Source: an uncultured Desulfobacterales bacterium (GTDB taxonomy: Bacteria; Desulfobacterota; Desulfobacteria; Desulfobacterales; JAHEIW01). From it: 57,587 bases of DNA. The notes under the pieces were generated by a model. The model had not been told where the DNA came from, did no database searches, and saw only the letters and a list, made by a program, of their open reading frames with translations. Shown piece by piece: positions 1-57,587 of this stretch. Within the stretch, counting starts at the first letter, position 1, and each line of letters begins with the position of its first letter. Made by a program: the position numbers and the translations under genes. Location: NCBI GenBank assembly GCA_947259495.1, contig CAMYLV010000017.1, forward strand, positions 1 to 57,587, read 5' to 3'.

Positions 1-99
1 CGAGATCGCGGAATTAACGACCAAGACGTTACTGATATAATCAACAGAATTAGTACTTACGCTGACGAAATCACTGGAGATATTAGTTCGGCCGGTTAA
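1..99 (+). CDS. C-terminal end of an unidentified protein (truncated by window edge)
   Basis: Frame 1 is open from the first base to a TAA at 97-99 and gives 32 residues, ending in the motif GDISSAG. The stretch is polar and probably helical. There is no start in the window, so only the tail of a gene is visible. The family cannot be recognised from this fragment, and chance openness over 96 bases is possible. Confidence 0.4.
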   Translation, partial: RDRGINDQDVTDIINRISTYADEITGDISSAG

Positions 100-426
100 T
101 TATTAATGAAATGATGGTGATAATATCAAGAGCGATTCATGTTGCTTCCTGCAACAAATCAGCTCTTTCAAATTGCAGATAACTGGTGCTCTCCAACATA
201 TCAGCACTTTTGAATCTTTAAAAAACCTGTGATACTCATTTTGTATCACAGGTGTAATAATCCGCTAATTCAATTTCTCCAAGATTATATATTAGATTGC
301 TAAACCCACATTTTGGCTGAATTGTAGAATCCGGCTATTTATGCGTAACTTCAAATAAGGATTTTATATTTTGGATTTTACTGCTTAAGATGAATTTTTG
401 AAAAGTAAGATAAAGATTTGAAATTC
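100..426. other. Intergenic stretch with one terminator
   Basis: This AT-rich stretch lies between the truncated first gene and the 3' end of the minus-strand radical SAM gene. Apart from the hairpin at 221-253 I see no gene or recognisable RNA. Confidence 0.5.
221..253 (-). terminator. Rho-independent terminator of the radical SAM gene
   Basis: A perfect 11-bp stem pairs ACCTGTGATAC (225-235) with GTATCACAGGT (243-253) around a 7-base loop. On the minus strand the stem is followed by a T-run (A-run at 221-225 on the plus strand). It lies about 175 bases past the stop of the minus-strand gene at 427. Confidence 0.65.
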
Positions 427-1572
427 TTATTTTAAGGTAGCCGGTTTAGAATTTTTTCCAGAAATGACTGCCGGGACATGGCAGGTGATATTATGGCGCG
501 CCACATCCCACAGCGACTGAATGCGGCTTTTTTCCAGTAAATTGCCGTAATAACCGATCAAAGCCGTGTTGTTGTACCAGCAGTTGCATGCGCGGTTAGA
601 GGCCAGGTGTTTGCGCTCCTTATCGATAAATTCCGAATTCCAGATGGTTCGAAAATCGGTTTCACGAATAGATCCGACACTGACGTGCTGCTCGAGGCAG
701 GGATAAACATGGCCCCAGGGATCGATGCGGGCCATCAATACAGCGGCATAGCATTGTTGATAGGGAAACGACCCGCAGGTTTGCAGGCTTTTAATCAGGC
801 GTGTCAGATAGCCGTCGTGTGCCAGCGGGGTCGCATTGATTTGATCGGCAATCAAATCGGGATCCAGATGTAAGGTGCTCTCGTCCATTCCGGTATAATA
901 GGCTTCACTGCAATGATGAACCGGCTGGAACAAAACATCGTCGACGACACTATCCCACTTTCGATAGAAAGCCCGCATTTCGTTCACATTCTGGTTGGAG
1001 ATGGTCATGCGGACGCGGACGATCGGGCGCGACGACCGGGCGTGCGCAAGCAGCCGCTGGATACCGTCTTTAATCTGCCGGTAGGATTCCGGCACACCTC
1101 TGATGGCGTCATGACTGGCGGCCGAAGCACCGTCCAGGCTGACGGTCACACATGTCGCCCCGGAGTTGTAAATTTTCTCGTGATATTTTTCAAGCAAAAG
1201 GCCGTTGGTGCATATATTTACGGACATTCCCCTTCCGGAAAAACTTTTGATGATGTCAAACACGTCATCGCGCATCAACGGCTCTCCGCCGGCAATACTG
1301 ATTTGATGGGAACCCATATCGCGCAGCACGCCGGCAAGGGCTTCATATTCATCTGCCCGCAACTCATCGCCGCGAGGGTCTTTCCAGCGCTGGCACATCT
1401 GGCAGCGGCAATTGCATCGATAGGTGACATCCAGCTCGGCCATATAAGGCCCGGCGGCCAGCGGGCGGCCCTGGCCATAGGCCAGCACATTTTTTCTCGA
1501 GTGCCACACCGCAGATGCAAAGCCCTTTGAGAACAGAATTCGGCGATAATCCCAAAAATTGTTAAACCGCAT
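427..1572 (-). CDS. Radical SAM/SPASM-domain protein
   Basis: The 381-residue protein has the radical SAM cluster motif CxxxCxxC at Cys53, Cys57 and Cys60 and the SAM-binding GGEP segment shortly after (SIAGGEPLM). The C-terminal third carries further cysteines (CGSFPYQQC, YPC, ACNC) in a SPASM/Twitch-like arrangement that would bind auxiliary Fe-S clusters. Related proteins include peptide- and cofactor-modifying enzymes of the PqqE/MoaA/HpnH type. No precursor peptide or partner enzyme is visible nearby, so the substrate is unknown. It is transcribed alone on the minus strand and ends before a good terminator. The start is the first ATG, with a weak AGGA about ten bases upstream. Confidence 0.85.
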   Translation of the reverse strand: MRFNNFWDYRRILFSKGFASAVWHSRKNVLAYGQGRPLAAGPYMAELDVTYRCNCRCQMCQRWKDPRGDELRADEYEALAGVLRDMGSHQISIAGGEPLMRDDVFDIIKSFSGRGMSVNICTNGLLLEKYHEKIYNSGATCVTVSLDGASAASHDAIRGVPESYRQIKDGIQRLLAHARSSRPIVRVRMTISNQNVNEMRAFYRKWDSVVDDVLFQPVHHCSEAYYTGMDESTLHLDPDLIADQINATPLAHDGYLTRLIKSLQTCGSFPYQQCYAAVLMARIDPWGHVYPCLEQHVSVGSIRETDFRTIWNSEFIDKERKHLASNRACNCWYNNTALIGYYGNLLEKSRIQSLWDVARHNITCHVPAVISGKNSKPATLK

Positions 1573-1689
1573 AGATGTTTATTCCTAATTCCAAATTAGT
1601 TGGATCTGTGTTCATGATCTGCGCTGGTTTCGGTCAAACTTTTACAAAATTGCAAAGAGTGATCTAAAGCCTGAAGTGCTTAAAATGAA

Positions 1690-1790
1690 CCAGAGCATTT
1701 GTCCTCTCGCAAAGGCGCAAAGACGCCAAAGCTTTATTAATATTTAAATTATCTTTCTTTGCGGCTTAGCGGCTTTGCGTGAGCAATAAT
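1690..1790. repeat. Inverted CGCAAAG-rich repeat element
   Basis: The left arm contains CTCGCAAAGGCGCAAAGACG. The right arm contains CTTTGCGGCTTAGCGGCTTT, which is close to the reverse complement of the left arm. The arms flank an AT-rich centre of about 30 bases, so the element can form an imperfect hairpin. Similar CGCnAAG elements are known to me as dispersed non-coding repeats in environmental bacteria; only one copy is seen here. Confidence 0.5.
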
Positions 1791-1985
1791 ACTAAAATGG
1801 ATGGTTTCCGTTTTCAACTTTTGCGCACTTGTTTTGTTAGATTTTTGCAACAGTTTCAAGATAATACCCTCAACCGCGTATCGCAATAGCAGATTTCAAT
1901 ATCCGGTTATGTATTACCTTGAATTTTGCATAAGTCCTCCAGAGGCGGACAAGTCGAAGGCTATCATATTCTCATTAATTTTCAT

Positions 1986-2014
1986 GCATAATTCAGGTAT
2001 TACCTGAATTATGC
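1986..2014. repeat. Perfect 29-base palindrome
   Basis: GCATAATTCAGGTA, one T, then TACCTGAATTATGC form a perfect palindrome at the junction of a short motif and the 130-base repeat copy A. It looks like two repeat ends abutting head to head. Confidence 0.6.
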
Positions 2015-2132
2015 ACGAGTGGGAGGCTTTCATATGCAAGGCACTTAAGGGCGAGGCGATAGTGAACTATGCCTCGGCCTTAATAACGCAGCAGATGTAA
2101 GTCTCCGGCTCGCCCATCGGGTGAAAATTAAT
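2000..2132 (+). repeat. Dispersed repeat of about 130 bases, copy A
   Basis: This segment is matched, in reverse orientation, by 4426-4556 at roughly 85 percent identity by eye. Shared landmarks are ACCTnAATnnTGCACGAGT, CATATGCAAGGCACTTA, the hairpin core ATAGTGAACTAT, AATAACGCAGCAGATG and CCCATCGGGTGAAAATTAA. An internal stem pairs CGAGGC with GCCTCG around the core. It encodes no protein and could be a MITE-like element or a structured RNA. Confidence 0.65.
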
Positions 2133-2226
2133 GAGATAAAATGACAATCATTCCTTTTAAAAGATTGATATTTAGGTCTATTATTTTATTAATCCACTTT
2201 TTAATGTTTATCTCAACTTCTCATTA

Positions 2227-2249
2227 AATTTCATGCAAAATTCAGGTGC
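2227..2249 (-). repeat. Short dispersed motif at a gene 3' end
   Basis: On the minus strand the sequence CACCTGAATTTTGCATGAAA overlaps the stop codon of the ComB-like gene. Near-identical copies occur at 5166-5188 (minus, overlapping the pheA stop), 4303-4325 (plus, just after the cNMP-domain gene) and 1980-1999. The motif resembles one end of the 130-base repeat. Confidence 0.5.
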
Positions 2250-2943
2250 TGATTTTGTGCACCACAACCAGATTCTGATCGCGCTCAACCTGCTGGGCAA
2301 AATTGTACACATCCCGTTGCAGACACAAAACAGGGTCCGCGGCCGGAAAATGGGGATTGTCAGCGCGCAAAAACCGCTGTGCGGTTTCATTCGACAAGAT
2401 TTCGTGCATGGCCGCATTGTGATCGTAGTCCCCGGCATCCAAAAGATGCGCAATATAGCGCGCACAGCATTCATCTTCCGGGGCCCGCTCTTTGAGCTCC
2501 CAGCCCATGGCGACCAGGCTCACCAGCGCCGGTTGTTTTGAGAGAATATAATCGGCGGTCGCCCGGGCAACGGTATAGCCCGCAATCAGGACCGCTTCGG
2601 CACCTTCCATGGCCGCCAGAGCACCCTGGACGCCGGCCGATGTTCGTTGGACAATGGTCCGCTCCTTAAAAAATGAGGGTTCCTGTCGCAGAATCTCGCT
2701 GGGCGAATTTCCCAGATCAAATCCTTCAATCGGCATACCGCCGGTTTCGCCGATCAGCAGGACATCGTCCCAATCTTGTTTAAGCGCAAAAGCTTCTTGC
2801 GGCGTGCCAACCAGAATTGATTTTTGAATACCCAGCGAAAACAGCAGCGGCGTGCAGGTAAACGCACGAAAGACATCGATGATCACCGCAGTTCCCCTGG
2901 CCGCCTTTGCGCCCTCTAAAAAGCTATGATAACGGATTTGCAT
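2242..2943 (-). CDS. 2-phosphosulfolactate phosphatase family (ComB-like) protein
   Basis: The 233-residue protein carries the ComB-family hallmark GGMPIEGFDLGNSPSE, an N-terminal VIIDVFRAF segment (VIDVLRAT in the family) and QRTSAGVQG. ComB hydrolyses 2-phosphosulfolactate during coenzyme M synthesis in methanogens, but bacterial homologues occur without that pathway and no other CoM gene is visible here. An ATG further upstream would add 54 residues without family resemblance, so I chose the ATG at 2943. This gives the usual family length but has a weak ribosome site. The stop lies inside a short dispersed motif (see 2227-2249). Confidence 0.75.
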   Translation of the reverse strand: MQIRYHSFLEGAKAARGTAVIIDVFRAFTCTPLLFSLGIQKSILVGTPQEAFALKQDWDDVLLIGETGGMPIEGFDLGNSPSEILRQEPSFFKERTIVQRTSAGVQGALAAMEGAEAVLIAGYTVARATADYILSKQPALVSLVAMGWELKERAPEDECCARYIAHLLDAGDYDHNAAMHEILSNETAQRFLRADNPHFPAADPVLCLQRDVYNFAQQVERDQNLVVVHKIST

Positions 2944-3429
2944 GCTGCATTTGCTATCATCTATTCTGGCAGGAGGCAACGGTTGATCAGAAGCAAGCTT
3001 ACAAAACGGTGCCAATCTGCCATAATACCAATTCATTAAACACGTATCCCTGGTGACATGATCCAAACCATTGATAAGACAAATGCTTGACATCATCAGG
3101 CGCAAGCTTAAATTATTATTTGAAAGCTAATATTTAATCGATTCTGCGTTATGACCGCATAGTGACAAATCATTCTGGACCTGTCGATAATCGGAGATCG
3201 CCCTTGTGGCATGCGATATTTTGTTAAACAAATAAATTGATTATCTGTTTGGTCCGGTACTACCTCTTCAGAATTTAGATCTCATTGCTCCCACGCGTCC
3301 GACCATGGCGAATTCTTCGGGCTTATCATCGCAACGCTTCCTGCTTTAATCAGCTGGTTTGAAGCCTGTCCGTTGCCAAAAAGCTTTCCAGGTGCTCTTA
3401 AAAACCCATTTAACAAAAGGAGGTGCCCG
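2944..3429. other. Intergenic region between divergent genes
   Basis: This 486-base region separates the minus-strand ComB-like gene from the plus-strand gene at 3430, so it should hold both promoters. I see no convincing coding region or strong terminator. A ribosome site AAAGGAGGT at about 3417-3425 belongs to the following gene. Confidence 0.4.
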
Positions 3430-3738
3430 ATGAAAGCAGGCATTCTTTTTACAGGTACAGGACCCATTTTAATTTTAACCACCTATGCCTCGCTGGACGA
3501 TCCGAAATTGATAGAGAAGCTGACCCAAAAGGGTATTAAAAAATACATCGCCTATGAAGTTTCCGAGGAACTGGTCAAACAGCGCTATGGCAAACACTTT
3601 AACGTGATTTTGGGCGATCTCAAACAGAACGACGACTTACGGGTACTGGATTACGATGGACATCATGTCTTTTATAGCTTTTCCCTGGAAGAACTTGGAC
3701 AGCCCGTTTATCACGATGCGCAAGGCCAGCACGTTTAA
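3430..3738 (+). CDS. Small conserved-looking cytosolic protein of unknown function
   Basis: The 102-residue product starts MKAGILFTGTGPILILT and ends in a charged tail. The ATG at 3430 is preceded by an excellent AAAGGAGGT, which rejects the longer in-frame start at 3373. The sequence is soluble and mixed alpha/beta in look, with a DYDGHHVFYSFSLEELG segment. I do not recognise a named family. The gene is followed after 59 bases by the cyclic-nucleotide-binding protein on the same strand, so the two may be co-transcribed. Confidence 0.7.
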   Translation: MKAGILFTGTGPILILTTYASLDDPKLIEKLTQKGIKKYIAYEVSEELVKQRYGKHFNVILGDLKQNDDLRVLDYDGHHVFYSFSLEELGQPVYHDAQGQHV

Positions 3739-3797
3739 ATACCGGAACGTTTTTTAACAACACGATTAAACCGCATCGGTTTTAGAAAGGAAAAAAC

Positions 3798-4292
3798 ATG
3801 TATTTAAAACAAAAAGATATTTTTTGGGATATGAACAAGGATTTTGTAAAAAAAATCATGGATATCGCTGCCACCACATCCCATAAAGAAGGAGAATGGC
3901 TTTTTCGTGAGGGAGACCCTGCCGATTCCTTTTATATTTTGCTTAAAGGCCGCGTCAAACTGAGTCTCGGGGAAACCGGGCACATTGTTTATATTGTTAA
4001 CAATGCGGGAGAAGCATTCGGATGGTCCAGTTTGATTGGCCGGGAAAGTTTCTCTGCATCGGCCGAATGTATGACCCCAACGAAAGTGCTCAACTGGGAT
4101 AAAGACAAGTTACAAAAAGTTTTGGAAAAAGATCCGGTCAATAGTCTGCTTCTATATAGATGCCTTGCTGAATTATTGGGCAGTCGCTTGTTAAAAAGTT
4201 ATACGATCATAGCTTCCTTGTCGCCAGCTGAAATCTCCCCCTCCTACGGTACCGGACAGGTCATGGCTTCACCGGAAACAGAGGCCGAATAA
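3798..4292 (+). CDS. Stand-alone cyclic-nucleotide-binding (Crp-like sensor) domain protein
   Basis: The 164 residues contain a cNMP-binding beta-roll: EGEWLFREGDPADSFYILLKGRVKL is the classic first half, followed by GEAFGWSSLIG where the phosphate-binding cassette normally lies. A C helix follows (about 115-140). The protein ends without the winged helix-turn-helix of Crp/Fnr regulators, so it is probably a sensor that binds a partner rather than DNA. The ribosome site AGAAAGGAA is well placed. The phosphate cassette lacks the usual arginine-serine pair, so the ligand may not be cAMP. Confidence 0.75.
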   Translation: MYLKQKDIFWDMNKDFVKKIMDIAATTSHKEGEWLFREGDPADSFYILLKGRVKLSLGETGHIVYIVNNAGEAFGWSSLIGRESFSASAECMTPTKVLNWDKDKLQKVLEKDPVNSLLLYRCLAELLGSRLLKSYTIIASLSPAEISPSYGTGQVMASPETEAE

Positions 4293-4425
4293 TTAACATA
4301 TAACCTGAATCTCGCATGAAAATTAATGCGAAGCTGACATTACATTTAAAAGCAACACTGTAAGCAAATTGCAAGCGTACAATTAAAATCCGTTCGGTGT
4401 AATGGATTAAAATCATTTTATCGCT

Positions 4426-4556
4426 TTAATTTTCACCCGATGGGCAAGCCGGAGGCTTTCATCTGCTGCGTTATTATGAGCGAAGCATAGTTCACTATAG
4501 CTTCGCCCCTAAGTGCCTTGCATATGAAACCCTCCGACTCGTGCAAGATTAAGGTA
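4426..4556 (-). repeat. Dispersed repeat of about 130 bases, copy B
   Basis: Reverse-complement relative of 2000-2132. It fills most of the gap between the cNMP-domain gene and the UspA gene and keeps the central palindrome (CATAGTTCACTATAG). It ends exactly where an alternative UspA start at 4556 would begin, which argues that this start is not real. Confidence 0.65.
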
Positions 4557-4588
4557 TGGGTCTATTTTATAGAAGGTGGAGGCGAAAA

Positions 4589-5008
4589 ATGTTTGAAAAT
4601 ATTGTTTTAGCCTTTGACGGATCCGAGTATAGCCGTAAAGCGTTGCAATGTGCCAAGGCTATCGCCGAACGTTTTGAGGCCACTCTATGTTTGGTGCATG
4701 TCTTTCGCAATCCATCTGATTTATTGGGCTATGCTGATTATGAGAAACTGTTTTCAAAGCGGAAAAGTGCGGCGCAAGCTGTCCTTGATGATGCTTTACA
4801 GGAATTGGGCCATATAACGTTCACCGTGCAGGAGGAATTGCAGGAAGGCCTTGAAGCGGAAGCGATACTGAAGGTAGCCGAGAGTTGTAAGGCTGATCTC
4901 ATCGTGATGGGTACGCGTGGATTGGGTGCCGTTAAAGGCCTTCTGGTGGGCAGTGTCAGCCGCAAGGTGATTCACTACGCTGAGTGCCCGGTCATGGCCG
5001 TCCACTAG
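4589..5008 (+). CDS. Universal stress protein (UspA family)
   Basis: The 139-residue single-domain protein begins MFENIVLAFDGSEYS, the usual Usp beta-strand followed by Asp. It ends with the ATP-binding signature G-2x-G-9x-G-S seen as GTRGLGAVKGLLVGSVS, then CPVMAVH. The start at 4589 follows GGTGGAGG, while the in-frame start at 4556 lies at the border of a repeat. Usp proteins bind nucleotides and help survival under starvation or stress. It is convergent with pheA; a long palindrome separates the two genes. Confidence 0.9.
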   Translation: MFENIVLAFDGSEYSRKALQCAKAIAERFEATLCLVHVFRNPSDLLGYADYEKLFSKRKSAAQAVLDDALQELGHITFTVQEELQEGLEAEAILKVAESCKADLIVMGTRGLGAVKGLLVGSVSRKVIHYAECPVMAVH

Positions 5009-5152
5009 AACCTATCGCAAAAATGCATCTAACGCCCAATGGCAGTGTTAAAAACCGATTCAAAATGCTCGAATACTGTCGTGTATGCTCCACTTTTGAA
5101 TCGGTTTTCGCCTTGCCCTTGGGCGTGATCTACTATTTTTGAGATAGGTTCT
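5007..5152. repeat. Palindromic element of 146 bases (MITE-like or bidirectional terminator)
   Basis: The outer arms AGAACCTATC (5007-5016) and GATAGGTTCT (5143-5152) are exact complements. Intermediate arms ACGCCC/GGGCGT and the inner 15-base arms AAAACCGATTCAAAA (5051-5065) and TTTTGAATCGGTTTT (5094-5108) also pair. The whole unit can form one long cruciform. It sits between convergent uspA and pheA, and its left arm overlaps the uspA stop. A 14-base match to its right end, GATAGGTTCTAAAT, recurs at about 44583. Confidence 0.7.
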
Positions 5153-5180
5153 AAATACCTAAATAATTTTCATGCAAGAT

Positions 5181-6242
5181 TCAGGTGGTTTTATCTGCCG
5201 GGTAGCTGCCCAGATACTTCATCCATTTGGTCAGGTCATCCATTTCTTTTAGAACCGCGGCGATTTTTTCATGTTTATCTGACCCTTCAAAATCGAGGAA
5301 GAAGCTATAGTTGCCCGGATCCGAGCGCAGCGGCATTGAAGCGATGCGTGTCAGATTGATCTTTGCATCCGCAAACAGCTTGAGCACCGCATACAGCCGG
5401 CCGGCTTCGTGAGGCACGGCAAAGATGATGGACGTCTTATCACCGTTGTCGGGATGCGGCTCTCGGGCCAAAAGCAAAAACCGTGTGGAATTGGAAGGAC
5501 CATCCTCAATTCCCCCTTTAATAATCTCGAGGTCATACAATTCAGCGCATAAAGAACTGGCAATGGCCGCCGCTGCTCTGGGGTTTTCGCGAGCCAGCAT
5601 CTTGGCCGCCCCGGCGGTATCATAGTAGGGGCGCGGTTCAAGCTTGTTGCGCATCAGAAAGTTGCGGCACTGGGCCAGGGCCTGCGGATGCGAAAAGACC
5701 TGGCGGATTTCACGATAATCCGTTGCCTCGGTGGCCAGCAAACAGTGGCTGACGGTCACCTTGATCTCACCGATGACTTTCAGATCGGTGGTTGTCAGCA
5801 GATCATTGACCTGCGTGACCGCGCCCTCTAACGAGTTTTCAACCGGCACCACCCCGAGATCGAAATAGCCGTCTTCGACGCCGCGGAAGACATCGATAAA
5901 CTCCAGACAGGGAATGTAGGCGCCATCGGGAACCAGCTGCCGGGCAGCCACCTCACCGTAAGCTCCGTGCTCACCCTGAAATGCCGCCAGCGACCGGTCT
6001 TCATCCTGCAGCCGTTTGGTCTCGTCGATAATGGTATGGAGCAGCCGCCGGGTAAATGTGCTCTCTATCAGATCCAGGTTTAAGCGTTCTGCACGGGCCA
6101 GCATGTCATTTTCTTGTTGCGGGTCACTCAGGGTTTCCTTGAATTTTTTTGACCGTAGTGCCAGCCCCATTCTTTCCTGGAGCAAAACCAGCAGCTCCCG
6201 ATCAATCTTACTAATTTTTTTACGAATTTCTTCCGGTTTCAT
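5181..6242 (-). CDS. pheA: Bifunctional chorismate mutase / prephenate dehydratase (P-protein)
   Basis: Converts chorismate to prephenate and then phenylpyruvate for phenylalanine. Residues 1-80 or so are an AroQ-type chorismate mutase (KISKIDRELLVLLQERMGLA). A prephenate dehydratase domain follows (AFQGEHGAYGE, VPVENSLEGAV, and the catalytic TRF in SNSTRFLLL), then a C-terminal ACT domain. The length of 353 residues is normal. The ACT motif usually written ESRP reads ASMP here, so phenylalanine feedback may be weakened. It is the last gene of the aro operon, seven bases after the DAHP synthase gene. Its stop lies in a short dispersed motif. Confidence 0.95.
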   Translation of the reverse strand: MKPEEIRKKISKIDRELLVLLQERMGLALRSKKFKETLSDPQQENDMLARAERLNLDLIESTFTRRLLHTIIDETKRLQDEDRSLAAFQGEHGAYGEVAARQLVPDGAYIPCLEFIDVFRGVEDGYFDLGVVPVENSLEGAVTQVNDLLTTTDLKVIGEIKVTVSHCLLATEATDYREIRQVFSHPQALAQCRNFLMRNKLEPRPYYDTAGAAKMLARENPRAAAAIASSLCAELYDLEIIKGGIEDGPSNSTRFLLLAREPHPDNGDKTSIIFAVPHEAGRLYAVLKLFADAKINLTRIASMPLRSDPGNYSFFLDFEGSDKHEKIAAVLKEMDDLTKWMKYLGSYPADKTT

Positions 6243-6249
6243 TATTGCC

Positions 6250-7095
6250 TCACTTTGCCAATTTCATTTTGCCGGCCGACTCAGGTGGCAGCTTATTTAA
6301 AAAAGACGTCAACGGTCTCAGGCGCTTCATCATGTTTGCAAAAATATCGGGCGTCAGGGCCTGGTCGGCATCACACAGGGCATTTTCCGGTTTATGATGC
6401 ACCTCGACGATCATGCCGTCTGCTCCGGCGGCGGCAGCTGCCATGCTCATCGATTCGATCAAGCTGATACGCCCGGTGCTGTGAGTTGGATCGATGATGA
6501 TCGGTAGATGACTTAACTCTTTTATGGCCGGTACCGCACTGAGATCCAGCGTATTGCGGGTATAGGTTTCAAAGGTTCGAATTCCGCGCTCACAGAGAAT
6601 GACGTCCGGATTACCCTCACTCAAAATGTACTCGGCACAATTGAGCCATTCTTCGAGTTTGGAGTACATGCCGCGCTTGAGCAGTACCGGGCGTCCTGAT
6701 TTTCCGACTTCTTTAAGCAGAGAGAAATTTTGCATATTGCGGGTTCCGATCTGCAAAACATCAGCGAACTCGGCCACCCAGGAGACATCCCGGGGGTCGA
6801 CCACCTCGGTGATGATGGGAAGTCCGGTTTCCTGTCTGGCTTTTTCCAGTATTTTCAGGCCTTGAAGACCGAGCCGCTGGAAGGCATAGGGCGATGTGCG
6901 CGGCTTAAATGCGCCGCCACGCAGCATATCCGCACCGGCAGCCTTGACTGCCCGGGCGGTATCCAATAACTGCGCTTCACTTTCCACGCTGCAAGGCCCG
7001 GCAATCACGACAAAATCATGGCCGAATTCAACACCGGACACCCGGACAATCGTACGCGCCTCGGTTGCTCGCCCCACAAGTTTAAGGTTTTTCAT
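6250..7095 (-). CDS. aroF: 3-deoxy-7-phosphoheptulonate synthase, class I-beta
   Basis: Condenses phosphoenolpyruvate and erythrose 4-phosphate to DAHP, the first step of the shikimate pathway. The 281 residues carry the class I-beta (KDO8P-synthase-like) motifs [35 protein letters not shown] and DPTHSTG. There is no added ACT or ferredoxin-like regulatory domain. The ATG at 7095 follows GAGGATT, while the in-frame GTG at 7110 lacks a site. It overlaps aroQ by 14 bases. A second DAHP synthase of a different class opens the same operon, so this enzyme is the redundant partner. Confidence 0.93.
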
Positions 7096-7594
7096 GGTTT
7101 GAATCCTCACTGGCCTGAATCACTAATGCAGGCCCCTCGGGTTTAGTAAGCAATTGCGTCAACCCTTCCAAGGCCAGCAGATAGCCCCGGGGCCCGAATC
7201 CTGAAATTCGAGCCGTGACGATGTCGGAAATCAATGATATATGACGAAAGGCTTCCCTTTTGGTTGTGTTGGAAAGGTGTATCTCGACAAGCGGTATATT
7301 TAGCAGAGAAAGGGCATCCCGGATGGCGATACTGGTATGTGTGAAGGCTGCCGGATTGATAATGATCCCATCAAATGAATCGCGTGCCTGTTGGATCTGA
7401 TCAACAATCTCGCCTTCATGATTGGATTGGAAGGTTTCCATATGAAGCCCCAACCGGTCAGCTTGCGCCTTCAGCGCGGCATTTATTTCCTTGAGGGTTC
7501 GATGCCCATAGATATCCGGTTCCCGCGTTCCAAGCATGTTGAGGTTGGGTCCATGAATGACTAATATTTTATGATGCGCCGGGTTCTTTCCCAT
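7082..7594 (-). CDS. aroQ: 3-dehydroquinate dehydratase, type II
   Basis: Dehydrates 3-dehydroquinate to 3-dehydroshikimate. The 170-residue protein shows the type II signature: [16 protein letters not shown] with the catalytic Tyr, [29 protein letters not shown] and [16 protein letters not shown]. It is slightly longer than usual (about 145-150) because of a C-terminal extension that overlaps the next gene. It lies between tyrA and the I-beta DAHP synthase in the aro operon. Confidence 0.95.
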
Positions 7595-7612
7595 TTGATT
7601 TACTCCCGTAAG

Positions 7613-8341
7613 TTAATAGCATTGTAACTGGTCTTCAATTTTTTGCATGGCCTGCATAAACGCGGCCCGTTTTTTTTGTGCGTACGGATTATAGCGGTGC
7701 ATGTCATAAAATAATTGCCAGGTATCATGCTCCACGACCTCCAGTATATGCAGCAGCCGTTTATACCCCTCGCTGTCTATATCCAGCGGAGCAGCGCCGA
7801 ATTCAGATAAGGTTCTTCCGATATAATGGGTCAGTGCCAGACTGACGGCAATTTGCTCATCATGATCCTCCGGGGTCGATTCAATCAGAACCAATTCTTT
7901 CGATGCCAGATAGGTTTTGATCTTTCGATATTGTTTTTTATCGATTCGGATCGGGCTTAAAAAGATTTTGCGGTCTTTTAAGGAGTCAGAAGCGCTGTCC
8001 GGTCCAAATATGGGGTGGGTCGCCAGAATCGAGACCGTTTCAGGCAACGACGCTTTCATCCATCGTGTCGGATAGACCTTTACCGAGCAGACATCGACAA
8101 CCACGGAATCTCTTTTTAACAGAGGCCCAATTTTAATGAGAACCTCCTTCAATGTGGAAATCGGAACGCATAAGATAACGATTTTTTGCTGACAAACCGG
8201 TTTTAGAGATGATGTCCGGGCGCCGCTTTTTTTGATTTCAGCTGATTTTTCGGTTCGATTAAAAACAAAAACGTCAAAATCTTCGGACAGATACCTGGCG
8301 GTCAGTTTCCCGAAGCGTCCCAAACCAATGATGCCGATCAT
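7613..8341 (-). CDS. tyrA: Prephenate (or arogenate) dehydrogenase
   Basis: Oxidative decarboxylation of prephenate for tyrosine. The protein opens with a Rossmann motif, GIIGLGRFGKL, and contains the conserved catalytic-histidine segment THPIFGPDS around residue 100. At 242 residues it is a short, ACT-less form. The cofactor cannot be read with certainty. It overlaps the upstream aminotransferase gene by an ATGA junction, indicating translational coupling. Confidence 0.88.
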   Translation of the reverse strand: MIGIIGLGRFGKLTARYLSEDFDVFVFNRTEKSAEIKKSGARTSSLKPVCQQKIVILCVPISTLKEVLIKIGPLLKRDSVVVDVCSVKVYPTRWMKASLPETVSILATHPIFGPDSASDSLKDRKIFLSPIRIDKKQYRKIKTYLASKELVLIESTPEDHDEQIAVSLALTHYIGRTLSEFGAAPLDIDSEGYKRLLHILEVVEHDTWQLFYDMHRYNPYAQKKRAAFMQAMQKIEDQLQCY

Positions 8342-9468
8342 AATGCCTCTGCTATCCGTTCAAGCCCATTTTTAAGATTTTCTTCTGAAACAGCGAACGA
8401 TATGCGCAAGTGCTTTGCCATGCCAAATGCCTCTCCGGCGACAACCGCCACGCCGGCCTGCTTTAACAGGCGCTCAGCCAATGCTTCAGAAGTTTCATCG
8501 TTTTTTAAAACCATTGACACATCCGGAAAAAGATAAAATGCTCCCTGCGGTTGAATACAGTCAAACAACGTTGATACATATTGAAGGGCCAGATCTCTTT
8601 TTTGCTGCAGCTCGGACTGCCGGGCTGAAAGCAAGTGTCCATCCAGTGACTGGGCGGCCAGGGCGCCGTATTGCGCAAAGGTGCAAACATTGCCGCTCAG
8701 ATGGCTTTGAAGTTTCGACAGGGCCGCAATTATTTGCCCGGGGGCTGCGATGTACCCGATTCTGAAGCCTGTCATGCTGTAGCTTTTTGAAAAACTGCGC
8801 GTCACAATTAGCCGGTTGCGGTCACACGCGGTGTCGAACATGCTCGCATGAACACTCCCATCATAAACAAATGCACGATAGGCTTCATCCGCTACAATAA
8901 ACAGGTTGTGATCCGCTGCCAATCGCGCGATTTTTTTTAGATCTGTCAGTGGATACACCGCCCCGCTGGGATTGTTGGGCGAGTTGATCAGAATGGCTTT
9001 TGTCCGTTGCGTAACGGCGCGCTCAATGGCTTCACAATTCAGCTGATGATTTTTCGTGGCGACCGGCACCGGCTTGCCCCCGGCCAGTTTGACCTGCTCG
9101 ACAAAGCTCACCCAGAATGGCACGGGGATAATCACCTCATCTGCAGGATCAGTGATCACTTGAAAGATCATATACAAAGCCTGCTTGGAGCCATTCGTAA
9201 TCAGGATGTTGTCGATATCGCATCCGTTGAATTGCACTGCCAGCTGGGTTCGGAGCTCGGAAAGACCGTTTACCGGACTGTAGCGGGTTTTCTGGGCGTC
9301 CAGGGCAGTTTTTGTGGCGTCGATAACGGAAGTCGGTGTATCAAATTGCGGCTCCCCCACAGCCAGATCGATAATCTCCCTGCCTTCACGGCGCAACTGC
9401 TGGATCAAGGCTGTAAAGGCAACCGTTTGTGATCCTGCAATGGCCTGAATTTTAGCGGATAGTTTCAT
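8338..9468 (-). CDS. Class I/II aminotransferase, probably aromatic or aspartate type
   Basis: A PLP-dependent fold type I aminotransferase of 376 residues. Visible motifs are [21 protein letters not shown] and the Schiff-base lysine in [15 protein letters not shown], followed late by the substrate-carboxylate arginine region LRISFAVS. The family (AspC subgroup Ib) covers aspartate, prephenate and aromatic transaminases. Its place between aroC and tyrA suggests it makes tyrosine and phenylalanine from their keto acids, or arogenate from prephenate. It overlaps aroC by 17 bases. Confidence 0.9.
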
Positions 9469-10546
9469 TTGTTCTCATTTTCTGCCGCAGCGCGAGGTCG
9501 ACCAAAACCAATGCAGCCATGCTTTCGACAATGGGCACGGCGCGCGGCACCACACAGGGGTCGTGACGCCCCCTGGCTTCGAGAACCGTATCGTTGCCCT
9601 CAAAATCAACGGTTTTTTGGGGCAGGCTGATGGTTGCCGGTGGCTTGAAAGCGACCCTAAAAATAATGGGTTCGCCATTGGATATGCCCCCCTGAACGCC
9701 GCCGCTGTGATTGGTCCGGGTGCCTAAATGCGTCCCTTTTTTAATGAACACATCATTGTGCGCGGATCCGTACATGCGAGAACCGGCAAAGCCCGAGCCG
9801 ATTTCAAATCCTTTGGTCGCCGGAATCGACAGCATGGCCTGGGCCAGCAACGCTTCGGCTTTATCGAAAACAGGCTCTCCCAACCCGGCGGGGACATTGC
9901 GGCACATGCATGTAATAATACCCCCCAGGGAATCATCGGCCTGCTGCGCTGCTTCAATCGCGTCTGTCATTTTTTCCGCTGTTTGCGGGTCGGGACAGCG
10001 AACCGCAGATCGATCGACTTCTTTGCGAATAACGCTCATCGTGTCCGGTGATGGTGCTTCAATCGTAGAAACGGTGCTGACCCAGGCAACTATTTCAATA
10101 CCGTATCGTTCGGATAAAAATTTTTCGGCAATGGCACCAGCGGCAACGCGGCCAATGGTTTCTCTGGCACTGGCGCGCCCGCCGCCGCTTAAAGCCTGGA
10201 CACCATATTTCATCTGGTAGGTATAATCCGCATGCGAGGGTCGCGGCACCGAACGCATTTGGCGATAATCCGCGGGTCGCTGATCTGTATTTTTAACCAT
10301 CAACGCGATCGGCGTGCCCAGGGTTCGGCCGTTATCGATCCCCGACAGGATTACGACCCGGTCGGCCTCGTTTCTTGAGGTCGTCAACTTGCTCTGGGCG
10401 GGTCGCCGCCGGTCCAGCTGGAGCTGAATATCGGTTTCGTCCAGAGATATTCCCGGCGGACAGCCGTCAATCACGGCACCCACCCCCTGGCCGTGTGACT
10501 CACCGAAGGTGGTGACGCGAAACAGGGTGCCAAATGAACTGGACAT
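9452..10546 (-). CDS. aroC: Chorismate synthase
   Basis: Makes chorismate from 5-enolpyruvylshikimate 3-phosphate using reduced FMN. The 364-residue protein has the family signatures [46 protein letters not shown] and the C-terminal [16 protein letters not shown]. The ATG at 10546 follows AAGGAGAACC. The upstream in-frame start at 10564 is rejected. Its 5' end overlaps the 3' end of aroK by 47 bases. Confidence 0.97.
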
Positions 10547-11090
10547 GAGGGTTCTCCTTATCAATTAGTTTCCATGACGCATTTAATTTTTCAATAATTG
10601 TTGCAGTAATTTCATCAACCGGCACGTCATCGGTATGGATGGAAAAATCACTGGCGCTCTCGTAATAGGGACTTCTCTGCAGCAGTATGTCTTCGATTTC
10701 TTCCATCTTTCCCCTTTCGGTCAACGCCGGCCGGTAATCGCCGCTGTTTTTATCCGCATGCATTCTTTTCCGAATGGTTGCTGCAGTTGCGCTCAACCAG
10801 ACGACCGGACCGCTGGTTTTCATTGCCTTGATGTTATCTGCATCCAGCACCACCCCGCCGCCGGTGGCCACCACCTGCCGATCCTTAGTGCAGATCTGCA
10901 CGAGTGTTGAACGCTCCCTGCGGCGAAAAGATTGCCAGCCTTCGGTGTCGATGATGTCTTTGATGCTTTTTCCACATTCCTTGATCACCCGCTTATCGGA
11001 ATCAACAAAAGACCAGTCAATGGCAGCGGCAATGGATTGGCCGACGGTTGATTTGCCGCTACACCGGTGTCCAATCAAAAAAAGGTTCAT
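10500..11090 (-). CDS. aroK: Shikimate kinase
   Basis: Phosphorylates shikimate with ATP. The 196-residue protein has a Walker [10 protein letters not shown] at residues 7-15, the shikimate-binding DSDKRV and FRRRE segments, the GGGVVL loop and the lid region YRPALTERG. It is about 20 residues longer than usual because its C-terminal tail runs over the aroC start. Its start overlaps the aroA stop as ATGA. Confidence 0.94.
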
Positions 11091-12358
11091 GACCGATACA
11101 ACCCTTCAAAAATGTGCCAGAAGGACGGAAAGGATTTTTCGACACAGCTTTCGTTTCGAATGCAGATGCCCGGCACCCTCAATCCCGCAATGGCAAAGCT
11201 CATGGCGATACGGTGGTCATTATAGGTTTCAACGACGAAACCCTGCGGCTTGCCGCCTTTGATGGCCAAGGTGCTTTCAGTGCAGCTGGCTTCGATGCCC
11301 ATTTTGTTGAGCTCGGTTACCGTGGCGGTTAAACGATCGCTTTCCTTTGATTTCAGATGGGCTACATTTTTGATCACCGTTATCCCTTTAGAAAATGCCG
11401 CCACCACGGCCAGTGTTGGCACCTGGTCGGGCATATCGGCCAGATCGGCCTCAATCGCCCGCAACGGGCCACCGACAACACTGATTCCGTCTGACTCCCT
11501 GGCAACGCGGCACCCCATCTGTTGCAGCAGGTCGACAAAGCGCACATCCCCCTGGGTTGAATCTGCCTTGATTCCCGTCACTTTTATTTCAGCACCGCTA
11601 ATCGCCGCCGCGCCCCAAAAATAGGCCGCCTGTGAGCAATCCGCTTCCACCGTATAATTGCCGGCACGATAAAGCTGTCCGCCCGGGATTTTGAATTTTC
11701 GATAATCCTCGCGTTCAAGCCGGATACCGAAGGTTTCCATCAACGCCACCGTCAGGTCGACATAGGGTCTGGATACCGGACCGCTTGTAACCCGAATATC
11801 AAGTCCTTGTGGAGTACGCGGCGCCATCAGGAGCAGCGCTGAAAGGTACTGGCTGCTGTTTTGACAGTTAATATCCACCTTTTTTGCTTTGATTATTGCA
11901 CCGGTTACCTCAACGGGTGGACAGCCATTGCCTTTTAATGATCGCGCCTGAATACCGATCTGTTGCAGGGCATCTGTAAGATCCTTTATCGGGCGCGTTT
12001 GCATACGGGCATTGCCGGTCAGGGTATAGGTTCCTTTACCCAGGGCCGCCACCCCGGTTAGCAGGCGCATCGAGGTTCCGGAATTCCCCAGATAAATTGG
12101 AGCGTCGCAAGGTTCCAGCCGACCGCCCAGCCCATCAACGCGCACCTCAGTGCGGTTGACTTTTATTTGGATCCCCATCTGCCTCAGGGCTTCAACGGTG
12201 AGGAGCGTATCTTCACTGACAAGGGCGTTTTTAAGGATAGACACCCCGTCTGCTAACGCCGCCGCAATCAGCATGCGATGGGTATAACTTTTGGATCCGG
12301 GTACTGTCACCCGGCAGCTGTTAACCTTTTGTGCTTTTATTTCTTTCAGTTGATTCAT
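11087..12358 (-). CDS. aroA: 3-phosphoshikimate 1-carboxyvinyltransferase (EPSP synthase)
   Basis: Transfers the enolpyruvyl group of PEP to shikimate 3-phosphate. The 423 residues show PGSKSYTHRMLIAAALADG at the N-terminus (substrate-binding Lys), LGNSGTSMRLLTGVAAL with the PEP-binding loop, QYLSALLL, LKSKESDR and NDHRIAMSFA near the C-terminus. Length and motif order are normal. It lies 12 bases after aroE. Confidence 0.97.
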   Translation of the reverse strand: MNQLKEIKAQKVNSCRVTVPGSKSYTHRMLIAAALADGVSILKNALVSEDTLLTVEALRQMGIQIKVNRTEVRVDGLGGRLEPCDAPIYLGNSGTSMRLLTGVAALGKGTYTLTGNARMQTRPIKDLTDALQQIGIQARSLKGNGCPPVEVTGAIIKAKKVDINCQNSSQYLSALLLMAPRTPQGLDIRVTSGPVSRPYVDLTVALMETFGIRLEREDYRKFKIPGGQLYRAGNYTVEADCSQAAYFWGAAAISGAEIKVTGIKADSTQGDVRFVDLLQQMGCRVARESDGISVVGGPLRAIEADLADMPDQVPTLAVVAAFSKGITVIKNVAHLKSKESDRLTATVTELNKMGIEASCTESTLAIKGGKPQGFVVETYNDHRIAMSFAIAGLRVPGICIRNESCVEKSFPSFWHIFEGLYRS

Positions 12359-12370
12359 TTTTAGATTGCA

Positions 12371-13192
12371 TCATATTTCTTTAGTCTGCAGCGCCTGCAA
12401 AACTGCATTTTGCATGACGCCCACCGGTGCCTTTTGGCCGGTCCAGAGCTCGAATTGATGTGCTCCCTGAAATACAAACATGTCAACACCGTTGATGATC
12501 CGACATCCTCTGGCGGCGGCGTCTTTTAATAATCGGGTATGCAATGGATTGTAAACGATATCCATGACCACCATTTCTTTGGATAATAAGTTGTTCGCAA
12601 GCGGGGTTGCATTGGTATCCGGATGCATCCCAATCGGCGTGGTGTTGATCAGGATGTCATAACGGTTCGGCCGACATTCATCTAAAGGTAAAAAATCCGC
12701 CTGCAGATCGGCGGCCAGCTGCTCTCCGTTTGTCCGGGTGCGGTTCAAAATGGTCAGGTGTCCGCCGGCGGTTGTCAACCCGAATCCGATGGCACGGGCC
12801 GCCCCGCCGGCACCGATGATGGCTATCGATTTGCCCTCAATCGATGTTCGGACCCGCAAAGCCTTGATGGCGCCCTGGCAGTCGGTGTTAAAGCCGCTCA
12901 GTTTGCCGTTGTTGTTGACGATGGTGTTTACCGCCCCGATCCTTTTTGCGGCCTCATCAATTTCATCAAGGTATTCCATAACGGCGACCTTGTGGGGCAG
13001 GGTGACGCTGAGGCCTTTAAAATTCAACGCCCTGATGCCGTTTAGCGCCGAACCCGGGTCGGTGACCTTCAGCGCTACGTAAACCGCGTTGCAACCGGCT
13101 GCCGCAAACGCCTGATTGTGCATCACCGGGCTGAGGCTGTGCGCTACCGGATTGCCGATCAGGCCGAAAAGGGAGGTGTTTGCATCAATCAT
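12371..13192 (-). CDS. aroE: Shikimate dehydrogenase
   Basis: Reduces 3-dehydroshikimate to shikimate with NADPH. The 273 residues contain GNPVAHSLSPVMHNQAF (substrate site), VTLPHK with the catalytic lysine, NTDCQGA, the GAGGAARAI nucleotide loop followed by NRTR (NADP-type), and the FQGAHQFELWTG segment near the C-terminus. It overlaps the chorismate mutase gene by an ATGA junction. Confidence 0.96.
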   Translation of the reverse strand: MIDANTSLFGLIGNPVAHSLSPVMHNQAFAAAGCNAVYVALKVTDPGSALNGIRALNFKGLSVTLPHKVAVMEYLDEIDEAAKRIGAVNTIVNNNGKLSGFNTDCQGAIKALRVRTSIEGKSIAIIGAGGAARAIGFGLTTAGGHLTILNRTRTNGEQLAADLQADFLPLDECRPNRYDILINTTPIGMHPDTNATPLANNLLSKEMVVMDIVYNPLHTRLLKDAAARGCRIINGVDMFVFQGAHQFELWTGQKAPVGVMQNAVLQALQTKEI

Positions 13193-13503
13193 GTTGGCTT
13201 TCGATCTGTTTTTTGTACGTTGCGGCCTTCAACCATGATGGCTGTAAAAATATGCCGCAGGCCGTCATTGCTCAGCGGTCCGCTGTTTTTATGCCGCAGA
13301 CGGTGAATGATTTCTTCTTCCCGCTGGCGGTCGGTAATCTGAATGCCGCCCTGATTCTTCGCACTGCCAATTTGCTGTGCAAGCCAGAGCCGCCGGTTGA
13401 TTAAATCCATAATTTTTTCGTCAATCTCATCAATCGCCAGGCGCAATGCTGAGATCTCGGCATTCGGGATGCCGCCGGTTTTGTCAGGAATTGATTGCGA
13501 CAT
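13189..13503 (-). CDS. Monofunctional AroQ-class chorismate mutase
   Basis: The 104-residue all-helical protein matches the AroQ fold: LRLAIDEIDEKIMDLINRR (first helix with the catalytic Arg region), LAQQIGSAK with the active-site Lys, and DRQREEEIIHRLR. It is a second chorismate mutase activity, in addition to the domain in PheA. It may supply prephenate to TyrA or bind the operon's DAHP synthase, as is known for other small AroQ mutases; that is inference. It overlaps aroB by 20 bases. Confidence 0.9.
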   Translation of the reverse strand: MSQSIPDKTGGIPNAEISALRLAIDEIDEKIMDLINRRLWLAQQIGSAKNQGGIQITDRQREEEIIHRLRHKNSGPLSNDGLRHIFTAIMVEGRNVQKTDRKPT

Positions 13504-14518
13504 ACAGGGTCTCCTTGAGTTCTTCTATGGCGATTTGCTCCACCACAGCATTGCCGATTCCATTGAGCAGGACAAAATGGATGCAGTCGCCCGCTCTTTT
13601 TTTATCTTTCTCAACCGCATTAAAAATTATTTGCGGGTTGGATACCGAACCATTCGGAAGCTTCAGCCTTTTCAGCAGACCGCGGAGACGCTGATCTTCC
13701 TGCACTGACAGCAGGCCCCTTTTGACCGATGCGGCTGACGCCAGCACCATGCCCATGCTGACCGCTTCGCCGTGCGCAACACCACTGGCTTTTTCAATCG
13801 CGTGCCCGAAGGTGTGGCCGAAGTTCAACAGGCGGCGCTCCCCTTTTTCCGTTTCATCCCGGCTGACAATTGATGATTTAATGCGCACCGACGCCAGCAC
13901 CAGTTTTTCGATGGCCTGACGATCAAGTGCCAATATGTCTTCGGCATGCTGTTCAAGATAGGTGAACAGATCGGCATCCGCGATGGCCGCGTGTTTGACG
14001 ATCTCTGCCAGGCCGCAACAGATTTCCTTGGGCGGCAGAGTTTTTAAAAATTCAGGATCACAAATGACAAATTCAGGCTGATGGAACAGCCCGACCATAT
14101 TTTTGTATCCGTTAAAATTAACGCCGTTTTTCCCGCCGACGCTGGCATCTACCTGTGCCAGTAAGGTGGTCGCCACAAAACCAAACCGCAGGCCCCGCAG
14201 AAAGGTCGAGGCCGCAAATCCGGTAATATCGCAGACAATGCCGCCGCCAATACCGACGACAAATGCGGAGCGATCCGTCTGAATGGACAGCAACTGCGCG
14301 TAAATTTCCTGAATAGTGTCCAGGGTCTTGTTCGCCTCCCCGGTACCGATGGTGATCACGTTGCCGCCTATTGAATCCAGCGGATATAAATGCCGCACAT
14401 TACTGTCTGTAATAATGATCGGCCTTGTCTCTGGAATATAGCGCTGTAAGTTTTCCAGGCGCTCACCGATTAAAATGCGCGACGAACCGGAATCTGTGTT
14501 GATGGTAAAGGTTTTCAT
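13484..14518 (-). CDS. aroB: 3-dehydroquinate synthase
   Basis: Cyclises DAHP to 3-dehydroquinate with NAD and a divalent metal. Residues include the NAD-binding GGGIVCDITGFAASTFLRG, the QVDASVGGKNGVNF segment, EIVKHAAI and the metal ligands in NFGHTFGHAIE and HGEAVSMGM. The ATG at 14518 starts the typical N-terminus, and the 35 extra upstream residues in frame are not family-like. Length 344. It follows the first DAHP synthase gene by 11 bases. Confidence 0.96.
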   Translation of the reverse strand: MKTFTINTDSGSSRILIGERLENLQRYIPETRPIIITDSNVRHLYPLDSIGGNVITIGTGEANKTLDTIQEIYAQLLSIQTDRSAFVVGIGGGIVCDITGFAASTFLRGLRFGFVATTLLAQVDASVGGKNGVNFNGYKNMVGLFHQPEFVICDPEFLKTLPPKEICCGLAEIVKHAAIADADLFTYLEQHAEDILALDRQAIEKLVLASVRIKSSIVSRDETEKGERRLLNFGHTFGHAIEKASGVAHGEAVSMGMVLASAASVKRGLLSVQEDQRLRGLLKRLKLPNGSVSNPQIIFNAVEKDKKRAGDCIHFVLLNGIGNAVVEQIAIEELKETLYVAINS

Positions 14519-14529
14519 ATTCAATTTTT

Positions 14530-15606
14530 CTAGGATGCCTGTTGATATTTTGGCGGATCCGCTTGCTGCAGATTTGCATGTGCCCAAAGCATTAACTGTT
14601 CGGTGGTTTCCCACGAAATGCATTCATCCGTGATGGAAACACCATATTTTAAGGCCGAAGCGTCACCGCTAAAAGCCTGATTGCCTTCATGCAGATTGCT
14701 TTCAAGCATCAAACCGATCAATGCTTCGTTACCGGTCAGGTACTGGCCCATAACGTTTTTCCAGACCACTGATTGTCCCTGGAATTTTTTCATTGAATTG
14801 GCATGCGAGCAGTCCACCATAATCGTTTCCGGCAAGTTTTTTTCAATCAGCCTCAGGCGCGCTTCTTCCAGACTGATGGGGTCGTAATTGGGTCTTTTGC
14901 CGCCCCTTAAAACAATATGCACCCATGGATTACCGCTGGTTTTAACCACACAGGTTTTGCCGTCCTGGTCGATGCCCAGAAAACTTTGCGGGGCCCGGGC
15001 GGCCATCAGGGCATTGATGGCGGATGATAGATTGCCGTCCGTGCTGTTTTTAAAGCCCACCGGCATGGACAAACCGCTGGCCAACTCGCGATGCGTCTGG
15101 GATTCGGCGGTGCGGGCCCCGATGGCCGACCAGCTGACCAGATCGGCGACATACTGCGCGGTAATCGTATCCAGCATTTCGGTGGCGGCGGGCAGTCCCA
15201 TTTCATTAATCTGCCTTAACAGGCTGCGTGCTTTGCGCAACCCGGCCGTCATGTCACAGGTTCCGTCCAGATAAGGATCGTTGATCATTCCTTTCCACCC
15301 CACGGTGGTGCGCGGTTTTTCAAAATAGACCCGCATGACGACAAACAGGGTTTCGGCCACCTGATCGCGCAGCCGGTTTAAGCGGGATGCGTATTCAAGA
15401 GCCGCCTTTTCATCATGGATGGAACACGGCCCCACAATCACCAGCAGGCGGCGGTCCCTCTTGCGCAATATGTTTTCGATGCAGTGTCGTCCGAAAACCA
15501 CTGTTTCTTTGGCCCCGGCGCTGATTGGAATTTCCTTTTTTAAGATGTGCGGCGCTGTAAGCGCTTGATATCCCTTAATTCGCAGATCGTCGGTAGTTGA
15601 TTTCAT
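14530..15606 (-). CDS. 3-deoxy-7-phosphoheptulonate synthase, class I-alpha
   Basis: The 358-residue protein is of the E. coli AroF/G/H type: [57 protein letters not shown] and [10 protein letters not shown] are all present. This class is normally feedback-inhibited by Phe, Tyr or Trp through the same chain; which one applies here cannot be read. The ATG at 15606 follows GAGGGGC, while the TTG at 15621 lacks a site. It is the first structural gene of the aro operon, and its position behind an attenuator makes it the prime control point. Confidence 0.95.
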
Positions 15607-15660
15607 TTTTTTGCCCCTCAAGTCTCCGTATAATTGTTTACCCTCTGATTGCAGCGAATA

Positions 15661-15689
15661 AAAAAGCCGTGATGGCTATTCACGGCTTT
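15661..15689 (-). terminator. Second terminator hairpin of the aro operon leader
   Basis: On the minus strand AAAGCCGTG (15689-15681) pairs with CACGGCTTT (15671-15663) around a nine-base loop, followed by T residues. It lies 55 bases upstream of the first aro gene, just behind another terminator hairpin, so transcription must pass two barriers. Confidence 0.8.
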
Positions 15690-15731
15690 AAAAAAACAAT
15701 AAAGCCGCGAGCTTCTGTCTGCCCGCGGCTT
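15690..15731 (-). terminator. First terminator (attenuator) hairpin of the aro operon leader
   Basis: AAGCCGCG (15731-15724) pairs with CGCGGCTT (15709-15702), and TATTGTTTTTTT follows on the minus strand. GGGCAGAC in the left arm and loop (15724-15717) is the exact complement of GTCTGCCC (15769-15762) near the end of the leader ORF. An alternative pairing therefore exists that could compete with this terminator. Confidence 0.8.
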
Positions 15732-15752
15732 AAAATCAAAATAGATGATTCA

Positions 15753-15839
15753 TCAACCCATGGGCAGACCCCTCCGGTAGAAATAAAAATAAAAGAACTG
15801 CCGGGATTGACCGATATGTTGTCTAGTTTTTACCATCAT
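15753..15839 (-). CDS. Leader peptide with seven consecutive Phe/Tyr codons
   Basis: A 28-codon ORF, MMVKTRQHIG to the TGA at 15755-15753, contains the uninterrupted run TTC TTT TAT TTT TAT TTC TAC at 15797-15777, read FFYFYFY. It ends 22 bases before the first of two terminator hairpins and 147 bases before the first aro gene. This is the architecture of pheA/pheST-type ribosome-mediated attenuation. When charged tRNA-Phe or tRNA-Tyr is scarce the ribosome should stall and allow read-through into the Phe/Tyr biosynthetic operon. The weak point is the poor ribosome-binding site (only GAGAAA upstream). Confidence 0.82.
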   Translation of the reverse strand: MMVKTRQHIGQSRQFFYFYFYRRGLPMG

Positions 15840-15863
15840 GGTTTCTCATTGTGATTTTTACGC

Positions 15864-15892
15864 TTACTAATAGGGATTCATGCCGGTGTCAA
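15864..15892 (-). promoter_or_regulatory. Candidate promoter of the aro operon
   Basis: On the minus strand TTGACA (15892-15887) is followed after 17 bases by TAGTAA (15869-15864). A transcript would begin about 15-20 bases before the Phe/Tyr leader ORF, the expected layout for an attenuated operon. Confidence 0.55.
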
Positions 15893-15914
15893 GGTCTTTT
15901 TGCAAAATTTTTCC

Positions 15915-15943
15915 TTGACATTTTGTCGGACGCAGCTTAGACA
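15915..15943 (+). promoter_or_regulatory. Possible promoter element for the Trp leader
   Basis: TTGACA at 15915-15920 is followed after 17 bases by TAGACA at 15938-15943. The -35 is perfect and the -10 poor. It would start transcription almost at the leader ATG (15952), which is too close for the visible AGAGG ribosome site to be used, so the real promoter may lie further upstream. Confidence 0.3.
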
Positions 15944-15951
15944 GAGGCATA

Positions 15952-16047
15952 ATGTACCCATTAAAACCAACCCGTACAGACATTTCAAGCAATAATTGGT
16001 GGTGGCGCATCTTCAACAGGGAGCTGTGCCCACCCAGCGCGAACTAA
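15952..16047 (+). CDS. Trp leader peptide (TrpL-like) with three consecutive Trp codons
   Basis: A 31-codon ORF runs from ATG at 15952 to TAA at 16045. Residues 16-18 are WWW, encoded by TGG TGG TGG at 15997-16005, in the context SSNNWWWRIFN. An AGAGG ribosome site precedes the ATG. Two strong, mutually exclusive hairpins with T-runs follow before the trpD-like gene. Three Trp codons in a row in a random 31-codon ORF would be very unlikely, and the layout matches classical trp operon attenuation. Unlike E. coli, the operon controlled appears to be a single gene. Confidence 0.88.
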   Translation: MYPLKPTRTDISSNNWWWRIFNRELCPPSAN

Positions 16048-16065
16048 CATAAAATTGTAGCGAAC

Positions 16066-16103
16066 AACCGTGGGCTTCCTCCCAGAGGACCCACGGTTTT
16101 TTT
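16066..16103 (+). terminator. Attenuator hairpin 1:2 of the Trp leader
   Basis: AACCGTGGG (16066-16074) pairs with CCCACGGTT (16090-16098) and is followed by seven T residues. Its right arm CCCACGG can instead pair with CCGTGGG at 16120-16126, which would be the antiterminator. Confidence 0.85.
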
Positions 16104-16114
16104 GATGACTATTT

Positions 16115-16149
16115 AAAGGCCGTGGGGCCAAGATCCCACGGCCTTTTTT
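16115..16149 (+). terminator. Attenuator terminator hairpin 3:4 of the Trp leader
   Basis: A 12-bp stem pairs AAAGGCCGTGGG (16115-16126) with CCCACGGCCTTT (16135-16146) around an 8-base loop and ends in a T-run. It is 50 bases upstream of the trpD-like start. The repeated arms CCGTGGG/CCCACGG occur twice, giving the four-segment logic of a transcription attenuator. Confidence 0.9.
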
Positions 16150-16198
16150 AATTTGTACCGCTTTTTGACAACCACCAAAAACAAGGAGGCATTAAATC

Positions 16199-17278
16199 AT
16201 GATCAATCAAGCAATTACGCAGGTAGCGAATGGAAACAACCTTAGCGAAAAAGATATGATCGACGTCATGGAGATGTTTTTGAACGGTATGGCAGAACCG
16301 GCGCAGGTCGGCGCATTTATCACCGCTCTGAGAATAAAAGGGGAAACTGTAGAAGAGATTACCGGAGCGGCTAAAGCCATGCAGGCCAGGACAAAGAAAA
16401 TCGAGCTCGATGAACCTTTGGTTAATATTGATCGAGATGAAATCAATGTCGAAGAGGAAACGATTCTCGACACCCACGGCAACGGAGCTAACGGCACCCA
16501 AACCTTTAATATTTCTACGGCAACAGCTTTTGTGGCTGCCGCTGCGGGACTTAAAGTGGCCAAATACGGTAACTGGGCGCTTTCCAGACAGTGTGGCAGC
16601 GCTGATGTGCTCATCAGCCTCGGCGTAAATCTGGACATCAATTTTGCCGATGTTGAAAAATGCATCCAGGATATCGGGATCGGTTTTTTATATGCACCGC
16701 TTTTTCACGGCGCCATGAAAGCAGTGGCGGCACCCAGGCAGCAGATTGGGTTGCGGTCTATTTTTAACCTGCTTGGGCCTCTGGCAAACCCTGCCGGAGC
16801 GACCGCCCAGGTGCTGGGGGTCTATGATGCTCATCAAACTGAAAAGATGGCAAAGGTTCTTCAAAAACTCGGTACCCGGCAGGCATTTGTGGTATGTGGC
16901 GAAAAGACAATAGACGAGATCAGCATCTGCGGCCCCACCCGGGTGTCACAACTTAAAGACGGAGCAATAAAAACTTTTGAAATGACCCCCGAAGCATACG
17001 GTTTCAAACGGTCAGCGCCTGAAGCCATTAAGGGCGGAGATGCGCGCGAGAATGCCGTCATCATCCGTAAGATATTAGATGGACAAAAAGGGCCGCAAAG
17101 AGACGTGGTGCTGTTAAATGCCGCCGCAGCTTTTGTATCAGCTGACCTTGACAGCGATTTCAAAGAAGGCATCCAGCGCGCTAGGGAAGCGGTTGATTCC
17201 GGCCGTGCCGCGGAAAAACTTGATTTTCTGATTGATTTTACCCGGCAATGCGATGTTTTTGTGCGCCGGGTGATGTAA
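16199..17278 (+). CDS. Anthranilate phosphoribosyltransferase family protein (TrpD-like, divergent)
   Basis: The 359-residue protein has the TrpD fold and order: helical N-terminus, TFNISTATAFVAAAAG, GSADVLISLGV, LYAPLFHGAMK, FNLLGPLANP, and IDEISICGPT with the metal-binding Asp-Glu. Two substrate loops differ from the family: GTGGDG is replaced by a one-residue-longer HGNGANG, and KHGNR reads KYGNW; VRREL reads PRQQI. It may be a genuine TrpD with drifted loops or a related transferase with another substrate. A Trp attenuator precedes it and AAGGAGG is the ribosome site. No other trp gene is adjacent; the next gene is on the opposite strand. Confidence 0.8.
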   Translation: MINQAITQVANGNNLSEKDMIDVMEMFLNGMAEPAQVGAFITALRIKGETVEEITGAAKAMQARTKKIELDEPLVNIDRDEINVEEETILDTHGNGANGTQTFNISTATAFVAAAAGLKVAKYGNWALSRQCGSADVLISLGVNLDINFADVEKCIQDIGIGFLYAPLFHGAMKAVAAPRQQIGLRSIFNLLGPLANPAGATAQVLGVYDAHQTEKMAKVLQKLGTRQAFVVCGEKTIDEISICGPTRVSQLKDGAIKTFEMTPEAYGFKRSAPEAIKGGDARENAVIIRKILDGQKGPQRDVVLLNAAAAFVSADLDSDFKEGIQRAREAVDSGRAAEKLDFLIDFTRQCDVFVRRVM

Positions 17279-17379
17279 ACCGATCGGCAAGAAGAATGTG
17301 AATGGCCGGGTGCAGGGGCTGTTTGCTCCCACCACAATACCTAACTGCTGATATTGATACCGGGGCTTAAGAGGTTCAT

Positions 17380-17808
17380 TTATTGGCGACGGTCTCTACG
17401 TTTTGGCCTTTTTCGGCGCTCCCGGCCAATTCTGCGATCGATCGCATTTCGGCGTTCTGTGCCGGATCTTCTTTCGTATATTCGTTTGAAGGTAACGCCA
17501 ATTCCGCGCCGGCTGGAGTGCACCATCCAGCCCTGTACCCGTTTACTTTTATCAATTTTGTTGTTGGGGATTATCAGCTCTATGGATTGACCAAAGAGAA
17601 ACTTGGCTCTGGTTTCGATAAAGGCTCCGCCGCGACTTATATTTTTGATGACACCTTTGTATTTTTGATCGTGATAATCGAAAAATACTGATTTTAAGAA
17701 AGGTTTGCGCGAATAGCGCCTTGGATCGTGGTTGTTTTTAACACTGCCGGCGTTCACATTTTGCTCCGCGAAATTTATTTGAGCATATTGTTTTACGATA
17801 GAGTTCAT
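17380..17808 (-). CDS. PilZ-domain protein with Arg-rich tail
   Basis: A 142-residue protein with one PilZ domain: RKPFLKSVFF gives the N-terminal Arg motif and NISRGGAFIET the D/NxSxxG c-di-GMP-binding motif. PilZ domains bind cyclic di-GMP, usually to control motility, adhesion or polysaccharide output. The last 30 residues are an unusual run of RR pairs (pattern ERRxxxDRRxGxERR), strongly basic, perhaps binding nucleic acid or membrane. It is convergent with the trpD-like gene. Confidence 0.82.
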   Translation of the reverse strand: MNSIVKQYAQINFAEQNVNAGSVKNNHDPRRYSRKPFLKSVFFDYHDQKYKGVIKNISRGGAFIETRAKFLFGQSIELIIPNNKIDKSKRVQGWMVHSSRRGIGVTFKRIYERRSGTERRNAIDRRIGRERRKRPKRRDRRQ

Positions 17809-18248
17809 AACCTTATTCTGCTCGGTCGACCACTTTCACACCTTCTTAATCGCTAATTTCAGGATTTCATTTCAGCGCAGCTGCTGTGTTTCTTTGCGAT
17901 TTCGTCGAAAAATCGCTGTAAATCGGAGACCGTCCACCTCCGGTATAAAGAATTTTAGATTGTAAGTCAAATATTTCGAACCATTTTTTAATAAATGAAA
18001 GACATTTTAAATTGTGAGGTAAACTTCAATAAATTGGTAAATATTTTTCATACTTAAGGTGACTGCGCGCGGGCTTTTTTTTTAACTATTTGTTATTTAT
18101 AGCAAATTTTTTTTTTTACAAACTTGCAATTTCGCATAAATTTTGCATTAATCATTATTACTTAACATTTCAGCGGATTGTGCCGATAAGAATTAAGGTA
18201 TAACTGAATGTAACTATTTAATTTATTAATAACCAACGATATAGAAAA
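17809..18248. other. AT-rich intergenic region between divergent genes
   Basis: This 440-base region separates the minus-strand PilZ gene from the plus-strand gene at 18249. It contains long T-runs near 18078 and 18111 and should hold promoters for both sides. I cannot assign a clear operator or RNA. Confidence 0.4.
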
Positions 18249-18908
18249 ATGCTGGAAAAATTAATACCCCAACTTCGATTGCAGGTGGCCAAGGCGCATA
18301 AAATACTGCCGGAGGAGATCGCCGACTCCGTAGAAAAAGTCTATAATGACATTTTACTGATGCGCGATTTTACGATGAACGAATTTGAAAGAATTCAGAG
18401 CGATAGGAATTTAAACGCGAATGATAGAAACATTGCGCGACGTCAGGTTCTGGAGAAAGCCATCACCAAACTTGAAATGTTGAAGTCACGCAGAAGTGCC
18501 ACGGATTTAATTGAAAGACTGGAAGCCAAATTATCGGAAGATCCCGACGCCGGCAATGATCGTCTCCTCAAATTCTTAAAAGAGCTTGAGATTCGTGACC
18601 GGCTGGCCGGCATGACGGAATCGCAGATACTATCCCATTTTGAAAAATCGCTTTTGGATGGCAGCAACCAGGCACTGCTGGATGCCATTTTAAACGCCCC
18701 TCCCGGATTTGAAATGTTGTCACCAAAACTTTTAAAAAAACTCAAACGGGTCCGGGGAAAGCATTATTATCCCGAAGTCGTGGCCCAACTCGAATCCCTG
18801 CAGGAAATGAACGCCATCATCGTCAAGATGTTCACCATCGTTAGAGCTGAGTTAGACAAGCTAAGAAGAAAATATCTTCCGATTTATATTGTCGAGAAAT
18901 CAGCATAA
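18249..18908 (+). CDS. Helical protein of unknown function
   Basis: The 219-residue soluble protein is almost entirely predicted helical and rich in Leu, Glu, Lys and Arg (for example ARRQVLEKAITKLEMLKSRR). It has no signal peptide, membrane segment or recognised motif. The next gene, a two-PilZ protein, follows within 30 bases, so the pair may act together in c-di-GMP signalling; that is inference only. Confidence 0.7.
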   Translation: MLEKLIPQLRLQVAKAHKILPEEIADSVEKVYNDILLMRDFTMNEFERIQSDRNLNANDRNIARRQVLEKAITKLEMLKSRRSATDLIERLEAKLSEDPDAGNDRLLKFLKELEIRDRLAGMTESQILSHFEKSLLDGSNQALLDAILNAPPGFEMLSPKLLKKLKRVRGKHYYPEVVAQLESLQEMNAIIVKMFTIVRAELDKLRRKYLPIYIVEKSA

Positions 18909-18936
18909 TGTGAACCCTTTAACGCGATACTGCGAC

Positions 18937-19551
18937 ATGGAAGAAAACCCTGAAAAAAGAGATAACGCGCGCATTGATCATCAATGCTTGGTTTCGATTG
19001 AAAATTTAAAGGCGGGCACGATAAATAAGGCCAAAATGCTCAATTTCAGTGCCACGGGTTTATATTTTGAGGCCGATAATTTACTGCAGCCCGGCGAAGA
19101 AATTTTCGTTGGGATCGATAACTCACCTTTTGCATCCGTACAGGGCATTTACGAATGCTATCGTGTTGAAGTCGTTTGGCGCAAGAAATTGAAAAAATCT
19201 GTTTACTATTACGGATATGGGGCCAAACACACCATTGATTACCGTAAAGTCAATTTACAAAATGGCGAATCCAAAAAATGGGAAGATATTCGTAAGCATC
19301 AGCGCAAGCCTTATGCCAAATCTGTCCAGTTTTCTGCCGACGATCGCATTTTTAATGGGTTAATAAAAAACATCAGCCCTGCCGGCGGTTTTATCGAAGC
19401 CGACCAGCATATCTCGGCCGGGCAGATCATCACCTTTGTGCTGCCTTTAAAAAACCGCAGAAAGGCCGTCGTCAACGGCAAAGTTGTCTGGTCCGGTCCT
19501 GATGGATTTGGTCTTAAATTTTTAAATATTGATAAGCAAGAATCGGCCTAG
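18937..19551 (+). CDS. Protein with two PilZ-like domains
   Basis: About 204 residues contain two PilZ-type modules. The first has ARIDHQCLVSI and NFSATGLYFEA (D/NxSxxG-like), the second RKPYAKSVQFSAD and NISPAGGFIEA. The second half closely resembles the PilZ protein at 17380. Such proteins bind cyclic di-GMP. The start is uncertain: the ATG at 18937 gives a compact protein, while a TTG at 18889 would overlap the preceding gene; neither has a good ribosome site. Confidence 0.78.
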   Translation: MEENPEKRDNARIDHQCLVSIENLKAGTINKAKMLNFSATGLYFEADNLLQPGEEIFVGIDNSPFASVQGIYECYRVEVVWRKKLKKSVYYYGYGAKHTIDYRKVNLQNGESKKWEDIRKHQRKPYAKSVQFSADDRIFNGLIKNISPAGGFIEADQHISAGQIITFVLPLKNRRKAVVNGKVVWSGPDGFGLKFLNIDKQESA

Positions 19552-19569
19552 AAGGAAAAACAACCGACC

Positions 19570-20469
19570 TTATGGATCGTCCCGATCCCTTTTCCATTGC
19601 AGCAATATAATCGATGCAATCACCAGCATGCCGCCTACTATCTGCAGTGGGCTGAGCATTTCACCCAAAAAGACCGCTGAAATGACACCGGCGGTGATGG
19701 GCTCCAGTGTAGCGGTAATACTGGCATGAGTGGAGCGAATGCGGTTGATGCCTTCGAAATAAAGTCCAAAAGGCAGGATTGTGCCGCAGATGGCAATAAA
19801 TAAAATCCAGATCCATTCAGCCGGGGCGTAGAATCGCAAAAGCGCTTCAAGGGGTGGATGCAGGACATTCCAGGCCAGGGTCGCAAACAGCAGACCATAG
19901 AGCAGGATCGTCCATGGGCTGTATTTTTGCATGCCGTATTCACTCAAAAGGGTATAGGTGGCAAAGGCCACCGCTGCCAGAAGGCCGCCGACAATACCGC
20001 TGCGATTCATTGATAACAGATCCAGATTGTAAGCACCGACCACCAGAAAGCAGCCCGCTACGGTTCCCCAAAGCGCCAGCAAAATGTTGCGGGACAGCTT
20101 TTGATGCCGGAAAATGGCCGCATAAAGAGCTACAAAAATAGGCCCGGTGTAATGCAGTAAAATGGCTGCTGCCACCTTGATCTTGCTGATGGCAAACAGG
20201 TAGAAAAATTGGGCGGCACCGATACCCAGGATACCCAGCAGCATAAAATAAAAAAGATCTTTAACGGCGATTTTTAAAAGCTGCCGGTCGCGCCCCGCCA
20301 GCCAGATCAGCAGGCCTAAAAAAGCCAGCGTGACACGCAGCTGAATCAGCTGATAGGGCGTCATGCCGCGGTTGAATAAGAATTTGGCCGCGCTGCCGGC
20401 GGTCGCCCACAGCACGGCTGCCAGGCTGACATATAGATAGCCAAGTTTAGAGGAGATCAAATGATTCAT
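19570..20469 (-). CDS. EamA-family (drug/metabolite) transporter
   Basis: About 299 residues with ten hydrophobic segments arranged as two EamA repeats: SLAAVLWATAGSAAKF at the start of the first and GGLLAAVAFATYTLLSEYG at the start of the second. It ends in a basic tail (LLQWKRDRDD). Such inner-membrane proteins export or import small metabolites; the substrate is not readable. An in-frame start at 20550 adds 27 residues, but the ATG at 20469 gives a normal N-terminus for the family. It is convergent with the PilZ gene. Confidence 0.88.
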   Translation of the reverse strand: MNHLISSKLGYLYVSLAAVLWATAGSAAKFLFNRGMTPYQLIQLRVTLAFLGLLIWLAGRDRQLLKIAVKDLFYFMLLGILGIGAAQFFYLFAISKIKVAAAILLHYTGPIFVALYAAIFRHQKLSRNILLALWGTVAGCFLVVGAYNLDLLSMNRSGIVGGLLAAVAFATYTLLSEYGMQKYSPWTILLYGLLFATLAWNVLHPPLEALLRFYAPAEWIWILFIAICGTILPFGLYFEGINRIRSTHASITATLEPITAGVISAVFLGEMLSPLQIVGGMLVIASIILLQWKRDRDDP

Positions 20470-20678
20470 GCTTGTAAGGAATAGTCTTATGCGAATTTGC
20501 GAATTAAGGCGAGCAATAATAAGTTTTAGGGCCAAAAGCAAGAAGCACAAGTGCTGAAAGAATCAATTCCTGCCATCCGGTTTGCGCCAAAATAATCCAT
20601 TGACAACCGGTTTCAACATGTTAACTAATCAATGCTTCCAACATGTCATACCCGGTATTCAAATCAAAGGAGAATGTT

Positions 20679-21722
20679 ATGAAATACCGTTATCTTGGAA
20701 ACTCCGGCCTTTTGGCGTCCCGGCTGTCTCTGGGGACCATGACCTTTGGCGCTCCGGATTGGGGATGCGATGAAAAAGAATCCCATGCGATCATTAAAAA
20801 TTATATCGAAGGGGGGGGAAATTTTTTAGACACCGCCGATATTTACGCCGGAGGACGATCCGAGGCGATTGTTGGAACCCTTATGCCCGAATTGAACCGC
20901 GACGGGCTCATTATCGCAAGTAAGTTTTCGTTGCCTTCGGGTCCCGCAATCACGCAGTTCGGTGCCAATTGCAAACAAATCCTTTCATCATGCGAAAAGA
21001 GTCTCAAGCGCCTTAAAACCGATTATATCGACCTTTACCACATCCACGTTCCTGATCCCATAACGCCCTATGAGGAAACCCTGCGGGCCATGGATGATCT
21101 CGTGCGCCAGGGTAAGGTTCGGTATACGGGTGCCAGCATGTTTTTTGGATGGCAGCTGGCCAAGGCGCAGGGCGTATCCGCCGCGTACAACCTGGAAAAA
21201 ATGGTGGCCGGTCAATACATTTACAGCCTGATTCACAGGGAGCTGGAAAGGGAAGCCATGCCGGCCGCAATAGACGCAGGGATAGGAATCACCTGTTTCA
21301 GCCCGCTGGGCGGCGGACTGCTGGCGGGAAAATACAAGGGACAGACAGAACCGGTAAAGGGGTCCCGGGCATCATTTCGGACCGAAGTGGACGGTCCGCG
21401 GTTCTGGCATCCCACAGGGTATAAAACCGCCGAAATAGTGGAGGATGTCTCCAAGAAATCCGGTATACCCATGAGCAAGCTCGCCATCGCCTGGCCGCTG
21501 GGGCGGAAGTTCGTCACATCCGTGATCATCGGTACCAGAAACCTCAACCAGCTTGAAGAGAACATGGAACCCGCCGACTGGGATATGCCGGAAGATGTAT
21601 GGAATGAATTAGAAGAACGGACCCGCCCCCAGGAGGAATATCTGACCTGGTACAATAAATTCAACTACGATCGCTTTTTCAATGCAAGCGAGTTTCACAA
21701 ACCGGAAGTTGAGCTGATTTAA
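20679..21722 (+). CDS. Aldo/keto reductase
   Basis: A 347-residue NADPH-type oxidoreductase of the AKR superfamily. Catalytic tetrad segments are visible: FLDTADIYAGG (Asp, Tyr), IIASKF (Lys) and DLYHIHVPD (His). The C-terminal IIGTRNLNQLEENM binds the cofactor. The ATG at 20679 follows AAAGGAGAAT. It lies on the plus strand, convergent with the large minus-strand catabolic operon, with a terminator in between. A second AKR gene lies at 31228. Confidence 0.9.
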   Translation: MKYRYLGNSGLLASRLSLGTMTFGAPDWGCDEKESHAIIKNYIEGGGNFLDTADIYAGGRSEAIVGTLMPELNRDGLIIASKFSLPSGPAITQFGANCKQILSSCEKSLKRLKTDYIDLYHIHVPDPITPYEETLRAMDDLVRQGKVRYTGASMFFGWQLAKAQGVSAAYNLEKMVAGQYIYSLIHRELEREAMPAAIDAGIGITCFSPLGGGLLAGKYKGQTEPVKGSRASFRTEVDGPRFWHPTGYKTAEIVEDVSKKSGIPMSKLAIAWPLGRKFVTSVIIGTRNLNQLEENMEPADWDMPEDVWNELEERTRPQEEYLTWYNKFNYDRFFNASEFHKPEVELI

Positions 21723-21735
21723 ATCCGTATTACCC

Positions 21736-21760
21736 TAATTGAGCGATAAACGCTCAATTA
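21736..21760. terminator. Stem-loop between convergent genes
   Basis: TAATTGAGCG (21736-21745) pairs perfectly with CGCTCAATTA (21751-21760) over a 5-base loop. It lacks a strong T-run, so it may be a weak bidirectional terminator just after the aldo/keto reductase stop. Confidence 0.45.
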
Positions 21761-21770
21761 TCCCTTCTGG

Positions 21771-21813
21771 CCTGAGCCCGTTGCATCCAAGCAGCGGGTT
21801 CAGGATTCTTTTT
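21771..21813 (+). terminator. Rho-independent terminator of the aldo/keto reductase gene
   Basis: CCTGAGCCCG (21771-21780) pairs with CGGGTTCAGG (21795-21804), with one G-T pair, and a T-run follows on the plus strand. It sits immediately before the stop of the convergent DUF1537 gene. Confidence 0.7.
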
Positions 21814-21814
21814 T

Positions 21815-23230
21815 TCAATCCGTTTTCAGTTGCCGAACCACCTTGATTAGGGCATTGTCATCACCGACATTGCCCGGGAAAACGATATACGCCAGATCCG
21901 GAAAACGGCTTTCAGCGCCCAGTCTCCAGACCGGTACCCCCGGCAGGATCTGGCCGAGTACCATGGCTTTTTTGACATTCAGTGCCCGGGTGGCGATGTC
22001 ACTGGCAGTAATCCCGCCTTTTGCCAGAATGTAACGCGGCGCGGTTTGAATGCGCTGCACGATGCCGATCAGTCCCTGTGAGATCTTTTGCCCGATCCGA
22101 AGGCTGCTTTTTGAATCTTCGCCGGCGACCAGCCGGCGGCCGCTGAACATCAGCATGTCATTTCCCCGATTTAGTGCCCGTTCCGTTTCTTTGACCACGC
22201 GCATGATCTCATCGTCACACAAGCGATCATCCAGCAGAGCGCTGACGTTTATTTCGGCCCGGGAAATATCTGTTGTGGCCAGCAGCGAATTGACCTGCTC
22301 GGTGCTGCGCGGCACATGGGAGCCGACCACAATCAGGCCGCCACCAACGGGCGGCAATTGCAGATCTGATTGGGTAAGGAGTGCACGCGGGGAGATGCCG
22401 GCCCGGATCTGCACAAACGAAGCTGCTGTTCGGAACAAAAACCGTTTACCGCGGGCTTCGGCAGCTAACAATCCCTGAACAAAGACCTCCAGATCGCGGT
22501 AGCCGGCGGCATTTACGGCACAGCATTGACCGCCGCGCAATGTCATCAGCAAGGCGGTAACAGATTCCGGCCCCCCGCGGCGAAGGTCTGCGATCGTAAC
22601 AGCGGCCACCTCTCTGGCCACAGTTCGCCCGCCGGTCTTTTCAGCGACCCAGTCACGCAAATTTGATGATGCATATCCAAATGTGCGATCACGGGCAAAT
22701 TGGGTTTGGGCAGCGGGTACCAGCACACCACCCTCATCCACATAATGCACGTCATTGACGGTATAGCGGCCGCCTTCCAGGAAAAATGGATTGATAATCC
22801 ACCCGTCAAAGACCTGGTCCAGGGCGTCCGACAGCGCTGCGACCTCACCGGGAAAATGTCCGCGCAGGGTTGAATCACTGCGGCTGATGACCGCAAACTC
22901 ACGCCGGGTTTGTGCGGCGGCGGCTGTGAGGTTGTAACCCATTTCGGCGGCTATTTTTTGCGCAGCCGGCAGGGTCAAACTTCTGGAATTGGTCAGGATG
23001 TAAAATGCGGGCAGATCATTTTGAAGCTCGGCCGCAAGGCTGCCCACCGACCACTCGGTGAGCACCGGCAGGCCATGGACCGTCTGGGTTCCGGTGGGGT
23101 CATCGTCTAAAACAACAACCTTGCGACCATCGGCATTGATTTGTTTTTGAATGGCCGGTCTCAGATCCTGCGGCCATTCCGGCGGCAGGCTATTGAGCAG
23201 CCGGTCTTTAGGGATTCGTTGATCGTCCAA
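21815..23230 (-). CDS. Four-carbon acid sugar kinase family protein (DUF1537)
   Basis: The 471 residues carry the family's N-terminal signature VVVLDDDPTGTQTVHG and TNSRSL, the SRSDSTLRGHFPGE segment and the C-terminal nucleotide-binding part (KGGITASDIATRAL, LGAESRFPDLAYIVFPGNVG). Characterised members (OtnK, DtnK, OiaK types) phosphorylate C4-C5 sugar acids such as 2-oxo-tetronates, threonate or 3-oxo-isoapionate. As last gene of the operon with a split transketolase and a hydroxyacid dehydrogenase it probably activates the substrate before carbon-carbon cleavage. The exact substrate is not readable. Confidence 0.88.
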   Translation of the reverse strand: MDDQRIPKDRLLNSLPPEWPQDLRPAIQKQINADGRKVVVLDDDPTGTQTVHGLPVLTEWSVGSLAAELQNDLPAFYILTNSRSLTLPAAQKIAAEMGYNLTAAAAQTRREFAVISRSDSTLRGHFPGEVAALSDALDQVFDGWIINPFFLEGGRYTVNDVHYVDEGGVLVPAAQTQFARDRTFGYASSNLRDWVAEKTGGRTVAREVAAVTIADLRRGGPESVTALLMTLRGGQCCAVNAAGYRDLEVFVQGLLAAEARGKRFLFRTAASFVQIRAGISPRALLTQSDLQLPPVGGGLIVVGSHVPRSTEQVNSLLATTDISRAEINVSALLDDRLCDDEIMRVVKETERALNRGNDMLMFSGRRLVAGEDSKSSLRIGQKISQGLIGIVQRIQTAPRYILAKGGITASDIATRALNVKKAMVLGQILPGVPVWRLGAESRFPDLAYIVFPGNVGDDNALIKVVRQLKTD

Positions 23231-23244
23231 AATTCAGGAAATAT

Positions 23245-24390
23245 TTAATCTTTGTATATCGGTATGCCAAGCGCTTCGGCGTTTACGATGCTGGGAGCCG
23301 CCTGGGGTGCTTTGCCTTCCAGAAACATTGAAATATCAGGCCGTTGCCAGGCGGGATAGCCCTGCAAAATGGCCGCCACATTGCTGGCGGCCAGCGTGGC
23401 CATGCCCTGGCGGGTCCAGCTGGTGGCTGAAGCAATGTGCGGCACGATGACGACATTGTCCAGTTCCACCAGGCCCGGTTTCATCTCCGGCTCATCTTCA
23501 AATACATCCAGGCCGGCTTTAAAATCCGGGTGTTTCTGGCAATGGGCAACCAGCGCGGCCTCATCTATGACCGGCCCGCGACTGGTATTGACGATGATGG
23601 CATCCGCTTTCATCAGCGCCAGCCGTTCGGCATTGATCAGGTGGCGGGTGGTCTCATCCAGGATCGTATGGATGCTGACACAGTCGGCTACCCGCAGCAA
23701 TTCTTCAATGGTTTCTGCACGTTTGCAGGATACCGGTGCCCGGTCCTGCGACTTTAAAAATTTGCCGTACCGGGCCACATGCTTTTCCAGGGCGTCATTC
23801 TTGTGCGGGTCGTAATAGATCAGATTCATCTTGTGGCCTTCGACCATCATGTGCGCATAGGCGGACCCGATACGTCCGGCGCCGATGATCCCCAGTGTCT
23901 TGCGCCATAAAAGATTACCCATAAAAAGGGTGGGCAGCCAGCCGTTGTATTTCCCATCTCTTAAAAATCGTTCGGCTTCACCGACGCGGCGGGCGGCTGC
24001 AAAGGTTAATGCCACCGCCATCTGCGCAGTGGTTTCGGTCAACACCCCCGGCGTGTTGCCCACCGGGATACCGTGTCGGGTGGCGGCCTCCACGTCCACA
24101 TTGTTAAAGCCCACGGCATAGTTGCTGTAGGCGCTGCCGCCAGCGGCTTTAAGGGCTGCATACAGCTCATCACCCCATGGTTCGGTCAACTGACCGATGG
24201 CGCCGTCACACGCAGCCCCGATGGCCGCTATGATCTCAGCGCTGTTGAGCACATCGGGTGACGTGCAGATTTCGATTTTACAATCGGCGGCAGTCAGAAT
24301 GTCGAGCCAGCGATCGCCGGGCAACTCTTTGGTCACAATCACACGCCAGGTGCCGGAAGGGTTATGAATCCGCCATTCTTTTGAACCCAT
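23245..24390 (-). CDS. Hydroxypyruvate/glyoxylate reductase, plant HPR1-like D-2-hydroxyacid dehydrogenase
   Basis: The 381-residue protein follows plant peroxisomal HPR1 along its length: KEWRIHNPSGTWRVIVTKE at the N-terminus, GQLTEPWGDELY, GNTPGVLTETTAQ, the nucleotide loop GAGRIGSAYAHMM, NTSRGPVIDEAAL with the catalytic Arg, the Glu in FEDEPEMKPG and the catalytic His in VPHIASATSWTR. HPR1 reduces hydroxypyruvate (and glyoxylate) to D-glycerate (and glycolate). The ATG at 24390 follows CAAAGGAGG. In this operon it may handle a C2 or C3 product, or act on a sugar acid. Confidence 0.88.
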   Translation of the reverse strand: MGSKEWRIHNPSGTWRVIVTKELPGDRWLDILTAADCKIEICTSPDVLNSAEIIAAIGAACDGAIGQLTEPWGDELYAALKAAGGSAYSNYAVGFNNVDVEAATRHGIPVGNTPGVLTETTAQMAVALTFAAARRVGEAERFLRDGKYNGWLPTLFMGNLLWRKTLGIIGAGRIGSAYAHMMVEGHKMNLIYYDPHKNDALEKHVARYGKFLKSQDRAPVSCKRAETIEELLRVADCVSIHTILDETTRHLINAERLALMKADAIIVNTSRGPVIDEAALVAHCQKHPDFKAGLDVFEDEPEMKPGLVELDNVVIVPHIASATSWTRQGMATLAASNVAAILQGYPAWQRPDISMFLEGKAPQAAPSIVNAEALGIPIYKD

Positions 24391-24515
24391 GATGACAACC
24401 TCCTTTGAGATCAATTTACAAGTATTATTTACCACACAAAGCACTTAAATCCAACTGTCACTATTTTTAAGATATCCTCTAGGTGCGCTGTACGCTCCGG
24501 GGTAAATTTATAGCC

Positions 24516-25526
24516 TTACTTGCGCTCGATGACCTCTTCCACCGCGGCGGCGATGTGTTTGGCAGAAAGACCGTATTTTTCGAGCAAATCCAGATAGGGG
24601 CCGGACTCGGCAAAGGTATCCCGCACCCCGATGCGTTTCATCGGAATGGGATTGTTTTCGACGAGGACCTCGGCAACCGCACTGCCCAACCCCCCGTAGA
24701 ACACATTGTTTTCAGCGGTAACGATGGCACCGGTCTCGGCGGCGGCGGCCAGTACCACGTCCGCATCCAGGGGCTTGAGGGTGTGACAATCTATTACCCG
24801 GACGTTGAGTCCTTTAGCGGCTAAATGTTCGGCTGCGATCAACGCCTGGACGACCAGATCCCGGTTGGCAATGATGGATGCATCGCTTCCATCGCGCACC
24901 GTGACGGCCCTGCCGATTTTAAAAGGATAATTGAGATCAAAGATAGCCGGCACCGGATCTCGCGTAAAACTCAGATAAACCGGGCCGTCATATTCGGCGG
25001 CCGCCCAGACGGCCAGTTTGGTGGTCGCCGGGTCGGCCGGCGCGATGATGGTGGAATTGGCTATTGCGCGTATGATGGACAGATCTTCCTGCCCCTGGTG
25101 GGTGACCCCGTCGGGTCCCGGAGTGATGCCGCCGTGGCTGGCAGCGATCTTGACATTCAGTTTCGGGTAGTGGATGCTGTTGCGCACCATGTCCAGCGCC
25201 CGCATACTGGCAAAAACGGCATAGGTCGTGGCATAGGGAATCAGACCGGTGGTCGCCATGCCGGCGGCTGCGGCCATCATGTTCTGCTCAGCGATGCCGA
25301 AGTTAAACGAACGATCCGGGAACTTATCGGCGAATTCGTTGGTTTTGATCGACTTGGACACATCCGCATCGAGCACCACGACTTTGGGGTTTTTCTCACC
25401 CAGCTCCAGCATGGCCTCGGCGTAGGAATAGCGCGTCGGCTGCTGCTCAGCTTTGGCAAACAATTCATCTGATGCCAGCAGTGAATTTATTTCGGGACGA
25501 AGATAATGGTAATGATTAATGGTCAC
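24516..25526 (-). CDS. Transketolase, C-terminal subunit
   Basis: The 336 residues correspond to the pyrimidine-binding and C-terminal domains of transketolase: LDADVSKS, NFGIAEQNMMAAAAG with the catalytic Glu, GGITPGPDGVTHQ and the C-terminal DFA segment. It pairs with the separate N-terminal subunit encoded 5 bases upstream. Split transketolases of this type occur in dedicated sugar pathways (for example apulose 4-phosphate and sulfo-sugar transketolases) rather than in the central pentose phosphate pathway. A gap of 125 bases separates it from the dehydrogenase gene. Confidence 0.9.
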   Translation of the reverse strand: MTINHYHYLRPEINSLLASDELFAKAEQQPTRYSYAEAMLELGEKNPKVVVLDADVSKSIKTNEFADKFPDRSFNFGIAEQNMMAAAAGMATTGLIPYATTYAVFASMRALDMVRNSIHYPKLNVKIAASHGGITPGPDGVTHQGQEDLSIIRAIANSTIIAPADPATTKLAVWAAAEYDGPVYLSFTRDPVPAIFDLNYPFKIGRAVTVRDGSDASIIANRDLVVQALIAAEHLAAKGLNVRVIDCHTLKPLDADVVLAAAAETGAIVTAENNVFYGGLGSAVAEVLVENNPIPMKRIGVRDTFAESGPYLDLLEKYGLSAKHIAAAVEEVIERK

Positions 25527-25531
25527 GTTTT

Positions 25532-26359
25532 TTACCTCCTGAGCTCTTCTAAGGCCTGATCGGCCTCATCCTGGCAGGGCGCCTTGCCGTGCCATTCACA
25601 TACATTTTCCATATAGGAGACCCCTTTGCCTTTAACCGTGTTGGCAACAATTATGGTGGGCGCGCCCTGGTGTGACCTGGCTTCCTCCAGCGCCTGCACC
25701 ACCTGCACCATATCGTGACCGTCGATGTCGATAACGTTCCAGCCAAAGGCCTGCCATTTATCAATCACCGGATGAATGGGCATGATATCATCCACGCTGT
25801 CGTCGTTTTGCAGGTGATTGTAATCCAAAATGGCGGTCAGATTGTCCAGCTTAAATCGGGGAGCCGCCATGGAGGCTTCCCAGATGGATCCTTCCTGGGA
25901 CTCGCCGTCACCGATGACCACAAAGACATGGTAATCTTTTTGCTGCAGCTTGGCGCTCAGCGCCATACCCAGCCCGGCCGACAGCCCGTGGCCTAAAGAG
26001 CCGGTGGTCATATCGATACCGGGGGTTTTGCGCATGTCCGGATGGCCCTGCAGAATGCTGCCCATCTGGCGCAGGGTTTTCAGATGCGATTTGTCAAAAT
26101 AGCCGCGCTCGGCCAGGGCGGCATACCAGACCGGACAGGCATGGCCTTTGGAAAGAATAAAGCGATCGCGGTCCGGCCAGTCCGGATTTTCGGGGTCGAT
26201 GCGCATTATCCGAAAGTAAAGTGCTGTGACCACATCTGTTGCCGAAAGCGAGCCGCCCGGATGGCCGGCCGCCGCGGTGCAGATCATGTCGATGATGTCG
26301 CAGCGGATGATCACCGCCATTTTCTCAAGTTCTTCTACGCTCATGGGTTTTGACGACAT
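25532..26359 (-). CDS. Transketolase, N-terminal subunit
   Basis: The 275 residues hold the thiamine-diphosphate-binding domain: AGHPGGSLSATDVV, SKGHACPVWYAALAERG, GSLGHGLSAGLGMAL and the GDG motif VIGDGESQEGSIWEA ending in the Asn of DYNHLQND. Together with the C-terminal subunit it forms one active transketolase that transfers two-carbon ketol units. It is followed directly by the C-terminal subunit gene and preceded by the isomerase gene. Confidence 0.9.
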   Translation of the reverse strand: MSSKPMSVEELEKMAVIIRCDIIDMICTAAAGHPGGSLSATDVVTALYFRIMRIDPENPDWPDRDRFILSKGHACPVWYAALAERGYFDKSHLKTLRQMGSILQGHPDMRKTPGIDMTTGSLGHGLSAGLGMALSAKLQQKDYHVFVVIGDGESQEGSIWEASMAAPRFKLDNLTAILDYNHLQNDDSVDDIMPIHPVIDKWQAFGWNVIDIDGHDMVQVVQALEEARSHQGAPTIIVANTVKGKGVSYMENVCEWHGKAPCQDEADQALEELRR

Positions 26360-26381
26360 TTTGATCTAAACTCCTTTGCTT

Positions 26382-27347
26382 TTATTTTAACGAAAAGATG
26401 TTGGCCTCAATAAATTTCCATGTTTGCAGATAATCGCCCCCGGTAATCAACCCCTCAAATTCGTCCAGGTCGATCTTTCCGAGCAGATTCCAGATTTTGT
26501 TGGACATGCGGCTGTTGGCTTCGAAGGTGCCTTTGATATCCCAGCGGGTGGGTGATGTGTCTGAAGTCAGGTAGTCGTTGTAGTCATATTTTTTTAGATA
26601 ATAAAGAAACTCGACATACTCTAAAAAATGCTTGGTCCCGCAAAAATAATCCCAATCCCAGCGGCCGTCATTGTCATTGACGTGAATGTAGTATCGGTAG
26701 GGGCTTTGCGCCAGAAGTGATACCGCTTCGGCCGGGTTTTCGTTACCGTACATGGAATGTCCGAAATCCAGCGTGACGCCCATGTCTTTGCACTGAATAT
26801 CATTGAGCAGACACAGCGTCTTGGCAGCATTGTCAACAAAACAGCGGCCGCGGGTTTCACTGGGTTTATATTCGATGCAAAGCGGAATTTCCGTTCTGTA
26901 ATTGCCGGCTTCGCCAAAGGTTTCGATTAAATATTTCCACGTGGTGGCATAATCATACTGGAACGAAAATTCATATCCATCTCCTAAAGGGCAGCAGGTC
27001 ACCTTGTCAGCGCCGACGTCAGCGGCAAAATCTTTGGCTTCTTTGATAAAGCGCACGGCTTTGTCCCGCACGCCTTTGTCATGGGAGGTCAAACCACCGT
27101 TGCGAAACTCGGGCTCGGCCTTGACATTCACATTTACGGCGGCGACATTGAGGCGGTGTTTGTTTAAAATTTCTTTGGTTGTTTTCGGGTCGCTGACCTC
27201 GTAGGGATAAACGATCTCCACGCCGTCATAGCCCTCGATCTGGGTCATCAGCTTAAACTTTTGATCCAGATCCAGCGGTTTGTTATATTCATGAAAGCGG
27301 TCTTTGGTCTGCGACAAAAACCCGGTGATGATACCCATCTTTAGCAT
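26382..27347 (-). CDS. Xylose-isomerase-like TIM-barrel sugar isomerase/epimerase
   Basis: The 321-residue protein has the AP-endonuclease-2/xylose-isomerase-like barrel: MGIITGFLS at strand 1, YDGVEIVYPYE, a metal-ligand Glu in LCIEYKPSE, Asp/His in TLDFGHSMYG, YYIHVNDND and SDTSPTRWD. Members isomerise or epimerise aldoses, ketoses and their acids, including D-apiose isomerase. AAGGAGGATC precedes the ATG at 27347. Between the transporter genes and the transketolase genes it likely catalyses the first intracellular step. Confidence 0.85.
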   Translation of the reverse strand: MLKMGIITGFLSQTKDRFHEYNKPLDLDQKFKLMTQIEGYDGVEIVYPYEVSDPKTTKEILNKHRLNVAAVNVNVKAEPEFRNGGLTSHDKGVRDKAVRFIKEAKDFAADVGADKVTCCPLGDGYEFSFQYDYATTWKYLIETFGEAGNYRTEIPLCIEYKPSETRGRCFVDNAAKTLCLLNDIQCKDMGVTLDFGHSMYGNENPAEAVSLLAQSPYRYYIHVNDNDGRWDWDYFCGTKHFLEYVEFLYYLKKYDYNDYLTSDTSPTRWDIKGTFEANSRMSNKIWNLLGKIDLDEFEGLITGGDYLQTWKFIEANIFSLK

Positions 27348-27427
27348 CAGATCCTCCTTAGCAGGACACCTGTCCGGCATTCAAAAATTGTAAAATATGA
27401 TATTGGAGCGCCGCAACGATCATCGAA

Positions 27428-28993
27428 TCATCCCTCCTCGGGACCATCGATATCAACATCGACCTCGCAAGATTTGCGGCGAAATACTTTATCCATCAGT
27501 TTATTTTTAAAATTGCGGTAAGTCGGAAACTGGCTGACCACGGTCCAGACAATGACCAGAAAAAGGATCAACGATACCGGTCGGGTAAAAATCGGCAAAA
27601 AACTACCCTGAGAGACCATCAGAGCCCGTCTGAGGTTCTCGTCGGCCATGGGCCCCAGGATCACGCCGATGACCAGCGGGGCAATTGGATAGCCCATTTC
27701 GATCAGAAAATAGCTGATTATTCCCACCGGCAGCATCAAATACAGATTCCAGATATTGATTCCCAGCGAGTAGGAACCGATGATGCACAAAATTCCGATT
27801 ATAGGCATAAAAAGCTGGACCGGTATCCGCAGTACCTTAACGACCTGTTTGGCCAACAGCATACCCACCACCCACATGCTTAACGAAGCCAGCAGCAGGA
27901 TGGCCGCCACCTCCATAATAAAAGTGGGGTGCTCGAAGGTAATCATGGGCCCGGGTGTAACCCCATGCAGCATTAACGCCCCCAACAGCATGGCTGCCGG
28001 AGGGCTTCCAGGAATGCCCAGATTGAGCAGGGGAATCATGGCACCGCCCACGCAGGCATTGTTGGCCACTTCGGTGGACAATACGGCCGTAATTTCCCCT
28101 TTGCCGAAGCGCTCGGGGTGCTTGGATGTGTTTTTGGCTGTGCCGTAGGATACCCAGGCAGCAATGTCTTCACCAATGCCTGGGACCGATCCAATCCCCA
28201 CACCGATGAGGGCGGATCGGATAATTCTGGGTATATTTCTGATAATGGTCCCGAATTCGGGCAGGATACGCTGAAATTTCTGGGTCTCACCGATCTGGAA
28301 GCGGTCTTTCAGGACCTGAATGATCTGGGGGATACCGAAGGCGCCGATCAACACGGGTACGACCTCGACGCCGGAGTCCAGTTCGGGAATGCCGAAGGTA
28401 TAACGGGGGAAAAACTGCAGCTGATCCCGGCCGACACAGGCCAAAAAAAGCCCCAGAAAACCCGCTATCCAGCCTTTGATGACCAGGTCCGGGCTGGTCA
28501 GGGTCCCGCTGATCAAAATGCCGAAAAATGCCAGCAGAAAAAACTCAAAGGAAGTAAACTGCAGCGCAAAAAAAGATATTAACGGCGAAATGCTGACCAG
28601 AAACAGCATGCTGATGATCGTACCGATGGCAGATGCGGTGGTGGTCAGGCCGATGGCACGACCGCCCTCGCCTTTGCATGCCAGCGGGTAGCCGTCCAGG
28701 GCGGTGGCGGCGGAAGCGGCGGTGCCGGGAATGTTGATCAAAATCGATGCATACGAGCCGCCGTAGGTCCCGCCGACATAAATGGAGAGCAGGCAGAGCA
28801 TGGCGGTGGGCGTATCCATGCCGTAGGTCAGGGCCGTTAAAAGCGCCACACCCAGGGTGGACGTCAGGCCCGGCATGGCGCCAAATATGATACCCATCAG
28901 AACAGAGCTAAAGAGAATCAATATATTGAACGGGTCCGCTGCTAGATGAAACACCATCTGAAAATAGGTCCCGATTCTGTCCAAAATCATCAT
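27428..28993 (-). CDS. tctA: Tripartite tricarboxylate transporter, large membrane subunit TctA
   Basis: The 521-residue protein has about twelve membrane segments and the TctA signatures GAMPGLTSTLGVALL and GGTYGGSYASILINIPGT near the N-terminus, repeated in GIGSVPGIGEDIAAWVSYG. TctA and TctB form the membrane channel that takes up a carboxylate delivered by the periplasmic TctC protein, driven by an ion gradient. It lies downstream of tctB in the operon and ends with an acidic tail. Confidence 0.95.
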   Translation of the reverse strand: MMILDRIGTYFQMVFHLAADPFNILILFSSVLMGIIFGAMPGLTSTLGVALLTALTYGMDTPTAMLCLLSIYVGGTYGGSYASILINIPGTAASAATALDGYPLACKGEGGRAIGLTTTASAIGTIISMLFLVSISPLISFFALQFTSFEFFLLAFFGILISGTLTSPDLVIKGWIAGFLGLFLACVGRDQLQFFPRYTFGIPELDSGVEVVPVLIGAFGIPQIIQVLKDRFQIGETQKFQRILPEFGTIIRNIPRIIRSALIGVGIGSVPGIGEDIAAWVSYGTAKNTSKHPERFGKGEITAVLSTEVANNACVGGAMIPLLNLGIPGSPPAAMLLGALMLHGVTPGPMITFEHPTFIMEVAAILLLASLSMWVVGMLLAKQVVKVLRIPVQLFMPIIGILCIIGSYSLGINIWNLYLMLPVGIISYFLIEMGYPIAPLVIGVILGPMADENLRRALMVSQGSFLPIFTRPVSLILFLVIVWTVVSQFPTYRNFKNKLMDKVFRRKSCEVDVDIDGPEEG

Positions 28994-29021
28994 GGAGAAA
29001 CGCTTCCCTCAAAGCCGAAAA

Positions 29022-29786
29022 TTAAAATTCGAAGTACCAGATCGCATCCAGCAGCGCGACGACCATGCCCTCGGCCGGCATGGGTACCAGCAGAAAATAT
29101 TTAAAAAACAAGCCCACGACCAAAGGCGCCGCAACGGCGACAATCAGGCCGGTTCGAAATTTCTTGCGTAATAGCGGGTTGCAGCGGATCAGTTTCCAGG
29201 CATACAGACAGTACGCGAGGATAAAACCCAGGGCCAGAATGTCTTTTGCAAACGGCAGGACCGGGTCGAGCAACCCGTCTAATCTGCCTGCAAAGTAAAT
29301 GATAAAAAAAACGGTTCCCGCCAGATAGAAAAAAAAGAGCTTTTTTAGCAGCTCGGCCTCATCGAAGTAGAACATCGTAATAAAAACGCTTAAAAACAAA
29401 ACCGCGCTCAGAAAAAAATCAATTCGCGGGATATACAGGTAAACCAGTGACAGAAAAAGGACGGCAATCGCATAAAACCGCAAAACGGACACGGTGTTTA
29501 AAAACTGCAGCAGGTCTCTGCTGAACAACCATTGCAGGGTGTCACCGAAGGCTTTAAAGCCGATGGCCTTCAGCGCGGTTCTGACGAGTAATAAACCCAG
29601 CAGCATGATCATGGCGCCAACAAATAGCGGGAAAAGGGCCGGGGAAACGAACCAGACATTTTGCACCCCGCCCCAGCTGTCTTTCATCGGCATTTTAGAC
29701 GCCTGCCAGGCAACCCAGGCGCCGAATAAAAAAATGACGATGCCCGAATACACATCCGCCTTTCTAAGCTTTTCTTTTTCCAGCAT
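29022..29786 (-). CDS. tctB: Tripartite tricarboxylate transporter, small membrane subunit TctB
   Basis: A 254-residue membrane protein with hydrophobic segments near residues 13-28, 50-68, 105-140, 150-170 and 215-235. It is longer than the usual TctB (about 150), with extra central and C-terminal helices. Sequence is poorly conserved in this family, so assignment rests on topology and on its place between tctC and tctA, with 28 bases to tctA. Confidence 0.8.
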   Translation of the reverse strand: MLEKEKLRKADVYSGIVIFLFGAWVAWQASKMPMKDSWGGVQNVWFVSPALFPLFVGAMIMLLGLLLVRTALKAIGFKAFGDTLQWLFSRDLLQFLNTVSVLRFYAIAVLFLSLVYLYIPRIDFFLSAVLFLSVFITMFYFDEAELLKKLFFFYLAGTVFFIIYFAGRLDGLLDPVLPFAKDILALGFILAYCLYAWKLIRCNPLLRKKFRTGLIVAVAAPLVVGLFFKYFLLVPMPAEGMVVALLDAIWYFEF

Positions 29787-29865
29787 GATGGAAGGCCTTT
29801 AATTATTCGCTGACGATGGAATGGATTTATCGATATAATGCGCCTGTCCGGCCTAAATGCAAATC

Positions 29866-29903
29866 TGTGAGAGACAGGCATCTTTGGACACCTGTCTCTC
29901 ACA
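29866..29903 (-). promoter_or_regulatory. Intercistronic stem-loop between tctC and tctB
   Basis: TGTGAGAGACAGG (29866-29878) pairs perfectly with CCTGTCTCTCACA (29891-29903) over a 12-base loop. There is no T-run on the minus strand. It lies 10 bases after the tctC stop. A stable 3' hairpin here would protect tctC mRNA or attenuate transcription, so that the binding protein is made in excess over the membrane subunits. Confidence 0.65.
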
Positions 29904-29913
29904 TCCTGAATGT

Positions 29914-30915
29914 TTATGGTTTGGGAATGCCGAGGCTTGCCGGGTCTACTTTAGCGGCTTTCAGCTCCCACAGCGTCCAGGCAAAATTGGACTGCAGCGC
30001 GTCAAAAACCTTTTTTGACTCCGCGCCGGTTTTGCCCGACAGCAGGTAGTAGTTGTCTTTGGCCCAGCTTTTGACCTTGTCGGTGGCCATTGCTTTCTTA
30101 AACGCATCCACCAGAACGGCTTTACGCTCTTTCGGGACGTCGGCCGGAACCGCAAATCCGATGGCCTGGGAAATCGGCAGGTACTTGGACAATCCGGGAT
30201 ATGAATCAAAAGATGAGGGGATTGCTCCCAATCCTTCGACTTCAAATGACTGCGGAATCAACATGGCCAGGGCTCTTAATTTGCCGCCGCGCAGCAGTTG
30301 CTGTTGCTCGGCCAAAGAAGTGACCACCACCGATACTTCACCGGCCATGGCCGCGTTCTGGCTGGGTGCGGAGCCCTTGTAGGGAATGAAGTTGAAATCG
30401 GCGCCGGAGCCGTTTTCCACTGCCAGCAGATTCAAATGATGGATGGAGCCGGCACCACTGGCCGCGGCTTTAATGCTGCCGGGGCTTTTTTTGGCTGCTT
30501 CGACCAGGTCTTTAAGGGTTTTGTATGGCGTATCCGGAGTGACCGAAATGACATCCGGTGAGCCGCCGACGATAAAGACATCCCAGACATTAAAATTTTT
30601 ATCCCAGCCGCCCTGCACACCGGCGGTGACATTGGATTCGGACAGGCCGGTTAAGGTGTAGCCGTCATGGGGTCTCGAAAATCCATACATCATGCCGACA
30701 GAACCGGCGACACCACCGGTTTTGTTGATCACATTGATGTTGACCCCCAAAAATTTCTGCATTTCAGCGGCGATAATCCGGTTGCAGGTATCAGTTCCTC
30801 CACCCGCGCCCCAGACGACCACCGAGGTGATATTGCGTTTGGGGAAATCAGCGGCATAAACACCGGTTACCATCGCTAAAAGCAAAACCAGTCCAATAAG
30901 CAGAATTTTTCTCAT
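29914..30915 (-). CDS. tctC: Tripartite tricarboxylate transporter, periplasmic binding protein TctC
   Basis: A 333-residue Bug/TctC solute-binding protein. Residues 1-22 (RKILLIGLVLLLAMVTGVYA) are a signal peptide with AxA-type cleavage before DFPKR. The mature part has VVVWGAGGGTDTCNRIIA, VNINVINKTGG and SPGSIKAAASGAGS, the two ligand loops of the family. Typical ligands are di- and tricarboxylates and sugar acids. It is the first transport gene and has a good AGGAGGGTTAGG region upstream. Confidence 0.93.
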   Translation of the reverse strand: MRKILLIGLVLLLAMVTGVYAADFPKRNITSVVVWGAGGGTDTCNRIIAAEMQKFLGVNINVINKTGGVAGSVGMMYGFSRPHDGYTLTGLSESNVTAGVQGGWDKNFNVWDVFIVGGSPDVISVTPDTPYKTLKDLVEAAKKSPGSIKAAASGAGSIHHLNLLAVENGSGADFNFIPYKGSAPSQNAAMAGEVSVVVTSLAEQQQLLRGGKLRALAMLIPQSFEVEGLGAIPSSFDSYPGLSKYLPISQAIGFAVPADVPKERKAVLVDAFKKAMATDKVKSWAKDNYYLLSGKTGAESKKVFDALQSNFAWTLWELKAAKVDPASLGIPKP

Positions 30916-31227
30916 TACCTAACCCTCCTTCTTTTTGTTTGTGCTGGTTAGTCATTTTATGGGCGCTCAAGGCCCATCCAGTATGGTCAGTCTTTTATTC
31001 AACCGAAAAACGATCATCATCAGAAGCAGTTTTCGCCATTGCTGTTGTGGATTCGAATTCATTTTCAGACTGAACCAAACCCCTCCTAAATCTGTTCTTT
31101 TATCACCCTCCTTTCTTCCGGATGCCGGTGGATTTTTTACCGAGTCCGGCTCTAGTTGGTTTTGTGTATTGAAAACTCAAATTAAGATCGCTTTCGATTC
31201 GGTCGCAATATCGCGTCTTTTCAGCGT
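30916..31227. other. Non-coding gap inside the catabolic locus
   Basis: This 312-base stretch lies between the aldo/keto reductase stop and the tctC start, both minus strand. I see no gene in it. It is a plausible site for a separate promoter of the tct part of the operon. GTGTATTGAAAAC near 31163 loosely resembles half of the palindrome at 33068. Confidence 0.4.
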
Positions 31228-32214
31228 TCATTCGCGCCAGCCGGCCGTGTTGAAATGATCCGACACAAATACCCCCGGCTTTACCAGCTGATCGCAAAAC
31301 GCCAGATCGCCGTCATCCAGCTTGAGGTCAGCTGCTGAAAGCAAATCTTTTAGATGCGCCAGCGTTCGCGGGCCGATAATCGATGCCGTTACCCCCGGCC
31401 GATGGAGCACCCAGGCCACCGCCAGTTGGGGAAGGCTGCATCCCTTTTGCTCCGCCCTTTTGGCCAGTTTTTGCGCCACTTCAATGCCCGGCTGGGTGAT
31501 CCGTTCGGCATAAATCGCTTTAAAGGCACCCCGGCTCCCGTGCGGAATGTCGTTGGCATTCTGGTACCGGCCGGCCAGAACCCCCTGGGCCAGCGGCGAC
31601 CAGGAAATGATGCCCATATCATAAGCCTTGCACATCGGCACGATCTCATGCTCAACCCGGCGATCGAGCAAATTATAGGGCGGTTGTTCGCAAATAAATT
31701 TGGGATAACGGTGTTTATCGGCGATCCACCATGCTTCGACCACCCGCCAGGGTGGATGGGTTGAGCACCCGATGTAGCGTACCTTTCCCTGCTGCACCAG
31801 CAAATCCATGGCCGCCAGCGATTCTTCCTGGGGTACTCTGAAGTCGGTGCGGTGTAAAAAATAAATATCAATCCAGTCAGTTTTGAGGCGTTTCAAGCTG
31901 TTTTCACAGGCGGCTAAAATATGATGCTTAGAATTTCCCGAATCGTTAGGTCCTTCGCCGGTGGGTAGAAATACCTTCGAGGTGACAAACACGGCTTTTC
32001 TTTTGCCGTTTTCAGCAAGGGCTTCGCCGATGATGCGTTCACTATCGCCATCTGCATAAACATCGGCACCGTCAACGATATTGATGCCGGCATCCAGGGC
32101 CGCATTGATTATTTTAAAAGATGCGGCCTTATCGGTTGGATTACCGAAATTCATGGTGCCCAGGGCCAGTTTGGAGATATTTAGACCGGATCGTCCCAAC
32201 CGACGGTATTCCAT
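31228..32214 (-). CDS. Aldo/keto reductase (second copy type)
   Basis: A 328-residue AKR with the tetrad segments NIVDGADVYADGDSE (Asp, Tyr), VFVTSKV (Lys) and IDIYFLHRTD (His), and the cofactor loop SIIGPRTLAHL. Its N-terminus MEYRRLGRSGLNISKLALG is typical. It begins two bases after the stop of the GntR regulator gene and shares its transcript. It may oxidise or reduce the imported sugar or its aldehyde product. Confidence 0.9.
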   Translation of the reverse strand: MEYRRLGRSGLNISKLALGTMNFGNPTDKAASFKIINAALDAGINIVDGADVYADGDSERIIGEALAENGKRKAVFVTSKVFLPTGEGPNDSGNSKHHILAACENSLKRLKTDWIDIYFLHRTDFRVPQEESLAAMDLLVQQGKVRYIGCSTHPPWRVVEAWWIADKHRYPKFICEQPPYNLLDRRVEHEIVPMCKAYDMGIISWSPLAQGVLAGRYQNANDIPHGSRGAFKAIYAERITQPGIEVAQKLAKRAEQKGCSLPQLAVAWVLHRPGVTASIIGPRTLAHLKDLLSAADLKLDDGDLAFCDQLVKPGVFVSDHFNTAGWRE

Positions 32215-32216
32215 TT

Positions 32217-32948
32217 CTATATCCTCCAGGGCGTGGGTTTCGGATCAAAATGATGGCCGGATAATTTTGCGCTGTCATTCCGTTGCTTTTCCTTTTCAAT
32301 ATCCCGTTTGAGATGCGCAATAGTTTTACTTAAATGCCGGCGCATCAGTTTCTCGGCTGCATCCGGGTCTCTGTCGCCGATGGCTTCTATGACCGCCAGA
32401 TGCTCCTGGAAAGTCTCATTGGGCGGTCTGACCAATCCTTCAGTAGACAGGTATTGATAACTGGCAGTAATAATATTGCAGGTGTGCAAAATGCTCTTTA
32501 AAAATTCCTGGGCACCGATTTCGGCAATGAAGTTGTGAAAGCGGCGGTCTTCTTTTGCATAGGCTCTAAAATCGGTAATGTTTATAGACCCTGCAAAGGA
32601 TCTGAAAAACCCCTTCAGGATGTCGATTTCTTTGTCGGTGATGTTAGTCGCCGCCCTTTTGGCTGCCAGACCCTCCAGCACTTCTCGCAATTCGAATATG
32701 CTGACCATTTCATGTTTAGAAAATAAACGCACGAAATAGCCGCGGCGGGGTTTGGATTCCACTAATTTTTCATGTTCTAAAAATTTAAGGGCACTGATCA
32801 GGGGGGTGCGGCTGATACCGAGCTCCTGGGCGAGTTTTTCCTGGGGAATTTTTTCGCCGGGCAGAATCTGGCGCTCGGTGATCATGTTTTTGAGGATTTC
32901 ATAGGCCTTTTGATCTAAATTTTCGTGCTCTGCACCCAGATTTTTCAT
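32217..32948 (-). CDS. GntR-family transcriptional regulator (FadR subfamily)
   Basis: The 243-residue protein has an N-terminal winged helix with PGEKIPQEKLAQELGISRT (helix-turn-helix) and GYFVRLF, then an all-helical FCD effector domain with a possible metal site (Asp/His in RRFHNFIAE and the HLAVIE and MRRHL segments). FadR-type regulators sense a small carboxylate and usually control the adjacent genes. It heads the minus-strand catabolic locus and is divergent from the BKACE gene, so it probably controls both through the palindrome at 33068. Confidence 0.9.
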   Translation of the reverse strand: MKNLGAEHENLDQKAYEILKNMITERQILPGEKIPQEKLAQELGISRTPLISALKFLEHEKLVESKPRRGYFVRLFSKHEMVSIFELREVLEGLAAKRAATNITDKEIDILKGFFRSFAGSINITDFRAYAKEDRRFHNFIAEIGAQEFLKSILHTCNIITASYQYLSTEGLVRPPNETFQEHLAVIEAIGDRDPDAAEKLMRRHLSKTIAHLKRDIEKEKQRNDSAKLSGHHFDPKPTPWRI

Positions 32949-33363
32949 TAGTCAATCCTTTCACAGGCCTGGGCAAATACAAGCTAATAGACTAAGAAGG
33001 TTGAAGATGGATAATCGGTCAAGGGGTTGTTGCATGCATCGTAAACTCAAGTTTTGTATTTTGCATTTTGTATTCAAAATTCAATACAAGCACCGGACTT
33101 CATTGTCAAGAAATATATTTTTTTAAATGTCATAAATAATTTTAAATATATAAAAGATGATAGCACTGAAATCGGATTTTTATTAATTGCAAATATTATC
33201 AAATGCTTTGATCGATATGAAAATTCGGTTCTGCAGACTATGATGGATTTTTTTTATTGGTAAGATAGAATGCTTCTGAATATGTATTGACAGGCAGTCG
33301 ATTTCCAATCTACAAAATTTTAAAATTTTTAAACAACAACACATCTGACCAGGAAATGATTCG
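32949..33363. other. Divergent control region of gntR and BKACE genes
   Basis: This AT-rich 415-base region separates minus-strand gntR from the plus-strand BKACE gene. It holds the palindrome described at 33068-33089; otherwise I see no gene or RNA. Confidence 0.5.
33068..33089. promoter_or_regulatory. Palindromic candidate operator for the GntR regulator
   Basis: TTGTATT (33068-33074) and AATACAA (33083-33089) are perfect inverted arms around an eight-base centre that is itself partly symmetric. A further TTTTGTATTTTG lies just upstream at about 33052. FadR-subfamily GntR proteins commonly bind TTGTATACAA-like sites, so this is a good candidate. Confidence 0.55.
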
Positions 33364-34197
33364 ATGAAAGATCACAAACCCCGAAAAATTATCGTTGCCG
33401 TAGCTCCGACCGGCAAAAAAATCGAACCACCGTCTGTCAATCCCCTGGCCCCGGAAGATGTCGCCAACCAGGTGATCGCCTGCGGCAAGGCCGGCGCCGG
33501 CATGGTCCATTTGCATGTGCGCGACAAGCAAGGAGAACAAACCGAAGATTTATCGGACTTCTCAACAACCCTCGATCTTATCAGGCAATCTTCAGACATT
33601 ATCATTCAGGGCTCCACCGGCGGTTTGACCGATTTGACCCAGGAGCAGCGGTGTGTGGCTTTAAATGATCCCCGGGTCGAGGCTGCATCCTTGAACATGG
33701 GATCGATTAACTTTGGCGAAGATGTATATATCAACAGATTACCGGATATTCGCTATTGGGCGGGCCGGATGCAAGAAACCCGCGTGGCCCCTGAGCTGGA
33801 GATTTTTGCCGCCGGCATGCTTCCCACCTATATGAAACTTGTGGAAGAAGGCGTGCTGAAACCGCCGTATTCGATTGGTTTTTGTCTGGGGGTACGCTGG
33901 GCATTTCCTGCGAATCCGGAAACCCTGTTCTTTTTGAAAACCTTACTGCCCGAAAAGGACGTGCCCTGGGGGGTGATTCATGCCGGCATGCATGATTTTT
34001 CCCTGATGGCAACCGCCATCGGCATGGGGGCGTCCGTTGTTCGCGTGGGTTTTGAAGACAGCAGCTTTTTTGCACCGGGCAAAGCCGCTCAAACAAACGC
34101 CGAGCTGGTAGAAAGAATTGTTTCGCTGATTCATCAGATGGGATACGAAGTGGCGACTTGTGATGAAGCCAGGGAAATGCTGGAAATCGGTAAATAG
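33364..34197 (+). CDS. BKACE-family beta-keto acid cleavage enzyme (DUF849)
   Basis: The 277-residue TIM-barrel protein has the zinc ligands in VHLHVRDKQGE, QGSTGGLTD, an ASLNMGSINFG strand, WGVIHAGMHD and the catalytic-site segment RVGFEDSSFF. BKACE enzymes condense a beta-keto acid with acetyl-CoA and split it into acetoacetate plus a new CoA ester. The substrate class depends on binding-pocket residues that I cannot score by eye. The next gene, a beta-hydroxyacid-type dehydrogenase, starts 3 bases after the stop and could make the keto acid. Confidence 0.9.
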   Translation: MKDHKPRKIIVAVAPTGKKIEPPSVNPLAPEDVANQVIACGKAGAGMVHLHVRDKQGEQTEDLSDFSTTLDLIRQSSDIIIQGSTGGLTDLTQEQRCVALNDPRVEAASLNMGSINFGEDVYINRLPDIRYWAGRMQETRVAPELEIFAAGMLPTYMKLVEEGVLKPPYSIGFCLGVRWAFPANPETLFFLKTLLPEKDVPWGVIHAGMHDFSLMATAIGMGASVVRVGFEDSSFFAPGKAAQTNAELVERIVSLIHQMGYEVATCDEAREMLEIGK

Positions 34198-34200
34198 AAA

Positions 34201-35310
34201 ATGAATCAACCCGATTCCAATAAGGCCTTTCAGATTGCCCTCATTCCGGGCGACGGCATTGGCCGGGAAGTGGTCCCCGAAGGTGTGCGGGCGCTAAAGG
34301 CCCTGGCGGTGCGGTATGGTTTTGAAGTCAAATTCGATACGTTTCCTTACGGCTGCAAATACTATCTTAAGCACGGGGTTATGATGCCCGCGGATGGTCT
34401 GGAGCAGCTGAGCGCTTTTGACGCCATTTTGCTGGGGGCGATCGGCGACCCCGATGTGCCGGATCACATATCCCTGTGGGGGTTATTGATACCCATCCGC
34501 CGTCATTTTCAGCAATATGTCAATTTGCGCCCGGTGCGATTGCTGCCCGGCGTTCGCTCACCGCTGGCCGAACGAAAACCAGCGGACATCGATTTTTACA
34601 TCGTCCGGGAAAACAACGAGGGCGAGTATTCCCAAATCGGTGGGCGGCTCTACGAGGGGACCGATCAGGAAATGGCGGTCCAGGAGTCGGTCTTTACGCG
34701 CCAGGGCGTTGATCGAATCCTGCGCTATGCCTTTAAACTGGCGCAAACGCGGCCCAAAAAACATCTGACCTCGGCCACCAAATCAAACGGCATTATCCAT
34801 ACCATGCCCTTCTGGGACGAGCGCTTTGCAGTGCTTGCCAAAGAATTTCCCGATGTCAGAGCCGATCAATATCATATCGATATTTTAAGCGCCCATTTCG
34901 TTCAGCATCCGGACTGGTTCGATGTGGTTGTTGCCAGCAACCTGTTTGGCGATATTCTGTCTGACCTGGGCCCGGCTGTGGCCGGCGGTATCGGGATTGC
35001 ACCCTCGGCCAATCTCAATCCGGAACGAGCTCACCCGTCCATGTTTGAGCCGGTGCACGGCTCGGCGCCGGACATTGCCGGAAAAGAGATTGCCAACCCC
35101 ATTGCCATATTGTGGTCGGTGGTGATGATGCTGGAATTTTTTGCTCAGAACGATGCTGCTGCAGATTTGATGGGTGCCATCGAAGCGGTTACCGCAGCAA
35201 GGCAGGTATTGACGCCGGATCTCGGCGGGAGGGCCGGCACCGCAGAATTTACCGATGCAGTTCTTGAAAAGATGACCGCGAAGCAATTATTTAAGCGGTC
35301 AGGGAAATGA
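34201..35310 (+). CDS. Tartrate / D-malate / isopropylmalate dehydrogenase family protein
   Basis: The 369-residue protein belongs to the decarboxylating beta-hydroxyacid dehydrogenases: ALIPGDGIGREVVPEGV at the N-terminus, RENNEGEYSQIGG, LTSATKSNGI, the metal-ligand region SNLFGDILSDLGPA and FEPVHGSAPDIAGK. The SATKSNG and GGR features resemble tartrate dehydrogenase/D-malate dehydrogenase (TtuC/DmlA) more than LeuB. It follows the BKACE gene almost without gap, so the two form one unit. Confidence 0.88.
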   Translation: MNQPDSNKAFQIALIPGDGIGREVVPEGVRALKALAVRYGFEVKFDTFPYGCKYYLKHGVMMPADGLEQLSAFDAILLGAIGDPDVPDHISLWGLLIPIRRHFQQYVNLRPVRLLPGVRSPLAERKPADIDFYIVRENNEGEYSQIGGRLYEGTDQEMAVQESVFTRQGVDRILRYAFKLAQTRPKKHLTSATKSNGIIHTMPFWDERFAVLAKEFPDVRADQYHIDILSAHFVQHPDWFDVVVASNLFGDILSDLGPAVAGGIGIAPSANLNPERAHPSMFEPVHGSAPDIAGKEIANPIAILWSVVMMLEFFAQNDAAADLMGAIEAVTAARQVLTPDLGGRAGTAEFTDAVLEKMTAKQLFKRSGK

Positions 35311-35335
35311 TTTTAGGTCGAGTCGACGATGAAAT

Positions 35336-35450
35336 AATTTCTACAAGCGCCATTTTATCCCTCCCTCAATCCCTCCCGCCAGGGGAGGGAAGATAAAACT
35401 CCTCCCGCTTGACGGGTAAGGTCCGGGTGGGGGTGAAAAAAGATGGGAAA
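35336..35450. repeat. C-rich repeat (CCCTCCC type)
   Basis: Contains CCCTCCCTCAATCCCTCCCG followed by GGGGAGGG (a hairpin) and a second part CTCCTCCCGCTTGACGGG. It resembles C-rich dispersed repeats common in environmental genomes. It lies between two convergent genes and may end their transcripts. Confidence 0.45.
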
Positions 35451-35452
35451 GA

Positions 35453-36970
35453 TCATCTGCCTTCTTTTTTAACAAAGAAGAGAAATTCGCCTTCGCCCTC
35501 CAGCCGGCCGAAAAGCGGGGTTTGCGCCTGCCGGGAGGCATTTGAGACCGTGGGCCGCAGATAGGCGCCCAGCTCGGTGCCCGTGACCACATTGTCCTTA
35601 TCGAGATCGGCTTCACCCGCAATGGCCTTTAAAAAATAGGAGGTGAACAGCCCGTGGCCTTCTTTTTCCTGGACCTGTTCGCCCTGGCCGCCGGCGGTGA
35701 TAATCTGAACCACCCGCATGGCCGATACTTTGCGCAGATAGTCGCTGATACCCGGCCACACCCCGGCCGAGCGGTTAAGCCCCAGGCCGGAATAGCAGCA
35801 ATCCATCACGTAAAAAATGTGTTTGGCCGCAATCCGGCTGGAAAGGCTCCGAATCTGCTCCATCGAAACCGCGGTTGAGGCATAGTTGTCGGCTTCGGCA
35901 TCCACCGGAATAATATAGCCCTTTTTCCCGCCGCCGGCCAAATCCTCAGTCTGGCCATGTCCGGCAAAGTAAAACAGGACACGATCATTGTGGTTTACTT
36001 TTTGCGGCAGTTTGTGGAAAAGTTCGGTGAGGATCCGCCGCTGGGTCGCGTCTTGATCCATGATGACCGTAATGTCATCAAAGCCCGTTTTTTGAAGCGT
36101 ATTTTTGATGGCGTTGGCGTCGGCCACCGCAAATTCAAGCCCCGGCCATTTTTCATAATTGTTGATGCCGATAACAATCGCAAAAGACCTACCGTAAAGC
36201 GCTTTTCTCTGAGTAGTGGATTCGACCCGGGTCAGAGGCGGCAGGGCATATTTTTCACCCTCGATATCAATTGAGACATACGCGCGATTGCCGAGCGGAT
36301 CGGCGGCTTCCACCCGGATGGTGTTGGTTCCCAGTTGAATGGGGATGTCTTTGAGGAAGTTTCCGTGATCATCCAGGGGGGTCTCCAGCTGATTGACTTT
36401 TACCCAGGCCACCCCGCTTTTGTCGGTGGCAATCCCCCGCACGGTTAAATTTTCATAGGTTTTAAGGAGTTTCATCCCCCGCCGGGTTGAGGGTTCATAC
36501 AGAATAATTCTGGGTCCTTCCTTATCACCTACCTTTTCGATCTCCTGGTTTAACTTTAGCGCTTTGGGGTAATCTCCCCGGATGCTCAGGGATTTTTTGA
36601 TGTTACGGTCGGCCGCAGCATAATCGCCTTTTTCAAACAGTAGAAGGGCGAAAAGGTAATACAGTTTGTGGTTGGTGGTGCCCAGTTCGGCCGCTTTTTC
36701 AAAATAAGCGATGGCTTTATCATTCTGTTTTTCTTTGCGGTATAAATTTCCTACAAGTTCATAGGGTCGAATGTAACCCGGACACAACTCGATCGCTTTA
36801 TGATAATTTTTACGGGCTTGATTCCTATCGGAATCAAAGTCTCCGAGTACGCGATAATGGATGGCCTTATCGCATCCGGTGGGAAAATCAACATTGTCTG
36901 AGGCCATTGCACTACTGCCGAAGACCTGAAAAAAAAGGCAAAAAACAGGTATGAACATCATCCCGGCCAT
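35453..36970 (-). CDS. Secreted TPR-caspase (peptidase C14 family)
   Basis: A 505-residue exported protein: signal peptide (about 1-24, ending SAMAS), TPR-like repeats at 45-145, an Ig-like segment at 160-240 (TVRGIATDKSGVAWVKVN), then a caspase-like domain from about 262. The catalytic dyad is visible as His338 in FYFAGHG and Cys392 in MDCCYSG. A DLDKDNVVTGTEL stretch resembles an EF-hand. Bacterial metacaspase-like proteases cut after basic residues or act in signalling; the target is unknown. It is followed by two lipoprotein genes on the same strand upstream. Confidence 0.87.
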   Translation of the reverse strand: MAGMMFIPVFCLFFQVFGSSAMASDNVDFPTGCDKAIHYRVLGDFDSDRNQARKNYHKAIELCPGYIRPYELVGNLYRKEKQNDKAIAYFEKAAELGTTNHKLYYLFALLLFEKGDYAAADRNIKKSLSIRGDYPKALKLNQEIEKVGDKEGPRIILYEPSTRRGMKLLKTYENLTVRGIATDKSGVAWVKVNQLETPLDDHGNFLKDIPIQLGTNTIRVEAADPLGNRAYVSIDIEGEKYALPPLTRVESTTQRKALYGRSFAIVIGINNYEKWPGLEFAVADANAIKNTLQKTGFDDITVIMDQDATQRRILTELFHKLPQKVNHNDRVLFYFAGHGQTEDLAGGGKKGYIIPVDAEADNYASTAVSMEQIRSLSSRIAAKHIFYVMDCCYSGLGLNRSAGVWPGISDYLRKVSAMRVVQIITAGGQGEQVQEKEGHGLFTSYFLKAIAGEADLDKDNVVTGTELGAYLRPTVSNASRQAQTPLFGRLEGEGEFLFFVKKEGR

Positions 36971-37070
36971 TTTTTACCCATAACGACCTCCCTGTTATTA
37001 TTTGAATCCCTCTCAATCAGGGGATATTTGGATGCGTTTGTTTCAACAATTTATATGGCAAAATATGAAT

Positions 37071-37859
37071 TCAAATTTCCTCTTCAATTATTTCCTGAGC
37101 AGCATTTATTCTGAAGCTATCGAACTCTGCGGATATCGATTGTGCTGCCTGAATGGTGGTTCTTTCGTAAAAAAAGTTTCGCACTTGAAAACCAAACATT
37201 AGATCATTATCTGTTGCCCGAAAGGTGTGCATTTTATTCCATGTGGTCGCCCCCTTCTTTTTATATAATGTACTGATATTTTTGCCCTTCCTCAGAATTC
37301 TTAACGTGCCGTCGAAATTTTCTATCTTTTGTGAGCCACCCTTGTTCCATCTACCATTTATAAGGGCGCCGGTGCCGAGCCATCCCTTTTGCAATCCCTC
37401 TTTCATAGCCAGGTTGATAAGAACAACGTCAGTTTTACCAAGCGTTCCACTTTTTTCTTCTACTATAATATTCAGCAATTGATCCATGCCAAATGTATCT
37501 TTTAAAAAATTAATCCGGCAATCCAGCTGAATGTCGAAATCCCCTCTAAACGAATACTTTGCACCCAGGCCCCCTTTACTGAAGCTGCCGGTTTTGGTGC
37601 GAATAATGAGTTTGCCGTTCTCGAAACGCATGTCGGCCAGTTTGAAATTTTGAATCTGTTCTTCTTTATGTAAATATCCGGCTTTGTTCCAAAGATCTTC
37701 CCGCATTTTGTCAAAAGAGTCGCTATAATAGGCGAGCTCGCTCTGCGGGAGGCTGTTTTCGATCTGCAACGGCGTCTTATCCGTGGCACATGCTATCAGT
37801 GCACCGAAAATTACAAGTGATAGAAAACCGGTGATGAAAGCGACTTTTTTACCTCTCAT
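37071..37859 (-). CDS. Putative lipoprotein of unknown function, copy 1
   Basis: The 262-residue product has a lipoprotein signal peptide ending in LIAC with Cys24, so it is probably anchored in a membrane. The mature part is rich in beta-strands (LIIRTKTGSFSKGGLGAKY, GDFDIQLDCRI) reminiscent of concanavalin-like sheets; this is only an impression. It is a clear tandem paralogue of the neighbour at 37952, sharing for example ACATDKTPLQI/SCATDKTPMQI and RINAxxEIIEEEI. The ATG at 37859 is chosen because the longer start would bury the signal peptide. Confidence 0.75.
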   Translation of the reverse strand: MRGKKVAFITGFLSLVIFGALIACATDKTPLQIENSLPQSELAYYSDSFDKMREDLWNKAGYLHKEEQIQNFKLADMRFENGKLIIRTKTGSFSKGGLGAKYSFRGDFDIQLDCRINFLKDTFGMDQLLNIIVEEKSGTLGKTDVVLINLAMKEGLQKGWLGTGALINGRWNKGGSQKIENFDGTLRILRKGKNISTLYKKKGATTWNKMHTFRATDNDLMFGFQVRNFFYERTTIQAAQSISAEFDSFRINAAQEIIEEEI

Positions 37860-37951
37860 GACACAGTCCTTCTGATCAGATAAATAGACACATAATCGCC
37901 ATAGCTGTCTATCCGGGTCCTGCTTGTGCAAAGATGCAAGAAAATGTATAT

Positions 37952-38740
37952 TCAGATTTCTTCTTCAATTATTTCATGCACAGCATTTATTCTAAAGTTA
38001 TCAAACTCTGCTGAAATAGAATTATTGGCTCCTATGGTTGTTCTTTCGGGAACATAGTTCCGCAACTGGAAATTAATTATCATATCTTTATCTGTTACGC
38101 GAAATGTATTCATTTTGTTCCAGTCGGGTGCGCCCTCTTTTTTATATATTGTGCTGATGGTCTTGCCTGTTCTTAGAATTCTTAACGTGCCGTTAAAATT
38201 TCCTATCTTTCGTGACCCTCCTCTGTTTTTCTTACCATTTATAAAGTAGCCGCAGCTGAGCCACCCTTGATACAATCCCCCTTCCATGGCCAAACTGATA
38301 TAAACGGCGTTGACTTTCCCAATCTTTCCTGTTTTATCCAACACCAGGATACTCAGAAGCTGATCCATGCCGGAGGCGCCCTCTAAAAAATCAATTCGGC
38401 AATCCAGCTGAATGTCGAAATCTCCTCTAAGTGCATATTTCGAACCGAGCCCGCCTTTGCTGAAACTACCTGCTTTCGTGCGAATGATTAATTTGCCGTT
38501 CTCAATGCGCATGTCAGCCAGTCTAAAATTTTGAATCTGTTCTTTGAGATTAATATATCCGGCTTTGTTCCAGAGGTCTTCCCGCATTTTGTCAAAAGTG
38601 TCGTTATAATAGGCGAGCTCATTCTGCGGAAGGCTGTTATCGATCTGCATCGGCGTCTTATCCGTGGCACATGACAGCAGGGCACCGAAAAGGGCAAGGG
38701 ATAAAACAATAGTGATAAAACCGGCTATTTTGTTTGGCAT
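37952..38740 (-). CDS. Putative lipoprotein of unknown function, copy 2
   Basis: Also 262 residues with lipobox LLSC at Cys24 and a ribosome site AGGAGAG before the ATG at 38740. It is about 70 percent identical by eye to the neighbour at 37071 and of exactly equal length, so the pair arose by recent tandem duplication. Differences cluster in the loop after GMDQLL and in the C-terminal third. Confidence 0.75.
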   Translation of the reverse strand: MPNKIAGFITIVLSLALFGALLSCATDKTPMQIDNSLPQNELAYYNDTFDKMREDLWNKAGYINLKEQIQNFRLADMRIENGKLIIRTKAGSFSKGGLGSKYALRGDFDIQLDCRIDFLEGASGMDQLLSILVLDKTGKIGKVNAVYISLAMEGGLYQGWLSCGYFINGKKNRGGSRKIGNFNGTLRILRTGKTISTIYKKEGAPDWNKMNTFRVTDKDMIINFQLRNYVPERTTIGANNSISAEFDNFRINAVHEIIEEEI

Positions 38741-38865
38741 GAATAACTCTCCTGGCCGGATAGGTATAAACTTCATTTAGAAGAAGGCATAGGAGTATTG
38801 CTGGCAGGAAATAAATTACTAATATTTAGCTGGTGTTGTCAAATCCAACCGCACAGGCTTATATA

Positions 38866-39360
38866 TTATTCGGATGGTAAGGGGGACGGTTTATTTTTTA
38901 AATCCTCCAGCTGCTGGACAAGCTCGTTGTAGTTGTCCTCGTTGTACTGGTCGATTTCTTCGGCGTGCACTTTCCAGCTCTGCAGGCACATTTTGGCATC
39001 ATGCGGGCTGTTCTGCTCGATATAAAATTCGAAGCATTTTAAAGAGTCATTGACCGATTTTTCATACAGCTGCCGTTTGAATTCTTCGTATTTTTGCGGG
39101 TCAAATTTACCGGCATCCATGGCCGCCGCCCGCCAGACATTCAGCCTGACGCGGCCGCTGTAAAATCCTTCCTTTTCCAATGCCCGTTTTAGTCGCCAGA
39201 GGGCATTGGCGGCCTCCAGGTTCAGCATGCGCTGTCGCGCTTTTTCCGCTATGGTCTGCTCGGCCCATACCAAAGGCACGGCACTGTGTGCCAGGATAAG
39301 GGCGCCATAAAGGCAGAGAGCGATGACCCATAATCTTTTATACTTGCTTAGTTGATCCAT
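38866..39360 (-). CDS. Exported helical protein of unknown function
   Basis: A 164-residue protein with an N-terminal hydrophobic signal (LWVIALCLYGALILAHSA) ending near VWAEQ, then a charged helical mature part with two cysteines (SLKCFEF and AKMCLQSW) and a proline-rich tail. No family recognised. It lies just upstream of the two lipoproteins and the caspase on the same strand, so all four may form an envelope-associated cluster. Confidence 0.65.
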   Translation of the reverse strand: MDQLSKYKRLWVIALCLYGALILAHSAVPLVWAEQTIAEKARQRMLNLEAANALWRLKRALEKEGFYSGRVRLNVWRAAAMDAGKFDPQKYEEFKRQLYEKSVNDSLKCFEFYIEQNSPHDAKMCLQSWKVHAEEIDQYNEDNYNELVQQLEDLKNKPSPLPSE

Positions 39361-39759
39361 ATCTGAAGTTCATGCTGTTTATTGATTCGAGATCGATGAG
39401 GGATCTGTTCAACCATAAACTATTATTCTAACGTAAAATTAAGAATAGGTCAAAACCCATGGCCGTGTGGCTGCGGTGGCGGGAAACATCAAAAGAGGTT
39501 GATCCGAATCCGCCTAAAAGTTATAACAACACATCAATTTATGAGGGATACCCTATCGGTGTATCCCTCTGGTTCAAAGGTTCTGCGTTAATGGGTTCAA
39601 AGGTTAAAGAAATTGAAAGCGGCCAGATATTAGAATACACAAAGCAGCGGCTAAAAAACGAATGCTTGAACTGAAACTTCCGAATCCTGAACCTGACACC
39701 TATTGCTTCAGCTGAAGATAACATTTGCGGCGAATAGAAAACGACTCAGACGATAAAAT
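39361..39759. other. Intergenic region with a small hairpin
   Basis: A 399-base stretch between divergent genes. At 39543-39569 GAGGGATAC pairs with GTATCCCTC over a nine-base loop. A 71-codon open frame (39459-39674) spans it, but the product has no recognisable features, no ribosome site and poor composition, so I do not call it. Confidence 0.4.
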
Positions 39760-40698
39760 ATGGAACCGGTGAAAGCGATGACGCAATATCCCTCCAGGGT
39801 GGTAATCGAAGAGCAGGGCCTGCGCGACGGTCTGCAGAGTGAGAAGACCATTGTGCCAACCGCCAAAAAATTAGAGCTTATCGACGCTTTGGTTGATGCC
39901 GGTGTCCGGCGCGTTCAGGTGACTTCTTTTGTGAACCCCGGGCTGATTCCGCAAATGGCCGATGCCGAAGAGCTGTGTGCCGGTCTGAAAGAGCGTGCCG
40001 ACGTCATTTATAGCGCCCTGGTGCTCAACGCCAGGGGCATCGAGCGGGCGGCTGCCGCCGGTCTGAAGCACGTATCGGCCTCGATTAGCGTTAGTGATAA
40101 CCACAGCCGCAAGAATGCCAATGTTTCGCTTGTTGAAGCCCGCAGCCGGTTTGCTGATATGATTAAAATCGGCAAAAAGCGCGGATTAACCATTGGTGGC
40201 GGGCTGCAATGTGTATTCGGCTGTCGGTTCGAGGGGGCCATTGATCCTGAAGTCGTTTTTGATATTGTTAAAGAGCAGCTCGATCAGGGCGTTGATGAAA
40301 TTACACTGGCGGACTCCACCGGGATGGCCAGCCCGCATTCGGTCCAGGAGATCTGTGCTCGGGTTGTCGAACTGGCAAATGGTACCACCGTCGTGTTGCA
40401 CCTGCATGATACCGAGGGCAAAGGACTTGCCAATGTGCTGGCGGCTCTCCCGGCAGGGGTGAATCATTTCGACACAACCTTCGGCGGCATGGGCGGCTGC
40501 CCCTTCATCAAAGGTGCCTCCGGCAACATCGCCACCGAAGATCTCGTCTGGATGCTCTCTCAGATGGGTATTGACACGGGCGTCGATGCCGTTAAGGTTG
40601 CTGCCATCAGCCGCTCGTTAGAGTCCTTTTTCAACAAGCAATTTTCAGGCAAGATGCACCGTCTGTTGGCAAGAGACGACATTCAGTTTTTGCGATAG
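39760..40698 (+). CDS. Hydroxymethylglutaryl-CoA lyase family protein
   Basis: A 312-residue TIM-barrel lyase. Motifs are EQGLRDGLQSEK (metal-binding Asp/Arg), VTSFVNP, SDNHSRKNAN, DEITLADSTGMASP, VLHLHDTEGKG with the metal histidines and the Cys-containing GGMGGCPFIKGASGN. HMG-CoA lyase cleaves 3-hydroxy-3-methylglutaryl-CoA to acetyl-CoA and acetoacetate (leucine breakdown). Near relatives act on other 3-hydroxyacyl-CoAs. No leucine-degradation neighbour is present, so the true substrate is open. Confidence 0.9.
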   Translation: MEPVKAMTQYPSRVVIEEQGLRDGLQSEKTIVPTAKKLELIDALVDAGVRRVQVTSFVNPGLIPQMADAEELCAGLKERADVIYSALVLNARGIERAAAAGLKHVSASISVSDNHSRKNANVSLVEARSRFADMIKIGKKRGLTIGGGLQCVFGCRFEGAIDPEVVFDIVKEQLDQGVDEITLADSTGMASPHSVQEICARVVELANGTTVVLHLHDTEGKGLANVLAALPAGVNHFDTTFGGMGGCPFIKGASGNIATEDLVWMLSQMGIDTGVDAVKVAAISRSLESFFNKQFSGKMHRLLARDDIQFLR

Positions 40699-40865
40699 GT
40701 GCCTGTTGCTGCCCTTGAAAATTAAGTTCCTGACATATATCTTAACTCAGGCATAGGATATGCAGCTCAAAATGAACTAAAAAGCTTGCGTGTCTTTCAG
40801 ATGGATGCAACGGTATTGATGCAGCCATTTATTCCACGTTTGTTTGCAGCAATTCGGAAAATACT

Positions 40866-41678
40866 GTGAGTGATTTTGGCAATCATAAATTAATCCTCTG
40901 GGACCAGGAGACCAAGAAGGCCACGGGGCACAGGCTTGTCGGGGAAGAGCCGCTCTCGATCCGTCTGGAGGGCAAACCCTACTCGGTGATCATGCGCACA
41001 CCGGGAGACGAAATCGCGCATGCGGCCGGATTTTGCCTGGGGGAAGGTATCATTGATGCAATGGGTGATGTCACCTCGATTGCATTCTGTGATGGCGAGG
41101 ATACCAATGTAATTGCGGTGACCTTAACCCCCGCCAGAAGAAAAAAAATTTCTGAGACACTTGATCGGCGCGGTTATATCAGTCAGACCAGCTGCGGCAT
41201 ATGTGGTAAAGAACTGGTTGAGGAGCTGTATCAGATCATTCAGCCCGTCCCGGATAATTCGTCCATAGATGCCGAGCAGGCTTGCGCGTGCCTTAAAAAT
41301 CTTACCGGCCAGCAATCTCTGCGTCGGCAAACAAAAGCGTCACATGCTGCTGTTCTTTACAATTCAAGTTATGAATTGTTGTCGGTGGCGGAAGATGTCG
41401 GGCGACATAATGCCCTGGATAAGGCCATCGGCAAAGCCCTGTTGGAAAAAAAGCTCGCGAGCGCCGCGCTGGTTATTTTGTCTTCCCGCATCAGCTATGA
41501 GCTGGTTCAAAAAGCGGCACGTGCCCGCATCCCGGTCATTTTTGCACTGTCAAGACCGACAGCGCTGGCCGTTGATCTGGCATCTCAACTCAACATGACC
41601 CTGGCAACGCTGGTTGACGACGAGGGTTTATATGTTTTTTGCGGCGCCCACCGGCTGAAAGTGAAAAAAGTTGATTAA
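40866..41678 (+). CDS. fdhD: Formate dehydrogenase sulfur-carrier protein FdhD
   Basis: The 270-residue protein carries sulfur from a cysteine desulfurase to the molybdenum/tungsten cofactor of formate dehydrogenases. It has the catalytic cysteine motif SCGICG in the middle, the EPLSIRLEGKP N-terminus, MRTPGDEIAHAAGFCLGEGII and EDVGRHNALDKAIG. The start is a GTG at 40866 with a weak upstream GGAAA. Formate dehydrogenase genes are not in the window. The Nudix gene is convergent with it. Confidence 0.95.
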   Translation: MSDFGNHKLILWDQETKKATGHRLVGEEPLSIRLEGKPYSVIMRTPGDEIAHAAGFCLGEGIIDAMGDVTSIAFCDGEDTNVIAVTLTPARRKKISETLDRRGYISQTSCGICGKELVEELYQIIQPVPDNSSIDAEQACACLKNLTGQQSLRRQTKASHAAVLYNSSYELLSVAEDVGRHNALDKAIGKALLEKKLASAALVILSSRISYELVQKAARARIPVIFALSRPTALAVDLASQLNMTLATLVDDEGLYVFCGAHRLKVKKVD

Positions 41679-41688
41679 CCCGATCTGT

Positions 41689-42072
41689 TTATCCTTGCGC
41701 TGTAATTTTTTTCACAAAGGGAATATCTGCCGGCGCAAAATTATATTCAGTCAGCTGCTCGGGTGACACCCATTTATAATCCGCATGGTCATTTAAGGCG
41801 ATCTTGCCGGATTCCCAGCGTGCCTGATAGGCCATAAGTCGTATGGCGCCATGATCGTAATGATAGATGCTTTCACCAAGGAATCGACCAACCGCAACGG
41901 TAATGCCGAATTCTTCCTGCATCTCCCGTTGCAGGCATACCTGCGGTGTCTCATCCGCTTCAACCGTGCCGCCGGGAAATTCCCACTTGCCGGCCTGGCG
42001 GTCATCGGCCTTACGCCGGGCAATCAGGATTTTTCCATCCTTTTCTAGTATCGCCGCTGCCACCACTTTCAT
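41689..42072 (-). CDS. Nudix hydrolase, MutT-like (8-oxo-dGTP type)
   Basis: A 127-residue single-domain protein with a complete Nudix box, GGTVEADETPQVCLQREMQEEFG (G5xE7xREUxEExGU), preceded by KILIARRKADDRQAGKWEF typical of MutT. It would remove damaged nucleotides such as 8-oxo-dGTP. Length is normal. Its 3' end lies ten bases from the fdhD stop. Confidence 0.92.
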   Translation of the reverse strand: MKVVAAAILEKDGKILIARRKADDRQAGKWEFPGGTVEADETPQVCLQREMQEEFGITVAVGRFLGESIYHYDHGAIRLMAYQARWESGKIALNDHADYKWVSPEQLTEYNFAPADIPFVKKITAQG

Positions 42073-42298
42073 ATTTTATAGTCTGAGTCGTCATCAAAAG
42101 GTCAAAGGTACCCTCCCCAGCTGAAGCGCCATATTCCAATTAAAGGTAGGTGTCAGGTGCCAGGTTTCGGGTGTCATGTGTCAGTTTTCAGACGACAGTC
42201 GAAATATGAAAATAATGCAAGATGAAAAGATCTTTCTGTCATTTGTTCTTTGTATTTTCCTGACACCTGAATCCGCCTTCGGCGAAACACCCGACACC

Positions 42299-43411
42299 TT
42301 ATTTTTGCTTGGCTTGTTCTCTCTCTTCGGTGACGCAGTAGATTCCCTCCCCTTTGATTGCCGGTCGAAAGCACATATTATCTGATACACAGGCTGCTTT
42401 GGTCAGATCCCCGGCTTTCCAGCGGTTGATTAAATGAGGCTCACGAATTAACGGTCGGCTCATGGAGATGTAGTCAGCCACGCCCTCGGCAACAAGGCGT
42501 TCAGCCACATGAAAGGAGCGGTTTCCGCCCACCAGAATGATGGGCGTATTTGTTTGTTTTTTAAGCGCTCTGGCTTCTTCCTGAAAGTAGGCTTCTTTTT
42601 CTTCCTTGTTGATGCCTAACTGGCTGGGGCGGGTTTTGGGACTGACGGGAAGACCACCGCTAACCTCAATCGCATCGATACCGTCATCCGCCAGCATCTT
42701 ACCAATCTGAATAAAATCTTCAGCCACCAGTCCATTTTCCGTAAACTCATTGCAGTTCATTTTGATCAAGACCGGGTAATCGGCTCCGACAGCCTCGCGA
42801 ATAACCTGCAGTACTGCCAGCGGCAGTCTGGCGCGATTTTCGATGGAGCCGCCGTATTCATCGGTGCGGTGATTGAACATGGGCGAGATAAATTCACTGA
42901 GGAGATAGCCATGGGCGCCATGGATCTGAACACCGTCAAAGCCGGCGATTTTGGCCCTGTGGGCCGCCGCCGCAAATGCCGCCACAACGCTCTGGATATC
43001 TTTGGCCGTCATCTCCTTGCGCAGACCTTCTGCGATACCATCTATCGCCGAGGGCGCGATCGGGGTTTGTCCGGATAATTGGGCATTTCCGAAAAAACCG
43101 GCGTGGGCCAGCTGGCAGATGATTTTGCCGTTCTGGTCGTGGACTGCAGCGGTCATCTCTTTAAGCCCCGGGATCATATCATCATTATGGATGCCCAGTT
43201 GACCGCCGCTGGCTTGCCCGACTTTTTGGACATAGGCATGGCTGCTGATGATCAATCCGACACCGCCTTTGGCCAGCGTGACCATCAGGTCAACGAGTCG
43301 AGGTGTGCAACTCCCGTCATCAGCAGCCAATCCTTCCCAGGTTGCCGAGCGCACAAATCGATTTAGCAATTTCATGCCGTTAATTTCAGAGGGTTCAAAC
43401 AGGGTTTTCAT
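42299..43411 (-). CDS. NADH:flavin oxidoreductase / Old Yellow Enzyme family
   Basis: A 370-residue FMN-dependent TIM-barrel reductase: N-terminal NGMKLLNRFVRSATWEGLA, ISSHAYVQKVGQASGGQLG, ICQLAHAG, QIHGAHGYLLSEFISPMFNHRTDEYGGS (substrate/FMN site) and PIILVGGNRS. It has no C-terminal Fe-S/FAD modules, so it is the short OYE form that reduces activated alkenes, possibly dienoyl or enone compounds. Four cysteines near the C-terminus (AACVSDNMC, IYCV) recall the Fe-S ligand set of longer relatives. The ATG at 43411 follows AAAAAGGAGAT. Confidence 0.87.
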   Translation of the reverse strand: MKTLFEPSEINGMKLLNRFVRSATWEGLAADDGSCTPRLVDLMVTLAKGGVGLIISSHAYVQKVGQASGGQLGIHNDDMIPGLKEMTAAVHDQNGKIICQLAHAGFFGNAQLSGQTPIAPSAIDGIAEGLRKEMTAKDIQSVVAAFAAAAHRAKIAGFDGVQIHGAHGYLLSEFISPMFNHRTDEYGGSIENRARLPLAVLQVIREAVGADYPVLIKMNCNEFTENGLVAEDFIQIGKMLADDGIDAIEVSGGLPVSPKTRPSQLGINKEEKEAYFQEEARALKKQTNTPIILVGGNRSFHVAERLVAEGVADYISMSRPLIREPHLINRWKAGDLTKAACVSDNMCFRPAIKGEGIYCVTEEREQAKQK

Positions 43412-43469
43412 TTTGATCTCCTTTTTATCTAAATTTTGCATGAAAATAGATGAGAATATTTTAATTATT

Positions 43470-43667
43470 TCAATGGATGATTCCCTGGCGCACGATATAG
43501 TACCATTCATCGATCAGTTTTTGCTGGTTTTCACGGATCCACTGCTCGCCATTCAATTGAACCAGTTCCGTAATTCGGAAGGACAGAATTTCGAGCTCTT
43601 TTGGGGAACCCGGTATGTTCTGGGTTCCCAAAAGCTTAAATACGATATCAAGCTTCAACGGCTTCAT
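43470..43667 (-). CDS. Small hypothetical protein
   Basis: A 65-residue product starting MKPLKLDIVFKLLG with an AAGG ribosome site upstream. It has balanced composition and a conserved-looking core (PGSPKELEILSFRITELVQ, LIDEWYYIVRQG), but I know no family. The TTG eight codons upstream gives a longer form inside a repeat. It lies upstream of the Old Yellow Enzyme gene on the same strand. Confidence 0.55.
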   Translation of the reverse strand: MKPLKLDIVFKLLGTQNIPGSPKELEILSFRITELVQLNGEQWIRENQQKLIDEWYYIVRQGIIH

Positions 43668-44037
43668 ATAAGCCTTTTTAGTGGGTGTCAAAAAAACGTT
43701 CCGTTATTCAGGTTTCACAATCCCTTATACCGCATAAACGCAAAACCCTGTCTTTCTCTCAGAAAAACAGGGTTGTGTTTGCTCGGTTCATGACATTCCC
43801 TTAAAAGGGGTGCACATTTGTGGAAATCCAATTGCTAAATACCATGGGATCTTTGTCACGGTCAAGGTTTTTAGGCTGCTGCCCGAAGTGTTGTCTGAAT
43901 CGGTGGATACGGTCTGCCGGGCGTCGAATAGGCCGTCTGAAAAACAGAGCAGCGCATTTCTCGATGGTCAATACTGATATAATAACGGTTTGCTATTCGG
44001 CATCCAATGGTGCTACGTTGATTTCAACTAAAAATTT
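43668..44037. other. Intergenic stretch with a repeat and a hairpin
   Basis: Contains repeat copy 43686-43735 and a stem-loop in which AACCCTGT (43744-43751) pairs with ACAGGGTT (43767-43774). The rest looks non-coding. Confidence 0.4.
43686..43735 (+). repeat. Imperfect repeat of about 50 bases, copy 1
   Basis: TGTCAAAAAAACGTTCCGTT-ATTCA ... ACAATCCCTTATACCGCA matches 44830-44884 (TGTCAAAAAAGCGTTGCGGT-ATTCA ... ACAACCCCTTATGCCGCA) at high identity with a short length difference in the middle. Both copies lie in intergenic DNA about 1.1 kb apart. Confidence 0.5.
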
Positions 44038-44592
44038 ATGAAGGACAGGAGAAAGCCTATCGGTTTTCTGAGGGGCTATAAAAAATCAATTTTCAGGCCG
44101 GAGCAAAATCCGGGATTTGAATCGCTGCACTGCACCGCTGACCTGGAGCAAGATATCTCTGCTGTTTTGCCTTATCTGAATACCCTTCTGGGCGGATTTG
44201 AATATTTAAAAGATCCGCCGGCCTTAATTCTTAAATCCCAGGGGCGCCTGATTACACTGCATCCGTGCCAGATAGCCATTAATGCCCTTAAGGATGACGA
44301 AGAAGCGGAAAAGATTTTGCAGTGGCTGATGGCAGAGATCAATGCGGCCTGGGAGGCGCGCGATGCGATTCAACCGAGCTTTGAAGGATTGCCGCGACCC
44401 GGCATCCTTGAGATTCTCCGGCGGCTGCCGAAAACCAACTGCCGGAAATGTGGCCAACCCACCTGCCTGGTCTTTGCCACCCGCCTGGCGGAAGGGGTCC
44501 AAACCGCAGCGGACTGCCCCGAGCTGTCAAAGGAAGCCCGGCGTGGGCTTGAAGATTATCTGAGTGGTTTTCATTTTGAAGATAGGTTCTAA
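44038..44592 (+). CDS. Fe-S cluster (PF04060-like) protein of unknown role
   Basis: The 184-residue protein ends in a four-cysteine Fe-S domain: NCRKCGQPTCLVF followed by AADCP, the spacing of the RnfB/CdhE/AcsC type 4Fe-4S domain. The N-terminal 130 residues have no cysteine pattern and are unrecognised. In other proteins this domain passes electrons to corrinoid or membrane complexes. It stands alone on the plus strand. Its last codons, EDRF then TAA, lie in a 14-base match to the right end of the palindrome at 5007-5152. Confidence 0.75.
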   Translation: MKDRRKPIGFLRGYKKSIFRPEQNPGFESLHCTADLEQDISAVLPYLNTLLGGFEYLKDPPALILKSQGRLITLHPCQIAINALKDDEEAEKILQWLMAEINAAWEARDAIQPSFEGLPRPGILEILRRLPKTNCRKCGQPTCLVFATRLAEGVQTAADCPELSKEARRGLEDYLSGFHFEDRF

Positions 44593-44995
44593 ATTTGGCG
44601 TTTCTGACGCAATTCATCCTGGATCCACGATTTTCGATGGCAATATGCGTGTATCACCTTACCTAATCGAGATGCGCATGGGGCGGCGATTTTGTCACCC
44701 CGCGGTTTTCTATTTAAATTCTTATGTAGAAATATAGGAAACTATATAAAACAAAATGTCCTAACTATTTATAATACTTGACTTTCTTATCTGCTTCGAG
44801 TATCCATATTTATTTGCTTGTATAGGGGTTGTCAAAAAAGCGTTGCGGTATTCAAACGTTTTTTTCTACAACCCCTTATGCCGCACTTCCGTATTCCTGA
44901 ACATTATTATGGAAAATGGTATAATTCGGCCAATTCATTTCGGCTTTTGTATATTTTTTGATAATCCATAGGCGCTTTTGGACAAAGGCTTTATC
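44593..44995. other. Intergenic stretch with repeat copy 2
   Basis: A 403-base AT-rich region with a repeat at 44830-44884 whose ends, ATAGGGGTTGT and ACAACCCCTTAT, are inverted. No gene seen. Confidence 0.45.
44830..44884 (+). repeat. Imperfect repeat of about 50 bases, copy 2
   Basis: Relative of 43686-43735. This copy has clear terminal inverted repeats (GGGGTTGT and ACAACCCC) and may fold as a hairpin. Confidence 0.5.
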
Positions 44996-45856
44996 ATGAA
45001 TACTGCCGCCGCAAAAAAACAAAAGTTTACCCGAATTCAATCAATAAAATTTGAAGATTTTCTAAGCACGTACCCGCCGGGAGAAGTACAAGCCATTGGC
45101 AATCTGGGCGTCATTAGAAGTCCTAGCTCTACTCCCATTTTAATCAAACCGCGCTTAAAACTGTATTGCCCCAACAGCGTTTGCAGCGGCGTCCGGTTTT
45201 TTGATTCCTACCAGACCAAAAAAGTAACCTTAAGCGAAAAATGGTCCCGAATTTTTCTTCATTATTCCTGCGCCAACTGCAGGACGCACTCCAAAATATT
45301 TGCCATTATGGCACGCTGGAATACGGATATCGATGAAGGTGAAGCCATCAAAGTCGGTGAATGGCCGCCGTTTGGTCCCAAAGTTTCAGCGCGGGTAATC
45401 TCTATTCTGGGTGAAAATAAAGATCTGTTTTTGATGGGCCGCCGGGCTGAAATTCAAGGTCTGGGTATCGGTGCTCTGGCCTATTATCGAAAGGTTATTG
45501 AAAATCAAAAAGATCATATTATTGATGAACTCATGCGGGTTGTGCGCAGAACGGGCTCACCCGAGCCTTATATTGAAAAACTAAAATCAGCGAAAATGGA
45601 AAAAAGGTTTAAAGAAGCCGTTGAATTGATCAGCGACGCATTGCCGCAGGCGCTTCTAATAAATGGTTACAATCCTCTGGCGCTGCTGGATCAGGCGATC
45701 AGCAAAGGATCATATGCCCACAACGATACGGATGCGCTGAAACTGGCCACGGCGCTCAGAAGAATTTTAAGTGAACTGGCCGACCGTGTGGTCAGGGCAC
45801 TGGAGGATCAAACCGATTTAGATGAGGCGGTTAACTTTATCCTGCAACACGACTGA
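44996..45856 (+). CDS. Protein of unknown function with a treble-cysteine zinc site
   Basis: The 286-residue soluble protein has two cysteine pairs, CPNSVC near residue 62 and CANC near residue 92, likely binding one zinc, and a helical second half (GALAYYRKVIENQKDHIIDE, ELADRVVRALEDQ). The layout resembles DUF4145-type proteins (zinc ribbon plus helical domain), but I cannot confirm this. ATG at 44996 with AAAGG upstream is preferred over TTG at 44978. Confidence 0.65.
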   Translation: MNTAAAKKQKFTRIQSIKFEDFLSTYPPGEVQAIGNLGVIRSPSSTPILIKPRLKLYCPNSVCSGVRFFDSYQTKKVTLSEKWSRIFLHYSCANCRTHSKIFAIMARWNTDIDEGEAIKVGEWPPFGPKVSARVISILGENKDLFLMGRRAEIQGLGIGALAYYRKVIENQKDHIIDELMRVVRRTGSPEPYIEKLKSAKMEKRFKEAVELISDALPQALLINGYNPLALLDQAISKGSYAHNDTDALKLATALRRILSELADRVVRALEDQTDLDEAVNFILQHD

Positions 45857-46042
45857 GCACATAGAAATCTGACTTGCAGTTATTACAAGGTGCCGCAACG
45901 TCTGCATTGACTTTTCCTGCCACAATAAATTGAATATCCCCTAATTGACAAGGAGACGTGATTACGATATTTCTCGTCTGGTAACCCCGGGTTCCTTCAT
46001 CCGAATTCAAACTGCATAACCTTATAAAAGGAGGGCATCCCT

Positions 46043-49000
46043 ATGAAATGCCCGCAATGTCAGTTTGAGAATCGTGAGGGGGCAAAGTTTTGTAAAGAAT
46101 GCGGAACTAAATTAGACCTCACCTGTCCCCAGTGCGGGAACATACTTCTACCCGACAGCAGATTTTGTGACGAATGCGGTTCTCAGTTGATCCCATCTTC
46201 CAAATGGGCCCCTAAAGAGCTCTCATTTGATGAAAAACTGACTAAAATTCAAAAGTATCTGCCCAAAGGCCTGACTGAAAAAATCCTTTCCCAAAGAGAT
46301 CGAATTGAAGGCGAGCGCAAACCGGTTACGGTGATGTTTTGCGATATGGCGGGATTTACGCCCCTGTCAGAACAAGTAGGTCCTGAAGAAGCCTATTCGA
46401 TTATGGACAAAGTCTACGAAATCCTAATTCACAAAGTCCACGATTATGAGGGTACCGTCAACGAGATGACCGGGGACGGTATTATGGCGCTTTTTGGCGC
46501 TCCAATTGCCCTGGAGGATGCGCCACAGCGTGCGGTTCGATCAAGCCTGGCGATTCATCGTGAAATGGTAAAATTCAGTAACAAATTGAAGCAGGAAAGA
46601 AAAGATATCCCGTCACTTAAAATGCGAATAGGAGTCCATACGGGCCCTGTGGTTGTCGGCACATTAGGAAATGACTTGCGCGTAGAGTTTAAAGCGGTCG
46701 GGGATACGGTGAACTTAGCCTCGAGGCTTGAGGGGCTGGCAAAGGCCGGAACGACCTGGGTATCAGAGGAGACATTCAAACGAACAGAGGGATTCTTTAG
46801 TTTTGAAGCTTTGGGTAAGAGGAAAATCAAAGGGAAGCAGGAATCGGTCAATGTGTACCAGATTATCGCCCCCAGTACCCGAAGGACCAGGTTTGACGTC
46901 AGTACGGCCATGGGGCTGACGCCCTTTGTAGGCCGGGAGCGCGTATTAGAAATTTTGATCGACAGCTTTACACGCGTCAAGATGGGCCGGGGCCAGGCCG
47001 TCTCCATTATTGCTGAAGCCGGCGTAGGCAAATCAAGGCTTTTGTATGAGTTCAGAAAGGCTGTGAGCAGTGAAGACGCGACTTTTTTAGAGGGACGCTG
47101 TCTCTCTTACAGCAAAGGCGTTGCTTATCATTTGCATGCCGATATCCTGAAAGCCAACTTTGATATCCAGGAAAGCGACAGGGATTCGGAAATCAGGCAA
47201 AAGGTACAGAGCGGGTTGCAAATATTGGGAGTGGATGAAGCTTCAAATTTGCCCTATTTATTGGAGCTATTGGGAATAAAAGATAGTGGAATCGACCACA
47301 TTCAAATGAGCCTGGAGTCGAGAAAAGATCGCATCATTGAGACGCTAAAGCGAATTGCCCTTAAGGGTTCTGAAAGCCGTCCCCTTATACTGGCTTATGA
47401 GGATCTTCACTGGATGGATCAGAATTCAGAGGACGTATTGAAGTCTGTTTTAGAAAGCATACCGGGTGCCAGGATTTTATTGATATTTACTTACCGACCG
47501 GAATTTGTGCACACCTGGGGCGGCAAGTCCTTTCACAGTCAGGTAAATTTAAATCGGCTCTCCAACAGGGAGAGCATAGGGATGGTATCTCACCTTTTGG
47601 GCACAGTGGACATCAGCACGGAACTTGAGGAACTGGTTCTGGAAAAAACAGAAGGCGTTCCTTTTTTCATCGAAGAGTTTATAAAGTCCCTTAAAGACCT
47701 GAAGGTCATTCAGAGAAAAGAAAATAAATATGGATTGGCGCAAGCGATAAATGCGGTAACTATTCCTTCCACCATCCAGGATGTGATCATGGCCCGGGTC
47801 GACTCACTTCCAGAGGGTGCCAAAGAAGTGCTTCAGAATGGCGCGCTAATCGAGAGGGAGTTCGGCTACGCGTTAATTAAACAGGTAACGGGTCATCCGG
47901 AACCCGAATTGCTGACGCACCTTTCAGTTCTTAAGGATGCGGAGCTTCTCTATGAGCGAGGAATATATCCTCAATCCACCTATATCTTTAAGCATGCCCT
48001 GACCCAGGAGGTGGTGCATGATTCCATTTTAACCCAGAGAAAAAAGAAGCTTCATGAAATGATCGGAAATGCGATTGAAGAATTGTACAAAGACAATATT
48101 GGCGAGTACTATGAGGTGTTAGCCGAGCATTTTATTGAAAGTGAAAATTTTGAGAAAGCCGCTGAACATTCGAAATTGGCCGGTAAAAAGGCCCAGAAAG
48201 CCGCCTCATTTAAAGATGCGATTGAATACGCCCGGAAAGCAATTTATTGTCTTGAGAGATTACCTCAATCAGGTGCGACTCAAAAAAAAATAATTGATGC
48301 CCGAACACGTCTGGCGGGCTACTATCTGAGCTTAGACCACTATGTTGACGCCAAAGAGGCGGTCGCCCCCATTGCCGATTTAGCGCTGGAGCTGAATTAT
48401 CAAAAGAGGCTCCCGATTATTTATACGGTTATGGGCACGTTTAGCCAATGGGTCGAGGAGGATTATTCACAGGCCTTTCGATATTTAGAGCAAGCATTTA
48501 AGATCTCCCAAAAAGTGAACGACGATACGTCTTTATGGTTTGCCAGCTTTTTTTTAGGAATTGCCCGATCGTTAAATTGCGAGTTTGAGAAGGGTCTTGA
48601 ATATTTTCGCAAATCACTGGATTTAGGCCTGGAAGCCAATAATCCGATTATGATCGTTTTTGCAAAGGGCCTCATGAGCACCTTTAACTATATTTTTTAC
48701 GGAAAGGCCGATCTGGCCTGTCAAATGAGCCAAGAGTCGTTACAGATGGCACAAGAGAGTGAAGATATATATCTAAAAGGCATGGCGTACTCGAGTTGGG
48801 GGATGGCGTGTTATTGCAAGGGATTATTTGATGAAGCCGAAAATAGTCTATTACAAGCACTGCCGTTATGTAAAAAAACGGCTCTGCTGGGCTGGGAAAC
48901 CTGGGGAACGGGTTTTCTGGGCCATGCGTATGCGGATAGGGGAAATTACCAAAAAGCCCTCGATACGTACAAAAGAGGAATTTCGATTTTGGAACCGGTT

Positions 49001-49414
49001 AAATTATTTCCCTTTTGGATCAATTTATGGAAAATCGCCGTTGCAAGGTTGAAAGTGCTCAGCAATGACCCGGATATAAACCTGAGCAAAGTGTTTGAAT
49101 ATTATGGAAACATTAAGGTTAAAATCGCTAAAGGATGGGCGGCCAGATATGTTGCAGAGATTCTATTAAATATGGATAACCGGCATTTATCCGAGGCGGA
49201 GGACTGGGCCCAAAAGGCTTTTGAGGCGGATGAAAGCAACGGCACGATGTGGTCCTTAGCATGCGATTATATGCTATATGCCGACTTATACCAGCGCAAA
49301 GGCGATCGAAAAAAAGCCAAAGAAAACCATAGCAGGGCCATAGAAATTTTCACAGAATGTGGCGCCGAGGGATGGCGGAACAAAGCTGAAGAACAAATGG
49401 CAGCGCTTTTATAA
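46043..49414 (+). CDS. Zinc-ribbon / class III nucleotide cyclase / AAA ATPase / TPR protein
   Basis: The 1123-residue protein starts with two zinc ribbons (Cys3, 6, 17, 20 and Cys28, 31, 42, 45). A class III adenylate/guanylate cyclase domain follows (about 85-260) with the metal Asp in VTVMFCDMAGFTPLS and MTGDGIMALFG, and KAVGDTVNLASRLEG. A STAND-like ATPase from about 295 has Walker A in AEAGVGKSRLLYE and a Walker B-like YEDLHWMDQNS. From about 690 on, TPR repeats make up the rest. Ribosome site AAAGGAGGG. It probably senses a ligand or protein through its TPR part and makes a cyclic nucleotide; the output is unknown. Confidence 0.9.
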   Translation: MKCPQCQFENREGAKFCKECGTKLDLTCPQCGNILLPDSRFCDECGSQLIPSSKWAPKELSFDEKLTKIQKYLPKGLTEKILSQRDRIEGERKPVTVMFCDMAGFTPLSEQVGPEEAYSIMDKVYEILIHKVHDYEGTVNEMTGDGIMALFGAPIALEDAPQRAVRSSLAIHREMVKFSNKLKQERKDIPSLKMRIGVHTGPVVVGTLGNDLRVEFKAVGDTVNLASRLEGLAKAGTTWVSEETFKRTEGFFSFEALGKRKIKGKQESVNVYQIIAPSTRRTRFDVSTAMGLTPFVGRERVLEILIDSFTRVKMGRGQAVSIIAEAGVGKSRLLYEFRKAVSSEDATFLEGRCLSYSKGVAYHLHADILKANFDIQESDRDSEIRQKVQSGLQILGVDEASNLPYLLELLGIKDSGIDHIQMSLESRKDRIIETLKRIALKGSESRPLILAYEDLHWMDQNSEDVLKSVLESIPGARILLIFTYRPEFVHTWGGKSFHSQVNLNRLSNRESIGMVSHLLGTVDISTELEELVLEKTEGVPFFIEEFIKSLKDLKVIQRKENKYGLAQAINAVTIPSTIQDVIMARVDSLPEGAKEVLQNGALIEREFGYALIKQVTGHPEPELLTHLSVLKDAELLYERGIYPQSTYIFKHALTQEVVHDSILTQRKKKLHEMIGNAIEELYKDNIGEYYEVLAEHFIESENFEKAAEHSKLAGKKAQKAASFKDAIEYARKAIYCLERLPQSGATQKKIIDARTRLAGYYLSLDHYVDAKEAVAPIADLALELNYQKRLPIIYTVMGTFSQWVEEDYSQAFRYLEQAFKISQKVNDDTSLWFASFFLGIARSLNCEFEKGLEYFRKSLDLGLEANNPIMIVFAKGLMSTFNYIFYGKADLACQMSQESLQMAQESEDIYLKGMAYSSWGMACYCKGLFDEAENSLLQALPLCKKTALLGWETWGTGFLGHAYADRGNYQKALDTYKRGISILEPVKLFPFWINLWKIAVARLKVLSNDPDINLSKVFEYYGNIKVKIAKGWAARYVAEILLNMDNRHLSEAEDWAQKAFEADESNGTMWSLACDYMLYADLYQRKGDRKKAKENHSRAIEIFTECGAEGWRNKAEEQMAALL

Positions 49415-49719
49415 AGACGGTTTTTTTCTTTTTTTGGAGTCTCCCAAAGTTTGTATAAGTTGGAAAAATCGGTAATTTCGAGGTTTGAAAAAATTTAAGA
49501 TTGGCAAAAGAAATAAGCAATAATTTGCGGTTATCCCTTCATAGCCGTTATCCACAATTGAGCCAAAGTGTGGGTTTCAGCATCTAATATAAACTTGTTA
49601 ACAAAAGTTTTACGAAGGTCGTTCTCACTAAATAAAGTGGCTATTAGATCATTTGCAATTCTGCAGCAGCAAACCGATTGTGACACAATAGATCGTGTTG
49701 AGGAGCGCAGGTTTAGTGG
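49415..49719. other. Intergenic region between convergent genes
   Basis: This 305-base region has T-runs just after the cyclase gene stop (49420-49436), possibly its terminator, and otherwise nothing I can name. Confidence 0.4.
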
Positions 49720-49914
49720 TTAAAGCCGGATATCGTATTTTTTACGAATGGCTGAATCGATCTCAGCGGGCATATAATCGGAGGTGGAGCGGGCTAAAAT
49801 TTTTTTCGCGATGTCGCGGGCCCTTTTCCAGGCATCAAGGCTTCCGGCATTGATCCACTTGTCGAGGTTTTTGGTGTCGGTAACACCATTGCCGGCAAAG
49901 TATTCCGTTTTCAT
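49720..49914 (-). CDS. C-terminal piece of an MttB-type methyltransferase (separate frame)
   Basis: The 64-residue ORF (MKTEYFAGNGVTDTKNLDKW to the stop) matches the C-terminal tail of MttB proteins: the segment KTEYF, then DKWINAGSLDAWKRARDIAKK corresponds to PKWQEGGSRRIDEVAEEVARR in the intact copy at 51955. Its ATG overlaps the stop of the upstream MttB gene as ATGA. Compared with the intact copy about six residues are missing at the junction and the frame is shifted, so this is either a deletion of about 19 bases, a sequencing error, or a split protein with coupled translation. Confidence 0.75.
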   Translation of the reverse strand: MKTEYFAGNGVTDTKNLDKWINAGSLDAWKRARDIAKKILARSTSDYMPAEIDSAIRKKYDIRL

Positions 49915-51152
49915 GATTTAATGAAATCAGCACCACGGGCTGCATCATCGATGACGTCCAAAGCCAGATGTTCCGGATCTGTCGGGATTCCGGCCAAAAC
50001 TTTACAGGACAACCCGATGATTTCATCGTCAATTACGAATTGCTCATGGGCCACGGTGATCATGCAATTGAGCATCCCAGCAGCATGGTGCACGTAGTTG
50101 GAGCCTCCCATTGCCGCCAGCATCGTTGTCATTGCTTTTTCCCAACCTGCCTGGGCGTCGGGTATTTTGGCGTCCGTTAACCCGGAGGAGTTGTAGTTCG
50201 GGACCTTGATGTGGTCGGCCAACTGGTGAATTGCGGCATTCATCATACCACATTCTACCGAGCCTCCCTGGTACCCTAAATTCCAGAGGTTGGCCCTACC
50301 CGGAATCCCGCCGTAAAGTACCGCTGCGCCGGGCTGGATCATCTGGCAGATTGCAATACCCGCCAGCTGCTCGGCGTGTGTTTGAACGAGCGTGCCGGCC
50401 ATGGTAATCGGGGAGCTCACCCCGGCCATGGGTGCGCAGGAAAGTGCAACAGGGATTTGATGACGCACCGCTTCCAGCATAATACGGGTCGAATGGGTGC
50501 ATAGCCGCATGGGGCTGATGGCAAAGGAGGCGATGACCGAAACAAAAGGTCGCGCTTTGAGATTTTCTAAATCACCGGCAACCATGGAAGCAATGTCCAT
50601 CATTTTGTGAAAACCATCAAAGTCGTTTACGCCCGCCATCACGTGTTTGGCGGTGGACTTGAGGCATGCGTAGAATACATTTTCATCGTAGAGCGCTTCG
50701 GGAATATCTTTGGGAATGCAGGGGCGCAGAAAAAAATGGATGTTGTCCAGCTGATCGACCAGCCGCCCCAGATTATAGAGATCCTGCAGTGTGGTATGAC
50801 GGGCTTCCCCGGTCTCCAGATCGAGGATTTTGATGGCCGCACCTCCCGTGCCCAAATAGACGCGATCATCTTCAAGGTACAGATCATTTTTCCCATCCCG
50901 GCTGTACAGGACGACCCGCTTAGGCGCCTTGCTCACCAGCTCCATGAGCTGCTCCCTTGGAAAATAAATGCGGGAATCCTCGCGGTCCACCCGCATACCA
51001 AATTCCTCCATCATTTCCAGCGTCTCGTCCAGACCCGCTTCATATGAAAAACCGGTTTTTTCAAGCACAGACAATGCCGCCGCATGCAGGCTCTCCACCT
51101 GCTCGCAGCTGAGCGGCCGATAGTGACCTCCCTGCAAACCTTTGTGGCTCAT
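49911..51152 (-). pseudogene. Trimethylamine methyltransferase family (MttB-like) protein, truncated or split
   Basis: The 413 residues cover the MttB TIM barrel from YRPLSCEQVESLHAAALSVL to the C-terminal third, including SCAPMAGVSSPITMAGTLVQ and GSNYVHHAAGMLNC, but stop at GADFIKS, where the family continues for about 60 more residues. That tail is present in another frame (49720-49914). There is no in-frame amber codon, so it is a non-pyrrolysine member like the glycine-betaine or carnitine enzymes. It sits 54 bases after the corrinoid protein gene in a putative operon. It may be functional as two chains. Confidence 0.8.
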
Positions 51153-51206
51153 AAATTGACTCCATTATTTCAAGTTTTAGTGCTGCCGGTGGCGTCGCGC
51201 CGACTT

Positions 51207-51842
51207 TCAGTTTGCCAAACTTTTGGCCAGTTGGGTGGCCGAGCTCGCATCCGGGGCGTAGCCGTCCGCACCGACCTCGTCGGCAAATTCCTGGTCAACC
51301 GGCGCTCCGCCCACCAGTATTTTGATCTGATCTCTGAGACCGCTATCTATTACATGATCGATGGTCGTTTTAATCATAGGCATCGTCGTCGTCAAAAGCG
51401 CCGACAAACCCAGCATATTCGGCTGATTTTCCCGGATGGACTCAACAATTGTTTCAGGGGGCACATCGATGCCCAGGTCGATGACCTGGAAACCAGCGCC
51501 TTCCAGCATCATGATGACCAGATTTTTACCGATGTCATGCACATCGCCCTGAACCGTGGCAAAAACGACCTTGCCGTACGGATTCATATCGCCTTCCAAC
51601 AGCAACGGTTTTAGCATTTCATTGATAACGTGACTCATAAATTGGGCCACATCCAGGACCTCGGGGATCATGATTTCTTCACGTTCCATCATCCCGCCCA
51701 CAATGCCCATGCCCTTCATCAGGCCTTCGTCCAGAATTTTTTTGGCAGATTCGCCCTGATCCAGCGCAAGCTGGACCAGTTCCCGGACTCGGGGCTTGTT
51801 ACCGGCTGCCAAATTCTCTGCGATCTGCACAAAATCAGACAT
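51207..51842 (-). CDS. Corrinoid protein (MttC/MtbC-like methyl carrier)
   Basis: The 211-residue protein has the N-terminal helical cap (residues about 1-85: LDQGESAKKILDEGLMKGMGIVG, IPEVLDVAQFMSHVINEM) and a B12-binding domain with the DxHxxG motif in GDVHDIGKNLV, LGIDVPPE, LGLSALLTTTM and VGGAPVDQEFADEVGADGY. It would accept a methyl group on cobalt from an MttB-type enzyme and pass it on. It lies between two MttB genes and probably serves both. Confidence 0.95.
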   Translation of the reverse strand: MSDFVQIAENLAAGNKPRVRELVQLALDQGESAKKILDEGLMKGMGIVGGMMEREEIMIPEVLDVAQFMSHVINEMLKPLLLEGDMNPYGKVVFATVQGDVHDIGKNLVIMMLEGAGFQVIDLGIDVPPETIVESIRENQPNMLGLSALLTTTMPMIKTTIDHVIDSGLRDQIKILVGGAPVDQEFADEVGADGYAPDASSATQLAKSLAN

Positions 51843-51954
51843 GACTTTCTCCTTTTTTACTAGATAATCGGTGCGAACCGTGTTTCGCTCATAATTTCAA
51901 TTTCATGACGTTTTGCCGGTGCCCGGCCGTGCAAGTCCAGGTCGAACACCGGTT

Positions 51955-53394
51955 TTAATTCACTTCTTGTTTTCGTTGGGCGACAAATTCCAGCAACCGG
52001 TCACCGGCGGCCGAATCCAAATCTGGCTTCCGATATTCAGACAATCGCCGCCGGGCAACCTCCTCGGCGACTTCATCGATGCGCCGGCTACCGCCCTCCT
52101 GCCACTTCGGGTAGTTTTTGCGCTTCATGATCTCGGGAATAAAAAATTCATGCCGGCACAGTGCAATCGTCTTGGGCTGGGTGAGAAACTGCCCGCCGAT
52201 GCCCACCGTCTCGATCGAGTCCAGACTCAGCGTGTCATCCGACACTTCGATTGGTGTCATCATTCTCCTGATCATGGCCAGCGCTTCTTCGTCCAGCATG
52301 AATTTCGCATAACTCATGGCCATGTAGGAACTTAAAATGCCGCAGGCATGCATCATGAAATTGACACCGCTTCTCATGGCGGCCGACAGGCTAAACGCGG
52401 ACTCCAGGGCGGCCTGGGCATCGGTGAAATGCGCGTCTGTCAATCCGCCACCGCAGCGGCTGGGCAGATTGTAAAATCGCGCCATCTGAGCGGTGGCCGC
52501 AATAATGATGGAAAGCTCCGGTGCTCCGATGGCCAGGGCACCGGTCTTCATGTCAACAGGCGCTGATGCTGAACCGTAGACCACCGGTGTGCCGGCGCGA
52601 ACCAACTGGGTAAGGGTCAGTCCGGCCAGGATTTCAGCGTTCTGCTGGGCCAAGGCGCCGGCCAGATTCACCGGGCCGGACAGCCCGGCCATGATGACGG
52701 ATGTGATGATACAGGGTTGACCACAGTTCGCCAGCGCCATCAATGATCCGGCCATTTCTCGACCGAATTGTAGCGGGGACCGCGAGTTGATCAAACCGAT
52801 GGTCACTGGCTTGTCCTGAATTTTTTGCCTGCCGCCGAATACAAAGCCGGCCATCGCGAGACTGTCTTCAACCGCCTGTTCGACGGCCGTGCTGCACATG
52901 AAGGGTTTATCGCATAAAAGAATGTTTGCAAGCATCATGTCCAGATAGGCCAACTTCGAAGGTCTGTCCGAAGGCTCCACCATCAGGTATCCGGTGACAT
53001 CAATCTGTTTGGAGGTATGAATCAGCTTGCAAAAATTTTCGTAATCCTGCAGGATACCCTTGCGCCGTTCGCCGGTTGTTGTGACCATGTAAGGCGCCCC
53101 ATAACCCGGGGCCGTTACAAAACTGTTTGCATCAACCGGCACACTTTTTTCCGGGTTGCGGGCTGAAAGCATAAAGTGCGACGGTACGGACGCCAGGGCC
53201 TGCTGGATGTTATTTTCAGCCATAAAGACGGTCTTGCCGTCTGTCTTGAAACCATTGGTTTTAAATATCTCCAGGGCCGCTTCATGGTTGAAAGCCACCC
53301 CGATGCGGCTTAGGATATCCACCGACGCATCATGGATCTGCATTATTTCAGGCTTGCTCAGCGCCGGCACGCGCTCATATGTTTGTTGAGTCAT
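51955..53394 (-). CDS. Trimethylamine methyltransferase family (MttB-like) protein, intact
   Basis: The 479-residue protein has the full MttB length and the segments RVPALSKPEIMQIHDASVDIL, APGYGAPYMV, SAPVDMKTGALAIGAPELS, MHACGILSSYMAMSYAKFML and a C-terminal WQEGGSRRIDEVAEE. No amber codon interrupts it, so it is a non-pyrrolysine member. Known relatives demethylate glycine betaine, proline betaine, carnitine or gamma-butyrobetaine to a corrinoid protein. The substrate cannot be read. The gene lies 32 bases after the degenerate asparagine-synthetase-like gene. Confidence 0.9.
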   Translation of the reverse strand: MTQQTYERVPALSKPEIMQIHDASVDILSRIGVAFNHEAALEIFKTNGFKTDGKTVFMAENNIQQALASVPSHFMLSARNPEKSVPVDANSFVTAPGYGAPYMVTTTGERRKGILQDYENFCKLIHTSKQIDVTGYLMVEPSDRPSKLAYLDMMLANILLCDKPFMCSTAVEQAVEDSLAMAGFVFGGRQKIQDKPVTIGLINSRSPLQFGREMAGSLMALANCGQPCIITSVIMAGLSGPVNLAGALAQQNAEILAGLTLTQLVRAGTPVVYGSASAPVDMKTGALAIGAPELSIIIAATAQMARFYNLPSRCGGGLTDAHFTDAQAALESAFSLSAAMRSGVNFMMHACGILSSYMAMSYAKFMLDEEALAMIRRMMTPIEVSDDTLSLDSIETVGIGGQFLTQPKTIALCRHEFFIPEIMKRKNYPKWQEGGSRRIDEVAEEVARRRLSEYRKPDLDSAAGDRLLEFVAQRKQEVN

Positions 53395-53426
53395 CTTTAT
53401 TCAATCTCTTTCCAGCTGATATAGCC

Positions 53427-54911
53427 TTACTTGAACGGATCCCATCTGACTGTTTGCTCCTCATAGGACGGCGGAAACTGCTGCAAGAAAAGATCATAGT
53501 AGTAAAGCTCCTTGAACGATGCAAAGGGCATTCCGTACGCGGCCTTAGGCCTTTTTTTAATCTCCTCGGGATCGATGATCGTCGCGATGATATCGTCCAT
53601 GATATCGTCCATGCCCACTCCCATGGAAAAACGCAATTTCTCACGGTTGGCGATCTGCTCGGGAAGCATGTCCCGAAACGCTTGGCGTAAAACATATTTT
53701 TCGATTTGCTTCTCACCGTAAATCTTCCAGTCCATCGGAATCTTACGGCTGAAGGCCACCACTCGCGAGTCAAGGAATGGAACCTGGTAGTCGACGCCGC
53801 TGGCCATCCACCCGCGATCAAGACGCCTCAGAGCCGTGTTATAAGCAATATCCACCAGCCTGCGGGCCAGCCGCTCCCGCTTTTCGGCGCTGTTGACCTT
53901 GGGATTCTTCAACACCATGCGGTAGCCGCCGAATAGTTCATCGGAGCCTTCGCCGACCAATACGCTGTTGAAGTGTTGTTTGACCATATTGGAAACATAG
54001 TAATTTGAGATTAAACCGCTGATACAATCCTCGTCAAAACTTTCCAGATGCCAGACGGCATCGGGGATGAAATCGGTAATATCCGCGTCTGTGATCTGGT
54101 AAATGCGGTGCTCCAGATTCAGAAACTCGGCCATGCGCTTGGCATTTTCCAGGTCCGGCCCGGGCGTCTTGGCGATCGTGCCCGTGAAAAGGACCAGATG
54201 GGGATTGTACTCCTTGGCAATGGCAGCTACAATTGAGCTGTCCAATCCCCCGCTTAACGAAACCGCCCCAACACCGTCCATGCGCTGGCGCACGGCTTCG
54301 ATCATTAGATCCCGCAAAATTTTGGCGGCTTCGTCCGGACCAGCGCCGACCTCGGGCACCTCGGGCTGGAAAGCATCGAACGTTCGGATGCCCTTTTTGG
54401 AGCTGTAAATGTGGCCAGGGGGCAGTTCTTCAATGCCGAACTGAATGTGGTCGACAAGCCCCTTCATCTCGGAGCTGAAGTAAAAATTGCTGTTGTTACG
54501 TCCGAAGAACAGCGGCCGCGCGCCGATATGATCCCTTGCCAGCAGGACTTCTTCGTCCTTCTCCACAATGGCGCATGCAAAGCTGCCGTCCAGCCGGGAA
54601 AAGCAGTCCCGCTCGTATTTGTCGTAGAATTCTTTAAAAAGATCCAGATCGCTCATCCCTGAGGGTCGATCATTGAACAGTTCGCCGTCAAAAAGGATGT
54701 AAGGTGCTTCATCCAGGGAGGTACAATGGGTCCGGCGGGGTGACAGGTTGATCTCATTGGCCCCCGCTGCCCCGCGGTCGTCATAAAGCGTGCGCACCAC
54801 AGAGTTGTCCGGACCGCGGTGGCGCATCAGCCGCAGCATTTTGCGCAGTTGTCCGGTGCTGTCGATGTCGAGTTTGGCATGCTGTGAAATAATGCCTGCA
54901 ATACAAGCCAT
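53427..54911 (-). CDS. Asparagine-synthetase-like protein with degenerate glutaminase site
   Basis: The 494-residue protein has an intact C-terminal synthetase domain: the pyrophosphate loop SLSGGLDSSIVAAIA and VLVGEGSDELFGGY. The N-terminal class II glutaminase domain lacks key residues: it begins MACIAG instead of MCGIAG (Ala at the nucleophile position, Cys one place later), the RLSIVD strand is missing, and NGEIYN reads DGELFN. It therefore may not hydrolyse glutamine and might use free ammonia or an amine, or rely on the neighbouring intact enzyme. Such proteins activate a carboxylate with ATP and attach nitrogen. Confidence 0.88.
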   Translation of the reverse strand: MACIAGIISQHAKLDIDSTGQLRKMLRLMRHRGPDNSVVRTLYDDRGAAGANEINLSPRRTHCTSLDEAPYILFDGELFNDRPSGMSDLDLFKEFYDKYERDCFSRLDGSFACAIVEKDEEVLLARDHIGARPLFFGRNNSNFYFSSEMKGLVDHIQFGIEELPPGHIYSSKKGIRTFDAFQPEVPEVGAGPDEAAKILRDLMIEAVRQRMDGVGAVSLSGGLDSSIVAAIAKEYNPHLVLFTGTIAKTPGPDLENAKRMAEFLNLEHRIYQITDADITDFIPDAVWHLESFDEDCISGLISNYYVSNMVKQHFNSVLVGEGSDELFGGYRMVLKNPKVNSAEKRERLARRLVDIAYNTALRRLDRGWMASGVDYQVPFLDSRVVAFSRKIPMDWKIYGEKQIEKYVLRQAFRDMLPEQIANREKLRFSMGVGMDDIMDDIIATIIDPEEIKKRPKAAYGMPFASFKELYYYDLFLQQFPPSYEEQTVRWDPFK

Positions 54912-54971
54912 TTTCTGTTCTCCTCCGGATATTTTTTATAATCCAAAAATCAGCACGATGCCCGGCATTTC

Positions 54972-56573
54972 TTAATTTTGCTGATTCTGCATCGGGTGAT
55001 GGTTCAAGTCCCCATCGACGGTGCCCTGGACCGGCTGCCTTTCCTCGGCAAAATCAAATCCGGTCCAGATTCCGATTGAACTGAGAATGGAATCCTGGGG
55101 GTGGAATTGCCTGAAAATCTGAAAGTAATAGGCGGCCTCCTTGCTGTTAATGTGGGCGTGTGGATGTCGGGCGCGAATGCGCTCCACATCCGCATCACGC
55201 AATTGTTTTTCGGCCATCCTAGCACCGAGGCTTTCGCAGCCGGCGCCCTGGGTATACTGGACCTTGTAGCGCCAGAGAATCTCCTCCGGCAGATAGCCGG
55301 TGTTTTCAAAGGCTTTGCGCAAGATCCATTTCTCTACTCTGGCGCCGTTATGCTCGCGTATTTTAAGCTCCGGGGCTATCTTCATTGCCAGATCCACCAT
55401 GGCCACGTCAAAAAACGGGACCCTGAGCTCCAGGCTGAAAAGCATTCCCATGCGATCTGCCCGCTGTAGATTAATATTGTGAACGCTGGCGGTACAGCGC
55501 CGGGCTTCGGCGTTGAGCTTTTCTGGCGGAAAGTGTTTCATATAATGATAGCCGGCAAAGAGCTCATCGGCACCTTCACCTGTGAGCACCACGGTTACAT
55601 AATCGGCGGCCAATTGACAGGTAAAGTAACACGGTACGGCACAGCGCACCAGCGCCGGATCATAGGTTTCAAGTTTCCGGATGACCAGCGGAAGGGCTTC
55701 ATAATAATCATCCTCTGAAAATATGAGTTCATGATGGGTGGCGCCGATATGATCGGCGGCAATTCGACCTGCTTTCAGATCGTCGCTCAATTCGCCTTTC
55801 GCATCCCGCATCCCGACCGCAAAGGTGTGCAGGCGCGGAATGTTTTCAGCGGCGATCGCAGCCACCAAGCTGCTGTCCAGACCGCCGCTGCAAAAGGACC
55901 CGACCGGAACATCCGGATCGGACAGCAGTCTGTCCTTGACCGCTTTGATAAACGTCCGCCGAATCAACTCACCGGCTTCTTCGACATCGGCAATGCCATC
56001 ATCCCGCACCTCGGGAACTCGGTAATACCGCACCAAACCGTTGCGCGGTGTGTAATAATGCCCGGCAGGAAACTCATGTACTTCATCAACCCCCGCTAGG
56101 GTCATAGCGCCCAATTCGGAGGTAAAATAGATCCGATCCTTGTCATAGCTATAATAGAGCGGCTTGATGCCAATGGGATCCCGCGCCAGCATCACATTAG
56201 CCCCATCGAAGATGGCAAAAGCGAACATGCCGTTCAGCTTTTTGACGCATTCAGGGCCTTCCTCACGATAGAGGTGCAAAATGACCTCCGTGTCAGAGTT
56301 TGTCGTAAAATGATATCGGGGCGTCAGGTCATTTTTGAGTTCTGCGAAATTGTAAATTTCGCCGTTGCATATAATGCCGGATGCGCCGCCATTTGCCAGA
56401 ATGGGTTGGTGGCCGTGGGTCACATCCACTATGGACAGCCGGGTGTGGCCGAAAACTCCGTTTTCGAATATATGAAGGCCCCTGTCATTCGGGCCGCGAT
56501 GCGGTAAGGCATCCAACATACGATTAACCGTTTGGGTGTCTTGGCCACCGATACAACCTGCGATGCCGCACAT
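54972..56573 (-). CDS. Asparagine synthase (glutamine-hydrolysing) family protein
   Basis: A 533-residue protein with a complete glutaminase domain: MCGIAGCIGG with the catalytic Cys2, LPHRGPNDRGLH, HTRLSIVDVTHGHQPI and CNGEIYNF, and a synthetase domain with CSGGLDSSLVAAIA and LTGEGADELFAGY. AsnB converts aspartate to asparagine with glutamine, but family members also amidate other acids. It is the first gene of the operon that continues with a degenerate paralogue and the MttB/corrinoid genes, and it is divergent from the MarR gene. No dedicated asparagine context is visible. Confidence 0.9.
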   Translation of the reverse strand: MCGIAGCIGGQDTQTVNRMLDALPHRGPNDRGLHIFENGVFGHTRLSIVDVTHGHQPILANGGASGIICNGEIYNFAELKNDLTPRYHFTTNSDTEVILHLYREEGPECVKKLNGMFAFAIFDGANVMLARDPIGIKPLYYSYDKDRIYFTSELGAMTLAGVDEVHEFPAGHYYTPRNGLVRYYRVPEVRDDGIADVEEAGELIRRTFIKAVKDRLLSDPDVPVGSFCSGGLDSSLVAAIAAENIPRLHTFAVGMRDAKGELSDDLKAGRIAADHIGATHHELIFSEDDYYEALPLVIRKLETYDPALVRCAVPCYFTCQLAADYVTVVLTGEGADELFAGYHYMKHFPPEKLNAEARRCTASVHNINLQRADRMGMLFSLELRVPFFDVAMVDLAMKIAPELKIREHNGARVEKWILRKAFENTGYLPEEILWRYKVQYTQGAGCESLGARMAEKQLRDADVERIRARHPHAHINSKEAAYYFQIFRQFHPQDSILSSIGIWTGFDFAEERQPVQGTVDGDLNHHPMQNQQN

Positions 56574-56947
56574 AAAATATCCTTTCGCTGATAATCGTTG
56601 AAATATTCGTTTGGCGGTTTATTTTACAATAAATATTGCTATCTAAAATTATTTTAGCTATACTTATTTCAGTTAAAGGCATCTGTCAATGATTTATTCG
56701 GTGCCCATAATTGAATACCCTCTAATGGCGGGGCATTGCTCAGGGTCAGTTCCGCGTTTAATCAACCGGGGGGGGTAAAGAGCGTAACGCGGAGGCATAA
56801 AAGTTGCCTTGACCTCAGATGGGTATTTTGTTAGCGTCGACGGACCGCTGATGTGATAAAATGTCAAGGGGCCGTCACTCACCGGCAGACCGGCGTTTTG
56901 GTTTTTTTAACGTCTGCGATATGTTTATTTCAGAGAGGGTGTTTCTC
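56574..56947. other. Divergent control region between asnB-like and marR-like genes
   Basis: A 374-base gap with an AT-rich half near the asnB-like start containing the palindrome at 56643-56657. Promoters for both genes should be here; I can name no other element. A G-run (56767-56774) interrupts it. Confidence 0.45.
56643..56657. promoter_or_regulatory. Palindromic candidate operator (CTAAAATTATTTTAG)
   Basis: Perfect 15-base palindrome CTAAAAT-T-ATTTTAG, 70 bases upstream of the asnB-like start and within the divergent region of the MarR gene. MarR proteins commonly bind AT-rich palindromes of 15-20 bases between themselves and the genes they control. Confidence 0.45.
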
Positions 56948-57463
56948 ATGGCAGGTATCAGAAACACACAGATGACCAAGGGGAAGAATATCACCCTCAA
57001 GAATCATAAGACCACATCTTCGCCCGACAAGGTCAAGGAGGTCATCTTTTTAATCCGCAAACTTATGCACGGTGCCGAAATGTACACCAAAGAGTTGAAC
57101 AAAAAATACTCCATTACATCGGCCCAACTCAACTGCCTCGTGGCGCTTTACGAAAACGGTCCGCTGCCGCCCTCCCAAATTGCCCGGCACATGATGGTCA
57201 ATTCCAGCACTGTTACCGGCGTCATCGACCGTTTGGAGCAAAAAAGACTCGTTCGGCGCCAACGCAACTCGCCGGATCGTCGCATCATAAACATCCAATT
57301 AACCCCTGACGGAAAAAAAATGGCTGAAGTTGCCCCGCCGCCGATCCAGCAGCGCGTCGTGGATGGGCTGCAACAGCTGTCCCCCAATGAATTAAATCTA
57401 ATTATCCGTTCTCTGACCAAGCTCACCAAAATGCTTGACCTTCAGGATCTTGAAGTCCAATGA
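56948..57463 (+). CDS. MarR-family transcriptional regulator
   Basis: About 171 residues with a MarR winged helix: ITSAQLNCLVALYENGPLPPSQIARHMMVNSSTVTGVIDRLEQKRLVRRQRNSPDRR shows the helix-turn-helix and the DRR wing. It is a DNA-binding dimer likely responding to a small ligand. The ATG at 56948 follows GAGAGGG; upstream starts are not needed. Its divergent position makes it the probable regulator of the asnB/MttB operon. Confidence 0.9.
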   Translation: MAGIRNTQMTKGKNITLKNHKTTSSPDKVKEVIFLIRKLMHGAEMYTKELNKKYSITSAQLNCLVALYENGPLPPSQIARHMMVNSSTVTGVIDRLEQKRLVRRQRNSPDRRIINIQLTPDGKKMAEVAPPPIQQRVVDGLQQLSPNELNLIIRSLTKLTKMLDLQDLEVQ

Positions 57464-57524
57464 GCGATCCGTGACACCCGCCACCGTTGGTTTCAATTAG
57501 CTGAGACAAAACCTTGAATTAGGA

Positions 57525-57567
57525 TTTTGACAACAACTCTTTTATCATGTAACTATTTCAATTGAAA
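57525..57567 (+). promoter_or_regulatory. Candidate promoter and operator at the right edge
   Basis: TTGACA at 57525-57530 and a perfect palindrome TTTCAATTGAAA at 57556-57567 lie close together; the -10 box is unclear. The palindrome could be a repressor site for a gene starting beyond the window. A related TTATTTCAGTT occurs near 56665. Confidence 0.35.
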
Positions 57568-57587
57568 ATATTATAGAAACAATTAAT

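Follow-up and report, generated by a model that had tools for sequence, protein, structure and literature searches.

A probable Phe/Tyr-codon transcription attenuator, with a candidate two-terminator relay, before aromatic-pathway genes of Desulfobacterota

In the enterobacterial his operon attenuator, segments A to F pair in alternation and the final hairpin alone is known to act as a terminator, and the ilvGMEDA and thr leaders each have a single terminator and combine the codons of two or more amino acids. Rfam contains a Phe leader family of the pheL-pheA type. In C. glutamicum, a DAHP synthase gene with a Phe/Tyr leader is already known: the aroR leader (Phe-Tyr-Phe) precedes the aroF (DAHP synthase) operon and stalling raises transcription (Neshat et al. 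2014, as summarized in the passage on this system in PMC11802643); the same passage describes a response to Phe and none to Tyr. In excerpt, a comparative study from 2005 counts phenylalanine with the pathways under attenuator control and places tyrosine under T-boxes (PMC1262725), and a 2016 survey of Proteobacteria regulons, also in excerpt, reports attenuation of trp and pheA in Gammaproteobacteria (PMC5343134). Among the matches listed in a search of titles and abstracts, we found no published description of such a leader in Desulfobacterota, a weak negative drawn mostly from open literature.

We analysed 57,587 nt of DNA from an uncultured Desulfobacterales bacterium (hereafter, the window), whose source assembly (G000) comprises 4.4 Mb in 69 contigs and is 97% complete. 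A sequence-only reading of the window had claimed a minus-strand Phe/Tyr leader ORF, a switch pairing and two terminators, situated before the DAHP synthase gene of a twelve-gene aromatic set. The coordinates were verified in the sequence, as was the complementarity: segment 3 (GGGCAGAC, 15724-15717) is the exact complement of segment 2 (GTCTGCCC, 15769-15762). Family matches likewise confirmed the genes, which form a predicted operon in the order alpha DAHP synthase, aroB, chorismate mutase, aroE, aroA, shikimate kinase, aroC, aminotransferase, prephenate dehydrogenase-like, aroQ, beta DAHP synthase and prephenate dehydratase (ending at 5181), the chorismate mutase, shikimate kinase, aminotransferase and dehydrogenase calls lying under NCBIfam curated cut-offs. 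The named sequences most similar to the DAHP synthase come from MAGs labelled Deltaproteobacteria and Desulfobacterales/Desulfobacteraceae (89, 80, 80 and 78% identity). The features of the locus, and of a divergent Trp leader beside it, are collected in the table.

Features of the aromatic leader, its downstream genes and the divergent Trp leader (positions in the window)
Feature	Position	Strand	Basis
Putative promoter: TTGACA 15892-15887, 17-nt spacer, TAGTAA 15869-15864 (weak)	15864..15892	-	sequence
Leader peptide ORF MMVKTRQHIGQSRQFFYFYFYRRGLPMG, 28 codons, stop TGA	15753..15839	-	sequence; similar ORFs in relatives
Regulatory run, seven Phe/Tyr codons TTC TTT TAT TTT TAT TTC TAC (FFYFYFY)	15777..15797	-	
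Segment 2 GTCTGCCC, codons Gly-Leu-Pro, antiterminator left arm, within last ORF codons	15762..15769	-	
Segment 3 GGGCAGAC, antiterminator right arm, overlapping top of terminator 1 (left arm and loop)	15717..15724	-	
Terminator 1 AAGCCGCGGGC-agacagaa-GCTCGCGGCTT, segments 3 and 4, 11 pairs	15702..15731	-	
Terminator 2 AAAGCCGTGA-atagcca-TCACGGCTTT, segments 5 and 6, 10 pairs	15663..15689	-	
Alpha-class DAHP synthase, first gene of predicted operon, start codon provisional	14530..15621	-	NCBIfam PRK12755 502.7 bits, aroFGH 470.5 bits
Eleven further aromatic-pathway genes	5181..14623	-	
Divergent Trp leader peptide MYPLKPTRTDISSNNWWWRIFNRELCPPSAN and stop (WWW), second attenuator of like design	15952..16047	+	
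Tandem terminators of Trp leader, cross-complementary, T1R:T2L -16.9 kcal/mol	16066..16146	+	
trpD, behind Trp leader	16199-17278	+	

The putative promoter makes a transcript start upstream of the leader ORF likely. In 12 of 14 inspected leaders, the window's included, the best-scoring promoter site is TTGACA or TTGACT, located 52-67 nt upstream of the leader start; a sigma-70 scan of the window did not have the TTGACA/TAGTAA site among its predictions. The 255-nt leader stretch folds with z = -3.67, and one of 200 shuffles was equally stable. The Rfam Phe leader and T-box models gave no match at gathering score in the window, and no Rfam family reached that score on the window's leader copy. 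The sole family to do so in the window, away from the leader, was PYLIS_3 (RF02510), the pyrrolysine insertion sequence of mttB, at 50081-50180 on the minus strand (63.6 bits); on this sequence match, TAG may be decoded as pyrrolysine in methyltransferases of the source organism.

To follow the leader beyond the window, we collected 124 regions upstream of the alpha DAHP synthase gene in related genomes, among them second gene copies and one Scalindua-labelled MAG. A strict rule called for at least six aromatic residues in ten near the end of a short ORF, together with a T-tailed hairpin starting no more than 60 nt from the stop. By this rule a leader and terminator are present in 110 of the 124 regions, against one of 124 on the reverse strand and none of 68 control regions before DAHP synthases outside the order (one control being labelled Deltaproteobacteria). 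Compared across these sequences, the leader is conserved beyond chance, and the attenuation reading thereby came through the test that its author had set for it, the retention in relatives of an aromatic run before the hairpin. A looser rule gave 112 leaders with a terminator, after removal by hand of L006, L164 and L169; near-duplicate loci, seemingly one species from two collections, are L056/L141, L060/L181 and L061/L196. Both Phe and Tyr occur in the ten-residue window of all 112 leaders, a set selected for aromatic content, and the number of aromatic codons per ten-codon run varies from five to ten. Typical peptide endings read ...SGRFYFYFWYYFYTGLPGVR, a composite of relatives' peptides, and an end resembling GLP(G)VR is common. 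Elsewhere, short ORFs with the endings ...RYYYYLPFFC or ...RYYFLPYFS lie upstream of Colwellia/Thalassotalea-type DAHP synthase genes (L090, L105, L097) and fail the leader-plus-terminator rule.

A Trp codon lies within the run in 44 of 112 leaders. At the one position where the Phe/Tyr run is broken, xGG codons of all kinds are frequent (TGG 36, CGG 13, AGG 10, GGG 8), so part of the Trp-codon frequency may reflect an RNA constraint on GG. Joint sensing of Phe and Tyr by one leader was proposed in the sequence-only reading and would be a departure from the nearest studied case, C. glutamicum aroR, which is responsive to Phe and not to Tyr.

We next consider the two RNA helices, which overlap and are therefore mutually exclusive. 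Of 105 leaders given, 103 were aligned (L039 and L024 left out); the 105-leader set already lacked L060 and L181, whose frames end early, and L170 and L173, which were without a terminator by the first finder. The antiterminator has the consensus GGUCUGCCYG:YRGGCAGACC over the 103 aligned leaders and is paired in 83.8% of cells; shuffled alignments give 79.4 +- 0.6, and slid controls do not exceed 45.8%. Two-sided changes occur in 58 cells against 20.8 +- 7.4 (0/500 shuffles), a comparison in which the shuffles ignore shared ancestry. Of the five measures, the two that relatedness inflates least are unremarkable and not above the shuffles: pairs with two-sided change (7 vs 5.9; 125/500) and further pair types (21 vs 18.8; 57/500). 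Terminator 1 is 95.5% paired with 72 two-sided cells vs 16.8 +- 12.3 (0/500 shuffles, shared ancestry again ignored), and all five of its measures exceed nearly all shuffles. RNAalifold, run on the same 103-leader alignment, predicted the terminator helix alone (8 pairs), the antiterminator helix being absent. Together, the conservation of the proposed switch pairing with compensating changes lends support to the pheA-type attenuation that the sequence-only reading had put forward. In L024 and L060 the ORF stops ahead of the Leu-Pro codons and the nucleotides are retained; because they outlast the reading frame, the Leu-Pro segment looks kept as RNA. Support for a 1:2 hairpin, as a protector or pause element, is weak (mean z -0.49; below permuted in 64 of 105 leaders).

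Folding of the window leader with the ribosome placed at the Phe/Tyr run, the check that had been asked for, favoured antitermination: terminator 1 fell to 0.02 and terminator 2 to 0.03, and the pairing of the terminator 1 right arm with the terminator 2 left arm (T1R:T2L) reached 0.80. With the ribosome at the stop codon, the two terminators stood at 0.97 and 0.95. In the unconstrained fold, without a ribosome, 2:3 and T1R:T2L form and read-through is already favoured, whereas the E. coli trp leader terminates when untranslated. Across the 32 loci with two terminators, a ribosome mid-run left terminator 1 at an average of 0.50 at equilibrium, compared with 0.90 for a ribosome at the stop, and the pairing of segment 2 with T1L averaged 0.31.

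The locus thus has the features of the attenuator class, namely a short ORF rich in product codons, an exclusive and conserved antiterminator and terminator, and a position directly before genes of the same pathway. From sequence and modelled folding, we consider it very probable that this is a ribosome-mediated transcription attenuator of the trp/phe type, probably relayed to terminator 2 where a second terminator exists. We infer that the leader is translated and that a shortage of Phe-tRNA or Tyr-tRNA, and in some relatives possibly of Trp-tRNA, would make the ribosome stall in the aromatic run. Segment 2 (GGUCUGCC) would then pair with segment 3 (GGCAGACC), blocking terminator 1 and admitting RNA polymerase to the operon. 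A ribosome that reaches the stop codon would instead cover segment 2, so that terminator 1 would form and transcription would end in vivo.

How far does the element reach? We built a covariance model of the leader and searched it against relatives (146 genomes) and the phylum (395 genomes). Matches at E <= 0.01 were obtained in 123 of the 146 relatives, which belong almost entirely to the same order, and in 217 of the 395 phylum genomes. Since matches at E <= 0.01 also occur in 7 of the 28 genomes that carry the control DAHP synthases (best E 3.2e-4), only far stronger matches count; by our count, 113 of the 146 relatives match at 1e-5 or better. From the upper parts of both match lists we opened 97 loci, 57 given directly and 40 picked further down, and for 20 of the latter, genomes with a leader already collected were passed over. 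The first recognized gene is 2-amino-3,7-dideoxy-D-threo-hept-6-ulosonate (ADTH) synthase, which we take to be the archaeal-type entry to the aromatic pathway, at 44 loci (L306 among them), alpha DAHP synthase at 22, shikimate kinase at 11, beta DAHP synthase at 9, aroC and chorismate mutase at one each, and acetate-CoA ligase at 2, with 7 unrecognized. Aromatic-pathway genes other than alpha DAHP synthase thus come first at 66 of the 97 loci. Of the 22 alpha DAHP synthase loci, 17 (window included) also contributed to the model. The leader stands before genes outside the model as well, which provides independent support for an aromatic role. As judged from these sequence matches, the element is not special to the window's operon, being spread through the order and found also in other genomes of the phylum. 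The two matches before acetate-CoA ligase alpha-type genes (L342, L351) have peptides ending ...NFYYFYYNEGRNLPAY and ...YYYYYYYYTKGRNLPAY, and our guess is that these loci perhaps serve aryl-acid salvage. Inspection by eye of 600 bases around the upstream side of pheS in the source genome revealed no leader.

A second terminator is present in 32 of the 112 leaders by one finder; finders disagree, and L010 has a second terminator with one and none with the other. T1R:T2L, which amounts to -13.7 kcal/mol in the window's aro leader, is at or below -10 kcal/mol in 31 of these 32 loci and -9.8 in the remaining one, with a mean of -18.4 kcal/mol; pairing arms between genomes gave -17.0, and generic left arms gave -6.9. 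It is stronger than the opposite pairing, T1L:T2R, in 27 of 32 aro leaders (one tie), 9 of 10 trp leaders and 34 of 34 leaders before other genes, a bias that generic terminators do not show (50.5%). When arms were re-dealt among loci, the own T1R:T2L pairing was beaten in 1 of 5000 permutations for aro and 18 of 5000 for trp; for T1L:T2R the same test gave 295 and 2221 of 5000. The T1R:T2L core, examined in 51 distinct core pairs pooled from three leader classes (aro, trp and other genes; 3 of 76 skipped for want of an anchor), covaries at 93.1% vs 86.9 +- 1.0, with 26 two-sided cells vs 4.7 +- 2.6 (0/2000 shuffles, which ignore shared ancestry). Positions mismatched in terminator 1 are paired in T1R:T2L in 13 of 15 aro and 4 of 4 trp cases, a count that has no baseline and is not taken as proof. 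In 1.26 Mb of the source genome holding 260 terminators, there are five tandem pairs, and only the window's aro and Trp leaders are strongly cross-complementary. We also considered GCCGYGG hairpins as a genome-wide terminator fashion and rejected the idea, with 4 distinct sites in the whole genome vs 15 of the reversed control pattern.

In the proposed relay, stalling would free the right arm of terminator 1 to pair with the emerging left arm of terminator 2 and so disarm the latter, and in the completed state both terminators would form. One stall would thereby disarm both terminators. When terminator 2 was folded complete in the stalled state at the 32 loci, it averaged 0.68 (median 0.84) and T1R:T2L 0.18; with the left arm of terminator 2 just emerged and its right arm unmade, T1R:T2L reached 0.69 when stalled vs 0.29 with the ribosome at the stop. 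As a complete terminator 2 outcompetes T1R:T2L, the relay in most two-terminator relatives would have to be kinetic.

The divergent Trp leader precedes trpD and has counterparts. Of 30 opened trpD loci, 14 carried an ORF in which two or more of five residues are Trp; L202, L211, L217 and L225 were dropped by eye, leaving a Trp leader at 10 of 30 (window included), and two terminators follow in 10 of 10. Neither a chorismate-binding enzyme (PF00425), and hence trpE, nor trpA (PF00290) was found in the source assembly, where trpD looks an orphan. In five relatives without a PF00425 match (G002, G004, G005, G069, G129), a Trp leader likewise precedes trpD.

Within the attenuator reading, terminator 2 might be just a back-up against leaky polymerases, its likeness to terminator 1 due to duplication and the relay pairing incidental. 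Such a spare would suit the 80 of 112 leaders in which that one finder shows no terminator 2 and the preference of complete terminator 2 over the relay in most relatives' stalled-state folding, and the likeness of the two hairpins could come from one old duplication. An unswitched terminator 2, however, would halt the operon even under starvation. The asymmetry of T1R:T2L and its covariation also speak against a spare, as do L358 and L364 (mutual near relatives) and L366, in which the left arm of terminator 2 fits the right arm of terminator 1 at the cost of a mismatch in the terminator 2 stem. We regard the back-up explanation as possible, though doubtful; from these pairings, terminator 2 is probably more than a mere spare, its left arm pairing with the right arm of terminator 1.

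Two further explanations would dispense with codon starvation altogether. TnaC, which acts by nascent-peptide arrest, is the model for one of them, in which the conserved Gly-Leu-Pro end would make the leader a regulatory nascent peptide. The recurrence of the GLP(G)VR-like end speaks for such a peptide, but the frames of L024 and L060 end before Leu-Pro with the nucleotides kept, which makes a peptide-level role for GLP(G)VR unlikely, and segment 3 often changes together with the letters of segment 2, so that the constraint looks to be at the RNA level; we consider this explanation very improbable. The other, to which we give hardly any credence, is that the ORF is incidental to a leader working as a riboswitch or T-box or by binding a protein. 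Tyrosine genes do stand under T-boxes in other species, according to the excerpted part of PMC1262725, yet PYLIS_3, the window's one Rfam match at gathering score, lies elsewhere, and the trait that the leaders share is the codon run just before the switch.

Returning to ribosome-mediated attenuation, we lean slightly towards its fullest form, a six-segment, two-terminator relay (2:3 and 4:5 vs 3:4 and 5:6) in which one stall opens both terminators, used in this lineage's aromatic (Phe/Tyr/Trp) and Trp leaders and kept while non-homologous first genes of the aromatic pathway were swapped. Many Desulfobacterota may thus control the shikimate pathway through one type of RNA element that senses codons for Phe, Tyr and perhaps also Trp, placed before genes for alpha or beta DAHP synthase, ADTH synthase or shikimate kinase, and the relay would offer a simple route to tighter attenuation.

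Among known systems, the his attenuator shares more than four segments and alternating pairing with the present leader, which differs in that both 3:4 and 5:6 are terminator-like. The ilvGMEDA and thr leaders similarly join codons of several amino acids in one leader, but for other amino acids and with a single terminator. The order of leader peptide, antiterminator and terminator is also that of the E. coli pheL-pheA and pheST attenuators, which, as the relevant part of PMC11802643 describes them, concern Phe only and a terminal branch or a synthetase, unlike the Phe/Tyr leader here. Most alike is C. glutamicum aroR-aroF, likewise a leader peptide with Phe/Tyr codons before a DAHP synthase operon. 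In contrast to its Phe-Tyr-Phe, the leaders described here have five to ten aromatic codons in ten, include Trp in a substantial minority, belong to another phylum, often carry twin linked terminators and precede several different first genes. What is new relative to known attenuators is thus the long mixed Phe/Tyr run, the order-wide conservation, the different phylum, the exchangeable first genes and, probably, the relay.
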